Source of the DNA: Pedosphaera parvula Ellin514
GTDB lineage: Bacteria > Verrucomicrobiota > Verrucomicrobiia > Limisphaerales > Pedosphaeraceae
Reading direction: 5' to 3'
NCBI RefSeq assembly: GCF_000172555.1
Contig: NZ_ABOX02000002.1
Coordinates: 248,001-312,000, forward strand
DNA length: 64,000 nt
Of this stretch, positions 1 through 64,000 are shown piece by piece (the first letter of the stretch is position 1; every line of letters starts with the position of its first letter). Position numbers and translations under genes: made by a program. Under the pieces are notes generated by a model. That model saw nothing but the letters and a program-made list of their open reading frames with translations, made no database searches and had not been told where the DNA came from.

Positions 1-94
1 TTCAATAACATTTGCTTGCAGTCGATTGTTGTTCTGACGATTTGCGGAGCCAGGTTGACATCTAACTAATCGATTTGAGCAAGACCTTGCCAAC

Positions 95-2275
95 ATGCCT
101 TCAGCACTCATTCTACTATTGGGCCTTCTTGTTTGCATTCCATTGTCGGCGTCCGATTTCTACGTTTCGCCAGGCGGCTCGCCAAAAGGGAATGGAACAA
201 TGGTAAGCCCGTGGGATTTGCAGACCGCTTTGAATCAACCATCCGTTGTAAACCCGGGTGACACAATCTGGTTGCGTGGAGGGACGCATTCCATTTCCAA
301 TCGTCCAACAAAATTCATCAGCCAATTGTCAGGGGCTGACGGCCAGCCGATTACCGTCCGTCAATATCCGGGCGAACGGGCAACCGTGGATGGCAACATC
401 ATGCAGACGTCCGGTGGCTGGGTGAACTATTGGGGCTTTGAAATAATGAATTCCCAACAGTTTGGACTTACTAATTTTCCCACCCGGCTCAGCCCGCAAC
501 CCGGACCGTTTCCGACGACCTGGTATATAAACTACAATGGCCGAATACTCGATTTCACGGTGAGCGGATTCGATCTTCGGGCGCCCAACTGCAAGCTGAT
601 CAACCTCATCGTACACGATAATATTGGCGGGGGGATTGGCATAGACATTGCCGCCGGGAATACTGAAACCTACGGTTGCCTTTCCTATTTCAATGGCTGG
701 CAAGGACTCGACCGCGCTCATGGGCACGGGCTCTACGGGCAAAATGCAGATCCGGCTCAGAAGAGTGTGACCGACTGCATAGTGTTCAATAATTTTGCAT
801 TAGGCATGCAGGCAACGGGAGCCGGTCCGACTCCCATTGCCGATAATTTTGATATTGAGGGAAATGCTTTCTTTCTGAATGGCGCGCTCGCGGCCAGCCA
901 TCAAGCCAACCTGCTGGTTGGTCCCTTTCAAGGTGTCGCGAAAAATCCAGTCATTCGCACAAATTTTATTTACGATACCCAGGGAACCGGATCGGATTTT
1001 AATCTCGGCAATTCTGCTGGTGCATTGGTGCAAGGCAACTATTTTCAAACCAGCGTAATGCTTTCGACAAATATCAATTTGATTATGGAAGGGAACACCT
1101 TTGTCAGTGGCATTCTTCGCGTAGACCCGTGCACTTATCCAAATAACAGCTATTTAATTAATCTGCCTACCTCCAATTTTATCGCTATTCGACCAAATAA
1201 ATATGAACCCGGCAGGGCCAATATAATCGTTTACAACTGGGAGAACCTTAACTCAGTCTCAGTCGATGCATCGGGTTTTCTTCCCATCGGCACTGCCTTC
1301 GAAGTTAGGAACGCCCAGGATTTTTTTGGCTCTCCCGTTTTAACGGGCACGTACGACGGCACTCCTTTGGACATTCCGCTCACGGGATTATCAGTAGCTC
1401 AACCAATCGGCATCGCTCCTCCACCGTCTTCAGGGCCGGCATTTGGGGCTTTTATAGTTCTCCCGCTGAATGCCGCGAACAGTGCCTTGCCCAGGACCTC
1501 AAAAGCGAAGACCAGTCAAAAGGTTTATATTCCTGTCGAAGCTGGAGCAGGGAAGGTTACGGCTCCCATGCGCCTTGTTCGCAATACTTCGTCCCCTGCA
1601 CGCCAGTTTGCATCCTCTCGCACTGCAAAGCAGGGAAGTATTGTGTTCAACATCGAGATCCCAGTTTCGGGAACTTACGTAATTTGGGCCAAAGTTTTTT
1701 CGCCCACACCTGCACATGGCTCGTTCTTCGTCTCAGTAGACGGAGGGAGTGAAGACCTTTATGACAACTTGGAAGGCAAGTGGTCCTCTGCCTGGCCATG
1801 GACTCTGGTCAATAGTCGCGGAAGCAAGGCGGCTGTAAGCCTGGATGGAAGAAGGTTCGATCTGGTCCAGGGACCTCACTCGATCACGTTCCGTGCCCAG
1901 GAGGCAGCATCAGCCCTGAACCGTATTCTGGTAACCGATGATCTGGCTTTTATGCCCAAGGATATTGTGGCTCCGACTCAGACACTTCCTGCGCCCGCGA
2001 ACAGCACAACTCGGTTCAACCAGAATGTTTTCCTGTGCAATGCCACCAATTTATTTGGTGATTCCATGACCTTAAGTATTCCGACTCCCTATACATCTCA
2101 GCGCGGAATCGTGAGCATTTCCGGAAAGGAGGTCCTTTATACGCCACGCCAAGGTTTCCTTGGCAATGATAGGTTCACTTACCTTTTAACCACCGTTCAG
2201 GGAGACAGTAGCGCAGGTACCGTGATGGTAAGAGTACAATCATCCGCCGTGATCAAAGTCGGATCTTCCCCCTGA
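95..2275 (+). CDS. secreted right-handed beta-helix protein with CBM-like and Ig-like C-terminal domains
   Basis: 726 residues. The N-terminus is a signal peptide (hydrophobic ALILLLGLLVCIPLS, probable cleavage after the SAS), followed at once by the 'DFYVSP' start typical of secreted parallel beta-helix proteins of the pectate-lyase-like fold. Residues about 150-340 carry helix rungs rich in N, G and hydrophobic residues. Residues about 490-620 (VYIPVEAGAGKVTAPM ... FFVSVDGGSEDLYD) look like a CBM6/35-type sugar-binding sandwich. The last 80 residues (VLYTPRQGFLGNDRFTYLL) resemble a bacterial Ig/cadherin-like repeat. It is a clear paralogue of the minus-strand gene at 38703-41803, which shares 'WDLQTALNQ' and 'PGDTIWLRGG'. 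No catalytic residues could be assigned, so lyase activity is not claimed; binding or trimming of an exopolysaccharide is inferred from context. Confidence 0.8.
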   Translation: MPSALILLLGLLVCIPLSASDFYVSPGGSPKGNGTMVSPWDLQTALNQPSVVNPGDTIWLRGGTHSISNRPTKFISQLSGADGQPITVRQYPGERATVDGNIMQTSGGWVNYWGFEIMNSQQFGLTNFPTRLSPQPGPFPTTWYINYNGRILDFTVSGFDLRAPNCKLINLIVHDNIGGGIGIDIAAGNTETYGCLSYFNGWQGLDRAHGHGLYGQNADPAQKSVTDCIVFNNFALGMQATGAGPTPIADNFDIEGNAFFLNGALAASHQANLLVGPFQGVAKNPVIRTNFIYDTQGTGSDFNLGNSAGALVQGNYFQTSVMLSTNINLIMEGNTFVSGILRVDPCTYPNNSYLINLPTSNFIAIRPNKYEPGRANIIVYNWENLNSVSVDASGFLPIGTAFEVRNAQDFFGSPVLTGTYDGTPLDIPLTGLSVAQPIGIAPPPSSGPAFGAFIVLPLNAANSALPRTSKAKTSQKVYIPVEAGAGKVTAPMRLVRNTSSPARQFASSRTAKQGSIVFNIEIPVSGTYVIWAKVFSPTPAHGSFFVSVDGGSEDLYDNLEGKWSSAWPWTLVNSRGSKAAVSLDGRRFDLVQGPHSITFRAQEAASALNRILVTDDLAFMPKDIVAPTQTLPAPANSTTRFNQNVFLCNATNLFGDSMTLSIPTPYTSQRGIVSISGKEVLYTPRQGFLGNDRFTYLLTTVQGDSSAGTVMVRVQSSAVIKVGSSP

Positions 2276-2331
2276 GCAATTAAAAATGCATCCGGTCTGA
2301 GGTTTGGAAGGAGTGGTCAGCGGTTTTTACC

Positions 2332-4101
2332 ATGAAAACACCATCGCTATTCAAATGGGTTTTGCCTGTTATCTTCATGTTAAATGGGGGCTCGGCAGTT
2401 CATGCCCAATTGTGCCCGACTTTTTCTTCCGCTTATTCCGGGCTTCCCGGATTATCGAATGGCTCCATCGCTTGGGGAGATTTCGATAATGATGGCAAAC
2501 TGGACATTCTGCTGACTGGCAAAGCTGACCAAAACTCCGACGCTCCCATTTCACAGGTTTGGAAAAATGTGGAGGAAGGTCTGTTCGCCAACATCAATGC
2601 GGGTTTGCCAGGAGTGGCTTATGGCTCCGTTGCCTGGGGAGATTTCGATAACGATGGCAAACTGGACATTCTGTTGACCGGTAAAACCAATCAGAATCTA
2701 AACAGTGCCATTACTCAAATATGGCGGAATGTAGGTGACGGGACCTTCACTAATATCAATGCCGGTTTACCCGGGGTGGCTTATGGCTCAGTTGCCTGGG
2801 GGGACTATGACAACGACGGGAAATTGGACATCCTGCTCACCGGATTAGACACCAGTGGTAATGCAATTTGTCAGATATGGCGAAATTTAGGGAATGGAAC
2901 ATTTACAAACATCAATGCCGGCATGCCCGGCGTCTATCTCAGTTCCGTCGCTTGGGGAGATTTTGATAATGATGGAAACCTCGATATACTGGTCACCGGT
3001 CTATTGGATTCCGGTTTTCCCGTTTCCCGAATATGGCAGAACCTGGGCGGTGGCATTTTTTTACAAATTGATGCTGGTTTTGCCGGGGTTGACCAAGGGG
3101 CTGTTGCCTGGGGGGATTTTGATAATGACGGCAGATTGGATGTTTTGTTGACCGGTATCGACGAAACTGGCAATGCCGTTTCTGGAATATGGTGGAATGC
3201 TGGTTCTGGAACTTTCTATGACATCAATGCCGGACTTCCTGGTGTCTGGCAAAGTTCCGTTGCCTGGGGGGATTTTGATAATGACGGGGGGCTCGATATC
3301 CTGCTGATGGGCTATACCAACAATCCTGTCAGTAATCCGAATAACAGCCCGATTTTTCAGGTGTGGCGTAATCAGAATAATTGGACATTCGCCAATATCG
3401 GCGCCGGTCTGCCTGAGGTCCTAAATGGAATTGCGACTTGGGGAGACTACAATGGTGACGGTAAGCTGGATGTTTTCTTGAATGGTAATTTGAGGAATAA
3501 TCCCATCCCAATCTCTCAGATATGGCGAAACGACACTCTTCTAGCGAATAGTTCTCCAGTTGCGCCATCCAATCTTACGGCAACGATCATGGACTCCGGT
3601 GTGATTTTGAATTGGAGCCCCGCCGCCGACAATCAAACCCCGGTCCCAGCTTTGAGCTACAATGTGCGAGTCGGCACAACCCCAGGTGGGGTCGACATTC
3701 TTGCGCCACAATCAGATGCTTTATCCGGCCTTCGTCGATTGCCTCAGATAGGGAATGGGCAACAACGGCTTTCCACTATAATCACAAATTTGCCCGCTGG
3801 GACTTATTTTTGGAGTGTGCAAGCTGTGGATAGCGTATTTGATGCCTCCCCATTCGCCGACGAAGCAAGTTTTACGCTTGGGCCGCCGGTGATTGTTGGC
3901 TGGGGGGTGCAACCTGATGGAAATTTTCGATTGCGCGCGGGCGGTGCCACGTCTTCGATTTATCTAATCGAGGTTTCAACCAACCTCGTTGATTGGACCT
4001 ATTTTACTTACGTCTTTATGGGGTCAAACGGACAGAGTGAGTTTATCGAGGTAGATGCTTCGAGTTATCCAGCCCAGTACTATCGTTTGGTCCAGCCCTG
4101 A
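2332..4101 (+). CDS. secreted seven-repeat FG-GAP/VCBS beta-propeller protein
   Basis: 589 residues with a signal peptide (MKTPSLFKWVLPVIFMLN..., cleavage near VHA-Q). Seven repeats of about 55-70 residues follow, each with the core A-W-G-D-[FY]-[DN]-x-D-G-x-L-D-[IV]-[LF]-L. The D-x-[DN]-x-D-G-x-x-D loop is the calcium-binding loop of FG-GAP/VCBS propellers, so a single seven-bladed propeller is expected. Residues about 395-500 form a fibronectin III-like domain (PSNLTATIMDSGVILNWSP). The C-terminus has the 'YLIEVSTNLVDW ... QYYRLVQP' tail common in secreted verrucomicrobial proteins. It starts 56 bp after the beta-helix gene on the same strand, with a purine-rich GGAAGGAG well upstream of the ATG. 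Role unknown; surface adhesion or glycan binding is inferred. Confidence 0.8.
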   Translation: MKTPSLFKWVLPVIFMLNGGSAVHAQLCPTFSSAYSGLPGLSNGSIAWGDFDNDGKLDILLTGKADQNSDAPISQVWKNVEEGLFANINAGLPGVAYGSVAWGDFDNDGKLDILLTGKTNQNLNSAITQIWRNVGDGTFTNINAGLPGVAYGSVAWGDYDNDGKLDILLTGLDTSGNAICQIWRNLGNGTFTNINAGMPGVYLSSVAWGDFDNDGNLDILVTGLLDSGFPVSRIWQNLGGGIFLQIDAGFAGVDQGAVAWGDFDNDGRLDVLLTGIDETGNAVSGIWWNAGSGTFYDINAGLPGVWQSSVAWGDFDNDGGLDILLMGYTNNPVSNPNNSPIFQVWRNQNNWTFANIGAGLPEVLNGIATWGDYNGDGKLDVFLNGNLRNNPIPISQIWRNDTLLANSSPVAPSNLTATIMDSGVILNWSPAADNQTPVPALSYNVRVGTTPGGVDILAPQSDALSGLRRLPQIGNGQQRLSTIITNLPAGTYFWSVQAVDSVFDASPFADEASFTLGPPVIVGWGVQPDGNFRLRAGGATSSIYLIEVSTNLVDWTYFTYVFMGSNGQSEFIEVDASSYPAQYYRLVQP

Positions 4102-4251
4102 TCAGGACCTGTTGAAGGCTGCTTCCTCGATGCTTTGAACCTTTTGAGTCGGCGGTCCACGTGATTACAAAGCTGGTGTGAGGAAGCGGCCTGACTGAAA
4201 AGAGCAGGTGCACTTGGCTAACATGCCTTGTCCACTCGATTCTCTGGTTTA

Positions 4252-4507
4252 TACCGAATGCCAAAATTAATTTCCGGAATGGGGAAAAGAACCGGATGAA
4301 GAGAGGCGATAAGCCTGAAGAAAGTGGAGACTCAAAAAGCCATGGCTTTAGGGACGAGGAACACCGCTAGTCGTTGGGTGCAGGGTGCTTTTGATTTGAG
4401 GCGGCGTTGTCGGCCTGGTCGCTATCTAGAGATAGCGCCTGCGGCCTCCGCCTTGCCTCAAACCAAAATCCCTCCTGCCATTCGGAAATTACTTTCGGCA
4501 TTCGGTA
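4252..4507. mobile_element. MITE-like element with ~31-bp terminal inverted repeats and TA flanks
   Basis: The left end (4250-4282) reads TATACCGAATGCC, then A-rich sequence and TTTCCGGAATGG. The right end (4478-4509) is its reverse complement with a few mismatches. Outside the repeats both sides carry TA (4250-4251 and 4508-4509), which would be a TA target duplication as made by IS630/Tc1-mariner transposases. The interior holds no convincing gene. It contains an 8-bp stem, CGCTATCT/AGATAGCG (4420-4437), inside a longer GC-rich imperfect palindrome. The element sits in the 547-bp gap between the propeller gene and the NRPS gene; I see nothing else in that gap. Confidence 0.6.
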
Positions 4508-4648
4508 TATTGGGTGTTTACCCACTTCCGGATTTTCCAATTGAATACGTATCATAATTCCAGGATTAGTTTACCTAGGGAACTGGTTCAGCCTCATTTT
4601 CACTGACTACCGTCACACGCCTTTCGATGAAAGGCCAAGCAATCTCTT

Positions 4649-7600
4649 ATGAACAATGATTCGCATCCAACTGAAGATTCAAAAGGCAAGCTCGAGTTAC
4701 TTGATTTCCTGCTTCAGAACGAGGGAGTTAATGTGACTGAGGAGAGTTCAATCCGACGTCGCGACAATCCGGATGATTACCCGTTGTCCTTCTCTCAAAA
4801 GCGGCTGTGGTTTTTGGATCAGTTCGAGCCCGGCTCACACTACAACGATTTTTTTCACCTGCGGATACAAGGTCCGTTGAATGTTCCCGCATTCCAAAAG
4901 AGTTTGGACGAAATTGTACGTCGTCATGAGGTGTTGCGCTCAAGCTTCAATGTGAGCGAGGGTGAGCCTGTCCAGAAGATTGCTCCTCCGAATGGCATGG
5001 AATTACCCATGATAGATCTGACTTCGCTGCCCGGAACTGTTCGCCTGGAGGAAGCCACACGCCTGGCTGTCGAACACGGCCTCGCTCCGTTTGACCTGCG
5101 AAGCGGTCCCATTATGCGAGCCAAGCTTCTGCGTATCGCAGCTGAGGATCATTTGCTCCTCTTTACATTGCATCATATTGTCATGGACGGCTGGTCCAGA
5201 AGTGTGTTCCTGAGCGAATTATCGCGTCTTTATCAAGCATTTGCTTCAGGTCAACTTTCACCACTGCCGCCGCTGCCGATTCAATATGCTGACTTTGCAG
5301 TGTGGCAGGCACGACAGGTAAAGGAAGAGGCGCTACTCAAACAACTGAACTTCTGGAAAGAGCAACTGGCTGGAGCACCAGCTTTATTGGAGTTGCCTGC
5401 AACTTTCCCGCGACCTGCCGTCCAAAGTTTTAAAGGTGCGCGGCATCCCATTCGTATTCAGAACCAGACAACTGAAGCACTAAAGGCTTTGAGCAGGAAA
5501 GAAGGTTGCACACTATTCATGACATTACTGGCTGTTTTCCAAACTCTCGTATTACGCTATACGGGGCAGACTGATATTGTGGTTGGCTCACCCATAGCCA
5601 ACCGCAATCGCATGGAGACCGAGCAGTTAATCGGATACTTTGTTAACACGTTGGTACTGCGCACGAATTTGTCGGGCAATCCCACCTTCCGGGAAGTGAT
5701 GCTCCGCGTGCGGGAAGTATCGCTGGCTGCTTATGCCAACCAGGATATGCCTTATGACAAACTGGTGGAGGAATTGCGCCCGAAGCGTGACCAGAGCTAT
5801 AACCCGATTTTTCAAATGATGTTTGTATATCAGAATGCGCCAGCGCCGCACTTGAGGGCTGCGGACATCAGCATCAGTACGTTTGAGGTTGATTGCGGGA
5901 TGGCGAAGTTTGATCTGACTTTCAACCTTGCAGAGTCGGCTGAGGGAATTGATGGATGGATCGAATTTGCGACGGGCTTGTTCGATGAAACCACCATATG
6001 CCGTTTGGCCGGTCACTACCTGGCTTTGGTGGAAACTATTTTACATGATCCTGACCAACGTGTCCTAGTTCTGCCGATGGTGACCGGCGAGGAGAGGCGG
6101 AGAATGCTCGTTGACTGGAATGAATCCGGCGTTCCTTATCCGCAGGACAAATGCCTGCAGGAACTTTTTGAGGAGCAGGTCTCAAACTCTTCCGAGGCAA
6201 TTGCAGTGGTTTGTGGAGAAGAGCAGTTGAACTACCGCGAACTTAACAGCAGGGCAAACCAGCTTGCACATTACCTTCGCGAGTCCGGTATCAGACCGAA
6301 TGATTTGGTTGGCATCAGCGTGGAACGCTCCATTGAAATGATGGTGGGTTTGCTGGGTATCCTTAAGGCTGGCGGTGCTTATGTGCCAATGGACCCAGCT
6401 TATCCGGCGGAGAGACTGGCGTTTATGCTGGCAGATTCGAAAGCCCGTATTCTGCTCACCCAGAATGGCATTGCCGATAAAATAACAGGAATGAGTGCCC
6501 GTATTCTTCGCCTGGATGGAGATTGGGAGGATGTTGCCAAACACAGCACGGAAAACCCGGTGAAAGCTGGAACTCCAGAGGATTTGATCTATGTGATCTT
6601 CACGTCTGGTTCAACAGGCCGGCCAAAAGCCGCTGGTGTATACCATCGAGGGTTTGTGAATTTAGTGAGCTGGCTGATGACAGAGTTCGATTTGTCGGCT
6701 GCCGATTCGGCGGTGATGGCCAGTTCCTTGAGTTTTGATTTAACCCAGAAGGGTTTGTTCGCACCACTTCTGAGAGGTGGAACTTTGCACATTCCTCCGC
6801 CGGGGCCTTATGATCCCGGACTCATTGCCAGTATCATCCGGGAAAAGAAAGCAACGTTCGTGAACTGCACACCAAGTGCATTTTATCCAGTGTTGGAAAC
6901 AGGAGATCCAAAAGCCTTTGAAAAGGTTTCCTCATTGCGTTACGTCCTTTTGGGAGGCGAACCTATTTCTTTGCAACGTCTGACACCGTGGCTGGACAGC
7001 GAGCATTGCCGTGCGGAGATTGATAACACGTATGGCCCGACGGAATGCACAGATGTTTCCGCTTTTTATCGAGTGAGGAAGGAAAATCGTTATTTATACA
7101 GTTTCGTTCCGATTGGCAGGCCGGTTTACAACACGAAGCTTGTAATAGTGAACTCGGAGATGGAAATTTGTCCCGTCGGTGTCTCCGGGGAATTACTTAT
7201 CGGGGGAGTTGGGGTTGGTGCGGGTTACCTGACTGATGCAGCATTGACTGCGTCCAAATTTGTTCCGAATCCATTTCCTGAGATTCCGGGTGCTCGACTT
7301 TATAAGACAGGGGATTTGGCGCGCTATCTTCCTGATGGAAATATTGATTACCTGGGACGCATTGACCATCAGGTGAAAGTGCGCGGGTTCCGGATTGAGC
7401 TGAGCGAAATCGAGAGCATACTATCCACTCACCCAGCGATCAGGGAGGTGGTGGTTATTTTGCACAAATCGGAGAGAGCTCCTATAACTGATGCCGCCCA
7501 AGGGGGTAATTTTGCTACTCCTGAACCTGTTTTAGTTGCGTACTATGCTTTCAAAACTGGTGCGTCACTTGAGATTGCTGAGATCAGGAGGTATTTGATG

Positions 7601-8062
7601 GAAAAACTGCCAGACTACATGGTGCCATCGATTTTTATTTCAGTGGAAAAATTTTCATTGTCACCCAACGGGAAGGTGGATCGCAAGGCGCTGCCTGCTC
7701 CTGAACGAAACCACGCTGAATTAACCCCAAGTTACGCGCCGCCGCGGACTGAGACAGAGCGCCAGATTGCCGAGATTTGGGCGAAGGCCTTGCGGTTGGA
7801 AAGGGTGGGGGTAAACGACAGCTTTTTCGAGCTGGGAGGACACTCTCTGCTGATGGTGCAGGTCCACGCCAAAATCTGCCAGTTAATCAAGGCCAGTCTT
7901 CCCATCGCGAAACTATTTCAGTATCCCACCATTAGTTCGCTGGCCAATCACCTGGCTCAACCGTCCGCAGAAAGTGGTTCGTTGCAAAGGGTACGCGATC
8001 GCGCTCGACTGCAAAAGGGGGCTTTGACACGGCAGCGCCAAATAAAGGAAATCGCTCTCTGA
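4649..8062 (+). CDS. single-module non-ribosomal peptide synthetase, C-A-PCP
   Basis: 1137 residues. Domains in order: condensation (about 45-470; catalytic HHIVMDG at 175-181), adenylation (about 490-990; FTSGSTG core A3 at 651-657, NTYGPTE core A5, YKTGDLARY, and the C-terminal GKVDRKALP with the A10 lysine), and a peptidyl carrier (FFELGGHSLL, phosphopantetheine serine 1066). It ends in a short basic tail with no thioesterase, epimerase or reductase. The C domain resembles LCL types (LSFSQKRLWFLDQFEPGS). By alignment to GrsA the specificity positions read approximately D-L-K-N-L-G-T-D-V; the aspartate predicts an alpha-amino acid, but I cannot name it. With no release domain, its product must pass to another protein, most simply the PKS-NRPS at 42176. 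Confidence 0.93.
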   Translation: MNNDSHPTEDSKGKLELLDFLLQNEGVNVTEESSIRRRDNPDDYPLSFSQKRLWFLDQFEPGSHYNDFFHLRIQGPLNVPAFQKSLDEIVRRHEVLRSSFNVSEGEPVQKIAPPNGMELPMIDLTSLPGTVRLEEATRLAVEHGLAPFDLRSGPIMRAKLLRIAAEDHLLLFTLHHIVMDGWSRSVFLSELSRLYQAFASGQLSPLPPLPIQYADFAVWQARQVKEEALLKQLNFWKEQLAGAPALLELPATFPRPAVQSFKGARHPIRIQNQTTEALKALSRKEGCTLFMTLLAVFQTLVLRYTGQTDIVVGSPIANRNRMETEQLIGYFVNTLVLRTNLSGNPTFREVMLRVREVSLAAYANQDMPYDKLVEELRPKRDQSYNPIFQMMFVYQNAPAPHLRAADISISTFEVDCGMAKFDLTFNLAESAEGIDGWIEFATGLFDETTICRLAGHYLALVETILHDPDQRVLVLPMVTGEERRRMLVDWNESGVPYPQDKCLQELFEEQVSNSSEAIAVVCGEEQLNYRELNSRANQLAHYLRESGIRPNDLVGISVERSIEMMVGLLGILKAGGAYVPMDPAYPAERLAFMLADSKARILLTQNGIADKITGMSARILRLDGDWEDVAKHSTENPVKAGTPEDLIYVIFTSGSTGRPKAAGVYHRGFVNLVSWLMTEFDLSAADSAVMASSLSFDLTQKGLFAPLLRGGTLHIPPPGPYDPGLIASIIREKKATFVNCTPSAFYPVLETGDPKAFEKVSSLRYVLLGGEPISLQRLTPWLDSEHCRAEIDNTYGPTECTDVSAFYRVRKENRYLYSFVPIGRPVYNTKLVIVNSEMEICPVGVSGELLIGGVGVGAGYLTDAALTASKFVPNPFPEIPGARLYKTGDLARYLPDGNIDYLGRIDHQVKVRGFRIELSEIESILSTHPAIREVVVILHKSERAPITDAAQGGNFATPEPVLVAYYAFKTGASLEIAEIRRYLMEKLPDYMVPSIFISVEKFSLSPNGKVDRKALPAPERNHAELTPSYAPPRTETERQIAEIWAKALRLERVGVNDSFFELGGHSLLMVQVHAKICQLIKASLPIAKLFQYPTISSLANHLAQPSAESGSLQRVRDRARLQKGALTRQRQIKEIAL

Positions 8063-8085
8063 CCGGAGCGACAACCGGTATGCGA

Positions 8086-8760
8086 TCATTGATTATTCAT
8101 CCAATGAATGGCATGTCGAACCAGTTCCATGCCATTACGCAACATGAGCTTTTCCTTGATGTGGGCACGGTATGTTTCCACTGTTTTGATGCTGAGATGC
8201 AATTCCGCGGCGATTTGGCCGGTCCTTCGACCGCTGCCAATGAGCTGAAACACTTCGAGTTCTCTATCGCTGAGCTGTTCCACCCCAAAATGGCCATGGG
8301 CTGGCTCACCATTTAAGAATTTTTGTACCACGAGTGATCTCATTTGCTTGCTTAGGTAGACTTCGCCGCGCAGCACTTCCCGAATCGCTCTCATGATTTC
8401 TTCGGTGGTTTCGTTTTTCATCACATAGCCACGGGCGCCTGCCCTCAATGCACGTTCCCCATACACAGATTCCTCATGCATGGACAGGGCCATGAGGAGT
8501 TGGTTGTTCCAGCGAGAGTGAATATTTTTTATCACTTCAATACCGCTGCTGCTCCCCAAGGCAATATCTATGATGGCTAGATCCGGCTTTAAAGATCCGA
8601 TCGAATCAAAAGCCTTGGTGGCATTTCCGACGTGAGCGCAAACATGGAGGTCCGGCTCATTGTTTATTAACTGAGTGAACCCTTCGCGCATGATGGGATG
8701 ATCATCCACAAGCAGAATTTGATATTTTCTTTTCTGAGGCGGTAATTTCTTGGCGCTCAT
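8086..8760 (-). CDS. NarL/FixJ-family response regulator (REC + LuxR HTH)
   Basis: 224 residues. The receiver domain spans about 13-130, with the acidic pair D19-D20, phosphoacceptor D65 (DLAIIDIAL) and the conserved lysine in GYVMKNET. The LuxR-type HTH spans about 158-218 (LSDRELEVFQLIGSG ... LHLSIKTVETYRAHIKEKL). Its start overlaps the stop of the histidine kinase gene by 4 bp (8757-8760), so the two are translationally coupled and form a cognate pair. It is convergent with the NRPS gene, 23 bp apart. Targets cannot be read from the sequence; the adjacent NRPS and exopolysaccharide operon are the obvious candidates (inference). Confidence 0.93.
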   Translation of the reverse strand: MSAKKLPPQKRKYQILLVDDHPIMREGFTQLINNEPDLHVCAHVGNATKAFDSIGSLKPDLAIIDIALGSSSGIEVIKNIHSRWNNQLLMALSMHEESVYGERALRAGARGYVMKNETTEEIMRAIREVLRGEVYLSKQMRSLVVQKFLNGEPAHGHFGVEQLSDRELEVFQLIGSGRRTGQIAAELHLSIKTVETYRAHIKEKLMLRNGMELVRHAIHWMNNQ

Positions 8761-10868
8761 TTGGCGCTCCTTTTTGTAGAGGGTGGATGGGGCAGGGTGC
8801 AGGTTAAAATTGTACCACCTTCGCGTCCCGGTTTTATCGCAATGGTGGCTCCAATTGTTCGTGCCCGGTAATTCATGAGATGGAGCCCCATGCCCGTCTT
8901 CCTGTTGTTGTCAGGAACAAATCCAATGCCATCATCCTCCACGGAAAGAATCAGTTGTGCATTTCTTTCCATAAGCCGGATGGCGACTCTCCCTGCCTTA
9001 CCGTGTTTGATGGCGTTGATGGTGGCTTCTTGTGCAATACGGTATATATGAATGGCAATGGTGGCATCCTTTACTGCCGAAATTTTGCCCATGCGGCAAT
9101 AGCAATCACAATCATAGATGTTCGACTGATGCGCGGCCAATTCTTTCAGGGCGGAAACCAATCCGCCAGCTTCGACCTGAACTGGAGAGAGGCCGCGGGC
9201 CAGACTGTGGGCCTGATCTATTGAACGGTTGAGCATGGTTTCGATTAAGCCGGCTTCGCGGGCTTGAGCAAGCTTCGATCGAGCCAGCCTTCGCTGAAGC
9301 AAACCACACTTGAACTTTATTGCCGCGAGGTATTGGCACAGTTCGTCATGCAAATCCTGTCCGATCCGTTGCTGCTCCCTTTCGCTGATTTCCAGAATCT
9401 GCCTTTCGCGTTGTCTTTGGCCGGTAATATCCCTCGAGAAGCAGCGTGCGTGAATGAAGCGGCCTTCGTCCCAAAGCACATTCAGGTCTATGACGACATT
9501 TTTGATGGATCCGTCTTTACAGCGAACACGGGCCTCGTAGTTCTGAATTCGGTTGGTTGGAAGTTTGTCCAGAACTTCGTTGATTACCTGTTTATCGACG
9601 TGAAAATGGGAAACGTGATGTCCCACGTATTCGTCCGCGCTGTAGCCGAGCATGAGAAGCTCGGCTTTGTTCGTGCGAAGAATGCTGCCGTCAGGGCCCA
9701 GCAAATGCAAACCCACCGGTGCATTATCAAAAAAGTCCTTGAGAGTGGCTTCGCTTTGGCGCAAAGCCCATTCGGCGTCCTTTCGTTCCATGGCTGCTGC
9801 CAGGGTGTTCGCCATGGCCTGAACAAAATGCATCTCCCCTTTTGAAAATATGCGTTTCTTCCGCGTGAATACGCTTAAAACACCCCATGCGTCCTTGCTC
9901 CTGGAGATGATTACCTCCATGCCGCTGACAAGTTTATGCTGCAAAAGAAATGGCGAAGGCTGGAAGCGTCTCTCCGCGGCAAGATCTTCAATAAAGATGG
10001 GCCTTCGCTTCCTTAACAAATAGATCATTTGAGAGCCGGCATCCGTTGAGAAAGTGGACTGGATTTCCCCTCTTTGGGTGGGCTTAATCGACCGCACGCA
10101 GAGCTTTTTCCTTTCGCTTTGCAGTTCTGACACAGCGCAAAAATCCGCTCTGAGAATTGTGCTCACCAAAGCGGCCGCTTCATCCATCAGGCATTGAGGG
10201 CTCGCGCCGCTGAGGGCCTGCTGCCCAAATTTGGCAATGGTCGCCTGTTGAGTTGCGTGTGACTTCAACTCCGCAGCACCACGTTTTCGATCGGTGATAT
10301 CGAGGGCCACTCCGCCTATAAAGGGACGCCCCCTTGGATCGAAGTATGGAAACTTCACAGTCAGCCAGGAATTAAGCTGGTTTTTGCCTGCTGGGCGGCT
10401 GCGAATGATCTCGGAGTTTTTTCCAGTAGCCAGGATTTCCCGATCCTCCTTGCAAATGCGTCCGGCATTTTTGCGGGAATACAAATCGAAATCAGTGCAA
10501 ACCCTGGTTGCCGACAGCTCCCTGCCGAATACTGACTGCCAGCGCTTGTTGCCATAAACGTAATTGCCGCGGTCATCTTTTATGAACGTCATCAGGGGAC
10601 TGTGGTTCATAAATAACATGAAGCGTTCCTCGCTTTCATGGAGGGCTATCTCGGTTTGTTTGCGCGCCTGAGTTTCCTCCCGCAATTGTGCGCGGATGCG
10701 GGCAAGCGTCGACTCCTGCTCTGCGAGGCGGTTTCGTAAATCCCGGCATATTGCTTCCCAGGACTCCTCATTCAGTTTTCCCTCCGCGTAATTTATTGGG
10801 GCGGGAGTCCGCTGTGCCTCGCGTGTCACCGGGAGAAAATTCTTATCCAGTTTTGACGGTTGGCTCAT
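8757..10868 (-). CDS. cytoplasmic PAS-GAF-PAS sensor histidine kinase (HisKA_3 type)
   Basis: 703 residues from the ATG at 10868. An in-frame TTG at 10928 would add 20 residues that look non-conserved, so I prefer the ATG. A short coiled coil comes first (LAEQESTLARIRAQLREETQARKQ), then PAS 1 (about 80-200), GAF (about 215-370), PAS 2 (about 375-490), HisKA_3 with phospho-acceptor H507 in QDLHDELCQYLAAI, and HATPase_c with the N box (QEATINAIKHG), G1 (DDGIGF) and G2 (GMGLHLM). There are no transmembrane segments, so it senses an internal cue. NarL-type regulators pair with HisKA_3 kinases, which matches the coupled downstream gene. It is divergent from the exopolysaccharide operon across a 455-bp gap. 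Confidence 0.92.
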   Translation of the reverse strand: MSQPSKLDKNFLPVTREAQRTPAPINYAEGKLNEESWEAICRDLRNRLAEQESTLARIRAQLREETQARKQTEIALHESEERFMLFMNHSPLMTFIKDDRGNYVYGNKRWQSVFGRELSATRVCTDFDLYSRKNAGRICKEDREILATGKNSEIIRSRPAGKNQLNSWLTVKFPYFDPRGRPFIGGVALDITDRKRGAAELKSHATQQATIAKFGQQALSGASPQCLMDEAAALVSTILRADFCAVSELQSERKKLCVRSIKPTQRGEIQSTFSTDAGSQMIYLLRKRRPIFIEDLAAERRFQPSPFLLQHKLVSGMEVIISRSKDAWGVLSVFTRKKRIFSKGEMHFVQAMANTLAAAMERKDAEWALRQSEATLKDFFDNAPVGLHLLGPDGSILRTNKAELLMLGYSADEYVGHHVSHFHVDKQVINEVLDKLPTNRIQNYEARVRCKDGSIKNVVIDLNVLWDEGRFIHARCFSRDITGQRQRERQILEISEREQQRIGQDLHDELCQYLAAIKFKCGLLQRRLARSKLAQAREAGLIETMLNRSIDQAHSLARGLSPVQVEAGGLVSALKELAAHQSNIYDCDCYCRMGKISAVKDATIAIHIYRIAQEATINAIKHGKAGRVAIRLMERNAQLILSVEDDGIGFVPDNNRKTGMGLHLMNYRARTIGATIAIKPGREGGTILTCTLPHPPSTKRSAK

Positions 10869-11323
10869 AAGAGTTGGTGGATGCTTCCGTCGAATACTCC
10901 GTGAATAATTATGAATTCGAACATTCAATTAAAATTGTTTATTCCCATGCAGAGTGGTGGACCTCCAAAGCCATCCTGCACAATTATCAGCCGTGTAATG
11001 ATGGTCTAATAATTTTCCAGGGTCTGCGGCGGAACTTCAACAGCAAGAAGGCGCATAGTGACATTGCTGAATGCTGCGCGTTTGGGTGCCTCTTATAAAA
11101 ACGCCTGATTTTACGCAGGCGATACTTATCGAAATAGCTGAAACACATGACAAATGTCAAAGAGTAAATGGAACAAAATTCAGATAGTGTGGTGCCGGAA
11201 CGATCAGATAGGGGGATGGATGATGCTGCATCGGGCGTTCCCTGAAGGCAAATTCAGGTGGGGGCCTGATTGCATCCAGGGATGGCGTATTCTAATCTGC
11301 TGCGCATCGTAATTGGAGTGGAC
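10869..11323. promoter_or_regulatory. divergent control region between the kinase and the antiterminator genes
   Basis: This gap has no supported gene. It contains: a perfect 6-bp hairpin CGCCTG/CAGGCG (11102-11121) flanked on its left by AAAAA, which read leftwards is a hairpin followed by a T run; a 5-2-5 palindrome TGACAAATGTCA (11148-11159) that could be an operator; and a hairpin CCTGAA-GGCAAA-TTCAGG (11241-11258) in the probable leader of the exopolysaccharide operon. Promoters for both directions must lie here, but I could not pick convincing -35/-10 pairs. Confidence 0.45.
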
Positions 11324-11899
11324 ATGGACAAGTCAAACAATTCAAAACAAACCTTTGGCGCAACTGACGGTGAACCGGCTTGGTATTGTGTTCGCTCAAA
11401 GCCCAAGCATGAGCATATTGCGGCGGCCAACCTGAGCAAATTGCAGGTGGTCGAGACTTTCAATCCAAGTCTACGTTCGCGCAAGGCCACACGTCGAGGG
11501 CCTGTCTGGATGACCGAATCCTTGTTCCCAAACTACATTTTTGCCAGGTTTCCATTTGAGCAGATGTTTGATGAGGTCAAGTACACCAGGGGCGTAAGTT
11601 CTTTGGTACATTTCGGCACTGGTTATCCCGAGGTTCCAGCAGATGTGATTGAAGAATTACGTCGGAACTTCCCTGCCAACGAATTGAAATTGTCATCCGA
11701 AGTGCCCACCGCGGGCGATCAGGTCACGATTACGAGCCGGGCCCTGTTCGGTTTGCAAGGAGTGGTGCTCCGGACGATGCCTGCTCAAAGGCGAGTACAG
11801 GTTTTGCTCGATATGCTTGGGCAGACCAGCGCAGTGGAATTAAATTTGAATTCTGTCGTGGTAGAAAGGCAGCCGCTGCCCTCGCAATTGCTCTCTTGA
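11324..11899 (+). CDS. NusG/RfaH/UpxY-like transcription antiterminator
   Basis: 191 residues from the ATG at 11324, chosen because GGAG lies 5 nt upstream and the homologous sequence begins soon after; an upstream in-frame ATG (11282) and TTG (11270) lack a ribosome site. The NusG N-terminal domain starts with [19 protein letters not shown] and runs through [11 protein letters not shown] and the [10 protein letters not shown] segment. A KOW-type C-terminal domain follows ([22 protein letters not shown]). Specialised NusG paralogues of this size (RfaH, UpxY, LoaP) load on RNA polymerase at the head of long polysaccharide operons. Its place as first gene of a ~27-kb same-strand locus fits that role, so it probably acts on its own operon. 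Confidence 0.88.
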
Positions 11900-12054
11900 G
11901 CCACAAAACGAAGTATGAGTTGCCTCAGGAAGGCTTCCGCTGTTCGTCCAGGCGCTCTGAAAGTTTCAGTCGAAGCTCCCAGTATCAACCAAGTGCGGAG
12001 CTTTATTTGCATCTGAGCCAACTATTTTCCGAATCTTCCAGCCCGGTTCAACTT

Positions 12055-13137
12055 ATGACTTCTTATAATGATATTTTGAGCTCTCTCAAAAAGGAGCCAA
12101 GAACATGGCTTATTACTGGCGTCGCGGGTTTTATCGGCTCAAATCTGCTCGAAATGTTATTGGATGCAAAACAGAATGTTGTGGGCCTGGACAATTTTTC
12201 CACCGGCAAACTACAGAACCTGGAGGAAGCTCTGCGATCGGTGCAGCCTGCCGAGCAGAAGCGTTTTCAATTCCTTGCAGGGGACATCCGGAATCTGGCA
12301 ACCTGTCGCCATGCTTGTGAAAAGGTAGACTATGTTCTCCACCAGGCGGCCTTGGGTTCCGTCCCGAAGTCGGTGGAAGATCCGATTGGAAGCAACGAAA
12401 TCAATGTCACTGGCTTCCTCAACATGCTCCAGGCGGCACGCGAAAATAAGGTGCGTCGATTTGTTTACGCGACCAGTAGTGCTGTCTATGGTGACTCACC
12501 CGAGCTCCCCAAGGTGGAAAGCAGATTAGGCAACCCGCTTTCGCCTTATGCGGTCACAAAATTGATTAATGAGTTTTATGCCGATGTGTTTACGCGAACC
12601 TACGGAATGGAGACCATTGGGTTGCGCTATTTCAACGTTTTTGGACCACGACAGGATCCTGAAGGTCCATACGCGGCCGTGATTCCGCGATGGGTGGCGG
12701 CCATGATCAAGAATGAACCAACCGTAATCTACGGCGACGGCTCCACGAGTCGAGATTTCTGCTTCGTGGCTAATGTGGTTCAAGCCAATATTCTGGCAGC
12801 GACCACTGGCAATCCGGAAGCTTTGGGAAAAGTTTTCAATGTGGCCCTCAATAGTAACATCAGTTTGATGGAACTCTTCGAAATGCTGCGCTACAAATTG
12901 GTTCGCACCTTCCCTCATCTTCAAGATTACAAGCCACGATACCTAGATTTCCGTCCGGGTGACATCCGTCATTCACAGGCAGACATCACCAAGGCTTCAG
13001 ATTTGCTTGGCTATGCTCCTACTCATTCTGTTGAAGAGGGGCTGAACACGGCTCTCGACTGGTATAGACGAAGTGTGATCACAGATGCTGATGAGCGGAG
13101 CGGACTCAACACCTCTCCTACGTTTGTGGGGGCTTGA
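12055..13137 (+). CDS. wbpP: UDP-N-acetylglucosamine 4-epimerase, WbpP-like
   Basis: 360 residues from the ATG at 12055. The frame is open upstream to 11896, but the family starts at [19 protein letters not shown], as Pseudomonas WbpP does. It is an extended SDR with G-x-x-G-x-x-G at residues 22-28 (GVAGFIG), [14 protein letters not shown], YxxxK at 165-169 (YAVTK) and a C-terminal [19 protein letters not shown]. WbpP-type enzymes interconvert UDP-GlcNAc and UDP-GalNAc (and their uronic acids). It lies 155 bp after the antiterminator stop. The partner dehydrogenase at 20457 would give UDP-GlcNAcA/GalNAcA for the polysaccharide. Confidence 0.88.
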
Positions 13138-13335
13138 ACGCCATTACTCAGAAAGCGCGTCTTCATCCGTAGGGGAAGTCGGGAGTAAACGACCGGCAGT
13201 TGGCCAATCTGTCCGGGGCAAAGTGAGTGTCGCGAGCGAGAATTGCCGGAGTCTTCCATATGCCCCGTAATTATTAATTTGCAACGATTAGTTACCACCG
13301 AATTTGTTACAAGGATTTCCCGATCAAATCAATTT

Positions 13336-14607
13336 ATGATTAATGTCCCTTTCCACAAACCGAGTATTGGTCCCGAGGAGATCAACGAGGTGGTGGATAC
13401 ATTGAAGAACGGCTGGCTTACAACCGGACCGAAAGCAAAGCTCCTGGAGAAAGAGTTCGCCTGCTACCTGGCGCATCAATATGCGGTAGCCGTAAATTCG
13501 TGCACGGCCGCGCTCCATTTAGCCTTGGAAGCGATCGGGTTGCAGGCAGGAGAGTGCGTTCTGGTGCCAAGCATGACTTTTGCTGCCACTGCGGAGGTGG
13601 TCCGGTATTTTAATGCCCGACCAATACTGGTGGATTGTCGATCAGAAGATTTCAACCTGGATGTGGCGGATGCTGAACGCAGGATTCTATCTGCGTTGAG
13701 TCATGGAGAACAGATTAGAGCCATCATTCCGGTCCATTATGCCGGGCAGATCGGCGATGTTGCTGGAGTTGCTGCCCTGGCCAAGCGCTATGATTTGCGG
13801 ATAATTGAAGATGCTGCTCATTGTTGTCCTGCATTTTATCGACTGGATAATAGTGCGGTCTGGCAAACTGTCGGAACGGGAGCGGACATCAGCTGTTATT
13901 CTTTTTACGCCAACAAAGCCATCACCACGGGTGAAGGGGGAATGGCCTGCACCCATAAGTCTGAATATGCAGAACGGATGCGGGTGATGTCGTTGCATGG
14001 AATTTCGAAGGATGCGTGGAAGCGGTTTACCTCCGAGGGCTCCTGGTATTATGAGATTACCGCGCCCGGGTTCAAATATAATCTCACGGACATAGCGGCT
14101 TCCATTGGGTTGCATCAATTGCGCAAGTCAGATGATTTGCACCGGAAACGAACCTACCTTGCGAATCGATATGCCGAGCTGTTGGGTGACGTTGATGAAT
14201 TGGTGCTCCCGGTGGCACAGCCAAACCGAAATCATTCCTGGCACCTGTATGTCATCCGGCTGAAACTCGACCGGCTGCTTCTGGATCGTGCGGCTGTTAT
14301 TGAAGAACTCAAGCGTGCGGGGATAGGCGTAAGCGTCCACTGGTTGCCGTTGCACATGCATCCGTATTACCGAAATGCTTACGGCTATGAACCGGCAGAT
14401 TTACCCCGGTCGGCCCAATTGTATCCGGAAATCATCAGCCTGCCGATCTTTCCGGACATGAATGATGCGGAAGTTGAACACGTTTGCAATCAGCTCAGAA
14501 GAATCATCTCTGGGCATTTAAAGATTTCACCCAAGCTGTCCGGAAAGCTTTTAATCCATAAACCATCGAAAATAATCAAGACAGGCAATGGTGAACTCAA
14601 ACTTTAA
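13336..14607 (+). CDS. DegT/DnrJ/EryC1/StrS-family PLP sugar aminotransferase
   Basis: 423 residues from the ATG at 13336 (MINVPFHKPSIGPEEINEVV is the family start; the longer frame from 13243 is not conserved-looking). The PLP lysine is K194 in FYANKAITTGEGGM. The pocket motif EDAAHCCPA, substrate motif GFKYNLTDIAASIG and the C-terminal NHSWHLYVIRL are also present. These enzymes transfer an amino group to a 3- or 4-keto nucleotide sugar; the likely donor here is the 4-keto product of the CapD-like dehydratase at 15381. The last 30 residues after SGHLKIS look like a short non-conserved extension. Confidence 0.9.
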   Translation: MINVPFHKPSIGPEEINEVVDTLKNGWLTTGPKAKLLEKEFACYLAHQYAVAVNSCTAALHLALEAIGLQAGECVLVPSMTFAATAEVVRYFNARPILVDCRSEDFNLDVADAERRILSALSHGEQIRAIIPVHYAGQIGDVAGVAALAKRYDLRIIEDAAHCCPAFYRLDNSAVWQTVGTGADISCYSFYANKAITTGEGGMACTHKSEYAERMRVMSLHGISKDAWKRFTSEGSWYYEITAPGFKYNLTDIAASIGLHQLRKSDDLHRKRTYLANRYAELLGDVDELVLPVAQPNRNHSWHLYVIRLKLDRLLLDRAAVIEELKRAGIGVSVHWLPLHMHPYYRNAYGYEPADLPRSAQLYPEIISLPIFPDMNDAEVEHVCNQLRRIISGHLKISPKLSGKLLIHKPSKIIKTGNGELKL

Positions 14608-14638
14608 TGGCCAGGCATTTCTGAAGTTCCCATAAGGC

Positions 14639-15289
14639 ATGGACGCAATGGATAAAAAAACCAAAGAAGATGTTTGGAAACGCTGCTACGATTTGTTTTT
14701 TTCCGCAATCGGGCTGGTGTTACTCAGCCCCTTCCTCGCCTTGATCGCCGGTGCAGTAAAGATTTCGGATGGAGGACCTGTTTTCTTTCGCCAGAGGCGG
14801 GTAGGCCGGGGCGGAGAATCATTCCATATTTGGAAGTTTAGAACGATGATCGTGGATGCTGAGCGCTCCGGATTGAGCGTCACCAGGGATGGCGACGCGC
14901 GGATTACTCGCATTGGCCGGGTTCTGCGGAAGACCAAACTGGATGAACTGCCGCAGCTTTGGAATGTATTCAAAGGGGAGATGAGCTTTGTGGGGCCGCG
15001 TCCGGAAGTGCCAAAATATGTTGAACGCTACACCCCAGAACAGAAGCAGGTGCTTGCTCTTAAACCAGGTATAACCGACCTTGCCACCCTCAAATTTAGA
15101 AACGAAGAGGAACTGCTCAAATCCGCCAAGGATGTGGAACTCTTCTATCTAACGTATTGTGTTCCGCGGAAGATTGAATTGAACTTGCACTATGCCCGCA
15201 AGGCTAATCTGTGGAGAGATTCAATCATCATTTTGCAAACCCTTCTTCCGCAAAAAGCTTTTCTACAGCCCTTGGAAATTGCTGAGTGA
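14639..15289 (+). CDS. initiating sugar-1-phosphate transferase (PglC/WcaJ family, short form)
   Basis: 216 residues. One N-terminal membrane or reentrant hairpin (DLFFSAIGLVLLSPFLALIAG) is followed by the catalytic bacterial sugar transferase domain: GGPVFFRQRRVGRGG, FHIWKFRTM, TRIGRVLRKTKLDELPQLWNVFKGEMSFVGPRPEVP. These monotopic enzymes move a phospho-sugar from UDP-sugar to undecaprenyl phosphate and start repeat-unit assembly. With the CapD-like enzyme and aminotransferase beside it, a bacillosamine- or QuiNAc-type first sugar is plausible (inference). ATG at 14639, or at 14648 three codons later. Confidence 0.93.
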   Translation: MDAMDKKTKEDVWKRCYDLFFSAIGLVLLSPFLALIAGAVKISDGGPVFFRQRRVGRGGESFHIWKFRTMIVDAERSGLSVTRDGDARITRIGRVLRKTKLDELPQLWNVFKGEMSFVGPRPEVPKYVERYTPEQKQVLALKPGITDLATLKFRNEEELLKSAKDVELFYLTYCVPRKIELNLHYARKANLWRDSIIILQTLLPQKAFLQPLEIAE

Positions 15290-15380
15290 TTGGAGCCATT
15301 GAATGCTTTGATCATTTCCAGCACTCCTGGAGCTTCGAACCTATCCCGCTTACCGCCAAACGGCTTTCCATTCCAAAGCC

Positions 15381-17405
15381 ATGGACATTTATAAACTGCG
15401 GTATTTACGTCTCTTGTTAATAGTGTTGATTTATGGTGTGGTGCTGGCCAGCAGCTTATGGCTGGCCTACTGGTTGCGGTTTGACTTTGTAATTCCGCCA
15501 GATCAGCGACAGCAAATATTCCGCCACCTATTGTTCATCGTATCGTTCCAGCTGGTTGCGCTTCTGGTTATTGGACAGTTCGCCGGCCTGCTTAGCTATT
15601 TTAGCATCCCCGACCTACGACTGCTGTTCTACGGACTTGCCGTTCCACTTTGCGGTCTGCTGGGACTTTGGCACTTCAGTTTTTCGGAACATCTTCCGCC
15701 ACGCAGCATTTTATTGCTGGACTTCATTCTGGCCTTTGGCGGTCTTTCGGCATGCCGTTTGACCTTTAGATTAATCCGGGAGCGGCATCGATCCGTGCAG
15801 GGTCAGTTGCAAAAAGCCTCCATTCGAGTGGGCATTATCGGAGCGGGGGATGCCGGAGCCGCCTTGATTCGGGAACTGATTAGTAAACCTGGATTGGGGA
15901 TGCAACCCGTGGCTATTTTCGATGACGACTGTAATAAATGGCAATCCCGGGTGCATACGGTTCCGGTGGTCGGTCCTCCCGAAACCATAACTGCCATCCA
16001 GGCAAAACTACGTTTGGATGAGATTGTGATTGCGATGCCCTCTGCGCCAGCAAAGAGAATTAGAGAAATTGTCAGCTTTCTGCAGCAGTTAAAACTCAGA
16101 TTCAAGACTGTGCCCTCATTTGATCAATTGGCGACAGGAAAGGTCAGTGTCACCCAACTCCGCCCAGTCGAAATTCAGGATTTGCTTGGACGTGAACCCA
16201 TCCAATTGGAAAGGCGCAATATTGAACAGTGCCTCTCCGATCAGGTTGTAATGGTGACTGGGGCGGGGGGCAGCATTGGCAGCGAACTCTGCAGGCAAAT
16301 TGTTCAGTTTCATCCCCGGAGGGTTTTATTGGTTGATCAATCAGAAGTGCAGTTGTTCCAGATTGAGCAGGAACTCATTGAGCTGGGGAAGGGTAATATC
16401 ATTCACCCGATTGTCGCGGATATTGTGGACTGTTCACGTATGGAGCACATTTTCAAAAGATTTCGTCCTTCAGTAATTTTTCACGCCGCTGCTCATAAGC
16501 ATGTTCCCATGATGGAGTGTCAACCCGGTGAAGCCATTCAAAATAATACCCTGGGAACGGTCCACCTGGCGCAACTTGCCATGGAGTTTGAAGTGGAACG
16601 ATTTGTTCTGATCTCGACAGACAAGGCAATCAATCCTACGAGCGTGATGGGAGCCACCAAACGATTGGCAGAATTATTTGTTCAGGCTTTGCACGCGAGC
16701 AATCCCGAGGGCACAAAATTCATGGCCGTTCGATTTGGAAACGTGCTTGGTTCTTCCGGCAGCGTGGTTCCCATCTTCAAACGCCAGATTGCGGCGGGCG
16801 GGCCGGTGAAGGTTACACATCCCCAGATGACCCGCTATTTTATGACCATTCCCGAAGCTGCCAGTTTAGTGCTGCAAAGCGGGGCTCTGGGGGTGGGGGG
16901 AGAAATCTTTGTTCTCGATATGGGAAAACCAGTCAAGGTCGCAGATCTGGCAAAGCAACTCATCGAACTCAGTGGATACAAGCCAGGTGAAATCGAGATT
17001 CAATACGTGGGTCTGCGTCCAGGAGAGAAGCTTTTTGAAGAACTGCAACATGAGGCGGAAAACCTGGCGCCAACGCATCACCCAAAGATTTTGCGTTTTA
17101 CTGCCGCTCCAATGTCCCTTGAAGATATTCAGGAGCATATCAGGAAACTCATGGATGGATTGCACAGCATGGATGCAAACCATCTAAAGCTGCTAATCAA
17201 GCAGGCGGTGCCGGAATATAATCCTCATTTACTGACAAATGGTGAAATTGTTGCCTCGACCAGAACGGTAAGCATGACCATTAAGTCTCCTGGTCAGGAA
17301 AAACGACGACCGGTCAGCGCGCGATTCCCGATGATTGCGAGTTGGAATCATCCGGAGCATGAGCGTAAGGGGGAAAATGCCCCAGCAGAATCCCTCACTG
17401 TTTAA
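15381..17405 (+). CDS. CapD/WbpM-like membrane nucleotide-sugar 4,6-dehydratase
   Basis: 674 residues. The first ~135 residues hold four transmembrane helices. A first Rossmann domain starts at VGIIGAGDAGAALIREL (about 150). The SDR catalytic domain starts at VTGAGGSIGSELC (residues 292-303), continues with FHAAAHKHVPMME and has the inverting-dehydratase motif STDKAINPTSVMGATKR. A conserved substrate loop, RFGNVLGSSGSVVP, follows. Family enzymes make UDP-4-keto-6-deoxy-GlcNAc. The ~70 C-terminal residues after KLLIKQAVPEY look unstructured. It sits between the initiating transferase and the export genes. Confidence 0.92.
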   Translation: MDIYKLRYLRLLLIVLIYGVVLASSLWLAYWLRFDFVIPPDQRQQIFRHLLFIVSFQLVALLVIGQFAGLLSYFSIPDLRLLFYGLAVPLCGLLGLWHFSFSEHLPPRSILLLDFILAFGGLSACRLTFRLIRERHRSVQGQLQKASIRVGIIGAGDAGAALIRELISKPGLGMQPVAIFDDDCNKWQSRVHTVPVVGPPETITAIQAKLRLDEIVIAMPSAPAKRIREIVSFLQQLKLRFKTVPSFDQLATGKVSVTQLRPVEIQDLLGREPIQLERRNIEQCLSDQVVMVTGAGGSIGSELCRQIVQFHPRRVLLVDQSEVQLFQIEQELIELGKGNIIHPIVADIVDCSRMEHIFKRFRPSVIFHAAAHKHVPMMECQPGEAIQNNTLGTVHLAQLAMEFEVERFVLISTDKAINPTSVMGATKRLAELFVQALHASNPEGTKFMAVRFGNVLGSSGSVVPIFKRQIAAGGPVKVTHPQMTRYFMTIPEAASLVLQSGALGVGGEIFVLDMGKPVKVADLAKQLIELSGYKPGEIEIQYVGLRPGEKLFEELQHEAENLAPTHHPKILRFTAAPMSLEDIQEHIRKLMDGLHSMDANHLKLLIKQAVPEYNPHLLTNGEIVASTRTVSMTIKSPGQEKRRPVSARFPMIASWNHPEHERKGENAPAESLTV

Positions 17406-17428
17406 AATTCAAAACGGGAGTTGTCTCC

Positions 17429-18214
17429 ATGAATAAAGTTCGCATTTTTTACGCCTCCTTAGCCTGCTTGATTTGCCTCGGATTGTGGAGTTGTTCATCA
17501 ATGGACCAAGGCTATGATCCCAGGTTCAATCCTGGCGTTGCTGCGAGCCAGTCCAACGGAACCGGAACGCAGCTCCCTGGAGGAAACCTGGCAGGCAGAA
17601 CGGAAAGGCCTTCTCAACCGCTTCCGGTAGATTCCCAACTTGCAGTCCGTAAGGCGACAGGATCAAAAAAGCAGGAGATTCCTGAAGAGGTTGCAGGAAA
17701 TGCACTCGTGAATGAAAGACCCAAGCTCTCTCCTGGTGATGTGGTTGAGCTTAAGGTCTATCAAGAGGATGAACTGAGCGCCCGCGCTCGTGTGGACAAC
17801 GACGGGATGGCAACCTTTCCGTTATTAAAGCCTCTCGTCGTGAAAGGCAAAACGTTGGAGGAGGCAAGAGTCATGATCAAGGATATCCTGGCAAAGGAGT
17901 ATTTGACCGACCCACATGTTTCTCTGACGGTGGTCGAGTTTGCCAAAAGGCGATTCTCAGTCATGGGAGAGGTCAAGGCTCCAGGTTTTTATAGCATACC
18001 GGAGGATACAAACTTGAACCTGCTTCAGGCTCTTTCCATGGCCGGAGGCTATACGGCTTTCAGTAAAGGCACCCGTGTCAGGATCAAAAGAATAATCGAT
18101 GGCAGGGAAAGTGTGATGCGGGTTGATGCGCAAGCCATGGCAAATGAAAAGAACGTCAAGGTAATCACCATTCAACCCGACGATGCCATAGAAGTTGGCT
18201 CAAGCATTTTTTGA
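17429..18214 (+). CDS. polysaccharide export lipoprotein (OPX; Wza/GumB-like)
   Basis: 261 residues. The lipoprotein signal ends in the lipobox L-W-S-C with the acylated Cys22. A low-complexity linker leads to a polysaccharide export (PES) domain at about 90-165 (LSPGDVVELKVYQEDELSARARVDNDG) and one SLBB domain at about 170-255 (RFSVMGEVKAPGFYSIP ... NLLQALSMAGGYT). OPX proteins form or gate the outer-membrane channel. Its stop lies 3 bp before the Wzc-like gene, the normal partner in the export complex. Length is short compared with Wza (~380), nearer GumB-type. Confidence 0.93.
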   Translation: MNKVRIFYASLACLICLGLWSCSSMDQGYDPRFNPGVAASQSNGTGTQLPGGNLAGRTERPSQPLPVDSQLAVRKATGSKKQEIPEEVAGNALVNERPKLSPGDVVELKVYQEDELSARARVDNDGMATFPLLKPLVVKGKTLEEARVMIKDILAKEYLTDPHVSLTVVEFAKRRFSVMGEVKAPGFYSIPEDTNLNLLQALSMAGGYTAFSKGTRVRIKRIIDGRESVMRVDAQAMANEKNVKVITIQPDDAIEVGSSIF

Positions 18215-18217
18215 AAT

Positions 18218-20377
18218 ATGAAACTTAGACTTTCCAACGAGCGAGAGATCGCAGAGATGACGGAGGTGGATCGCCCCCTGGATGTACAAGAGTTCCTGCA
18301 AACCTTGATAGAGAAGTGGTGGTTAATTGTTTTGGTGACTTGTGCGGTAACGCTCCCGGCATTTTGGTGGGTTCGTAATGTCCCGGTCGGCTATCAGGCC
18401 AGGGCGGTGCTCCAAGTGGAGCAGGAAGAACAACGGTTGGTGGGCATAGAGGAAGTATCGCGACAGGATTTACGGACGGGCGAAATGCTGAACACCATTG
18501 TGCAGAATGTAAAAAATACCAAAGTCCTGGGACGTGTGGTGCGAAATATCGGTTTGGCCACCAATTCATTTTTTCTTCCAGGCAACACAAACGTTCTGTC
18601 AGAAGCCAAACTGGTGAATGCTTTGGCCGGAATGATTGTAACAAAGCTTCGCCCCGAAACCAGGCTGGTTGATATCACAGTGACACATCCGAACGCCGAG
18701 ATGGCTCAGAAGCTTGCAAATGCAGTGGCGCAAGAGTTTATCCTGGAGAGCCTCGATCAACGGTTTAGCAACACCAAGGCCGCCAACGAGCTCCTTTATG
18801 CAGAAGCCGGAAAGTTGAAGCAAAAAGTGGAGATGTCTGAACGAAATCTCCAGGCATACAAGGAATCCAATAAAACGGTATCCTTGGAGGACCGTCAGAA
18901 CATTATTGTGGAGAAGTTAAAGGGATTGAACCAGAAATACACCAGCGCGAAAGCGGACAGAATTCAAATGGAAGCGGACCTGAAGCTGATTCAGAGCCTG
19001 ACCAATCAGCCCGAGGCCATCCTGACGTTGCCCAGCATTTTGCAAGATCCGGCCGTGATGGAAACTCGTCGAAGGGTTGTGGAACAGGAGGCTCAGGTGG
19101 CCACGCTCTTACTACGCTACAAGCCGAACTATCCGAAAATGCTGCAGGCACAACGACAACTGGACGATTTGAAGGATGCCCTGCGCAGCCTCGCCTCGAA
19201 AGCGCCGAAACTGGTTCAATCAGCTTATGATGGCGCTTTGGCCCGGGAAAATAATTTGGAAGCTGCGCTAAAAGAGGTGCAGATGGAGTCATTAGACCTC
19301 GACAGGAAAGGAATCGAATACAACGTACTTATGCGGGAGGTTCAATCCGATCTAGCCCTTTATGATTCCGTTTTAAAGAGATTGAAAGAGACCGATTTGA
19401 GCAAAGGGTTGGAAAAGGCCAGCATCGCGGTTGTAGAGCCGGCAATGCTGCCTGGCGCAACCGTTAAATGGTCATTGTTGCTTGTGATCGGGGGGGCAGT
19501 TGTAACCGGTCTGCTCATGAGTTTGTGCATGATTTATCTCATGAGCTTGTTTGATAGTTCGATCAGGACGGTGGATCAGGCGGAATTTGTTCTTGGCCTG
19601 CCTGTTTTGGCCGCCATACCGGTAGCCAAAAAGGGGCGCAATGGAACTCCGGCGCACATTGTAGCTGACGATCCTGGTTCGATCTGCTCTGAGGCATTCC
19701 GGACACTCCGAACCACGACCGGCATTTTGGGGCACGAGGAAGGAAAACGGATCACACTTTTCACCAGTGCCGACCCGAATGAAGGGAAAACCTTTTTTAG
19801 TCTGAACCATGCCATCTGCCAGGCACAAGGTGGCAAGCTCACCCTATTGATTGATCTGGATTTGCGCCGACCTTCCGTGGGAGAAAGTTTTTCACATCCT
19901 CCCGGAACTCCCGGGGTGACCAATTATCTTTTGGGTAAGGAGTCATTATCCACCCTGGTTCTTAAAACTCCGTATCCCAATTTATACATTCTGACGGCTG
20001 GTCCCAAAGTGGCGAATCCGGCAGAAGAACTGGGCGGGGACGCAATCAAACAGTTGCTCCTGGAAGCCAGCAATCAGTTCGACCGCATCGTGATTGACAC
20101 GCCACCGATTAATGCGGTCAGCGATACCTTTATTTTGTTGCCGCTGGCTCAAATCATATGTCTGGTGGTTCGAGCGGGCAAAACTCCCAAGCATGCGATT
20201 ATGCGGGCAGTGGAGTTGATGGCGCGGGCGAATGTTCCGCCTACAGGCATTGTCTTGAATTTTTTGCCGCAGCACAGCGGCTACAGATATTATTACCACT
20301 ACACTCCGCGCAATGGCTATAAGAGCATCGGAGTTTACGGTAACGATTACCCTGCTAAAATTCCCCTTAACACCTGA
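18218..20377 (+). CDS. Wzc-like chain-length determinant with BY tyrosine-kinase domain
   Basis: 719 residues. The Wzz domain carries TM1 at about 34-51 (WLIVLVTCAVTLPAFWW). A long periplasmic coiled coil (about 180-400) leads to TM2 near 410-437 and a cytoplasmic BY-kinase: Walker A TSADPNEGKT (~516), Walker A' LLIDLDLRRP (~543), Walker B IVIDTPP (~623). The last 35 residues hold a tyrosine cluster (eight Tyr in GYRYYYHY ... DYPAK), the autophosphorylation tail. Such proteins control chain length and assembly through cycles of phosphorylation. Kinase and copolymerase are fused here, as in proteobacteria. Confidence 0.93.
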   Translation: MKLRLSNEREIAEMTEVDRPLDVQEFLQTLIEKWWLIVLVTCAVTLPAFWWVRNVPVGYQARAVLQVEQEEQRLVGIEEVSRQDLRTGEMLNTIVQNVKNTKVLGRVVRNIGLATNSFFLPGNTNVLSEAKLVNALAGMIVTKLRPETRLVDITVTHPNAEMAQKLANAVAQEFILESLDQRFSNTKAANELLYAEAGKLKQKVEMSERNLQAYKESNKTVSLEDRQNIIVEKLKGLNQKYTSAKADRIQMEADLKLIQSLTNQPEAILTLPSILQDPAVMETRRRVVEQEAQVATLLLRYKPNYPKMLQAQRQLDDLKDALRSLASKAPKLVQSAYDGALARENNLEAALKEVQMESLDLDRKGIEYNVLMREVQSDLALYDSVLKRLKETDLSKGLEKASIAVVEPAMLPGATVKWSLLLVIGGAVVTGLLMSLCMIYLMSLFDSSIRTVDQAEFVLGLPVLAAIPVAKKGRNGTPAHIVADDPGSICSEAFRTLRTTTGILGHEEGKRITLFTSADPNEGKTFFSLNHAICQAQGGKLTLLIDLDLRRPSVGESFSHPPGTPGVTNYLLGKESLSTLVLKTPYPNLYILTAGPKVANPAEELGGDAIKQLLLEASNQFDRIVIDTPPINAVSDTFILLPLAQIICLVVRAGKTPKHAIMRAVELMARANVPPTGIVLNFLPQHSGYRYYYHYTPRNGYKSIGVYGNDYPAKIPLNT

Positions 20378-20456
20378 TTGCAACTGTAATCAACCACCCC
20401 GGAAGAAAGGGTGCAACTGACAGTTGTTCTTCTCTAAAACTCAAACTTTTCAATTG

Positions 20457-21743
20457 ATGAATATTGCAATTATAGGACTTGGTTATGTCGGCTTACCTTT
20501 ATCGATCCACTTTTCACAGGCTGGTAACAAGGTGTTGGGGTTGGATGTTGATCCCACAAAAGTAAGCTGTATCAATGAAGGCAGGAGCTACATCAAACAT
20601 ATCGAGTCCCAGATGGTGGCCCGACAAGTCCAGGCAGGATTTTTTAGAGCATCCACCGAATTCTCACTCATACGGGATGTGGATGCGGTGATCATTTGTG
20701 TGCCCACTCCACTCAACAAAAACCGCGAACCGGATATTTCCTACATCGCCAAAACCGGAGAATCTATTGCGCCCCATTTGCATCAGGGAATTCTGGTGGT
20801 ACTTGAATCCACCACCTATCCGGGGACAACGGAGGATGAATTACGTGAAATACTGGAAAAAGGCTCCGGACTGAAGGCGGGCACAGATTTTCATCTCGCA
20901 TTCTCACCCGAGCGCGAAGATCCGGGAAACCCGGCCAGTCGCGTTTCAGAGATCCCGAAAGTAGTCGGAGGTTTTACCCCAACCTGCCTGCAAAAGGCAG
21001 TCGCACTTTACAGTTTGGCGATAAAGAATGTTGTTCCTGTCTCATCCTGTCGGGCGGCGGAAGCCACCAAGTTGCTGGAGAATATTTTTCGGAGCGTAAA
21101 CATTGCGCTGGTCAACGAGCTCAAGGTGGTTTACGCGGCGATGGGGATTGATATATGGGAGGTGATCCTGGCCGCCAAAACAAAACCTTTCGGATTCATG
21201 CCATTCTATCCCGGACCTGGCCTGGGAGGACACTGTATTCCAATCGATCCATTCTACCTGACCTGGAAGGCCCGGGAATTTGGGCAACATACCCGGTTTA
21301 TTGAACTCGCTGGTGAGATCAATCATGCTATGCCTGAGTACGTCGTGGGCCGGGTGGGAGAAGCACTCAATGCCGTTGGCAGGCCATTCAAGGGCAGTCG
21401 GATTCTGGTTCTTGGCCTGGCCTATAAACCGAACGTTGATGACGATAGGGAGTCTCCCACTTATCAACTTATGGAACTTCTGGATCATCGCGGTGCCGAG
21501 GTTGCCTACCATGATCCATACGTTCCTGTTATTAGACACTCTCGTGAGCATTCACGGTGGGCAGGTATGCGGTCGGTTCCATGGCGTCGCGAAGTCATCA
21601 GGAATTTTGATGCCATCCTCATCGCCACTGCCCATGACGCTGTAAACTACAAGCAGTTGGCAAACTGGGCCACGAACATCGTTGATACCCGGAATGTGGT
21701 CAAAGCCGTGCCGGCAAATACCTGCCGGCTTTGGAAGGCATAA
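20457..21743 (+). CDS. UDP-N-acetyl-hexosamine / UDP-sugar 6-dehydrogenase (WbpA-like)
   Basis: 428 residues from the ATG at 20457 (MNIAIIGLGYVGLPLSIHF is the Rossmann start; the frame opens at 20424 without conservation). It has the NAD-binding GLGYVG, VPTPLNKNREPD, the thioester-forming cysteine C260 in GLGGHCIPID, and a C-terminal UDP-binding domain (VLGLAYKPNVDDDRESP). Family members oxidise UDP-GlcNAc or UDP-GalNAc (WbpA, WbpO) or UDP-Glc; the WbpP-like gene nearby favours the N-acetyl sugars. The product would be a uronic acid, giving an acidic polymer. Confidence 0.9.
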   Translation: MNIAIIGLGYVGLPLSIHFSQAGNKVLGLDVDPTKVSCINEGRSYIKHIESQMVARQVQAGFFRASTEFSLIRDVDAVIICVPTPLNKNREPDISYIAKTGESIAPHLHQGILVVLESTTYPGTTEDELREILEKGSGLKAGTDFHLAFSPEREDPGNPASRVSEIPKVVGGFTPTCLQKAVALYSLAIKNVVPVSSCRAAEATKLLENIFRSVNIALVNELKVVYAAMGIDIWEVILAAKTKPFGFMPFYPGPGLGGHCIPIDPFYLTWKAREFGQHTRFIELAGEINHAMPEYVVGRVGEALNAVGRPFKGSRILVLGLAYKPNVDDDRESPTYQLMELLDHRGAEVAYHDPYVPVIRHSREHSRWAGMRSVPWRREVIRNFDAILIATAHDAVNYKQLANWATNIVDTRNVVKAVPANTCRLWKA

Positions 21744-21762
21744 TTCTGCCGACCAAACGATT

Positions 21763-23328
21763 ATGGCCACGAAATCACGTTCCTACCACTACCTCGCCGG
21801 AATCAGTACGGGCTCAGCCAGGATGTTGCTCCAGGTGATAGTGGGCGTCTGCCTCACCCCCTTCACACTGCGATTTCTGGACCGTGAAGAGTATGCAATT
21901 TTTGGCCTCACGCTGGAGTTGCTCACCTGGTTGACCTTGTTGGATGTCGGTATTTCAGCCGGGCTGCGCATTCAAGCTGCCAGGCTAAGCGGAAAACCTG
22001 ACCCAGACAGGTTCAATCGGATGGTCAGCACGGTCTTCTTTGCACAGAATGCCATCGTGCTGGTCGTGCTGGTTGCTGGCTTGGGCATGGCACTGGCGTT
22101 TCCCCACTTCTTTCCCATCCGGGAAAGTCTGCGACATGATGCCACGTGGCTCATGGTGCTTTCCGTCTTCGGTGCCGCTCTTTCAATTGGCAGCCAGACT
22201 TTTTCGGCAATTTTGGTGGCGAACCAGCAGATGCACATCGACAACCTGCTCGGTTTATTGATGGTCATCATCCGGACTGTGCTCACAGTGGTGCTGCTGG
22301 AATTGGGTTGCGGAATATACTCGCTGGCCATCGCGCATCTCGTCTCGAAAGCGGTTACCGCAGTGATGGCGGTTGTGCGGACCTATCGGCTGCTGCCAGA
22401 TTTGCAGATTAAGTTCCGACTGGCTTCCTGGGATATTCTTCGGCAAATCGGCGGGGTCGGCATCTATTTTAGTCTGGGCGGGCTGGCTGGAATTATCATT
22501 CATTCACTCGATACCACAGTGGCCGCCAGGGTGGTTTCGATTGAGGCGGTTACTTCCTTCCTGCTTACCGGTAAATTCTACGAATTGGTCGGCGGGTTGG
22601 TGTGGCTTATTACTGAAAATGCCCGCCCCATGTTGGGGCAAATGTTGGGCCAGAATAAGATGAAGGAAAGCCTGGCTGCCTATAGGCAATTGTTTGCCTT
22701 GTCAACTGGCCTGGCCGTAGTAGCCGCCTTCAGTGTGTGGTCCGGGAATGGCAGTTTTGTAGCCAGATGGGTTGGAGAGGTGAACTATGCTGGCACGTTT
22801 GTGGATCTGGCCCTGGCTTTTGGCATGATCGCGGGGCTTTGGATAATGCCGAATCGAGCAATTCTATCCGCGAATCTTGCTGTGCGTAATCAAACCATTG
22901 TCCGGCTTGTTGAGGGAGCACTGAATCTGGGATTATCCATTATTTTTGGCAGGATTTACGGCCTGTTAGGTATTGTTGGAGCCACGGTCATAGCCAGTCT
23001 GATCACCTCAATGTGGTTGCTTCCTTTATTCACTGCTCGAATGTTCGGTCGTCCCTTCATCAGATTTGTTTGGGATGATGCGGCGAGGGTTTTCATCCTT
23101 ATGTTATGCTTGTTGCCTGTTGCATTGGCTGCCCGCCGGATTTCAACGGACCTGGGGGGGTATGTGGGTGCTGCTCTTGGCTCTGCGACCACCGGCGCAT
23201 GCGGAGTCGTAATGATCTGGTTTTTGATGCTGGATAGATCCCTCCGCGCACGTTTTCCAATCCGACAGGTGTATGAGAGGATATATGCTCGCACGGCTCG
23301 CGTATTTACCGGGACTCCCGCAAGCTAA
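21763..23328 (+). CDS. Wzx-type polysaccharide flippase (MOP superfamily)
   Basis: 521 residues from the ATG at 21763 (MATKSRSYHYLAGISTGS), 19 bp after the dehydrogenase stop; an earlier in-frame ATG at 21682 lies inside that gene. It is almost entirely hydrophobic, with about 12-14 predicted transmembrane helices. The N-terminal LAGISTGSARMLLQVIVGVCLTPF is the usual Wzx-like first-helix region. It would move undecaprenyl-linked repeat units across the inner membrane. Its presence, with the polymerase-like gene at 29211, marks the locus as Wzx/Wzy-dependent. Confidence 0.87.
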   Translation: MATKSRSYHYLAGISTGSARMLLQVIVGVCLTPFTLRFLDREEYAIFGLTLELLTWLTLLDVGISAGLRIQAARLSGKPDPDRFNRMVSTVFFAQNAIVLVVLVAGLGMALAFPHFFPIRESLRHDATWLMVLSVFGAALSIGSQTFSAILVANQQMHIDNLLGLLMVIIRTVLTVVLLELGCGIYSLAIAHLVSKAVTAVMAVVRTYRLLPDLQIKFRLASWDILRQIGGVGIYFSLGGLAGIIIHSLDTTVAARVVSIEAVTSFLLTGKFYELVGGLVWLITENARPMLGQMLGQNKMKESLAAYRQLFALSTGLAVVAAFSVWSGNGSFVARWVGEVNYAGTFVDLALAFGMIAGLWIMPNRAILSANLAVRNQTIVRLVEGALNLGLSIIFGRIYGLLGIVGATVIASLITSMWLLPLFTARMFGRPFIRFVWDDAARVFILMLCLLPVALAARRISTDLGGYVGAALGSATTGACGVVMIWFLMLDRSLRARFPIRQVYERIYARTARVFTGTPAS

Positions 23329-23388
23329 TTCAACCTGCTTCCGGTTGGAATTTAAAAAGAACTGCAATCATGAAAGGAAGCCAGCCAG

Positions 23389-23627
23389 TTGCAAACTGGC
23401 CGCAAAGGCGATTTCGTTTTCATCGATGGAGATCACTCCTGTATTGCATTCATCACGAGCTGGCGGACAGCAGGCCGTTCTCCACCCGGTGGACTCATTT
23501 GGCCCGCCTGCGAGATGATCTTCTTTCTATTCTTTCAAATCAAACCAAGGAGCTGGAGTTGTTGGATGAGGTTGACTCGCTCCCCAGCTTTAAAAAGAGA
23601 AACTGTGTCTGGAACGACATCAAATAA
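23389..23627 (+). pseudogene. remnant of a class I SAM-dependent methyltransferase
   Basis: One frame reads GDFVFIDGDHS (23407-23439) and, 18 residues on, PGGLIW. This is the motif spacing of Methyltransf_24-type enzymes (FIDGDHSYE ... L-R-P-G-G-L-I). The linking stretch is better in another frame (CIHHELADSRPFS), and the following sequence in a third. The N-terminal half with the SAM-binding glycine loop is absent because the flippase gene ends at 23328. A perfect 7-bp hairpin GCCAGTT/AACTGGC (23384-23400) precedes the remnant. It is most likely a decayed gene fragment between the flippase and kpsF. Confidence 0.45.
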
Positions 23628-23640
23628 CCAGGATTGCCGA

Positions 23641-24648
23641 ATGCTTCACTCACCCGAGACAGCTCCTGATAAATTCGAACAGATGTTGGGCTGGGCCACC
23701 AAGACCATGTTGGTGGAGGCGGAAGCGCTCAAGGATGCGGCGGGACGCTTGGGACACGGCTTTCTCAAAGCGGCGGATTTGATTCTTTCTCATCCCGGCA
23801 AGGTGGTGGTCAGCGGGCTGGGAAAGTCTGGAATAATCGGAAAGAAGCTGGTAGCCACCCTCTGTAGCACGGGAACTCCGGCAGTCTTTCTTCATCCAGC
23901 GGAGGCCTTGCATGGTGACTTGGGCGTTTACTCGCTCGGAGATCCAACCATCTTGATTTCCAAGAGTGGGACTACCGCTGAACTCCTCAGGCTGGTTCCA
24001 ATGCTGCGTCAGTTTGAATCCCCCCTCATTGGAATCTTCGGAAATACCTCCAGCCATTTGGCGCGTCGAATGGATGCCGTTTTGGATGCGAGTGTCCGAT
24101 GTGAAGCTGATGCCTGCAATTTGGCCCCGACCAGCAGCACGATCGTGGCCATGGCATTAGGAGATGCTCTGGCGTCCGCATTGATGCAGGCGAGGAATTT
24201 TGGACCTGAAGATTTCGCCAGGTTCCATGCGGGCGGACAGTTGGGACGCAATCTGCTCATGAAAGTGCGGGATGTTTTACATCCCCTGGATGCGGTCGCT
24301 TGCGTAGGTGTTGATGCCACAGTCAAGGATGTGGTGATTGGCATGACCCAATATCCCTTTGGGGCCGCATGCGTGATCAGATTCGATGGAGTGTTGGAGG
24401 GGTTGATCACAGATGGGGACTTGCGGCGGGCTTTGCAGGAACATGATGACATTCGATCCCTGCCTGTGACGGAAATCATGACTGCGTCGCCAGTCGCCAT
24501 TCGGCCTGAGGCCAGACTCAAAGAGGCATTGCAATTAATGGAGGAGCGGGAATTGCAAATTTCTGTTTTACCGGTCGTGGATGCGCAAGGACTTTGTCTC
24601 GGATTGATACGCATCCACGACATCTACCAATCCCCGCACGTGGGATAA
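23641..24648 (+). CDS. kpsF: KpsF/KdsD-like D-arabinose-5-phosphate isomerase
   Basis: 335 residues from the ATG at 23641; the frame is open upstream but that part belongs to the methyltransferase remnant. The SIS domain (about 40-175) has VVVSGLGKSGIIGKKLV, HPAEALHGDLG and ISKSGTTAELLRL. Two CBS domains follow (about 210-335). Length and order match KdsD/KpsF/GutQ. The enzyme converts ribulose 5-phosphate to arabinose 5-phosphate, the precursor of Kdo. A copy inside a polysaccharide locus suggests Kdo or a related sugar in the polymer or its anchor, though it could also serve general LPS synthesis. Confidence 0.92.
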   Translation: MLHSPETAPDKFEQMLGWATKTMLVEAEALKDAAGRLGHGFLKAADLILSHPGKVVVSGLGKSGIIGKKLVATLCSTGTPAVFLHPAEALHGDLGVYSLGDPTILISKSGTTAELLRLVPMLRQFESPLIGIFGNTSSHLARRMDAVLDASVRCEADACNLAPTSSTIVAMALGDALASALMQARNFGPEDFARFHAGGQLGRNLLMKVRDVLHPLDAVACVGVDATVKDVVIGMTQYPFGAACVIRFDGVLEGLITDGDLRRALQEHDDIRSLPVTEIMTASPVAIRPEARLKEALQLMEERELQISVLPVVDAQGLCLGLIRIHDIYQSPHVG

Positions 24649-24737
24649 ATCAGGTGGGATTCCGCAGATTCGACATGGAGACACGCCGGTCTGCGATTGT
24701 AACAAACCAAACAGGATAACAACTCAAAAGGAGTAGA

Positions 24738-25727
24738 ATGAAATCTTTAGTTACTGGGGGAGCCGGATTTATCGGATCCCATGTCGCACGGTATTGCCGT
24801 GATATGGGCCACGAAGTCGTTGTGCTGGATGATCTGAGTGGAGGTTTTAAAGATCAGGTGCCGGAGGATGTGGAGTTTGTTGAAGGATGCATCACGAATC
24901 AAAAGTTGGTGGAGAGCCTCTTTCTAAAGCATCGCTTCGACTATGTTTATCACCTGGCTGCCTATGCTGCGGAGGGGCTTTCCCACTTCATCCGGAGGTT
25001 CAATTATACGAATAATTTGATCGGCAGCGTGAACCTCATTAATGCGGCGGTCAAATACGAGGTGAAGTGCTTTGTCTTCACCTCCTCAATAGCCGTTTAC
25101 GGAGCGGGGCAGGTGCCCATGATTGAATCCATGGTTCCGAGACCGGAAGATCCATATGGGATCAGCAAATTTGCGGTTGAAATGGATTTGGCGGCCGCTC
25201 ATGAGATGTTTGGTTTGAACTACATCATTTTTCGGCCTCACAATGTTTATGGAGAAAACCAGAACATTGGCGACAAGTACCGGAATGTGATTGGCATTTT
25301 CATGAACCAAATCATGCGCAAAGAACCCATGACCATCTTTGGCGATGGAATGCAGACCCGGGCCTTCAGTCACATCGATGATTTGGCGCCGCAGATTGCG
25401 CGCTCTGTGAAGGTCCGCAAGGCTTATAACGAAATAATCAACATTGGAGCTGATAAACCCTACAGCGTAAATGAACTGGCATATGTGGTGTCCAGCGCGT
25501 TTGGGGTAAGCCCCCGCATCAAGTACCTCACCCCGCGCAATGAGGTTCAGCACGCATATTCAAATCACGACAAGGCAAAGAAAATATTTGGCAGAGGTTC
25601 GGGCGTTTCTCTGGAAAAGGGAGTGGGGCGCATGGCCCAGTGGGCGTTGAAAGTCGGTGCTAGACGGAGCGCTCCTTTCAAGAACATAGAGGTGAAAATG
25701 AATTTACCGGCCAGCTGGCAAGTTTGA
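24738..25727 (+). CDS. NAD-dependent sugar epimerase/dehydratase (GalE-like extended SDR)
   Basis: 329 residues. NAD loop GGAGFIGSH at residues 7-15, then YVYHLAAYAAEGLS, FTSSIAVYG, catalytic YGISK and FRPHNVYG. A good ribosome site (AAAAGGAG, 24728-24735) lies just before the ATG. It acts on a nucleotide sugar; substrate cannot be fixed, with UDP-glucose 4-epimerase the nearest match. It is distinct from the WbpP-like gene at 12055. The last ~30 residues (KVGARRSAPFKNIEVKMNLPASWQV) are an extension. Confidence 0.87.
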   Translation: MKSLVTGGAGFIGSHVARYCRDMGHEVVVLDDLSGGFKDQVPEDVEFVEGCITNQKLVESLFLKHRFDYVYHLAAYAAEGLSHFIRRFNYTNNLIGSVNLINAAVKYEVKCFVFTSSIAVYGAGQVPMIESMVPRPEDPYGISKFAVEMDLAAAHEMFGLNYIIFRPHNVYGENQNIGDKYRNVIGIFMNQIMRKEPMTIFGDGMQTRAFSHIDDLAPQIARSVKVRKAYNEIINIGADKPYSVNELAYVVSSAFGVSPRIKYLTPRNEVQHAYSNHDKAKKIFGRGSGVSLEKGVGRMAQWALKVGARRSAPFKNIEVKMNLPASWQV

Positions 25728-25764
25728 TGGCGACCCGCATTTTACTTCGATTCGCCTCCAACTC

Positions 25765-27003
25765 ATGCAACCGATAAAAATATGGTGTTTGTTGCGCGAC
25801 CAGTTCGGCCACGTGCAACCGGTGGAGTCAGCCTTTAAACAGGAGGCCGAATTCATTTTTGACGAAATCTGGGATCCGAATCACCTGGTGTCCAGCCATC
25901 CGGATATTGTTCTTTGCGTTAATGACTATTATTATGATGTGGTTCGCTGTCTTGATGAGGCGCGCAAAGCAGGAATTCCCTCCCTGGTTCTCCAGGATGG
26001 CATTCTGGAATGGCGATGTCAGTACTCCAACCCTCTTTTTGGAGCCGGGGACGGCGCCCCCCAACATCAGCCAGTGATGTCAGACAAAATTGCAACCATT
26101 GGCCACCAGAGCGCACGCCTGATTGCGGGCTGGGGAAATGCGGACAAGGTTGAGATCACAGGCATGCCGCGGATGGACTATTTGCTCAGCCACCAGACCG
26201 GGCGAATTAGAACACCGGGGTCTCGCCTGCTGGTAATGACGGCAAAGAATCCGGGCTTCACGCTGGAGCAAAGAGAGACCACGCTGCGCTCCTTGCAAGA
26301 TACCAAAGCCTTTTTGGAGACTCTGCCCGGAGTAGAAGTTGGTTGGAGAGTCAGCCGAGGATTGGCGTCTGCCCTGGGAGTTGAAAACCAGTTGGAAAAG
26401 ATTTCAAGCCTGGAGCTTGTCAAAGTTCTGGAGGGTGTTGATGCAGTCATATCCACACCCAGCACGGCGGTTTTGGAAGCAATGCTGTTGGGCCGGCCGG
26501 TAGCTGCGTTGGATTATCCAAATTCACCGCGCTTTCTGCAGACGGCCTGGACAATCTCGGCCAAAGAGCACCTGGCAGCTGTGGTTCCAGAACTGTTAAA
26601 CCCCAGTGCCACGAAACTGGCGTTCCAACGTGATTGCCTGGCTGACAGTCTGGAGTGCGATGGCCCTGCGGCTCAGCGTGTGTGTTCCTTGATTCGCCAG
26701 ATGATTGCGATTGCAAAAGAGGCGCGCCGGACTGGGCGCGAACCAGGTTTTCCTGCTGACATGCTCGCGAGCACGGGATCTTTTCACACCTTCAAAATGC
26801 CACCTCTTGGCGTGATGTACGAAGGACATTCCGTTTTTCAAGAAAACAACCAGACCACGTTGCAGTTGAGGCTGGCGCGAGCGGAAAACGAAAACCGGAT
26901 TTTAAAAACGGAAAATGCGGAACTCAAAAAGCGAATGCAGTTCGGATCGTGGTTGAGACATGGAGTGCGTCAGCTGGCGAATAACGTAAGTGGCAGCCGC
27001 TGA
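25765..27003 (+). CDS. GT-B-like protein of unknown function with C-terminal coiled coil
   Basis: 412 residues. No family recognised with confidence. The layout (IVLCVNDYYYDVVRCL, AGIPSLVLQDGILEW, KVEITGMPRMDYLL, VDAVISTPSTAVLEAMLLGRPVAALDYPN) resembles GT-B enzymes such as CDP-glycerol glycerophosphotransferases and UDP-GlcNAc 2-epimerases; the S-T-P-S-T-x-x-x-E-A-M-x-x-G-x-P motif is the usual nucleotide-sugar pocket. Residues about 370-395 (LRLARAENENRILKTENAELKKRM) form a short coiled coil. No membrane segment. In context it is a likely transferase for the polymer. Confidence 0.65.
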   Translation: MQPIKIWCLLRDQFGHVQPVESAFKQEAEFIFDEIWDPNHLVSSHPDIVLCVNDYYYDVVRCLDEARKAGIPSLVLQDGILEWRCQYSNPLFGAGDGAPQHQPVMSDKIATIGHQSARLIAGWGNADKVEITGMPRMDYLLSHQTGRIRTPGSRLLVMTAKNPGFTLEQRETTLRSLQDTKAFLETLPGVEVGWRVSRGLASALGVENQLEKISSLELVKVLEGVDAVISTPSTAVLEAMLLGRPVAALDYPNSPRFLQTAWTISAKEHLAAVVPELLNPSATKLAFQRDCLADSLECDGPAAQRVCSLIRQMIAIAKEARRTGREPGFPADMLASTGSFHTFKMPPLGVMYEGHSVFQENNQTTLQLRLARAENENRILKTENAELKKRMQFGSWLRHGVRQLANNVSGSR

Positions 27004-27041
27004 GTGACGTCATTCCGTGCCGCCAATAAACAAGGAGTTTT

Positions 27042-28151
27042 ATGCCAAGCATCATGGGGATTACCCAGAGCGGATTTGATCCAGCAAGCCGGTTTCGTTT
27101 TATACAATTTATACCGTACCTCAAAAAAGCCGGTTGGGTCGTCAAGCACCGTCCGAATTGGCCCGACCGTCAATGGAGCAGTCCTTTGCGGTTACGCATG
27201 GCCCGGGCGCTGCATTACCGCGCTGGCCGGTTGCTGATGAAAGCCAGCCGATTCAAAGATGCTCTGGAAAGCAGAAAGTACGATGTCATTTTTGCGAATC
27301 GGGATTTTGCCGGTGAAGGTCCCATTCTGCATCGATTTTTTCGCCCGCTGGCCAGGCGATGCATATATGACTTTGACGATGCGATCTTTATAGGACCGAA
27401 CGAGAAGTTGGTGCGTTGGATGTGTGCCAATGCGCAATGGGTCACGCCGGGAAATGAATATCTGGCCGATTATGCCCGGCAGTATACTGAGCGTGTAACG
27501 GTGATTCCCACCGTTATTGATACCGAAACCTATATTCCCCGGCTCTATTCCAACTTTGAGAAGCAACAGGTGGTTCGTGTTGGTTGGAGCGGTTCGGATC
27601 AATCAATTCAGGCAACGCTTGTTCCTCATCTCGAAATGCTGGCCAAGTTGCAGGCCAAGGTGGATTTCGAACTTGTGGTCATCACCAATACCAAACCGCA
27701 GTTGCCTGTTACTGATTTGCGCTGGTCGTTCATTCCCTGGTCGCAGCATCAGGAACCCTTTATGGGTTCCAAGTTCGATATCGGTATCATGCCCCTCCTG
27801 GATAATGAGTTTCAGAAGGGAAAATGCGGTCTGAAACTTTTACAATACATGGCGGCTGCGCTACCAACGGTGGCCTCTCCGGTGGGGGTAAACAAAGCGA
27901 TCGTCAAACATGGTGTAACCGGGATGCTGGCTGCAAAAGAGGAGGAATGGCACCGGGCATTGGAGCTTTTGATCCGTGATGCGCGGGTGAGATCAAGGAT
28001 GGGACGGGCTGGCAGGCAGATCTGTGAACAGGAATATTCCGTGAACCGGTGGTTACCCATCCTGATAGGCATTTTCAATGCAACCAGACAACGAGAGGTT
28101 CTGAATGCAGCCAAAGATGATGAACTCAACCGGAGCACTGTGCCGTCTTAG
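27042..28151 (+). CDS. glycosyltransferase family 4 (GT-B)
   Basis: 369 residues, starting after an AGGAG site (27031-27035). N-terminal acceptor domain (RFRFIQFIPYLKKAGW, CIYDFDDAIF), C-terminal donor domain with VVRVGWSGSDQS and the FQKGKCGLKLLQYMAAALPTVASPVGVN segment that holds the E/K-rich pocket of GT4 enzymes. The 3' end overlaps the next gene by 47 bp. Donor sugar unknown. Confidence 0.87.
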   Translation: MPSIMGITQSGFDPASRFRFIQFIPYLKKAGWVVKHRPNWPDRQWSSPLRLRMARALHYRAGRLLMKASRFKDALESRKYDVIFANRDFAGEGPILHRFFRPLARRCIYDFDDAIFIGPNEKLVRWMCANAQWVTPGNEYLADYARQYTERVTVIPTVIDTETYIPRLYSNFEKQQVVRVGWSGSDQSIQATLVPHLEMLAKLQAKVDFELVVITNTKPQLPVTDLRWSFIPWSQHQEPFMGSKFDIGIMPLLDNEFQKGKCGLKLLQYMAAALPTVASPVGVNKAIVKHGVTGMLAAKEEEWHRALELLIRDARVRSRMGRAGRQICEQEYSVNRWLPILIGIFNATRQREVLNAAKDDELNRSTVPS

Positions 28152-29226
28152 CGGGTGGCGCAAGCCGAGCGACGATTCCGCCGCCTTTTCGGATTGTACG
28201 CTGATTGTGCCAACGTATCGTCGCCCGAAGGAAATAGTCGCCTTGCTCAATCTGCTCACCACATTGCCCGATGTTCCCGGGGAAGTGGTAGTGGTGGATG
28301 GTTCGCCTGAAGACAGCGTAAATAAGAGCATTTCTGAATGGGCAAATGCGCAGCGGTTGCAATTTGATCTAGTGTATGTAAAGAGTCCGCCGGGACTTAC
28401 CCGGCAGCGCAATGTTGGACTCGATGTTTGTTCACGCAGTTTTATCTTTTTTCTGGATGATGATTGTCTCCCTGAACCGGGCTATTTTGGGTCGATTCGG
28501 CAGGTCTTTGCCGAAGATGTCAGGAGTGAAATTGGAGCGGTGCGGGGCTTTCTGACCAATGGTATCAACAAGCCTCTGACTCTCCTCTGGCGATTGCGGT
28601 ATGCATTGAAGTTCGTGCCCCGCGGAGAACCTGGGCAATACCATGCTTGCGGGACATCGGGCACCTGGGATTCAGTTCCCAGATTTAACGGAGTTCGCAA
28701 AATCGATGTTCTGGCGGGCGGGGCTTCAGCGTACCGCAGGGAAGTATTCCAGAAACACCGTTTTTCCGAGTTCTTTTACGGCTACGCCCAAGGTGAGGAT
28801 TTGGAAATGTCCCGGCGCATAGCCAGGGATTGGAAGTTGGTGATCTGTGGGGATGCCTTGGTAGACCATCATCATCAGGATACGGGAGGCAGACCCTCTG
28901 GTTTTCCCCGGGGCAGAATGGCGGTTCGTAATCGATACTTCATTTGGAAGCGACATTCCCCGGAGGCAGGAATGATGGATTGCATCCGGTTTTGGGGCGA
29001 CCATCTGCTGATATTCTGCTACTACCTGCTTGGATTTTGCCGGCATCCTTCTCAAGGTTACTATCTCTCCTACACATTCGGAACTTTGTATGGAGCTATT
29101 GAATCCTTGATTACGCCTCCGCATTACGAGGAGCCTCCAGCCAAAAAGGAATTTGAAGTTTGTTTTACCGAACTGAAGACCAAAACCAGGTCAGATAGTG
29201 CAGAAAGCTTATGCGCGCAGGCTTGA
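28105..29226 (+). CDS. glycosyltransferase family 2 (GT-A)
   Basis: 373 residues. GT-A fold: CTLIVPTYRRPKEIVALLN, VVVDGSP, the metal-binding FFLDDDCLPEPGYF, and a later GYAQGEDLEMSRR (catalytic ED). The ATG at 28105 lies within the previous gene but has a good GAGAGG site 6-7 nt upstream, so the 47-bp overlap appears real. The C-terminus has a hydrophobic stretch (DHLLIFCYYLLGFC) that may touch the membrane. Confidence 0.87.
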   Translation: MQPKMMNSTGALCRLSGWRKPSDDSAAFSDCTLIVPTYRRPKEIVALLNLLTTLPDVPGEVVVVDGSPEDSVNKSISEWANAQRLQFDLVYVKSPPGLTRQRNVGLDVCSRSFIFFLDDDCLPEPGYFGSIRQVFAEDVRSEIGAVRGFLTNGINKPLTLLWRLRYALKFVPRGEPGQYHACGTSGTWDSVPRFNGVRKIDVLAGGASAYRREVFQKHRFSEFFYGYAQGEDLEMSRRIARDWKLVICGDALVDHHHQDTGGRPSGFPRGRMAVRNRYFIWKRHSPEAGMMDCIRFWGDHLLIFCYYLLGFCRHPSQGYYLSYTFGTLYGAIESLITPPHYEEPPAKKEFEVCFTELKTKTRSDSAESLCAQA

Positions 29227-30728
29227 AAAGCTTTACTCCAGCCATTCGATACTGGAATCCACCTGGATTGCCATCAGCATTGATTGTTTCTGCAACGCGC
29301 ACTCCCGCGAAAGCTGCCTCATTTAATCCGACTCCAATATTGGCTCAGGTGCTTTTTTGTGTGCTGTTGACAGGAGGAGTGCTGGCCACAGGCAGGGCCC
29401 GGTTGGCAGGCATCGTTTTCTGGGGAGCATTGGGCCTGATCCTGGTACGGCAATTCGTCTGGGGAGGAAGCCTGAAGGTGTTATGTCTATTGATCGGGAC
29501 AGCGCCTTTCATCAATTTGCTCAGAGGTTTCGCCTTATATAACATCGTCATTCTCCTGTTTGTTGCTGCGTTGACATATCACATGATTAGCAGGCCGGGG
29601 GAGATGAGACTAATCTGGCGCAAAGCCTCCTTACTCAAACCGATGTTTGTTTGCATCGCCGCCTTCTATGCACTGAGCCTGTTCAACACGCGCGATTATT
29701 CCGTAAATTTACGATTGTTTGAGTTGGCTCTTACTCTGATGGTATTGTTGATCCTGGGACAGAATCCGGTAGCGCTTGGGACTGCGCTGACAGCGAATTT
29801 GGTTTCTGCCTGGGTGGTGGGGTTTTCACTGCTGTCGCAGATGAATTCCAGCTCGGTAGCGCGGCTGGGGATGATTGTCATGGACGGCCAGACCCTTGGC
29901 AATCCCATCCAGCTTGGTTTGCCGCTGGCTTTTGGCTTTCTTGCGTTGATCATTGACCGGGGTTATTGGCTGAATTTGCAACACAGACCGGTTTTACGGT
30001 ACTGCATGCTGGTTCCAACGTTGCCTCTGCTGGCGCTCACGACTTCGCGATCAGCCTGGTTGGTCGCTGCGGGGGGGATCATGGTTACTTTCCTGGCTGG
30101 CAAAAAGCAACGGATCATCATGTTGATGACTATCGCATTGGGCTTTCTTGCCTTTCAGGCGGTCCTACTCAGTCCCTATGGGAAATCTTTGAAAAAGGGT
30201 TTGGACCGTACGTTTAGTGAACGGCGCACTGCATCACAACGGACCAGCGGGCGGTCGGATCAGTGGCGGGTTTCTTATTACGCCTTTACGGAATCACCCG
30301 TTACGATGCTGATAGGCCATGGGCCCGGGAGGGGGGCGGAGGTGTATGCCGACTATTCTCATGAGGTGGGAGGAGTCAAATACGCGGTTGGCAAGAAAGT
30401 GGCTCTTCATTCCTTGTTCATGCAGGTGGCAGTTGAGGCTGGATGCTTGGGACTATCACTGCTGGGGCTCTGGCTGTTTCTAATTTTTATAAGAATCACA
30501 CGTCAAACGCTGTTACATCGGGCAATGCTGCCACTGGCCTGCTATTTCGGATATTTATTCGTGGTGATCACGGTCTCTGGAAACGATGTTAACTCCGGCA
30601 TCCTCCTCGGCCTCGCCTTACTGGGAAGCATGGTCGTGCCTGCCCAAACCACCAAACGGCAGGCCATGCGAGTCCAACTGGAGGGCCGCGCTCGTTTGAA
30701 TCATAAGACAGCTTTCTCCGCCACCTAA
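29211..30728 (+). CDS. O-antigen polymerase/ligase-like membrane protein (Wzy/WaaL family)
   Basis: 505 residues, start overlapping the previous gene by 16 bp. About 11-12 transmembrane helices. The large periplasmic loop in the second half holds the Wzy_C-type region RTSGRSDQWRVSYYAFTESP and the HSLFMQVAVEAGCLGL motif seen in O-antigen ligases and polymerases. In a locus with flippase, OPX and Wzc it is the best candidate for the repeat-unit polymerase Wzy. Confidence 0.83.
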   Translation: MRAGLKSFTPAIRYWNPPGLPSALIVSATRTPAKAASFNPTPILAQVLFCVLLTGGVLATGRARLAGIVFWGALGLILVRQFVWGGSLKVLCLLIGTAPFINLLRGFALYNIVILLFVAALTYHMISRPGEMRLIWRKASLLKPMFVCIAAFYALSLFNTRDYSVNLRLFELALTLMVLLILGQNPVALGTALTANLVSAWVVGFSLLSQMNSSSVARLGMIVMDGQTLGNPIQLGLPLAFGFLALIIDRGYWLNLQHRPVLRYCMLVPTLPLLALTTSRSAWLVAAGGIMVTFLAGKKQRIIMLMTIALGFLAFQAVLLSPYGKSLKKGLDRTFSERRTASQRTSGRSDQWRVSYYAFTESPVTMLIGHGPGRGAEVYADYSHEVGGVKYAVGKKVALHSLFMQVAVEAGCLGLSLLGLWLFLIFIRITRQTLLHRAMLPLACYFGYLFVVITVSGNDVNSGILLGLALLGSMVVPAQTTKRQAMRVQLEGRARLNHKTAFSAT

Positions 30729-30760
30729 CCATTCATTCGCCTGACAGATCACATTTAATC

Positions 30761-31396
30761 ATGAACTGGCTTTCGGATTTTCGATGCGATTTGCAAAAAT
30801 ACGCCCTGCTCAATCAAGGGAGCTGGTGGAAGCAATTGTTGTTGGAGCAGGGACTGTGGGCATTGTTGGAATATCGAATTGAGGCGGCTTTGCAGCGGAG
30901 TAATTTGCCGGGGATTATCAAAATTCCCATGCGAGTTCTGATGTTGCCGTGGCGCAAGTTGGTGGAAATTGCGACCGGCATCATTCTTCCCTGCACGGCA
31001 GTGATCGGACCAGGATTGCACCTGCCGCATTGCGGGTTTCGTGTAGTGAATGCCGCAACGGTAATTGGGGCTGATTGTTGCATCAGCCAGGGGGTTACCA
31101 TAGGAGTTTCCGGCAGGGGGGAGCGACGAGGTGTGCCGGTGATTGGAGATCGGGTTTACTTCGGTGCCAATGCCGTGGTGGTCGGAAAAATTATCATAGG
31201 CAGCGATGTCTGCATCGGAGCGAACTCAGTTGTAAATCGAAACGTATTACCTCATTGCACCGTTAGCGGCATTCCCGCCGTGACCATCAACAATTTGGGT
31301 TCCGAAGATTATATAACCGTAACGACTGGCAGCGTTCGCGAGAAGAAGATGGCTGGACTGGCTTTCGTGGCCAAAGTGCGGAATCAATCGGTATAG
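30761..31396 (+). CDS. hexapeptide-repeat O-acetyltransferase (CysE/WcaB-like)
   Basis: 211 residues. N-terminal helical part, then a left-handed beta-helix: ATVIGADCCISQGVTIG, VPVIGDRVYFGANAVVVG, IIIGSDVCIGANSVVNRNV, ending SGIPAV. The catalytic-type histidine lies in LHLPHCGFRV, as in serine acetyltransferases. Inside a polysaccharide locus it most likely adds O-acetyl groups to a sugar rather than making O-acetylserine. It lies 32 bp after the polymerase gene. Confidence 0.87.
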   Translation: MNWLSDFRCDLQKYALLNQGSWWKQLLLEQGLWALLEYRIEAALQRSNLPGIIKIPMRVLMLPWRKLVEIATGIILPCTAVIGPGLHLPHCGFRVVNAATVIGADCCISQGVTIGVSGRGERRGVPVIGDRVYFGANAVVVGKIIIGSDVCIGANSVVNRNVLPHCTVSGIPAVTINNLGSEDYITVTTGSVREKKMAGLAFVAKVRNQSV

Positions 31397-31397
31397 G

Positions 31398-32609
31398 GTG
31401 CTTAGAACGTATATGCTCCATTCCAAAAAGCTTCTGGTGGTCGCCAGAGTCAATCATTACCAATACCAAGGGAAGCTGTATGCGTCTGGCCCTTATGCTC
31501 GGGAACTGGAGAAATGGGCGGAGATTTTTTCCGAAGTCACAATTGCAGGCTCACTCCTGCAAGGACGACCGACCGGGGATTGCATTCCATTCCAGCGAGA
31601 AAATATCCGGATTGTTCCAGTATCTGAGACCCAGGCCAGTGGGGTTGGGGCCAGGTGGAAACAATTTTGTTTGTTGCCTCGAGTCATCTGGCAACTGGCA
31701 GGTTATATGCGACGGGCAGATGTGATTCATGTGCGGTGCCCCTGCGACCTTGGATTGTTGGGAATTATTTTGGCTCCAATTTTTTCACGTCATCTCATTG
31801 CGAAGTATGCATCAGAATGGCTGCCGTTTAAGGGTGAAGCATGGGCATGGAGGCTTCAAAGGAACATCCTGCGGTCATTCTGGTGGCGCGGGTTGGTGAC
31901 CATTTATGGACGATGGCCGAATCAGCCGGCTAAAGTGAAACCTTTTTTTACTTCGGTTCTGACCCGGGACCAGCTGGCGAGGGCTCGTCAAGCTGCAAGC
32001 CAGTATAAACCCTTTAATTCTCTCAAGGTAATTTATGTCGGACGGCTTTCCGCTTCCAAAAATGTGGATGTGTTGTTGACGGCCGTGGCGAAGGTAAAGG
32101 CTGCCGGCAAAGCAGTGGAATGCACCATTGTTGGTGACGGACCAGAAAGAAGTGCATTGGAGGCGCAGACAATCCGCCTTGGTTTGAGCCAGCGAGTAAC
32201 TTTTACAGGGGGACTGGCATTCGAAAGCGTCTTGAACTATTACGAACAGGCAAATGTTCTGGTGCTGGCATCCAGCGTCGAAGGTTGGGGGAAGGCCCTG
32301 GTTGAAGGAATGGCTTTCGGTCTGGTTTGTATCGGAACTGAACGCGGAATAATGCCACAAATGCTCGGAGAGGGACGCGGCCTGCTCGTGCCTGTGAGAG
32401 ATGCGGAAGCGCTCGCCAGGAGGTTGGAATGGATCACGGAGAATGAGAAGGAGTCTGCTGCCATGGCGGTGAGAGCAGCAGCATGGGCTCAATGCTATTC
32501 TCTCGACGGTTTGTGCGAGGCACTCCGTAAGCTGATGAGCGAGGAGTGGGGCTTCGAGATGGCTCCAAAAGCGGCGGATAAAAGTCAGGAGGAGGTGTTT
32601 GCCAAATGA
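31398..32609 (+). CDS. glycosyltransferase family 4
   Basis: 403 residues from a GTG at 31398; an ATG at 31413 is an equally possible start. GT4 donor domain: LKVIYVGRLSASKNVDVLLTAV, CTIVGDGPERSALE, VTFTGGL, VLASSVEGWGKALVEGMAFG (E-x7-E motif). Overlaps the next start by 4 bp (ATGA). First of four consecutive GT4 genes. Confidence 0.88.
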   Translation: MLRTYMLHSKKLLVVARVNHYQYQGKLYASGPYARELEKWAEIFSEVTIAGSLLQGRPTGDCIPFQRENIRIVPVSETQASGVGARWKQFCLLPRVIWQLAGYMRRADVIHVRCPCDLGLLGIILAPIFSRHLIAKYASEWLPFKGEAWAWRLQRNILRSFWWRGLVTIYGRWPNQPAKVKPFFTSVLTRDQLARARQAASQYKPFNSLKVIYVGRLSASKNVDVLLTAVAKVKAAGKAVECTIVGDGPERSALEAQTIRLGLSQRVTFTGGLAFESVLNYYEQANVLVLASSVEGWGKALVEGMAFGLVCIGTERGIMPQMLGEGRGLLVPVRDAEALARRLEWITENEKESAAMAVRAAAWAQCYSLDGLCEALRKLMSEEWGFEMAPKAADKSQEEVFAK

Positions 32610-33718
32610 AGCTTGTAGGCGTTATGCAGGTGACAGACTCACTTGCTCCGGGGGGATTGGAACGTGTGGCAGTAAATCTGGCAAACAGCCTGCCGCGGGA
32701 ACGTTACCATTCGCACCTCTGCTGCACGCGTGAAGGAGGGCCGCTGGCCAGCCTGGTCAATTCAGATGTTCATAGATTGGATTTGCAACGACGGGGCAGA
32801 CTGGACTTACGGGCCATCCGGCGTCTCGCGGAATACATTCAGGAACATAAAATCAAGATTTTACATGCGCATGGGACGTCCCTATTCACGGCGGTTCTGG
32901 TTTCCCTGCTGAAACCTTATCCAGCAGTTGTATGGCACGATCATTTCGGCAGATATGCAACCGAAACGCGACCGGTCTGGCTATATAGATTAGCCACGCG
33001 CCGAGTTGCGGGGGTGATCACCGTCAGCCAGCCACTGGCACAATGGTCGAGAGAGCGTTTGCGCGTGGAAACCGACCGAGTCTGGCGCGTTCCAAATTTT
33101 GTATCGGAACCCAGAGCAATTGGAAAACATCCTGAACTTCCTGGTAATTTCGGGCTGAGAATTGTTTGTGTGGCAAACCTGCGCCCTGAAAAGGATCATC
33201 CCACACTGTTGGAAGCGATGCGGTGGGTGGTAAAGGAAATGCCTGAAACCCATCTGCTGCTGCTTGGCAGGTCCGGAGATAAAATCTATTCGGCACAGGT
33301 CCATAAAATCATTGCCGAGAGCGGACTGGCCGCGAACGTTACGTGGCTGGGTTCGCGCGCTGACGTTCATGAGATCCTGAGAAATTGCGAAGTGGGCGTG
33401 CTGAGTTCCTTATCTGAGGGAGCGCCATTGGCATTGATCGAATACGGTTTTGCGGGATTGGCGGTGGTTGCGACGAGGGTGGGGCAGTGCGCTGAAATTC
33501 TGGATGAGGGGCGGTGCGGGTTGCTGGTGCCGCCTTCAGCCCCGGAATTGCTGGGCAAGGCGATTCTGACATTAATCAAATCCTGCGTGAAACGAGCGGC
33601 GCTGGGCAACCAGTTTAAGCAGCATGTATTGGAGAACTACAGCGAAGGCCGAATAATCAAGCAACTGGATCAAATATACGAAACGGTTTTGAACGGTCGG
33701 GGACAGGAGAGAATATGA
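32606..33718 (+). CDS. glycosyltransferase family 4
   Basis: 370 residues. N-terminal MQVTDSLAPGGLERVAVNLAN (glycine loop of GT4 acceptor domain), VWHDHFGRYATE, donor part RIVCVANLRPEKDHPTLLEAM, VTWLGSRADVHEILRNCEVGVLSSLSEGAPLALIEYG. Start overlaps the previous stop by 4 bp and its stop overlaps the next start by 4 bp, indicating translational coupling. Sugar specificity unknown. Confidence 0.9.
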   Translation: MKLVGVMQVTDSLAPGGLERVAVNLANSLPRERYHSHLCCTREGGPLASLVNSDVHRLDLQRRGRLDLRAIRRLAEYIQEHKIKILHAHGTSLFTAVLVSLLKPYPAVVWHDHFGRYATETRPVWLYRLATRRVAGVITVSQPLAQWSRERLRVETDRVWRVPNFVSEPRAIGKHPELPGNFGLRIVCVANLRPEKDHPTLLEAMRWVVKEMPETHLLLLGRSGDKIYSAQVHKIIAESGLAANVTWLGSRADVHEILRNCEVGVLSSLSEGAPLALIEYGFAGLAVVATRVGQCAEILDEGRCGLLVPPSAPELLGKAILTLIKSCVKRAALGNQFKQHVLENYSEGRIIKQLDQIYETVLNGRGQERI

Positions 33719-34833
33719 ATGTTCCCGTGTTGTTGGTGGGAAACTTTCTTTCCGCTTCCGGTGGGTCACGCGGCGTATGTGAGGAGCTGGCTTTAAGGTT
33801 GTCCGCCAGCGCAACCAAAGTATTAACCACGTCGAACAAGCCGAATAAAATCCTGAGAATCTGCGATATGCTCCGAACCATATTCAAGGTTCGGCATGAA
33901 TACAAAGTAGCCCAGGTGGATGTTTACAGTGGGCCAGCCTTCATTTGGGCTGAACTTACCTGCGCTTTGCTGCGGAGTTTGAAAAAGCCATATGTCCTCA
34001 CACTCCACGGCGGGAATCTTCCCAGGTTCTCCAAGGAATGGCCGAAGCGTGTAACAAAATTACTATCATTCGCGGAAGTGGTGACCACTCCATCCAGATA
34101 TTTGTTGGAGCAGATGATTCATTATCGAGGTGATCTTCTGCTTCTGCCCAATGCATTGGATCTGCAGCGGTATGAATGTAAAATCAGAGATCCGGCGCAA
34201 CCAAAGCTGGTGTGGCTACGCGCGTTTCATGAGATTTATAACCCCTCGCTCGCTGTTCGGGTGGTTCGGTTTTTGGCAGACAAATTTCCGGAAGTACAGC
34301 TAACCATGATAGGCCCGGACAAAGGGGATGGGAGTTTGAAGCAGACTCAAAATCAGGCATACGCCCTGGGAGTTGCGGATAGAATTACGATTGCGGGAGG
34401 GGTGCCAAAGGAGAAGGTTGGGGAATGGTTGAACCGCGGAGATATTTTTCTGAACACCACAAATGTTGATAATGCCCCGGTGAGTGTGATTGAGGCGATG
34501 GCCTGCGGGTTGTGTGTGGTCAGCACCAATGTTGGCGGATTGCCTTACCTCCTGGATGACGGTTACAACTCCTTATTGACCCCGTCCAATAATGCCGAAG
34601 CGATGGCGCTCGCGACGAGACGCATATTAACCAACCCGGCTCTGGGCAGACAACTATCCAAAAATGGACGCACAAAAGCTGAACAGCACGACTGGTCGGT
34701 TGTGTTGCCTCAATGGGAAGCATTGTTTCAGTCCATCGCAAAGTCACGACTCTCAGATCATCATCATCGGGATGTATTCAGGAGCAATGAAAACGAGGCG
34801 TTGACTCCAATGACGAAGCGGCGATCGTTGTGA
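33715..34833 (+). CDS. glycosyltransferase family 4
   Basis: 372 residues. FLSASGGSRGVCEELALRL, TLHGGNLPRF, VTTPSRYLLEQM, donor motifs KLVWLRAFHEIYNPSLAVRV, ITIAGGVPKEKVGEWLNRGDIFLNTT and APVSVIEAMACGLCVVSTNVGG (nucleotide-sugar pocket). Coupled by 4-bp overlaps on both sides. The C-terminal ~25 residues (HHHRDVFRSNENEALTPM) are a low-complexity tail. Confidence 0.9.
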   Translation: MNVPVLLVGNFLSASGGSRGVCEELALRLSASATKVLTTSNKPNKILRICDMLRTIFKVRHEYKVAQVDVYSGPAFIWAELTCALLRSLKKPYVLTLHGGNLPRFSKEWPKRVTKLLSFAEVVTTPSRYLLEQMIHYRGDLLLLPNALDLQRYECKIRDPAQPKLVWLRAFHEIYNPSLAVRVVRFLADKFPEVQLTMIGPDKGDGSLKQTQNQAYALGVADRITIAGGVPKEKVGEWLNRGDIFLNTTNVDNAPVSVIEAMACGLCVVSTNVGGLPYLLDDGYNSLLTPSNNAEAMALATRRILTNPALGRQLSKNGRTKAEQHDWSVVLPQWEALFQSIAKSRLSDHHHRDVFRSNENEALTPMTKRRSL

Positions 34834-35987
34834 AATCACACTGTTACTTCATAGGGACCACACTGGCGGACAATCCGGTGCCTCACCATTTTGTTGCTTT
34901 GGCAAACGAGTTGGTGCGGAGGGGAGAGCAGGTCGTAATTCTTGCGCCGCATCGCCGACTGGACCTGGAGGATCACACAGCCAATCCCGCCATCTACACC
35001 TGGCCTTCAGAGCGGCCAACCCGAATTGTTGACATGCTCTTTTTATTCCGGTTGATCCGGAAATATCGGCCGGCCTGCATGATTTCAAATTTTGGTGCCG
35101 TCAATATCATGATGTTAACTGGATGGCTTACGAGGGTGCCTGCGCGTATAGCATGGTATCACACGATTAGCGGTCAATTAGCGCAGGATAACGTGGCGCC
35201 ACAATGGAGACAGAAGTTACTTCGGCTGCGGAAGCGGGTGGTGTACCGTGCTGCCACTCACGTGGCGGCGAATTCAGTTGCCAGCGCGAAAGATGTTCAG
35301 GAGACGTATGGAGTTTTGGCCTCAAAATGCAGTGTTCTCTTTAACTCGCTGGCTGATCCAAAACTGACGACTCAACTTAAAGACCTGCATCCTGAAAAGG
35401 GAAGGTTTGTTTGTGTCGGGAGGCTATTCCCATCCAAGGGACAGGACGTGCTGATTCGGGCACTCGCAATTCTAAAAAGTAAGACCGCGTCATTTCATGT
35501 CGATTTTGTAGGGGATGGGCCTGCCCTGGTTGATTTACAACAATTGGCCCGCAGTCTGGGCGTCGAGAAACACTGCACATTTGTCGGCAGGCTGGCACAT
35601 CCCAAAGTTCTAAATCGGATGGCGACCGCGGTGGCTACCATTGTGCCAAGCAGAAATGAGGCTTTTGGCCTGGTTAACATCGAATCGATGGCCGTGGGAA
35701 CACCCATCATTGCTTCGAAAGTGGGAGGCATTGTTGAAATTGTAAGAGATGGCGTGGATGGGTTCCTGGTCTCCCCGGATGATCCGCAATCCCTGGCGGA
35801 TAAGCTTTATGCTCTGATGAGTAATCCCGACCTGCGTAGGGAAATGTCGTTGAATGCGAGAAAGCGTTTTCTCGCCACGTTTGAACAACATCATGTTATC
35901 CAACAACAGGCGGATTGGCTGGAAGCAATCATGGCAGGTGAACCCAAGCCGGCAATCGTGGATGTGAGCTATGGCACATTATCTTGA
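34830..35987 (+). CDS. glycosyltransferase family 4
   Basis: 385 residues from a GTG that overlaps the previous TGA by 4 bp (GTGA). N-terminal HFVALANELVRRGEQVVILAP; donor domain GRFVCVGRLFPSKGQDVLIRAL, FVGDGPALVDLQQLARSLG, CTFVGRLAHPKVL, VPSRNEAFGLVNIESMAVGTPIIASKVGGIVE. A strong GT4 match. Overlaps the next gene by 17 bp. Confidence 0.9.
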   Translation: MKSHCYFIGTTLADNPVPHHFVALANELVRRGEQVVILAPHRRLDLEDHTANPAIYTWPSERPTRIVDMLFLFRLIRKYRPACMISNFGAVNIMMLTGWLTRVPARIAWYHTISGQLAQDNVAPQWRQKLLRLRKRVVYRAATHVAANSVASAKDVQETYGVLASKCSVLFNSLADPKLTTQLKDLHPEKGRFVCVGRLFPSKGQDVLIRALAILKSKTASFHVDFVGDGPALVDLQQLARSLGVEKHCTFVGRLAHPKVLNRMATAVATIVPSRNEAFGLVNIESMAVGTPIIASKVGGIVEIVRDGVDGFLVSPDDPQSLADKLYALMSNPDLRREMSLNARKRFLATFEQHHVIQQQADWLEAIMAGEPKPAIVDVSYGTLS

Positions 35988-37422
35988 AAAGATTTATCCC
36001 TTTGTTCCCATTCCAATTCAAAACCTTGGAATATCGCTCTATGGCCTGGCTTGGAGGCACGAGCGATTAGGCGGGGATTTCGGTAAATATGTGACTGGGT
36101 TTCAAAAGCGCTCGGGCTGGACAGCAGAAAGAATGCAAGGATATGTCGCAGGGGAGTTGCAGCGGGTTCTCATCCGAGCTTATAAGGAGGTGCCCTATTA
36201 CAAGAAGGCATGGGCCTCCGTCGGCGTTACTCTTTACGACCTGGATCGGATGACAGTCGAGGGGTTGTCGAAGTTGCCGATCACGTCCAAATCAGATTTA
36301 AGAGCGGCTCCGGATGCATTTGTTGCCAGTTGTGCCCTGGCGGGAGGCAAGCTCCATCGCTATCACAGCAGCGGCAGTACAGGAACGCCGATCACTTCCA
36401 TATGCTCAGCGGAGGATCATAGGAGATTTATTGCGGCCAGGGAGGCACGGTCGTTTAACTGGGCTGGGTCAACGATTCATGCGTCTCGGGCCATGATCGG
36501 CGGCAGGATGGTTGTTCCCAGAGGAGTGGCCCAACCTCCGTTCCATCGGTATAATTGGGCTGAGCGCCAGGCTTATTTTTCAGCCTATCACATTGCACCC
36601 GCGCACGTGCCGGATTATGTGAAGGCGTTCAACACTCACCAGCCCCGGCTGCTGACCGGGTACGCGAATTCCTATTACCAGCTCGCCAGGATGATGAATG
36701 AGCAGGGAATCAAACTGAATTACGCACCAGATGCCCTGGTCTTGTGCAGTGAGAAACTGACGCCGGAAATGAAGGGAGTAATCAGGCAGGCTTTCCGGGC
36801 GCGTGCCTATGAAGAGTATGGCGCCGTTGAAAACTGTGTGCTGGCCACGGAATGCAAGCATGGCAGTTTGCATGTCAGTCCCGATTTTGGAGTGATGGAA
36901 ATTGTCGATGATGAAGGAAAACCCGTTCCTCCAGGGCAGGAAGGCAGAATTTTATGCACCTCGTTGCTGAATGAGACGCAGCCACTTATTCGATATGAGA
37001 TTGGAGATATCGGCGTCTGGGCCGAAGGGAACTGCCAATGTGGGCGGGATCAATTACCAATACTAAAAGAGTTGGTTGGACGATTGGAGGACGTGGTAGT
37101 AGGACCTGATGGTCGCGAAATGGTTCGATTCCATTGGATGTTTATCAATATGCCCAATGTTTTGGAGGGGCAGGTCGTTCAGGAGGATTTGGATCGATTT
37201 ACAGTCAAGGTGGTGGGGACAGGCAGTTTTAATGCAGAAGATGAGGCAATGATACGAGACGGTTTGTGGAAAGGTTGGGGGAGAGTAAATGTGGTCATCG
37301 AGAAGGTTAACGAGATACCCCGGACAGAACGGGGAAAAATCAGGGCGGTTATTTCCAAATTGAAGCCGGAACAACATAAACAAATCAAGATGAACGCTGA
37401 GCAGGCGGGTCTCGTTTCCTGA
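35971..37422 (+). CDS. PaaK/CapK-like AMP-forming adenylating enzyme
   Basis: 483 residues. Phenylacetate-CoA ligase/coenzyme F390 synthetase-type fold: VLIRAYKEVPYYKKAW, P-loop SSGSTGTPITS, EEYGAVENC, YEIGDIGVW, and the C-terminal VGRLEDVVVGPDGREMV. Two short cysteine motifs (CVLATEC; CQCG) may bind zinc or be structural. CapK-type members occur in capsule loci and are thought to activate a carboxylic acid, but their substrates are poorly known. Lying among transferases, it may add an acyl or aminoacyl group to the polymer (inference). Confidence 0.83.
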   Translation: MAHYLEKIYPFVPIPIQNLGISLYGLAWRHERLGGDFGKYVTGFQKRSGWTAERMQGYVAGELQRVLIRAYKEVPYYKKAWASVGVTLYDLDRMTVEGLSKLPITSKSDLRAAPDAFVASCALAGGKLHRYHSSGSTGTPITSICSAEDHRRFIAAREARSFNWAGSTIHASRAMIGGRMVVPRGVAQPPFHRYNWAERQAYFSAYHIAPAHVPDYVKAFNTHQPRLLTGYANSYYQLARMMNEQGIKLNYAPDALVLCSEKLTPEMKGVIRQAFRARAYEEYGAVENCVLATECKHGSLHVSPDFGVMEIVDDEGKPVPPGQEGRILCTSLLNETQPLIRYEIGDIGVWAEGNCQCGRDQLPILKELVGRLEDVVVGPDGREMVRFHWMFINMPNVLEGQVVQEDLDRFTVKVVGTGSFNAEDEAMIRDGLWKGWGRVNVVIEKVNEIPRTERGKIRAVISKLKPEQHKQIKMNAEQAGLVS

Positions 37423-37450
37423 AACAAGAGCGAGCGGCCATTCAAGGAAT

Positions 37451-38530
37451 ATGGAAGCGGGATTGGAAAAATCTTTTTTGCCTCAAAACGAAATCGCGCG
37501 GGAACTTCCGTTCGTGAGTATTATCATGCCGGTGTTTAACGAAGAGCGTTACATCGGAGGCATACTCGATGCAGTGCTTAAGCAGGACTATCCATCCGAG
37601 CGGATGGAAATCATTGTTGCTGACGGAGCATCGACCGACCAGACCCGTGATATTATAGTCTCGTTTCAAAGAGGACATGGGAACCTGCGTTTGATTTACA
37701 ATCCTGACCGCATCGTTTCGACAGGATTGAATCGGGCGATCGGCTGCGCGCGAGGGGAGATCATTGTTCGGTTGGACGGACACTGTGAATATCCCAAGGA
37801 CTATCTCCGCCGAGTGGTGCTACTGAGAGAGCGACTGGGGGCCGATAGTGTCGGGGGCACCCTGGTTCCGATCGGATCGGGGTATATACAAAGCGCCATC
37901 GGAGCTGCGTATTATTCTCCGGTGGGAATTGGCGGAACGGCGCTCAAGGCTGTGGATGGGGTGGAAACGGTGCGCGAGGTCGATGCAGTGCATGGTGGTT
38001 GTTGGCGGGTGGAGAGATTACGCAAGGTGGGAGGTTTTGATGAGGAAATGGTGCGAAACCAGGATGATGAACTGAGTTTTCGGTTGCGCAAGGCCTCCGG
38101 TCGCATCTATCAGTGTACCTCCATCAAGGTGAAATATCACGTGCGTGACAGCTTTAAAAAATTGTTCATGCAGTTCGCGCAATATGGTTATTGGAAAGTC
38201 AGGGTGGTGAAGAAGCACCCGAAACAGGCCAGCGCGCGGCATTTCGTGCCGGCCTTGTTCGTGTTGTTCATCACCGGTTGCGCATTGGCTGCCCCTTTTA
38301 CCCTGTACGCATTGTATGGGTTGTCGGGTGGCTTGGGGATATATCTTTCCGTGCTCGGTGTGGTGTCATTCCTGCAAACAGCATCAAAGGACCGAAAACT
38401 TTGGCCGGGAATAGTGTTGGCGTTGTGCTCGATGCATTTCGGATACGGAGGAGGGTTTGTTCTGGGTTGGGTGAGGTCGTGGATAGGGCCCCTGCCAACG
38501 GATTCCATATTTGAGCGAACCACACGTTGA
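37451..38530 (+). CDS. glycosyltransferase family 2 with C-terminal membrane segments (ExoA-like)
   Basis: 359 residues. FVSIIMPVFNEERYIGGILDAVL, ADGASTDQTRDII, VRLDGHCEYPKDYLRR (D-x-D-type metal site), QDDELSFRLRKASG, and a Q/RYGYWK-type motif (QYGYWKVRV). Residues about 270-345 form two or three transmembrane helices. The organisation matches ExoA-type succinoglycan transferases that work at the inner membrane. Last gene of the plus-strand operon; a strong hairpin follows. Confidence 0.88.
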   Translation: MEAGLEKSFLPQNEIARELPFVSIIMPVFNEERYIGGILDAVLKQDYPSERMEIIVADGASTDQTRDIIVSFQRGHGNLRLIYNPDRIVSTGLNRAIGCARGEIIVRLDGHCEYPKDYLRRVVLLRERLGADSVGGTLVPIGSGYIQSAIGAAYYSPVGIGGTALKAVDGVETVREVDAVHGGCWRVERLRKVGGFDEEMVRNQDDELSFRLRKASGRIYQCTSIKVKYHVRDSFKKLFMQFAQYGYWKVRVVKKHPKQASARHFVPALFVLFITGCALAAPFTLYALYGLSGGLGIYLSVLGVVSFLQTASKDRKLWPGIVLALCSMHFGYGGGFVLGWVRSWIGPLPTDSIFERTTR

Positions 38531-38622
38531 CTTAATGCCGGTGGATTACAGCATGCCAATCGCGCCAAAAGGTTCCTCGAACAGCCTGGCGACAGAGGAT
38601 GCGAAGGCTTATAAAAAGTTTT

Positions 38623-38667
38623 GCGCCGCTGGCAGGCAATTCGGTGAAATTGCCCGACCAGCGGCGC
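38623..38667. terminator. bidirectional terminator hairpin
   Basis: Outer stem GCGCCGCTGG (38623-38632) pairs perfectly with CCAGCGGCGC (38658-38667). Inner stem GGCAATT/AATTGCC (38635-38654) closes a 6-nt loop. On the minus strand it is followed by an AAAACTTTTT tail. It lies between the convergent end of the exopolysaccharide operon and the beta-helix gene and can serve both. Confidence 0.8.
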
Positions 38668-38702
38668 AGATTTAAGACCAGTGCTCGACTGGCTGGTTAT
38701 AC

Positions 38703-41700
38703 TTAGATAGTGCGATAGAACTTGGACCGAAAGGACGATGCACTGTTATCAGTGAACGCAATCAGTCCGTCGTTGCCGGCACTTACATTGCCCAAGGTCA
38801 CCCAGGTCTGCAGATCGGAGGAGACCTGGAGATTGTAATTGGTTCCAGGATTGCCCTTCAAGACCACCTGGACTGAGCCGTCGGCCTGTTTTTGCAGGGG
38901 AACGCTGGCTGTGCGAACGGGAGCCGCCTGAACGGTGATCGTTGCAGTAGCACTGCTGCTATTACCCGAGCTGTCAGTCAGCGTGAAGGTAAACGTATCC
39001 GAGCCGGTAAAACCCGACTTGGGCGTATACAGGATGCCGCCGTCACAGGAACTCACGGTACCGCCTTGAGTCGTGTAGGGGCTGGCAATGCTGACCAGGA
39101 TGGTGTCCTTGAACAGATTGGTAGTTCCCTGGAACGAGGTGGAGGTGAATTGAGTCGTGGTGTTGCCATTGGCCGTCAGAGTGATGCTGTTCGCAGCGAC
39201 GTCTTTGGGCACGAATGTTGGATCGTTCGAGACGATAATACGATCAAGTGTCGCATTGGCTTCGCGGCCGCGGAACTTGATCGAGTGGCTACCCTGGGAG
39301 AGGGTGAAGGTTCTCGGGTTCAGCGCGAGTGGCTGTCCAGTGGTGCCACGTCCGTTCACGGCTGTCCATTGCCAGTTATTGGACCAGACACCTTCGGCAT
39401 CGTCATAGACATCTTCGGTGCCGCCATCCACGGAGACATAGAAGGAGTCGGCTGCGAACGAAGGTGAAAGCACCTTGCCCCAGATGTAGTAAGTGCCGGC
39501 GACAGGAACGTTCACGATGAACGTGACGCTGCCCTGTTCAGCAGTGGTGGTCGCAACGTAACGCTGAGAAGAATTCTGAGCGTTGGTGAATACCGTCATG
39601 GGGGCGACGAGGAGACCGGCTTCGGCTTCCAGAGGAATTGTGACCGTCTGGGCTGGAGCAGTGGGGGCAGTCACCGTGAGCGGGAACGTGGTGGTGCTGG
39701 AGGCGCTACCGTCGTTCACAGTAATGGTGATGTTGGCCGTGCCGGACTGGTTAGCAGCCGGAGTAACCGTGACCGTGCGATTGGAGCTGCTGCCGCCAAA
39801 GACGATGTTCGCATTAGGAACAAGCGTCGGATTGGAGGAAGTGCCCGCGAGGGTCAGGCTGGTGGCAGCCGTTTGCGCATCACTGACTGTGAAGGCAATC
39901 GCCGCGGTGGCCTTATTGGTTACGGTCGTCTGAGCGGTGATGGTAGAAATCACCGGAGGCGTATTGACGGGAGTAGCCGAAACAGTAACCGTGAAGGTTT
40001 TGCTGCTCGTAAGGCTGCCGTCGCTGACGGTGACCGTGATGTTGGCTGTGCCGGACTGGTTGGCAGCCGGAGTAACCGTGACCGTGCGATTGGAGCTGCT
40101 GCCGCCAAAGACGATGTTCGCATTAGGAACGAGCGTCGGATTGGAGGAAGTGCCCGCGAGGGTCAGGCTGGTGGCAGCCGTTTGCGCATCACTGACAGTG
40201 AAGGCGATCGCCGAAGAGGCAGTGCCCGCATTGAGGGTCTGGTTGGCGATGCTGGAGATCACCGGCGCCGAATTGGTGGCCGGAGGAGGTGTATTTGTTA
40301 CCGAGCTGGTGGGCAACAGAACATAGGCGCCGAAGTTCGGCCCGGCAGCAGGAGGAGCAGAGGCCCCGACTGGAGCGGCAACTGGGAGACCCATCATAGG
40401 CACCATGATCGAACCGCCGTTATAGGTTCCCTTGACTACGGGAGTGCCGTAGAAGTTCTGGGCGCTATGCACTTCGTAAGCCGTGCCGACAGGTAGCACC
40501 TGGCTGACATCGACAGCCACGGAGTTCAGCTTTTCCCAGTTGTAAACGAGGATGTTGGCGCGTCCCGGCTCGTACTTGTTAGGACGAACAGCGATAACGT
40601 TCTTCGTTGGCGTTGTGGTCAGGTAACTATTGTTTGGATAGCTGCTCTGCGTGAGGCCGATGGTGGCACTGAGGAAGGTATTACCCGCCAGAGTCATGTT
40701 AGCGTTGGCGTTGAACATGGTGCTGGTCTGGAAGTAATTGCCCTGGCAAATGGCATTCGCAGAACCGCCGTCATAGCCCAGAAAGAAATCTGAACTGGTT
40801 CCCTGAGTGTCATAAATGAAGTTGGTGCGGACGACCGGATTTTGAGCCTGTCCCTGATAAGGGCCGATCAACAGATTTTGTTGATGCGAATTGGCCAGTG
40901 CGCCGTTCAGGAAGAAGGCGGAACCTTCGATGGTGAAGTTGTCGGCGATAGGACTGGCGGATCCAGTAGCTTGCATGCCCAGGGCGTAGTTGTTAAAAAC
41001 GAGACTGTTTTCGACATACTTGACTGCCGGGGCTACGTTCTGTGCATAGATTCCATGACCGTGACCACGATCGGCACCCTGCCACCCATTGTAATAGGAG
41101 AGCATGCCATAGACCTCGGTATTTCCAGCGGCCGTATTCATGCCTAAGCCGCCACCGATATTATCATGAATAACCAGGTTGATCAGCTTGCAGTTCGGGG
41201 CTCGCAGGTCGACTCCGCTCACGCAGAAGTCGATTTGCTTGCCGTCATAGGGAGCCCACCAGGTTGTGGGGAAAGGGCCGGTTTGAGTGCTGGTGCGGGT
41301 CGGAATCCATCCACTGGCGAATTGTTGGGAGTCCATGACTTCGAATCCCCAATAATTGACATAGCCACCGGTGCTTTGCGTGAGGTTGCCGTCAATGGTC
41401 GCGCGTTCGCCAGGATATTGCCGGACCGTGATGGGGGCAGCGGATGTGCCGGACAAACTGCTGGTGAACTTGGTGGGACGGTTTAACTGACGATGAACAC
41501 CGCCGCGCAACCAGATGGTATCACCAGGTTTAACGCTGGAAGCTGGTTCAACGCAGTCTGGAGATCCCACGGGCTGCTGGCGCTTCCGGTGCCGGAGGCG
41601 GTGCCGTGGGGGAGACATAGAACTCGGTGGCATGCTCTTGCCAGCGAGGCTGCGAGACCAAGTGTGACCAGAACTGAGGCTTTCAGAGTAGAACCAAATT

Positions 41701-41803
41701 TCGGAACCCGAAATTGGTTGGTTTTAAATTGTTGATTATGGGCCTTGCCACGGTATTGCACGCGGGCAGCCACACAACGAGAGCACGGACACTGTGTTTT
41801 CAT
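38703..41803 (-). CDS. secreted beta-helix protein with tandem Ig-like repeats (5' end frameshifted)
   Basis: The continuous frame 38703-41633 gives about 945 conserved residues. It is a paralogue of the gene at 95-2275: beta-helix, two tandem Ig-like domains (39720-40215), CBM-like part (VTIPLEAEAGLLVAPM ... SFYVSVDGGTEDVYD), a cadherin-like domain, and a verrucomicrobial tail (NLQVSSDLQTWVTL ... FYRTI). The true N-terminus is spread over three frames: a signal peptide (KASVLVTLGLAASLARA) from 41803, then ATEFYVSPT near 41615-41640, then GTASGTGSASSPWDLQTALNQ (about 41545-41605), then PASSVKPGDTIWL in the main frame. Each join needs one missing base. The apparent ATG at 41633 is therefore not the real start. 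Either sequence error or 5' decay. Confidence 0.75.
39720..40215 (-). repeat. tandem near-identical Ig-like coding repeats, 309-bp period
   Basis: Two stretches of about 187 bp (39720-39906 and 40029-40215) differ at only a handful of bases and encode the same segment (SDAQTAATSLTLAGTSSNPT ... TVTPAANQSGTANIT). The offset is 309 bp, or 103 codons. The similarity at third positions points to recent duplication or gene conversion. Confidence 0.85.
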
Positions 41804-42175
41804 TATGATGTTCTTAAGTATTTCTTATGTTACAAATGCAAAACTTCTCTAGGATGAATTGCACACAGGCTCAAATGAGCGTCGCCATGGTATGCGGGGT
41901 GTGATGAATGGTCATTGGAAAAGGCTGTAGGAATACTCCCGTTTTTTTGTAGGTCGATGTCTTACAAAAAATCGGCGGCACTGGAGGACCATACTTTCTG
42001 CCCACGAATGCGACTGACTTTCAATCGACCCGAGAAGAGTTGGAATCGGAACTTCAAAAGGCGACATGCCGGTTTGTTTCTGATGAAGCAAGCCACCTTG
42101 GGAGGAATTTAATCTACGAATGAGCCCGATAAGCAAGGGGCTCAGTACACCAATGCAAATGAAAGGAACTACAAT
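41804..42175. promoter_or_regulatory. divergent intergenic region upstream of the PKS-NRPS
   Basis: No longer gene is supported. It holds an AT-rich inverted repeat TTTTTTGTA/TACAAAAAA (41943-41971, 11-nt loop) and a 7-bp hairpin TGAGCCC/GGGCTCA (42121-42144) just before the PKS start. GAAAGGA (42161-42167) is the likely ribosome site for the PKS ATG at 42176. Promoters for the beta-helix gene (left) and the PKS-NRPS (right) must lie here; I could not define them. Confidence 0.4.
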
Positions 42176-42179
42176 ATGA
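42120..42179 (+). CDS. possible 19-residue leader peptide coupled to the PKS-NRPS start
   Basis: ATG at 42120, 19 codons (MSPISKGLSTPMQMKGTTI), stop TGA at 42177-42179 overlapping the PKS ATG as ATGA. GGGAGGA lies at 42100-42106, farther upstream than ideal. The TGAGCCC/GGGCTCA hairpin lies within it. It could be a translational coupling or attenuation leader, or chance. Confidence 0.25.
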   Translation: MSPISKGLSTPMQMKGTTI

Positions 42180-45100
42180 TAGAAACAGTGACAGAAGGCA
42201 TCGCCATCATCGGGATGACCGGGCGGTTTCCTGGCGCTTCAAACATTGAGGAGTTTTGGCGAAATCTTGCTACTGGTGTGGAGTCCATTTCCACGTTCAG
42301 CGATGATGAACTGGCGGCTTCCGGATTGGATGTGGCGGCAATCAGGAAAACACCTGGTTATGTTGCTGCACGTGGTATTTTGAAGAATGCCGAATGGTTC
42401 GATGCGGCATTCTTTGGGATGAATTCGAAGGAGGCGGAGGTTACAGATCCACAGCAAAGACTCTTCCTGGAAGGAGCCTGGGAGGCATTGGAGCATGCCG
42501 GGTATGATCCTGAGAGGTACGCGGGTTCTGTTGGTGTGTATGCCGGCATGGGAAACAACACCTATTACATTAATAACCTGCACTTGCGTCCGGATGTCCT
42601 CGAGTTGGTTGGTCCGATGGCAACGATGATGGGCAACGAGAAGGATTATCTGACGACGCGCGTTGCGTATAAACTTAATTTAAAGGGCCCTGCAATTAAT
42701 GTTAATACCGCCTGTTCGACATCATTGGTGGCGGTGTGCCAGGCGTGCCAGAGTTTGCTGAACTATCAATGCGACATGGCGCTCGCAGGCGGCATTTCTG
42801 TCTCCTTTCCGCAGAAGCGCGGTTATTTTTATCAGGAAGGTGGGATCACATCCTCCGACGGACATTGTCGTGCGTTCGATGCTCAGGCACAAGGAACCGT
42901 TTCGAGCGACGGACTGGGAATAGTGGTGTTGAAACGTTTGGCTGAGGCTATCAAGCATGGGGATCAAATTTATGCCGTAATCAAAGGTGTGGGGCTGAAC
43001 AACGATGGTTCCTTCAAGGTGAGCTTCACTTCTCCAAGTGTTGGCGGTCAGGCTGAGACCATTGCCCTCGCCCAAGCCCAAGCCCGGTTTCGACCCCGAT
43101 ACCATCACCTATGTCGAAACGCATGGTACGGGCACACCATTAGGCGACCCGATTGAGATTGCAGGTTGGCCCAGGCATTCGGTGACGCAGGCGGAAAAAG
43201 TAAATTTTGTGCGATTGGTTCAGTTAAGTCCAATATTGGTCACTTGGATACCGCCGCCGGCGTGGCAGGACTGATCAAGGCAGTGTTGGCGCTGAAAAAT
43301 AAGCAGCTGCCACCCAGTCTGCATTACACGAAGCCCAATCCGAAAATTGATTTTGAGAACAGCCCGTTCTTTGTGAATACGCAATTGACCGACTGGAATC
43401 CGGGAGGGATTCCCCGTCGAGCAGGTGTCAGTTCATTCGGTCTGGGGGGCACCAATGCACATGTGGTCTTGGAAGAGCCGCCGACAATGCCTGCTTCAAG
43501 TGCATCCCGTGAGTGGCAATTGCTGCTGCTGTCAGCAAAAACGAAGTCGGCTTTGAACGATGGGACCGCCAACCTGACAGCCCATTTCAAAGCCAATCCT
43601 GGGCTCAAACTCGCGGACGTGGCCTACACCCTTCAGGTTGGAAGAGGGGTATTTGGCCATCGGCGAATGCTGGTATGCCGTAATGCTGCCGATGCAATCA
43701 AGACGCTGGAATCAGGGGACTCCAAGCGTGTGTTCACACAGCGCTCGGCTCTGAAAGATGTCCCCGTGTTTTTCCTGTTTCCAGGCCAGGGGGCACAATA
43801 TGTGAGCATGGGGGCAGACCTTTACCGCACTGAACCAGTTTTCAAGGAAGAAGTTGACCGTTGCAGGAAACTCCTGCAGCCACAACTGGAGCTGGATCTG
43901 CATCAGATTCTATTTCCCCAGCCGGAACAGGCTGATCTGGCGAAGGAACTTTTGGTGCAAACCCGCACCACCCAGCCCGCGCTGTTTGTGGTTGAATATG
44001 CCTTGGCCAGGCTTTGGATGTCATGGGGCATCAAACCGAAAGCAATGATCGGCCATAGCGTGGGTGAATATGTCGCCGCCTGTCTGGCAGGTGTATTCAC
44101 GTTGGAAGAAGGGCTGAGGTTGGTTGCCAGCCGCGCCCGGTTGGTGCAGGCGCAACCTGGCGGAGTGATGCTGGCGGTCAGGCTGTCTGAGGATGAATTG
44201 CAATCTCTGCAGGTCGATGACCTTTCCATTGGCGCAGTCAATGCCGCAAACCTGTGTGTCGTGTCAGGGCCAACCGGGCAGATTGAAAAGTTGGAAAAGG
44301 AACTGGACGCCCGGAACATCGGCAACCGCCGTCTATCGACATCGCATGCGTTCCATTCGACGATGATGGAGCCGGTGGTGTCACCCTTTTTGGAACTGTT
44401 AAAGAAGGTAACTTTCAAAGCCCCGACCATTCCGTACGTGTCGAATGTCACAGGCAAATGGATTACCCCTGCCGAGGCAACCGACCCGGTTTATTGGGCT
44501 CGACATGTGCGAAAGACTGTTCGATTTGCGGAAGGTGTTACAAAGTTATTGGAGGATTCACAAGCGATCCTGCTGGAGGTCGGACCGGGCAAGACGTTGA
44601 CAACTTTGGTGCTTCAGCATGCGGCAAGGTCTCCTGACCAGATGGTGATATCCTCCATGATGCCCGGGAAAGACGAGGGGCAGGAAATGCTGAATGCGCT
44701 TGGAAAACTTTGGCTCGCAGGCGCCACCGTGGATTGGCCGGGCTTCTATCAGCAGGAGAGCCGCTGTCGAGTTGCGCTCCCGACCTATGCGTTTGAACGG
44801 AGCCGGTTCTGGATTGAACCTCCTGCCGTGAACACAAGGCAATTGGCTGCCCTGGCAAATCCAATGAGAGAAGTAGCGACTGTTTACGAAGTGGCAAGGA
44901 GCGCCCTCACAATCGAAGAAAGTCGGAATGGGATCACACGGAGCAGTCGGTTGGAGCATGCACTCAAGGGGCTTTTTGAGGAAATTTCGGGAATACAGAT
45001 TTGCCATTCATCACGTTCGGAAGCATTTGTGGAGCTGGGTTTTTATTCCCTCTTACTCGCACAGGCAAGCCAGTTCATTCAGAAGCGATTTGGCATCGAG

Positions 45101-48100
45101 GTCACATTCCGACAGCTACAGGAGGAGTTATCCACCTTAAAGGATTTAGCTCAATATCTCGATGTCCGGTTGCCCGCAGAAACACCAGCTGTTGGTCAAG
45201 GAAAAGTTGAAGAGGTCGAGATTCCGCCGGCATCCACTGGATCAGAAAGCCAAACGAGTTCAGAGCCTACGATCTTTCCCTTGACTGAAGGGCAGACCGA
45301 GTTGTGGCTGGCCGCGCAGTTGGGGGCGGATGCTTCCCGCGCATTCAACCAAAACTTCCTCCTGCATCTTAGGGGCCAATTGAGGCAGGAATTCCTGATG
45401 CAGGCTCTTCAGGAAGTTGTAAATCGGCACGATGCCTTGCGGACCACCTTTCTTCCCGACGGGAAGGAGCAACAAATTGCAGCCCATCTAGAGATCGAGG
45501 TTCCATTTGTGGATTTGTCATCCATTGCTGAGCCAACCCGCGACCAAAAAATCAGAGAACTACTCAAGGAAGAGGATGAATTCACCTTCGATCTGGCGAA
45601 GGGACCGCTGTTTCGCGCAAAAATAATCAAGGTTTCCACCGAATACCATATGCTCGTGATTTCATCCCACCATATTGTAATGGATGGATGGTCAATGGGA
45701 GTTGTCTTTAATGAGGTTAGTAGAATCTATTCGGCAAAACTCGAAGGAAAGGCGGGGTTGCTCGCGCCAGCCATGCAATTTAAGGAATATGTGGAATGGC
45801 AACAGGGGACAGAGGCCTGCAAGAAAAGTGCGGAAGCAGAGGCGTATTGGCTGCGGCAATATGAAACTGTGCCAACCAACCTGGAATTGCCTGCGGATAA
45901 CGCGCGTCCCTTGAATAAGACCTATAAAGCTGGCACCGAGTGCCTGGTGATTAGTTCCGCTCTTTATAAGACTTTGAAAGAAGCAACAGTGGAGCAAAGG
46001 TGCACGCTTTTTACTTATCTGCTCGCGAGTTTCAATGCCTGGCTTTATCGGTTGAGCGGGCAGGAGGATATTGCCATTGGCGTTCCCACTGCCGGGCAAA
46101 TTGCCGCCGCGAACCATGGCCATTCAGGAAACAGAATGCTCCTGGGTCATTGTGTAAACCTCCTTCCATTTCGCAGCCGTTGTAATGGGGCAATCGCATT
46201 CAAAGATTACCTGAAGGAGGTCAAGCGAGTGGTTCTGGAAGGCTATGAGCACCAGCACCTCACTTATGGCAGACTGGTGAACAAGCTGAATCTGCCGCGA
46301 GATACGAGTCGCCTGCCATTAATTTCCATGACTTTCAATGTTGTGCAGGTCACGAATGGCGTCCATTTCAGTGGATTGGAATCAGAAATTGGGCTGTTAA
46401 CCAAAAGTTGCAACTTCTTCGATATCACATTCGACTTGATGGATTCGGAAAAGGATCTCCTGATCGAATGCCGTTTTAACCTGGATTTGTTTGGCCCGGG
46501 CACAATCAAAAAGTGGTTGAAGCATTGGAAGACCATGTTGGAAGCCGCGGCAGCGAATCCGGCACAGCAGATCTGCGCCATTCCACTTTTAGATGAGGCT
46601 GAGCGCAAACAAATCCTCTGTGATTGGAATGATACGGATAAGGATTATCCAAAATCCAAGTGCTTGCACCATTTGATCGAGGCACAGGTGGAACGGACGC
46701 CTAAAGCGGTGGCCGTGCAGTTTGAGAGCAGCCAACTGACCTACGATGAACTGAACAAAAAAGCGAATCGTTTAGCCCATCACCTGAAAAGGTTGGGAGT
46801 GGGGCCTGAGACGCTGGTGGGATTATGTGTTGATCGTTCGTTGGAAATGGTGGTCGGTTTGCTCGCCATTTTAAAGGCGGGAGGTGCTTACGTTCCTCTG
46901 GATCCACATTATCCAAAGGAACGTCTGGCTTTTATTCTGCACGATTGCCGGACGCCCGTGCTTTTGACCCAACAACGTTTGCTGGAAAGCCTGCCCAAGC
47001 TGATTCCAGAATCCGAGACGAGTTCCAATGCGAAAACGCCGACCGTTATTTGTCTTGATTCCGATTTATTGACCGTTGAGCAAGGAGATGAGAGGAATCC
47101 CAAGACGACTGTCAGCGCTGAGAATGCAATCTACGTGATTTTCACATCCGGCTCAACTGGACAGCCGAAGGGGGTGCTGATTTCGCATCGGTCGTTCATA
47201 AACTTTCTAATCGGCATGCAGCAGGAACCGGGGCTTGAAAAGGACGACGTGATTCTGGCAGTAACCACGCTTTCCTTTGATCCCGCAGGATTGGAATTGT
47301 GGCTGCCTCTCGTGGTTGGAGCAAAAGTGGTGATTGCCAAATCTGATGTAGCCATGGACGCGAAGCGGCTCTCAAAGCAACTCGCTGCCTGTGGAGCCAC
47401 GTTATTGCAGGCGACCCCTGCCACCTGGCAACTCCTGCTTGATTCCGGTTGGACAGGCAGTCCGAATCTCAAGATTCTCTGTGGCGGGGAGGCATGGTCG
47501 AACGAGATGGCGGGGCAGCTTCTGCCCAGGTGCAGGTCATTGTGGAACATGTATGGCCCAACCGAAACGACCGTTTGGTCGGCAGCCACCAGAGTGGAAA
47601 AAGCTGAAGTGCCGCTGATCGGCAAATGCATTGCGAACATGCAGTACCATGTTTTGGATTCCCAATTGCAGCCAGTGCCAATTGGTGTGCCCGGAGAGTT
47701 GCATATAGGCGGGGATGGACTGGCCAGAGGATATTTGAACCGGGAAAAGCTTACCGGCGAAAGGTTCATTCCCAATCCATTCAAGGCCGATCCAAAATCG
47801 CGTTTATATAAAAGCGGCGATCTGGTCAGATATCGTGAGGATGGAAGAATAGAGTTCCTGGGACGTATGGACAACCAGGTGAAAATCCGTGGCCACAGGA
47901 TTGAACTTGGTGAGATCGAAAGCACGTTGCGCAAGCATGCCGCTGTGCGCAATGTCGTGGTTGCGGCACAGGAGTTGGCACCGGGTGATAAACGCCTGGT
48001 AGCCTATTTGGTGCTGGAGGAGTCAGAGACCGTCACCACAGCGGCACTGCGACAGTTCGTAAAGGGGCAACTACCGGAGTATATGATTCCTTCGGCTTTC

Positions 48101-49432
48101 ATGGTGCTGGAGAAATTTCCCTTAACTCCGAATGGCAAGGTGGACCGGAAAGCGCTGCCACTGCCGGATTCCCGGCGCACGAGCAAGAGCTCAGTGGCTC
48201 CGCGTGACCCCCTCGAATTGCAACTCGCGCAGATTTGGGAAAAGATTTTTAACATGCGCGATAGCATCGCGATGATTCTTTCCTGGCGGCACTCGCTGCT
48301 CGCGATACGTCTTTTGCTCAAATCGAGAAATTTACCGCAGAACCTGCCATTGGTCACGCTGTTCCAGGCGCCAACGATCGAACAATTGGCCGGTGTGCTA
48401 CGACAGCAAGGCTGGGAATCTCCATGGTTATCATTGGTGCCGATTAAAGCGGATGGCGCCAAACCACCGTTTTACTGCGTGCATGGGGTGGGGGGAAATA
48501 TTTTGGAATACATGGATTTGGCCAAATACATGGATGCTGATCAGCCGTTTTACGGTTTACAAGCGATCGGTCTGAATGGCAAGCGACCATGGCACAAAAG
48601 CGTGGAGGAAATGGCCAGCCATTATGTTGAGGAAATCAAGGCCTTTCAACCGCGCGGACCCTATTATATTGGCGGATCATCGTTCGGCGGCCTCGTGGCG
48701 TTCGAGATGGCCCAACAACTCAAAGCGAAAGGAGAGGAAGTTGCGTTGCTGGCCTTTTTCGATACTCGTGCGCCAGGGTATCCGAGGTATTTAGCGAACG
48801 TATCGGCCTGGAAACTCAAGTTGAACCAGCTGGCGCATCGAGTGGCACTGCATTGGGGAAATTTCAGGGCTGCGCGAGGTGTTGAGAAAATAACATATAT
48901 TAAGACCAAGGCGCAGAGATGGTACCGCAGCCAGATTTGGAGTTTCAATCGGATGCGGCGGCGTTGGAAGGAAAAGTTCGAGAGCATTTTTTGGCCCAAG
49001 GCGATTAAAGAAGCGCAGAAAAAAGGACTGCAGGCGGCCTGTGTGTATGTGCCTTCCAAATATGACGGGAGCGCGACCTTGTTTCGTGCAACCGGACAGA
49101 TCAAGGGGATTTACCCGGATCCAACACTAGGCTGGAGTGAACTGATCGGGAAGGGTTTGGAGATCTACGACACCCCAGGCCACCATGGAGCAATTGTAAG
49201 AGAACCGCGAGCGCGGGTGCTGGCTGAGCAGCTCAAAGAGAGTCTGCGCAAAACCCAGGCGGCAGTGATGCTCCGGCGGGAGCATGTGAATTCAAAAAAG
49301 CCGCATGCCAATAGTAACAGGAACGGTCAAACCCAGGAGCCTGCCGTCCCGGAAGAAAAAGAAGTCGGGCAGATTCTGATTACACCTTCAGGAACAACAA
49401 ACGCGGAAGAACTTGCTTCCTGCCAGGCGTGA
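42176..49432 (+). CDS. hybrid PKS-NRPS, KS-AT-ACP-C-A-PCP-TE (two damaged spots)
   Basis: About 2419 codons when read through. KS: C180 in NTACSTS, His of HGTGT at 43122, His356 in SNIGH. AT: GHSVGEY with S628, HAFH at 724-727 (malonyl type). ACP: serine 958 in LGFYSLL. C: HHIVMDG at 1165-1171. A: FTSGSTG at about 1656-1662, MYGPTE; code about D-P-L-Q-L-G-M-V-W, glycine-like. PCP: serine 2040 with damaged flanks. TE: GSSFG with S2169 and a late GHHG. No KR, DH, ER or MT. KS sequence resembles clades that accept peptidyl chains from an NRPS. In the deposited frame a stop at 43154 splits the gene: one extra C at 43083-43085 and one missing T at 43166-43167 put 27 codons out of frame. Expected role: extend an aminoacyl chain with malonate, add a (probably glycine) residue, and release it. 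Confidence 0.9.
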
Positions 49433-49529
49433 CTTTCGTTGGACCAGAATCCAGGAGAAACAGCCAATAAGCTCCGTGGTCAAATCCTGGCTTTGGTTGC
49501 CAGAAGCTGGTTTTTTATGAAGTGAAAAA

Positions 49530-49796
49530 ATGCCTTTAAAAACTATGCATATGAAGGCGCTATTGCAGCAGATCGAAACGGGATTTTATTTTAAGAGTCC
49601 GGGGCAATGGACGGCGAGCACCCGGGAGGCTTATGATTTTAAGTCATCCCTGAATGCGCGGAGTTACTGTGTCCGGTGCAAAATGCCTGGACTGCAAATC
49701 CGCCTGAAGTTTGAAGAGGACAAATACGACATTGTTTTACCCACGGAGTACCCAATCACCAACGAGGAATTCAAAAGGCCCCGAATTAATATTTAA
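49530..49796 (+). CDS. small conserved-looking protein of unknown function
   Basis: 88 residues (or 83/81 from ATGs at 49545/49551). Sequence of the type KALLQQIETGFYFKSPGQWT ... AYDFKSSLNARSYC ... LRLKFEEDKYDIVLP resembles small proteins I have seen in Verrucomicrobia, but I cannot name a family. No signal peptide or membrane segment. It follows the hybrid synthetase by 97 bp and ends just before a strong terminator, so it is probably co-transcribed. It is not MbtH: it lacks the MbtH tryptophan pattern. Confidence 0.65.
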   Translation: MPLKTMHMKALLQQIETGFYFKSPGQWTASTREAYDFKSSLNARSYCVRCKMPGLQIRLKFEEDKYDIVLPTEYPITNEEFKRPRINI

Positions 49797-49819
49797 GCTC
49801 ACTCCGAGAACTCATAACA

Positions 49820-49852
49820 ACCCATCCCTGCATAGCGGGGGTGGGTTTTTTT
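49820..49852 (+). terminator. Rho-independent terminator after the PKS-NRPS unit
   Basis: Stem ACCCATCCC (49820-49828) pairs with GGGGTGGGT (49838-49846) with one G-U, 9-nt loop, followed by a run of seven T (49846-49852). It ends the transcription unit of the hybrid synthetase and the small ORF. Confidence 0.85.
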
Positions 49853-49982
49853 GGGTCCAGGCGGGACTGTAATCGATGGCTCCGCCGAATCGGGTAATTA
49901 AAAAAACGTAGGTGAAGTACTTTTAATCTACCCCACTGTGCAGAGAGATGGTAAAACGATTTTGAATTCCGGTGATCGAACA

Positions 49983-50010
49983 GAGCCGACCGTGGGATCG
50001 GCTCAGTTTT
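49983..50010 (+). terminator. second terminator-like hairpin in the gap before the dehydrogenase gene
   Basis: Perfect 7-bp stem GAGCCGA/TCGGCTC (49983-50004) followed by AGTTTT. No gene lies between it and the terminator at 49852, so either it is a chance hairpin or it ends a short transcript of about 100-150 nt. The rest of 49853-50067 shows no gene. Confidence 0.4.
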
Positions 50011-50067
50011 AAATTAAGTTATGCTTTCTTAAATAATAATGTATCTGGTTCGTCAGAACTTTTTCAT

Positions 50068-53000
50068 ATGCGATTAAAATCGTTTCGTCTTGGTGCCTGG
50101 TTGCCCGTCCTGCTCATGCCTCCCGGCTGAGTCCCGCTTCCCCTTTGAGCGCTGAGGAAGTGAAGCCGATTCGTGCGTGTTGGTAATTGGAGGATGTTGC
50201 CACGACTATCCCCAGCAGAAGAGGATTTTAACGGAAGGGATTTCTGCCCGGGCCAATGTTGAGTGGACAATTGTGCATGAGGGTGATGGATCCACTTCGC
50301 ACAGGATGAGTATTTACGAGGACCCGGATTGGGCGAAGGGATACGATGTGGTGGTGCATGACGAATGCTTCTCGGATGTAAAAGACAAGGATTTTGTGGA
50401 AGGGATTCTCGAGCCACACCGGGAGGGTTTGCCTGCAGTAAACCTGCATTGTGCGATGCATTGTTACCGGGTGAGTTTCGATGACTTCAAGGACTGGTTT
50501 GAATTTACCGGCCTGGACAGCCGGGGGCATGGAGCGCAGTTGCCGATTGCACTTACCTTTGTTGATCCTGAGCACTCGATAACCAAGGGGATGCAAAATT
50601 GGACGACCATTCATGAGGAGCTTTATAACAATGTTCAAATTTGGAAAACAGCGAAGCCGCTGATTTATGGCCAGCAGGGAAATGACAAGAACATGGTCGC
50701 GTGGGTGAATGATTATCATGGAACCCGGGTATTCAGCACCACGCTTGGCCATAACAACGAAACGGTTGGTGATTCCCGGTATCTGGATCTGGTTACGCGC
50801 GGTCTGTTGTGGTCGGTGAATAAATTGAATGCTGATTATATGAAGCCGGCTAAACGTGTGCTTGCGCCGGTGAAGCCTGGAAAGAAGGTAATTGTTCCCG
50901 AGAATTTGGCGCTGAATAAACCGGCAACAGCTTCAGCCTCACAAGGCGGTCATGATCCCGTTCATGCCGTGGATGGGGAAACGGATACGCGGTGGTGTGC
51001 GCCCGACAATGGAAATGGCTATTGGTGGCAGGTGGATTTGCAAAAGGCGGAAGAGATTACCGGGTGCAAAATTGCGTGGGAAAGAGGGGGGGTGGCCTAT
51101 CAATACAAAGTAGAAGGTTCGGCTGATGAAAAGACCTGGCAGACTTTTGTGGAAGTAAATGGCAACGAAGGACGGCCTGAAAACGATACACACAAGTTTG
51201 AAGCCAGTAATGTGCGATACGTCCGAATCACAGTCACAAAGGCACCAGAAGGTGCCTGGGCCAGCTTTTGGGAGTTCGAAGTTTTCGGAAAGAAGATGGT
51301 GGAAAAGGCCGCGAATCAGAACGATTCACGCCTGGCTGGAGTCAAAGTGCCAGCTGGCTTCAACAAGACTATTTTTGCGGGGCCGCCGGATATCAGCTAT
51401 CCAACCTGCATTGCCGCAACTCCTTCAGGTGAGGTCTTTGTCGGAGTCGATCAGAACGGGTCGCTGGATGTTCAGCCGAATCGGGGTTGGGTGGTTCGTT
51501 GCCTGGATACAGATGGAGACGGGATAGCGGACAAGTTTAACATATTCGCGAAGATGGACAGTCCGCGCGGAATTGTTTTTAACCACAATACATTATACGT
51601 GATGCATCCGCCCGTGTTAGAGGCGTTTTATGATGATAACGGGGATGGTGTGGCGGACCGCTCGGAAGTGCTGGTGAGCGGATTGGGAAACAGCCTTAAA
51701 TTTCGTGGCGCGGATCATACCTGCAACGGGGTAAGGATGGGAATCGATGGATGGCTTTACGTTGCGCTGGGCGATTACGGGGCCCTCAAAGCAGTGGGCA
51801 AGGATGGAACAGAGTTGCAAGTTCATGGCGGAGGCATTGTGCGGGTGCGCCCGGATGGCTCCGAGCTTGAGTTGGTATCCGAGGGAACACGCAACATATA
51901 TGATGTCGCGATTGATCCATTGATGAATATTTTTACGTGCGACAATACCAATGACGGTGACGATTGGAACGTGCGGTTGAGTCACATGGTTCAGACAGCG
52001 AACTATGGATATCCCAGACTTTTTAGGAATTTTTCAGATGAGATCATGCCAACCATGGTGGATTATGGCGGCGGGTCGCCGACGGGCGCTTTATTTGTGG
52101 ATGAACCAGGCTTGATGTCTGGTTTGCTCGCCTGTCAGTGGGGGTGGAACAGCGTGACCCATCATCCGCTGCAAGAGAGCGGAGCTACCTATAAGGCTGA
52201 GCGAGAGAATTTTGTTGAATTGCCGAGGCCGACTGGAATTGATGCCGACGGAGAGGGCAACTTGTATGTAGCCAGTTGGAAGGGCGCAACATTTACCTAC
52301 AACGGGCCGGATGTTGGCTTCATCTTGCGGGTCAATCGGAACGATTACAAGCCGACTCCATTTCCAGATTTGAAAAAGGCAAATGAGATCCAACTCGTCC
52401 AGTATTTAGCTTCGCCCAGTGCGGCTTGGAGATTCCATATTCAACAAGAGATTCTTCGTCGAGGCAGGAGCAAGGTGGTTTCACAGGAACTGGAAAAACT
52501 GGCTGAGTCAAAGGAAAGTCTGGCTGTGCGTGTGGCAGCGATCTATACCCTTAAGCAACTGCTGGGGGTCGATGCGCAAGCAGCATTGGTAAAAATATCG
52601 AAGGATCAACAGGTCCGTGAATATGCGTTGCGCGCGATGGCAGATCGAAAGAAAGAAGCCGCCAAGATTCCGACGAAGACTTTCACAGCGTCACTGAATG
52701 ACCAAAACCCCCGCGTGCGCCTGCAGGCAATTATTGCGCTCAACCAACTTGGAAGAACCGAGGCCGCGGATGCAATCCTGCCTTTGACCATGGCTTCAGA
52801 TCCTGCCATTGCGCATGTGGCATATCGCGCACTCGCCGCGCTCAAGGCAACAGACACCTGTCTCAAAGCTCTTGATCAAACGAATGCCCTTTTGATTCCT
52901 GGCGCGATGCGGGCCTTGCGAAACATGCATGACGAGAAGACTGTGGATGGATTGATCCAACGACTCGCCCAAACCGAAGGCACGGTGCATCAAGCTGTCC

Positions 53001-54322
53001 TGACTGCATTATGCCGGCTCTATTATCGTGAATCGGATTGGGATGGATCGTGGTGGGGGACACGCCCAGACACCAGCGGTCCTTACTTCAAATGGAGCAC
53101 CTGGGAACAGAGTGATAAAATCGGCAAGGCGCTGCGGAATGTGGTCGCGCAAGCCGATGAACCAACATTGCAATTCCTGCTCGCGCAGTTTAAAGCTCAC
53201 AAGATTGATTTTCCAGACCTTGCGCCGATTGTAATCAAAGCTGCAACTCAAGAGCCAAAGCTTCGTTCCGCCGTCGTTCAGTTTTTGACCCAAAGCAGCT
53301 CCTATAGCCGGGAAACGATTTCATTCTTGGAAACAGTCGCTTCGAATTCCAAGGAGGAGTCCAGCGTGCGCCTTGATGCGTTCAAAGGATTGGAACGGGC
53401 TTCGGACAAATCGGAAATTATGGATGCGACGGTGCGTGTACTCAGCGTTGCTGGAGGGGAGGAGAATAAAGAGTTTTCCAAGGGTTTGCGCGAGGCTTTT
53501 ATTCGTGACGGGCGTCATGCAAAGAACGTCGGATACTTTGAAACACTGGCGGCCACACAAAATGAAGGTCAGGTTGAACTGGCTTACGCGGTCCTGCTTC
53601 AAATTGCGGGAAACACCAAGGCACCGAAGCAGGCAAAAACTTCGGCACAACGAGCGATCGATGAGGCTTGGAACTCAGCAAATTTGGCCAGGCTTTTGCG
53701 GGCCGTTGGCGATAGTGGTTCCATAATTTATACCGAGCAAGCCAAGGCACGTGTCAATGATGCCAACCAGGAAGTTGCGGCTGCGGCCAGATACGCTTGT
53801 GAAAAACTAAGTGCGAACCCGGTTGTCAGGCAGAATTCTGACACTAAGGATACCATCGCTAAATTGTCTTATGAAGAAGTTGTGCAGAGAGTTGTTAAAG
53901 CCAAAGGAGAAGCCAAGGTTGGCGCCCATCTTTTCCAGACTGTAGGTTGTGTTAAATGTCATACCACTTCAAAAAGTGAACCCTTAAAAGGACCATTCCT
54001 GGGAGACATCGCCACTCGCTACAGCAAAACCGAAATCATCGAATCCATTCTTCGGCCCAACGCGCAAATCGCGCAGGGTTTTGTCACGACAACCGTGCAA
54101 ACGAAGGATGAGGCGGAATACGATGGCTTTATTGTTCGTGAATCTGGAGATGAACTTGAGATTCGCAATATAGTTGGTGCCACCGTGATTGCGAAGAAGG
54201 ACATTACCAAACGGGGGACCCGGACCATTTCGATCATGCCGGAAGGCCTTTTTGATCAGTTGACACCCGAGGACCTGGCGTCGCTTCTGGCCTATCTGCA
54301 ATCATTCACCAAGAAATCATAA
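50068..54322 (+). CDS. PVC-type membrane-bound dehydrogenase: ThuA, discoidin, propeller, HEAT, haem (5' end frameshifted)
   Basis: The open frame from the GTG at 50177 gives 1381 residues: ThuA-like (about 1-215; VLVIGGCCHDYPQQK), F5/8 type C discoidin (about 235-370; NLALNKPATASASQGG), PVC dehydrogenase propeller (about 390-760; FNKTIFAGPPDISYPTCIA), HEAT repeats (about 780-1230), and the haem domain with C-V-K-C-H at 1258-1262 and a C-terminal LTPEDLASLLAYLQSF. The real start is probably ATG 50068: MRLKSFRLGAWLPVLL is a signal peptide in a second frame, and HASRLSPASPLSAEEVKPIR is in a third. Two missing bases (near 50115 and 50175) would join all parts. Periplasmic oxidoreductase, substrate unknown. 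Confidence 0.85.
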
Positions 54323-54338
54323 CCAAACATATTGCTGA

Positions 54339-55475
54339 ATGATGCGTTCCCTTGTTTTGAGCTTTGGACTCTGCTTCGGGTTACTGAGCGGCAGTGTGAG
54401 GTGCGTGGCGGATAGCGGAGCTTCGGAATCTGACCGCACCGCGATTGCCATTGAAGCCTTGAGCCGGTTAAAAGGAATGGATCTTGAAACCAAGCCTTCC
54501 CTGAAGGCGGCGGTGATGAAGGTTTTGGATTCCACGCGTGGCACCACAAACTTCGTCACGATTGTGCGTGATTTTCAGTTGCAAGACCAGAATGTGGGCC
54601 TGCTTGAAGTGGCGGTGAAGTATCCCGCCGAGGAGTCCGGAGTGGAAGCGATGCGGTTGGTGTTGTCCAGCCATGAGCTCACTCAACTAAATGCATTTCT
54701 GCAAAGCACGAACGCGGCGGTTCCCAAAGCTATTGAGGCCATGGGAAATACTCGTGAAAAAGACATTGTGCCAGTGCTTTTGCCCATGGTGGGGAACAAC
54801 CAACGTGATGTCAGCGTTCGGCGGCAAGCGGTGAAATCCCTGGCTCTAGTTCAGGAGGGCGCTACCGGACTGCTGCAATTGGCACAGGAGGATAAACTGC
54901 CGAATGATGTTAAGTTCGTGGCGACCTCTGAGCTGAATCAGGTGCGCTGGCCGGAACTTAAAGCCAAGGCGGCGCAGGTGTTGCCACTTCCGCAAGGCAG
55001 GAATACTGAATCGTTGCCGCCAGTAGCCGAATTGCTCAAGAGAACGGGTGATTCCGCCCATGGTGCAGAGGCCTTCGCGCGGCAGGAGGTTGGTTGCATT
55101 AATTGTCATCGTGTGAAAGACAAGGGCGTGGACCTCGGTCCAGCCTTGACTGAAATTGGTGACAAACTGGGCAAGGATGCGTTGTTTGAAGCGATTTTGG
55201 ATCCCAGCGCCGGGATTGCATTTGGTTATGAGGCGTGGCAGCTCGAGTTGAAAAATGGAGATGAAGCTTTTGGCATTATTGTGAGCGAGACCGCTGAGGA
55301 AATTACCATCAAGGACACTAAAGCCATTCCAACGCGCATCAAGAAAAGCGAAATTGCCAAACGGCAACAGATGAAGACTTCCATTATGCCGGCAGGACTG
55401 CAGCAAACCATGTCCACGCAGGAGTTGGTGGATTTGGTGGAGTATCTTTCCAGGTTAAAGAAAGCGACTCATTGA
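54339..55475 (+). CDS. secreted haem-binding protein, PVC type
   Basis: 378 residues. Signal peptide (RSLVLSFGLCFGLLSGSVRC), HEAT-like helical repeats (about 100-230; AVPKAIEAMGNTREKDIV), and the same haem domain as the preceding gene: C-I-N-C-H at 253-257, LGPALTEIGDKLGKDALFEAILDPS, and ETAEEITIKDTKA ... IMPAGLQQTMSTQELVDLVEYLS. Only 16 bp separate it from the dehydrogenase gene, so it probably forms its electron-transfer partner. Confidence 0.85.
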   Translation: MMRSLVLSFGLCFGLLSGSVRCVADSGASESDRTAIAIEALSRLKGMDLETKPSLKAAVMKVLDSTRGTTNFVTIVRDFQLQDQNVGLLEVAVKYPAEESGVEAMRLVLSSHELTQLNAFLQSTNAAVPKAIEAMGNTREKDIVPVLLPMVGNNQRDVSVRRQAVKSLALVQEGATGLLQLAQEDKLPNDVKFVATSELNQVRWPELKAKAAQVLPLPQGRNTESLPPVAELLKRTGDSAHGAEAFARQEVGCINCHRVKDKGVDLGPALTEIGDKLGKDALFEAILDPSAGIAFGYEAWQLELKNGDEAFGIIVSETAEEITIKDTKAIPTRIKKSEIAKRQQMKTSIMPAGLQQTMSTQELVDLVEYLSRLKKATH

Positions 55476-55565
55476 ATTCGACCTGTTATTTCGCTCAACG
55501 CTGGCCACGTCGTCGATACAGATGGCCTTGACATTGAAACCTGATCGTGAGATTCACAATCATCT

Positions 55566-57557
55566 ATGTTCCCCCGAAAAATAATCTGCTTCATCCTTGT
55601 TCTCGTCGCGTTTACTGCGCCTGAGGCGCTGCACGCAGCGGGAGACGCGAATCACCCCTTCGTTCACCCTTTATTTGCCGATCACGCGGTGTTGCAACGC
55701 GGCATCCGCATTCCAGTTTGGGGTTGGACTCAACCCGGTGAGAAAGTAAAGGTTTCCATGGGCAAAAAAAGTGCCATTGCAGTGGCTGATGCCGATGGGC
55801 GATGGGAGGCGAAGATTGGTCCATTCAAGGCAGGAGGACCTTATACCCTTACCGTGAGCGGTCTCGAGACGGTTACTATTAATGAGGTGTTAATTGGGGA
55901 TGTTTGGATTTGTTCCGGCCAGTCGAACATGGAAATGGGGATCGGGGCTTGCAATGTCACCAACGATATTGCACAGGCAAATTTTCCACAAATTCGCCTG
56001 CTGACAGTGCCGCGGTTAATTACCACCAAACCGGCACAGACTTTGGAGTGCCAATGGCTTCCTTGTAATCCGGCGAATGTGATGAAGGGACAGTGGGCCG
56101 GTTTTTCCGCGGCGGGATTCTTTTTTGGCCGGGAACTTCAGCAGGAACTTAAGATTCCAATTGGTCTGATTCATACCTCATGGGGTGGCACTGTGGCCGA
56201 GGCTTGGACCAGTCAGGAAGGTCTTAAGCCGTTGGGTGATTTCAACGCTCAACTGGAGCAGGTTAACAAGGTCAATACTTTGAACAAAGATGAGGATCCT
56301 TCGAAGGAACTGGAGAAGTGGTACGCGCATAACGATCCAGGAACCGCGCAACATTGGGAGAAAGGTGATGCAGACTATTCAAATTGGAAGAGCGCCAGCA
56401 TGCCGCAGGCATGGGAGCAGGCCGGGTTGCCGAATTATGATGGCATCGTTTGGTTTCGGCACACCTTTAATCTGCCTGATGATTGGACAGGCAAAGACCT
56501 CACCTTAAGTCTGGGAACGATCGATGACATGAACACCACCTGGGTAAATGGTGTCAAGGTCGGTCAGAACAATCAATATACAGTGGATTGTGTTTACCAG
56601 GTGCCTTCAACCATCCTCAAAGCTGGCGAAAACGTAATCACCATCCGGGTGCTGGATACCGGCGGCCCGGGTGGTCTTACCGGTAAACCGGCGCAAATGC
56701 ACGTGGCTCCGCGCAAGGATGCAGGCGCAACACCGATTTCATTGGCGGGTCAATGGCAGATGCACGACTCCGCGCCGCTCGCGAAACTTCCAGCTGTCCC
56801 CCAGATATGGAACCGCAACAATCCGAATGTCAGTACCGTGCTCTACAACGGTATGATTTCTCCTTTGTTGCCTTTCGGGATAAAGGGCGCCATTTGGTAT
56901 CAAGGTGAGTCCAATGCAGGACGGGCTGAACAGTATCGAAAATTGTTGCCGGCCATGATCCAGGACTGGCGCAATCGCTTTGAGGTGGGAGAATTTCCAT
57001 TTTACATCGTGCAATTGGCCGCGTTCACACGAACAGCAGCTGAACCGCGCAACAACGAATGGGCGGAGTTGCGGGAGGCACAAGCTTTGACGGCGAAGAA
57101 CGTGCCGCATGCGGGCCTTGCTGTCGCAATCGATATTGGCGACGCAGCGGATATTCATCCCAAGGATAAGTTGGATGTCGGACGCCGGTTGGCCCTTTGT
57201 GCCCTGGCCGATACCTACGGAAAAAAGATCGAATCGTCTGGTCCGTGGTATAAATCGATGAAAATCACGAAGCAGGGGGTTTGTTTGAGCTTTGACCACT
57301 TGGCTGGCGGCCTGGTGGCGAAGGGGGACAAACTCACAGGCTTTGCGATCGCAGGGGACGATAAAAAGTTTGTCTGGGCAGATGCTGTTATCGACGGAAA
57401 GAATATATTCGTATCCTCTCCCAAAGTGAAAAAACCGGTGGCCGTGCGTTACGCCTGGGATGCCAACCCGGTTTGCAATCTTTATAACAAGGCGGGATTA
57501 CCAGCCGTTCCTTTCCGCACTGATGACTGGCCCATGTTGACCAAGAATAATAAATGA
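55566..57557 (+). CDS. sialate O-acetylesterase-like SGNH hydrolase
   Basis: 663 residues with a signal peptide (KIICFILVLVAFTAPEALHAA). SGNH blocks: ICSGQSNMEMG with nucleophile S120, LIHTSWGGTVAEAW, GAIWYQGESNAG, and D-A-A-D-I-H with H531. A beta-sandwich insert (about 260-400; WFRHTFNLPDDWTGKDLTLS) is usual for the family. It removes O-acetyl groups from sugars; sialic acid itself is not implied. It fits with the O-acetyltransferase in the exopolysaccharide locus only loosely. Confidence 0.9.
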   Translation: MFPRKIICFILVLVAFTAPEALHAAGDANHPFVHPLFADHAVLQRGIRIPVWGWTQPGEKVKVSMGKKSAIAVADADGRWEAKIGPFKAGGPYTLTVSGLETVTINEVLIGDVWICSGQSNMEMGIGACNVTNDIAQANFPQIRLLTVPRLITTKPAQTLECQWLPCNPANVMKGQWAGFSAAGFFFGRELQQELKIPIGLIHTSWGGTVAEAWTSQEGLKPLGDFNAQLEQVNKVNTLNKDEDPSKELEKWYAHNDPGTAQHWEKGDADYSNWKSASMPQAWEQAGLPNYDGIVWFRHTFNLPDDWTGKDLTLSLGTIDDMNTTWVNGVKVGQNNQYTVDCVYQVPSTILKAGENVITIRVLDTGGPGGLTGKPAQMHVAPRKDAGATPISLAGQWQMHDSAPLAKLPAVPQIWNRNNPNVSTVLYNGMISPLLPFGIKGAIWYQGESNAGRAEQYRKLLPAMIQDWRNRFEVGEFPFYIVQLAAFTRTAAEPRNNEWAELREAQALTAKNVPHAGLAVAIDIGDAADIHPKDKLDVGRRLALCALADTYGKKIESSGPWYKSMKITKQGVCLSFDHLAGGLVAKGDKLTGFAIAGDDKKFVWADAVIDGKNIFVSSPKVKKPVAVRYAWDANPVCNLYNKAGLPAVPFRTDDWPMLTKNNK

Positions 57558-57662
57558 ATGGACAAGGTCGTGGGGAAAGATTCATTAGGCACAAACTCGG
57601 TGGAACCATCCCATGCGACTCACATTCACGTGGTTCATTCTTCATAACACAACGAACAACTT

Positions 57663-58805
57663 ATGAAAAAGCAGATCGTTTATCGTGGAAGCCTGGTTTT
57701 GGCCATGCTTCTGGGAGTAGCAATACAGGTCTCAGCCGGAGAGCAATGGACTGCCCAGAAGGCCCAGGACTGGTATGGGCAAAAAGGGTGGGCTGCGGGT
57801 TGCAACTTTACGCCGAGCACAGCCATCAATCAACTCGAGATGTGGCAGGCAGAAACGTTTGATTCTGCGACCATCGACCGGGAGCTGGGCTGGGCTCAAG
57901 ACATTGGATTCAATGCCGTGCGGATTTTTCTGCACAACATTCCCTGGGAGGAGGACAAGCAAGGTTTCTTGAAGCGAATCGATCAGTTTCTCACGATCGC
58001 TGACAAGCATCACATCAAAGTGATCATGGTGCCATTGGATGCGGTATGGGATCCTTATCCAAAGGCGGGCAAGCAGCGCGATCCGAAGCCGCATGTTCAC
58101 AATTCCGGCTGGGTGCAAAGTCCCGGCGTCGAGATTTTAAAGAACCCGGCTCGCCACGACGAATTGAAAGGTTACATCCAGGGAGTGATCAGCCATTTCA
58201 AGGATGACCAACGCATCCTGGCGTGGGATATGTTCAACGAACCTGATAACATGAATCGTCCGGCGTATGAAGCCGCTGAACCGGCAAACAAAGCGCAGTT
58301 GTCATTGATGTTGCTCAAAAAAGCTTTCGCCTGGGCGCGCGAAATCAACCCATCCCAACCACTCACCGCAGGTGTTTGGATGGGCAACTGGGAACTGGCT
58401 GACAAGCTCCTGCCAATGGAAAAGTTTTGTCTCGAACAGTCGGACGTCATTTCTTTCCACAACTATGGGAATCTGGAGGATATGAAAAAATGTGTGCAGA
58501 ATCTTAAGCGATATCACCGGCCGGTTGTGTGCACTGAATATATGGCTCGCCCGCAGGGCAGCAGGTTTGATCCGATACTTGGTTATCTGAAGGAGGAAAA
58601 AGTTGGAGCCATCAATTGGGGTTTTGTGAATGGCAAGACACAAACGATTTATCCGTGGGACACCTGGACCAAGAACTACACTGCGGCACCCAAAGTGTGG
58701 TTTCATGATATTTTTCAGCAGGATGGCACTCCTTACGACGCTAAGGAAGTCGCCTACATCAAGAGTGTGACTTTGAAAAACGAAGTAAGCTCAGCAAAAA
58801 GGTAA
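57663..58805 (+). CDS. GH5-like (clan A) glycoside hydrolase, secreted
   Basis: 380 residues. Signal peptide (GSLVLAMLLGVAIQVSAG), then a TIM barrel: GWAAGCNFTPSTAINQLEMW, NAVRIFLHNIPWEED, acid/base E193 in DMFNEPDN, VISFHNYGN, nucleophile E292 in VCTEYMARP, and a late INWGFVNGKTQT. The strand-4 and strand-7 glutamates match GH5/clan A cellulase-like enzymes. Substrate cannot be set. Confidence 0.83.
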   Translation: MKKQIVYRGSLVLAMLLGVAIQVSAGEQWTAQKAQDWYGQKGWAAGCNFTPSTAINQLEMWQAETFDSATIDRELGWAQDIGFNAVRIFLHNIPWEEDKQGFLKRIDQFLTIADKHHIKVIMVPLDAVWDPYPKAGKQRDPKPHVHNSGWVQSPGVEILKNPARHDELKGYIQGVISHFKDDQRILAWDMFNEPDNMNRPAYEAAEPANKAQLSLMLLKKAFAWAREINPSQPLTAGVWMGNWELADKLLPMEKFCLEQSDVISFHNYGNLEDMKKCVQNLKRYHRPVVCTEYMARPQGSRFDPILGYLKEEKVGAINWGFVNGKTQTIYPWDTWTKNYTAAPKVWFHDIFQQDGTPYDAKEVAYIKSVTLKNEVSSAKR

Positions 58806-58892
58806 AACAGTAGATGTGAGTTTTGTGCTGGCCCTCAAATCTGTGCTACAGTCTTTTGATGGTGCGGCTAAATGGCATCAGTGGGAATGTTT

Positions 58893-59939
58893 ATGCATAA
58901 AGGGATTGAGAAATCGCGGTACGGTAAGCTTTCGAACGGGACAGAAGTCGAGCTTTACACCCTGCAGAATGCAAATGGCATCATCTGCAAGATCATTACT
59001 TTCGGGGGAGCGATTACCGAAATGCACCTGCCAGACCATGAAGGAAAATTTGCCGACGTGGTGTTGGGGTATGATGATCTGGACGGCTATGTAAAGGATA
59101 CTTCCTACTTCGGGGCACTCATTGGGCGCGTGGCGAATCGAATCGCAGAAGGCAAGTTCGAACTGAATGGCAGGAGTTATACCCTTGCAAAAAATAACGG
59201 GCCGAACCATTTGCATGGTGGGCCGAAAGGGTTTCATAAAGTTGTTTGGCAGGCTGAAGCGTCCAATACTGACAAGGGGGCAGTGCTGCGATTGACGTAC
59301 ACCAGTCCTGATGGCGAGGAAGGTTATCCTGGTGCATTGAAAGCTGTGGTCACTTACACGCTGAATGACCAGAACGAACTGCTGCTGGATTATGAAGCGA
59401 CGTCGGATCAGCCTACCCCGATCAACCTCACCAATCACAGCTATTGGAATCTCGCGGGTGGCGGGACAATTCTGGATCACTTGCTTACATTGGAAGCAGA
59501 TAGATTTACGCCCGTGGATGGGACGTTAATTCCCACTGGAGAAATAAAACCGGTGAAGGGGACGCCGATGGAGTTCACTACAGCAAAAAGTATCGGTGCC
59601 GATTTGCAAAGAATGGGCGGCTCGCCGCCAGGCTACGATCACAATTTTGTGTTGAATGGTGGAACCAAGGTGAATTTGGCGGCGCGGTTGGTTGAGCCAA
59701 AAAGCCGTCGTGCTCTGGAAGTCTGGACTGATCAGCCGGGAATTCAATTTTACAGCGGTAATTTTCTGGATGGCTTGGTGAAGGGGAAACGGGGGGACTT
59801 TTATCAACGCTACACGGGCCTTTGCCTGGAGACGCAGCAATTTCCAGACTTTGTACACCATCCAAACTTTCCACAGAGCATATTGAAACCGGGGGAAATT
59901 TACCGGCAGAATACAGTTTTCCGTTTTCTGGTAATTTAA
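58893..59939 (+). CDS. galM: aldose 1-epimerase (mutarotase)
   Basis: 348 residues from the ATG at 58893, preferred for a GGGA site 7 nt upstream; ATGs at 58872 and 58887 are possible. ITFGGAITEMHLPD, GRVANRIAEGKFELNG, NHLHGGPKGFHKVVW, catalytic His in NHSYWNLAGG, PPGYDHNFVL, and the catalytic Glu in CLETQQFPDFVH. It interconverts alpha and beta anomers of sugars. No signal peptide, so cytoplasmic. Ends before a strong terminator. Confidence 0.93.
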   Translation: MHKGIEKSRYGKLSNGTEVELYTLQNANGIICKIITFGGAITEMHLPDHEGKFADVVLGYDDLDGYVKDTSYFGALIGRVANRIAEGKFELNGRSYTLAKNNGPNHLHGGPKGFHKVVWQAEASNTDKGAVLRLTYTSPDGEEGYPGALKAVVTYTLNDQNELLLDYEATSDQPTPINLTNHSYWNLAGGGTILDHLLTLEADRFTPVDGTLIPTGEIKPVKGTPMEFTTAKSIGADLQRMGGSPPGYDHNFVLNGGTKVNLAARLVEPKSRRALEVWTDQPGIQFYSGNFLDGLVKGKRGDFYQRYTGLCLETQQFPDFVHHPNFPQSILKPGEIYRQNTVFRFLVI

Positions 59940-59960
59940 GCAGGGCTCTCTGTGATTGTT

Positions 59961-59999
59961 GAGATGGCTGCTTCCATTCAGGAAGCAGCCATCTCTTTA
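59961..59999. terminator. bidirectional Rho-independent terminator
   Basis: A perfect 15-bp stem GAGATGGCTGCTTCC / GGAAGCAGCCATCTC (59961-59995) with a 5-nt loop, followed by TTTAT. It lies between the convergent galM and GtaA-like genes. Confidence 0.9.
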
Positions 60000-60012
60000 T
60001 CCGCTGCCGAAA

Positions 60013-62622
60013 TTATTGCGCTTTGGAGAGCCGCTTGTCTGCTTCCATTACGCTGACGATCCCAATATCAATGTTTTGGCCACCGGTGGTTTGATGACAA
60101 TGGGCCGCGAGGGTGATTTTCGCGCCCGGTTTGAGCAGTGACAGGGCTTGCGGGATGATTTCGAAAGGTTCGTAACCAGTGTTGAACCCCTGTTCCCTGG
60201 CAGCCAAGACCCCATTCACATAAATCTCCACGTCCTCGTCGTGATACACGAGGAATTGGAGATTCCCGCTGCTTTCCGTTGGCATGGTGAACTCGCGACG
60301 GATCCAGATGTCATCACTGTTCCACTGGGTGCGGATTACAGCTCCTGGTGGATTGGTTCCAAACCCGGCGGCGCCTTCCTTCCAATTCGTCGTATTAAAA
60401 TCGGGCTCAGTCCAACCCGTGGGAGGCTTTTGAGTGGTATAGCGCCATAGGACAGGGTTTTTCTCAGATGTCGAAACGACTTCCTTGATTTGAGGCGGTT
60501 CCGGCAGTGCGGCCCAGTTGCCCACTTTCAAGTGATCACGGCTGGCCCATTTTTTCCACATGCCTTTATCCGAAAGCATCTTGATGAAAAGGCCACCCAC
60601 AACTGGACGGGCATGCATGCCGTCACTCTTGATATCATCGGTGATGTAGGAATCGGCGAGGGGGCTTCTTGCACTCGTCTGATTTAAGTAATCATAGATC
60701 GGAGAGATGATAGTTTCAAAGTCTTCCTGGTTATCAGCGAGAGTGGCGCTCCAAACTGACCAATCCGTCTTGGTGAGGTGGGTGCGGGAATCAAGCGGCA
60801 CGCCGTACCGTTGCATCACCTTCTTGTAATAAGAGACTTCCTTCTGCGCCACTTCCCGTGGGAAGACATTCAGACCAAGGATTCGGTCCCAGGCGAGATT
60901 ATATTTTTGACTCCAGGTATTGGGCTTGTCAAAGGCCAGGCGGTAATGATCGCCTTCGGCGGCGGCCTGCATCCAATGGGCTGCATCCGTTTTGGCGAGC
61001 TTGGCGTACTTTTCTGCGTTGACCAGGTCACCGCGCATCCGGCAGAGGTCACCGTAAGCGGCAAGGCCCAGAATCGCTTTGACCGAGAGGTTGGCATTGT
61101 GAGCCAGGTGCCCCATGAAATCATCCGTGCAAAGCTGATTTTCCGGATCCAGACCGTATTGTTCCAGATATTGTGCCCATTGGGTAAGTTGTGGCCACCA
61201 GGGAGTGACAAAGTCCGCGTTGCCTTCCGATTGAGCAATGGCATCGCAGAGCAGGAGCATATTGCCGCTTTCCTCAACCGGCATGCCTTCGCCTCCGTCA
61301 TCGGTGCCGCGGGCGTTTGGATAGGTGCCAAGGTCATGCGGAGCATTTGGAAACTTCCAGTGCCATGAGGCTGCGTAGCTAAGAATGGGAACGACGGAGG
61401 CCTTGGCCAATGTGGGGCTCAGCAGAATCAGCACAGGGTCCATGGGATAAAAGACATCCACCGTGGCAATGTCGCCGTTGCTGGTGTTTTCCTTGGTGAA
61501 GAAGAGCGGCTGCTTGTTGGCATCGGCAGCCAGACCACAAGCGGCGAGGCATTGACGATAAGCGAGGGCACAAATCTGAGCGTAGCGGCTACCTCCCACT
61601 TTGGTCAGGTCAGCAGTGAGTTGTTCGTCAAATTCTGCGCAACGCTTCGACAGCTTGGGATAATCCTTTGCGGCCACCTGAAAGAGACTTGCAGGAGTGG
61701 CACCATTACGGCGCCAATAGGGTTGCAACTTTTGACCAAAATACTTGATGGAATAAACTTCATCATAGGCGATCATCACCTGGCGCATGATGGGTTTGGC
61801 CGCTACTTCACCGAGATTGAAAACAAAAGCCAGAGCTGGTTGCTGATCGTGGACGGCGCGCGGCATCTTCTTTATATCTTCATCGGGCAAATCTCCATTG
61901 CGTGCAAACGAGCGGGCCATGGTTTCGCCGGAGCCCATGGAGCTTTTGGACTGCGCCGCGGGGGCTGCTACATAAGCGTAACCCCAGTTAATCCGATGAT
62001 CGTCACCGGAGGAGCGGAGAACAGGTTGTTCCTCGGTGCCAACTTTTAACAATGTAAGATCGCCGGCTTGTTCGCGAGCCCAGGTTACCTGTTCCTGTTC
62101 TTGATTGACGACCAATTGCGAACTGGTGCTGTCATATATTTGAACCTTATGTTTGGAGCCATCGACTGAGTGCACGCTCCAGGTGAGATAAGTTACGGGG
62201 CGGGCCAATACCTCCAGATCATCGGGCAGAGCAGGGGTCATGAAAGTGAGTTGGACATGCACGCCGGTGTCTTCAAATTCATAAATGCTGCGCGTTGGGG
62301 TTACTTGCACGCTGACTTGAGGGAAGGCGGGAATGTCTTTCGGGTTGTTCCCCATCAAGCGAAAAGCCTTTCCATCCACTCGAATGAGGCTGCTGAGCGA
62401 GTGCTCATGGTGGGTCCAATGACGAGTGGCATCATCGGTCAGATGATCGGCCTCAGACCAGATGCTGAAATAAGGATCACTCGTGACCAACGGGACTGCC
62501 GGAGGGCGAAAAGCTGGGGCGGCATGAGATGTTTGAACTGACAGTGAGGAGAGACACAGAGCGACAGCAGCCAGAATAGAGGCGCAGTTGTTGGTTGCCG
62601 GAAATGATTTGGATTTCGTCAT
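60013..62622 (-). CDS. secreted GtaA-like glutaminase-family protein (DUF4964/DUF5127/DUF4965 type)
   Basis: 869 residues with a signal peptide (ILAAVALCLSSLSVQTSHAA). Family start PAVPLVTSDPYFSIWSEADHLTDD, RHWTHHEHSLSSLIRVDG, mid-part TVDVFYPMDPVLILLSPTL, WHWKFPNAPHDLGTYPNA, and NLSVKAILGLAAYGDLC are hallmarks of the fungal glutaminase A-like group. The last ~150 residues (WRYTTQKPPTGWTEPDFNTTNW ... IWIRREFTMP) are an added galactose-binding-like domain common in PVC hydrolases. True substrate in bacteria is unclear. Confidence 0.83.
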   Translation of the reverse strand: MTKSKSFPATNNCASILAAVALCLSSLSVQTSHAAPAFRPPAVPLVTSDPYFSIWSEADHLTDDATRHWTHHEHSLSSLIRVDGKAFRLMGNNPKDIPAFPQVSVQVTPTRSIYEFEDTGVHVQLTFMTPALPDDLEVLARPVTYLTWSVHSVDGSKHKVQIYDSTSSQLVVNQEQEQVTWAREQAGDLTLLKVGTEEQPVLRSSGDDHRINWGYAYVAAPAAQSKSSMGSGETMARSFARNGDLPDEDIKKMPRAVHDQQPALAFVFNLGEVAAKPIMRQVMIAYDEVYSIKYFGQKLQPYWRRNGATPASLFQVAAKDYPKLSKRCAEFDEQLTADLTKVGGSRYAQICALAYRQCLAACGLAADANKQPLFFTKENTSNGDIATVDVFYPMDPVLILLSPTLAKASVVPILSYAASWHWKFPNAPHDLGTYPNARGTDDGGEGMPVEESGNMLLLCDAIAQSEGNADFVTPWWPQLTQWAQYLEQYGLDPENQLCTDDFMGHLAHNANLSVKAILGLAAYGDLCRMRGDLVNAEKYAKLAKTDAAHWMQAAAEGDHYRLAFDKPNTWSQKYNLAWDRILGLNVFPREVAQKEVSYYKKVMQRYGVPLDSRTHLTKTDWSVWSATLADNQEDFETIISPIYDYLNQTSARSPLADSYITDDIKSDGMHARPVVGGLFIKMLSDKGMWKKWASRDHLKVGNWAALPEPPQIKEVVSTSEKNPVLWRYTTQKPPTGWTEPDFNTTNWKEGAAGFGTNPPGAVIRTQWNSDDIWIRREFTMPTESSGNLQFLVYHDEDVEIYVNGVLAAREQGFNTGYEPFEIIPQALSLLKPGAKITLAAHCHQTTGGQNIDIGIVSVMEADKRLSKAQ

Positions 62623-62746
62623 GAAAATAGGGTTTGTGGCTTGTGAAAAGTGGGTTTATCCATCCTTGCTAAGCGTGGGGAAACTCCAAGAGCCCTGAAT
62701 GGATTATGAGATTTACAACTTAAATGTTAGGGATAATTGAGACGAG

Positions 62747-63610
62747 CTATTGGTCCAATATTGCTTCTTGAGTTGGATTAACTGTCCAATATGGCGTTGA
62801 GATGTCGTAATGAGGCTGGTTATCATTGTTCCAGCGACGGCGCCAAAGATCATTGTAGGGATTAATAACATCCTTCCGCAAAGGTCGGTCGGCATGCGAA
62901 TCGCAAAACAGCATGTCGGTGCGTCGGCTATGCCGATTGGAGGGCCATTGGTCCGGTTGAGTCGGATCCATATTTCCCTCCCAGGTATGCGTGGTTTTCT
63001 GCCCTTGGCTGTCGCCGAGCATGATCATTTCGGTTGGAGCCACGACCATGGTGTCCGTCACGATACCTTTATATTGGGTGCCGTCGACATCTCCTCCCAG
63101 ACCCAGTTGCGGGCTATGGCCCAAATCAAGACCCCAATCATTGTAAGCCAAGGAGAAACGAGAATTGGATGTAACCGCCCAAGGATTTGTGCCAAGGCCC
63201 AGGGTCTTGTTGACATTGGTATCCCAGGCGCTGTCGGGACTTGCTGCCGGGCATTGAAACACTGCACGGTTATTCCCCATCTCAGTCAGGAGCCGTTCCG
63301 GCCACACATAATAAAAGCTAGGCGTCGTGGAAACGCATCCTGGATAGGCTTTGTTGTCATTTATATATAGTGCCAGGCCAATACCGATTTGGCGCAAATT
63401 GTTGATGCAGGCAGTTTGTTTTGCCTTCGCTTTAGCTCTGGCCAAGGCAGGAAGCAACAGTCCTGCAAGGATGGCAATAATGGCAATGACCACCAGGAGT
63501 TCAATCAGGGTAAATGCTGAGCGACCGCGGCATCTTTGGGTTCTTCCGATTCGACGACCTGCGCGATCTAATGGCCTCTTAATGCCGATTTGGCAGCTTT
63601 TAGTCTTCAT
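62747..63610 (-). CDS. type II pseudopilin-like prepilin-cleaved protein (verrucomicrobial type)
   Basis: 287 residues. Prepilin peptidase site and helix near residue 32: [24 protein letters not shown]. Then [21 protein letters not shown], and the C-terminal [32 protein letters not shown] and [12 protein letters not shown] motifs that mark the large verrucomicrobial/planctomycete family. These proteins have secretion-like N-termini but no known function. It is 124 bp upstream of, and co-oriented with, the GtaA-like gene. Confidence 0.88.
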
Positions 63611-63752
63611 ATCTCAGATGGTTTCGACGACATTCGCACAATCCAGTTCTGGTGGTGTTATGGGAATATATAAGACAAACTCGAATTGTGAATGTCACAT
63701 GAAAAGGCCACAAGCAAGGACCTGGAATTACTGCTATTAAAGACACAACTCC

Positions 63753-64000
63753 ATGAACAAAATGTTATGTATGTGCCGATGGCTCCAAGCAGCCTGGGTT
63801 GCCGGTTTGTGTTTACCTCTAATTGTTAACGATGCCCCTGCCAGCGGCATGCAACCAGGAAACACAGATTTTCCGGGCACAAAGGGATGCGTAACCAACA
63901 GGTCTCCACTGGTTGCGACTCCGTTTTTTAAGTTGCCAATTGGAGCAATCAACCCAAAGGGGTGGTTGCGACATCAACTGGAACTTGAGGCTGCGGGTAT
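63753..64000 (+). CDS. 5' end of a GH127-like (DUF1680) hydrolase, cut by window edge
   Basis: ATG at 63753; about 82 codons remain in the window. It reads MNKMLCMCRWLQAAWVAGLC (signal peptide) and then LVATPFFKLPIGAINPKGWL and RHQLELEAAG. The 'PLGxIxPxGWLxxQLxxxAxG' start is the hallmark of beta-L-arabinofuranosidase (GH127/DUF1680) proteins. Divergent from the pseudopilin gene. Confidence 0.6.
   Translation, partial: MNKMLCMCRWLQAAWVAGLCLPLIVNDAPASGMQPGNTDFPGTKGCVTNRSPLVATPFFKLPIGAINPKGWLRHQLELEAAG

Follow-up and report, generated by a model that had tools for sequence, protein, structure and literature searches.

Does the hybrid synthetase gene of Pedosphaera parvula Ellin514 really carry a broken ketosynthase (KS), or is it the deposited sequence that is broken? 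The window, namely the whole 64,000-nucleotide stretch that was analysed, covers bases 248001-312000 of contig C2 in a 7.41-Mb genome of 102 contigs. A first-pass annotation of this window had noticed a stop codon inside the KS, and proposed that two compensating single-base indels around the HGTGT histidine explain everything, so that the synthetase would be intact if both were errors. Our analysis indicates that the KS indels are very probably errors in the deposited draft, and that they lie in some 13 kb of low-quality sequence (window 37.2-50.2 kb), where the damage goes beyond the KS.

Reading frames of the interrupted ketosynthase

The features of the KS region and of the gene to which it belongs are as follows, in window coordinates.

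42176-43156, + strand: first ORF of the split synthetase (326 aa), N-terminal part of the KS with the active-site Cys (TACSTS); Pfam PF00109, E 1.3e-72
43083-43085, + strand: position of the extra base, moving the frame from mod3 2 to 0; frame-aware alignments to L096, L097 and L006, and 83 of 88 KS relatives
43086-43166, + strand: shifted segment, which contains the HGTGT histidine of the KS; the deposited frame has a TGA at 43154
43166-43168, + strand: position of the missing base, moving the frame from mod3 0 to 2; frame-aware alignments to relatives
43166-49432, + strand: second ORF (2088 aa), rest of the KS (NIGHLD), AT, ACP, C, A, damaged PCP and TE; Pfam
48254-48345, + strand: second cluster of indels, within the PCP that lies between A and TE, the frames running 2-1-2-1-2; read in three frames and aligned to L103/L007, L006, L027 and L010

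The first ORF ends in ...AQAQARFRPRYHHLCRNAWYGHTIRRPD*, with the stop TGA at 43154-43156. From 43086 the peptide GFDPDTITYVETHGTGTPLGDPIEIAG is read in frame mod3=0, and frame mod3=2, which is that of the first ORF, is picked up again at 43166-43169 (LAQAFGDAGGK...). The KS Cys in TACSTS is present in the first ORF (NTACSTSLVAV) and the second His, in NIGHLD, in the second ORF (SVKSNIGHLDTAAG), while the first His (HGTGT) is absent from the deposited frame and found one frame over. An alternative start TTG at 43166 lies within a conserved part of the KS.

Plain tblastn did not show the KS pair, probably since hits contained in longer ones drop out, and frame changes were therefore scored by our own frameshift-aware alignment. 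In this alignment HGT[GAS]T stands in the straight frame in all 88 KS relatives, and 83 of the 88 call for a +1 at 43075-43095 together with a -1 at 43155-43185. The same-genus homologue (73% identical), the contig C21 paralogue and L006 place them every time at 43085/43086 and at about 43167, respectively. When the first ORF is used as the query, nearly all good hits lose the match at residue 303-308 of 326, immediately ahead of the shift. Run over the whole contig, a codon-model HMM with frameshift states found the KS pair (a 158-bp segment) and missed the PCP cluster; because its other hits look like gene junctions, homology was relied on instead.

Both single-base indels of the first-pass annotation are thus placed here by the 83 relatives, and its coordinates and frames for the stop at 43154 and the restored reading at 43086-43166 are right. 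As for the exact bases, the extra one does fall at 43083-43085, but the missing one is not uniquely a T in TT, since any base at the Gly-Leu codon junction fits and the relative differs there. The argument that both sites are homopolymers holds insofar as tracts of 3 and 2 bases exist; at such length, however, it tells little, and the second site is not uniquely TT.

How old the break could be is addressed by the codons of the shifted segment. Counted on the alignment, the same-genus homologue matches the shifted peptide in 24 of 27 residues, which is far beyond chance. In the restored frame, differences at codon positions 1/2/3 number 1/2/14 against this homologue (L096; 14 of 17 at the third position) and 4/1/19 against the C21 paralogue of the same genome, and the segment still shows purifying selection. 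Because the differences concentrate at third codon positions, such constraint rules out old decay, though it does not speak against a very recent mutation. A pseudogene is recognized by relaxed constraint in its coding frame, which the shifted segment does not show.

The synthetase gene and its second indel cluster

For the gene at 42176-49432, Pfam gives PF00109, PF02801, PF00698, PF00550, PF00668, PF00501 and PF00975 (KS, AT, ACP, C, A, TE). Every domain in the order KS-AT-ACP-C-A-PCP-TE is recovered in this way except the PCP, which is damaged by the second cluster yet recognizable against relatives; from its domain content the gene would be a one-module hybrid PKS-NRPS, KS-AT-ACP-C-A-(PCP)-TE. 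It adjoins a polysaccharide gene cluster whose order is common to contig C200 of the same-genus genome G001. Beside this shared cluster, G001 carries C-A-PCP-TE only (C200:38533-42588), and the window gene adds a KS-AT-ACP that resembles the gene on contig C146 of G001, which suggests a domain fusion or exchange.

At 48254-48345 a PP-binding domain was not found by Pfam. Relative to the nearest relative, the PCP cluster is net about 12 bases short, with one- and two-base gaps scattered within about 100 bp; these amount to about ten small deletions, denser than the KS pair, and such a pattern is not how genes decay. Because the PCP of the same gene carries this second cluster, explaining the KS indels alone leaves the gene unrestored. 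The statements that two indels explain everything, and that the synthetase is intact if they are errors, were therefore too strong.

Indels across the region and their cause

Proteins of relatives were aligned, with frameshifts allowed, to 56.7 kb of the window. Well-supported indels occur in 37.2-50.2 kb only, where at least five clusters lie within about 13 kb, spread over four adjacent genes that are mostly unrelated and occupy both strands. Besides the two clusters in the synthetase, they are:

37257-37285, + strand: compensating -1/+1 pair, 28 bp apart, in the AMP-binding-like gene 35971-37422; frame-aware alignment to a G001:C200 protein
41540-41637, - strand: three indels (+1, -1, -1) at the N-terminus of gene 38703-41633; frame-aware alignment to G001:C81 and C186 proteins
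50118-50180, + strand: two -1 shifts, not compensated, in the part encoding the signal peptide of a ThuA/F5_F8/HEAT/cytochrome c gene (body 50177-54322); alignment to a G001:C225 protein

The indels are thus clustered by region across unrelated genes, as draft errors would be. The probability that all eleven events fall by chance in 13 kb of the 56.7 kb is near 1e-7, a rough figure since the region was picked post hoc and the events are non-independent. As a control, about 81 kb of other NRPS/PKS loci in the same genome gave one credible indel site, on C12, in keeping with stop codons seen there. Not counted were a shift pair on C18 in these control loci, which is an antisense-frame artefact, and shifts called at 17554/17612, 12040 and 20457, which have poor flanks or lie at gene edges or in an antisense frame; the shift called at 62538 is doubtful.

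Some other features were recorded along the way. The C12 site, at about 17120 (L243, about 10623), is a frameshift at an NRPS PCP-TE boundary. Within the window, an intergenic element of 260 bp occupies 4250-4509 and has long inverted repeats at its ends (TATACCGAATGCC...GGCATTCGGTATA). At least 30 copies of it occur across the genome at 84-94% identity, and the same-genus genome has partial ones. Its folding is strong (-107.6 kcal/mol, z -6.1), an Rfam match was not found for it, and it looks like a MITE-type repeat. At 62747-63610 on the - strand lies a gene for a prepilin-like protein; the DNA encoding the N-terminus of this protein has matches at many sites in each of the relatives searched.

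Being local and taking no account of strand or of what the genes do, the fault points to the assembly, rather than to selection or to the decay of one pathway. Since the KS break is one of several indel clusters packed into 13 kb, it almost certainly arose as an error of sequencing or assembly, and we infer the same cause for the indels in general; the error branch of the first-pass annotation is accordingly backed both by the relatives and by the regional clustering. Paralogous repeat collapse was rejected as the cause: for the KS the own-genome copies reach at most 70% identity, for the PCP there are none, and a near-identical copy of either site was not found elsewhere in the genome. Two observations sit less easily with error. 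With tracts of just 2-3 bases, a classic homopolymer slip is not obvious. Moreover, all three clusters that lie within genes leave the frame unchanged overall (a chance of roughly 1 in 27), a mild surprise if errors are random, while the two gene-start clusters are uncompensated. A base-caller that keeps peak spacing could, speculatively, yield compensating pairs. The KS pair does compensate, but with two other clusters in the stretch uncompensated this is probably in part coincidence.

Other readings take the deposited bases as real. That the gene is a recent pseudogene, in which the KS lost its catalytic His through two indels and a stop, and the PCP was struck by others, is how the deposited sequence reads, and two domains of one gene are affected; it is nevertheless quite unlikely, as codon constraint is still seen in the shifted segment, neighbouring and mostly unrelated genes are damaged on both strands with the damage ending at about 50 kb, about ten small scattered deletions in 100 bp are atypical of decay, and the remainder of the 2088-aa ORF is open. 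Taken more broadly, the proposition that the indels are real, with the KS split and the HGTGT His lost, either in a very young pseudogene or in an NRPS acting without KS chemistry, deserves only slight credence. Programmed recoding, in which a ribosomal shift of +1 before GFDP and another of -1 after EIAG give a regulated full-length synthetase, would fit flanking ORFs that share one frame and an intervening peptide intact one frame over. It would however need two opposite shifts 80 nt apart and several more in the PCP; a slippery heptamer was not seen at either site when the sequence was read by eye, and conservation of the shift site was not found in the relatives, where the frame runs straight in 88 of 88 and the shifts occur in none. 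It is therefore scarcely credible. The same must be said of a genuinely split KS whose halves, with 326 aa and 2088 aa, each function as a protein of their own: the TTG at 43166 could offer a start, but it lies inside a conserved part of the KS, the HGTGT His is in neither half, and none of the 88 relatives is split here.

A low-quality draft stretch explains the indels better than a pseudogene or programmed frameshifting, and the break at 43083-43168 holds no new biology. The real gene is most likely an ordinary single-module KS-AT-ACP-C-A-PCP-TE hybrid PKS-NRPS with the KS Cys-His-His triad intact, and we infer that the encoded enzyme would be functional. A false "dead KS" is thereby removed, and about 13 kb of the contig (window 37.2-50.2 kb) should be resequenced before it serves for gene calls, pseudogene counts or substrate predictions. 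If the indels were true, they would mean a very recent synthetase loss in a verrucomicrobial biosynthetic locus.

Comparison with known systems

For the P. parvula Ellin514 draft just 0.5% pseudogene ORFs have been reported (PMC9600693). In draft genomes PKS/NRPS ORFs are over-represented among partial ORFs (PMC3322347, BMC Genomics 2012); that artefact comes from assembly fragmentation, whereas here small indels lie inside one contig. With the ketosynthases of cis-AT modular PKSs (PF00109/PF02801) the window gene shares both KS halves, the TACSTS Cys and the NIGHLD His, with HGTGT in the adjacent frame; it differs in that its deposited frame is without HGTGT and the domain is interrupted by TGA. 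The KS-AT gene on C146 of the same-genus genome G001 is 73% identical in protein over 622 aa, but has no indels at these positions, and its contig ends inside the gene. The C-A-PCP-TE synthetase on C200 of G001 follows the same polysaccharide cluster and is about 53% identical overall, the TE half being visibly closer; unlike the window gene, it is not preceded by a KS-AT-ACP and has an undamaged PCP.
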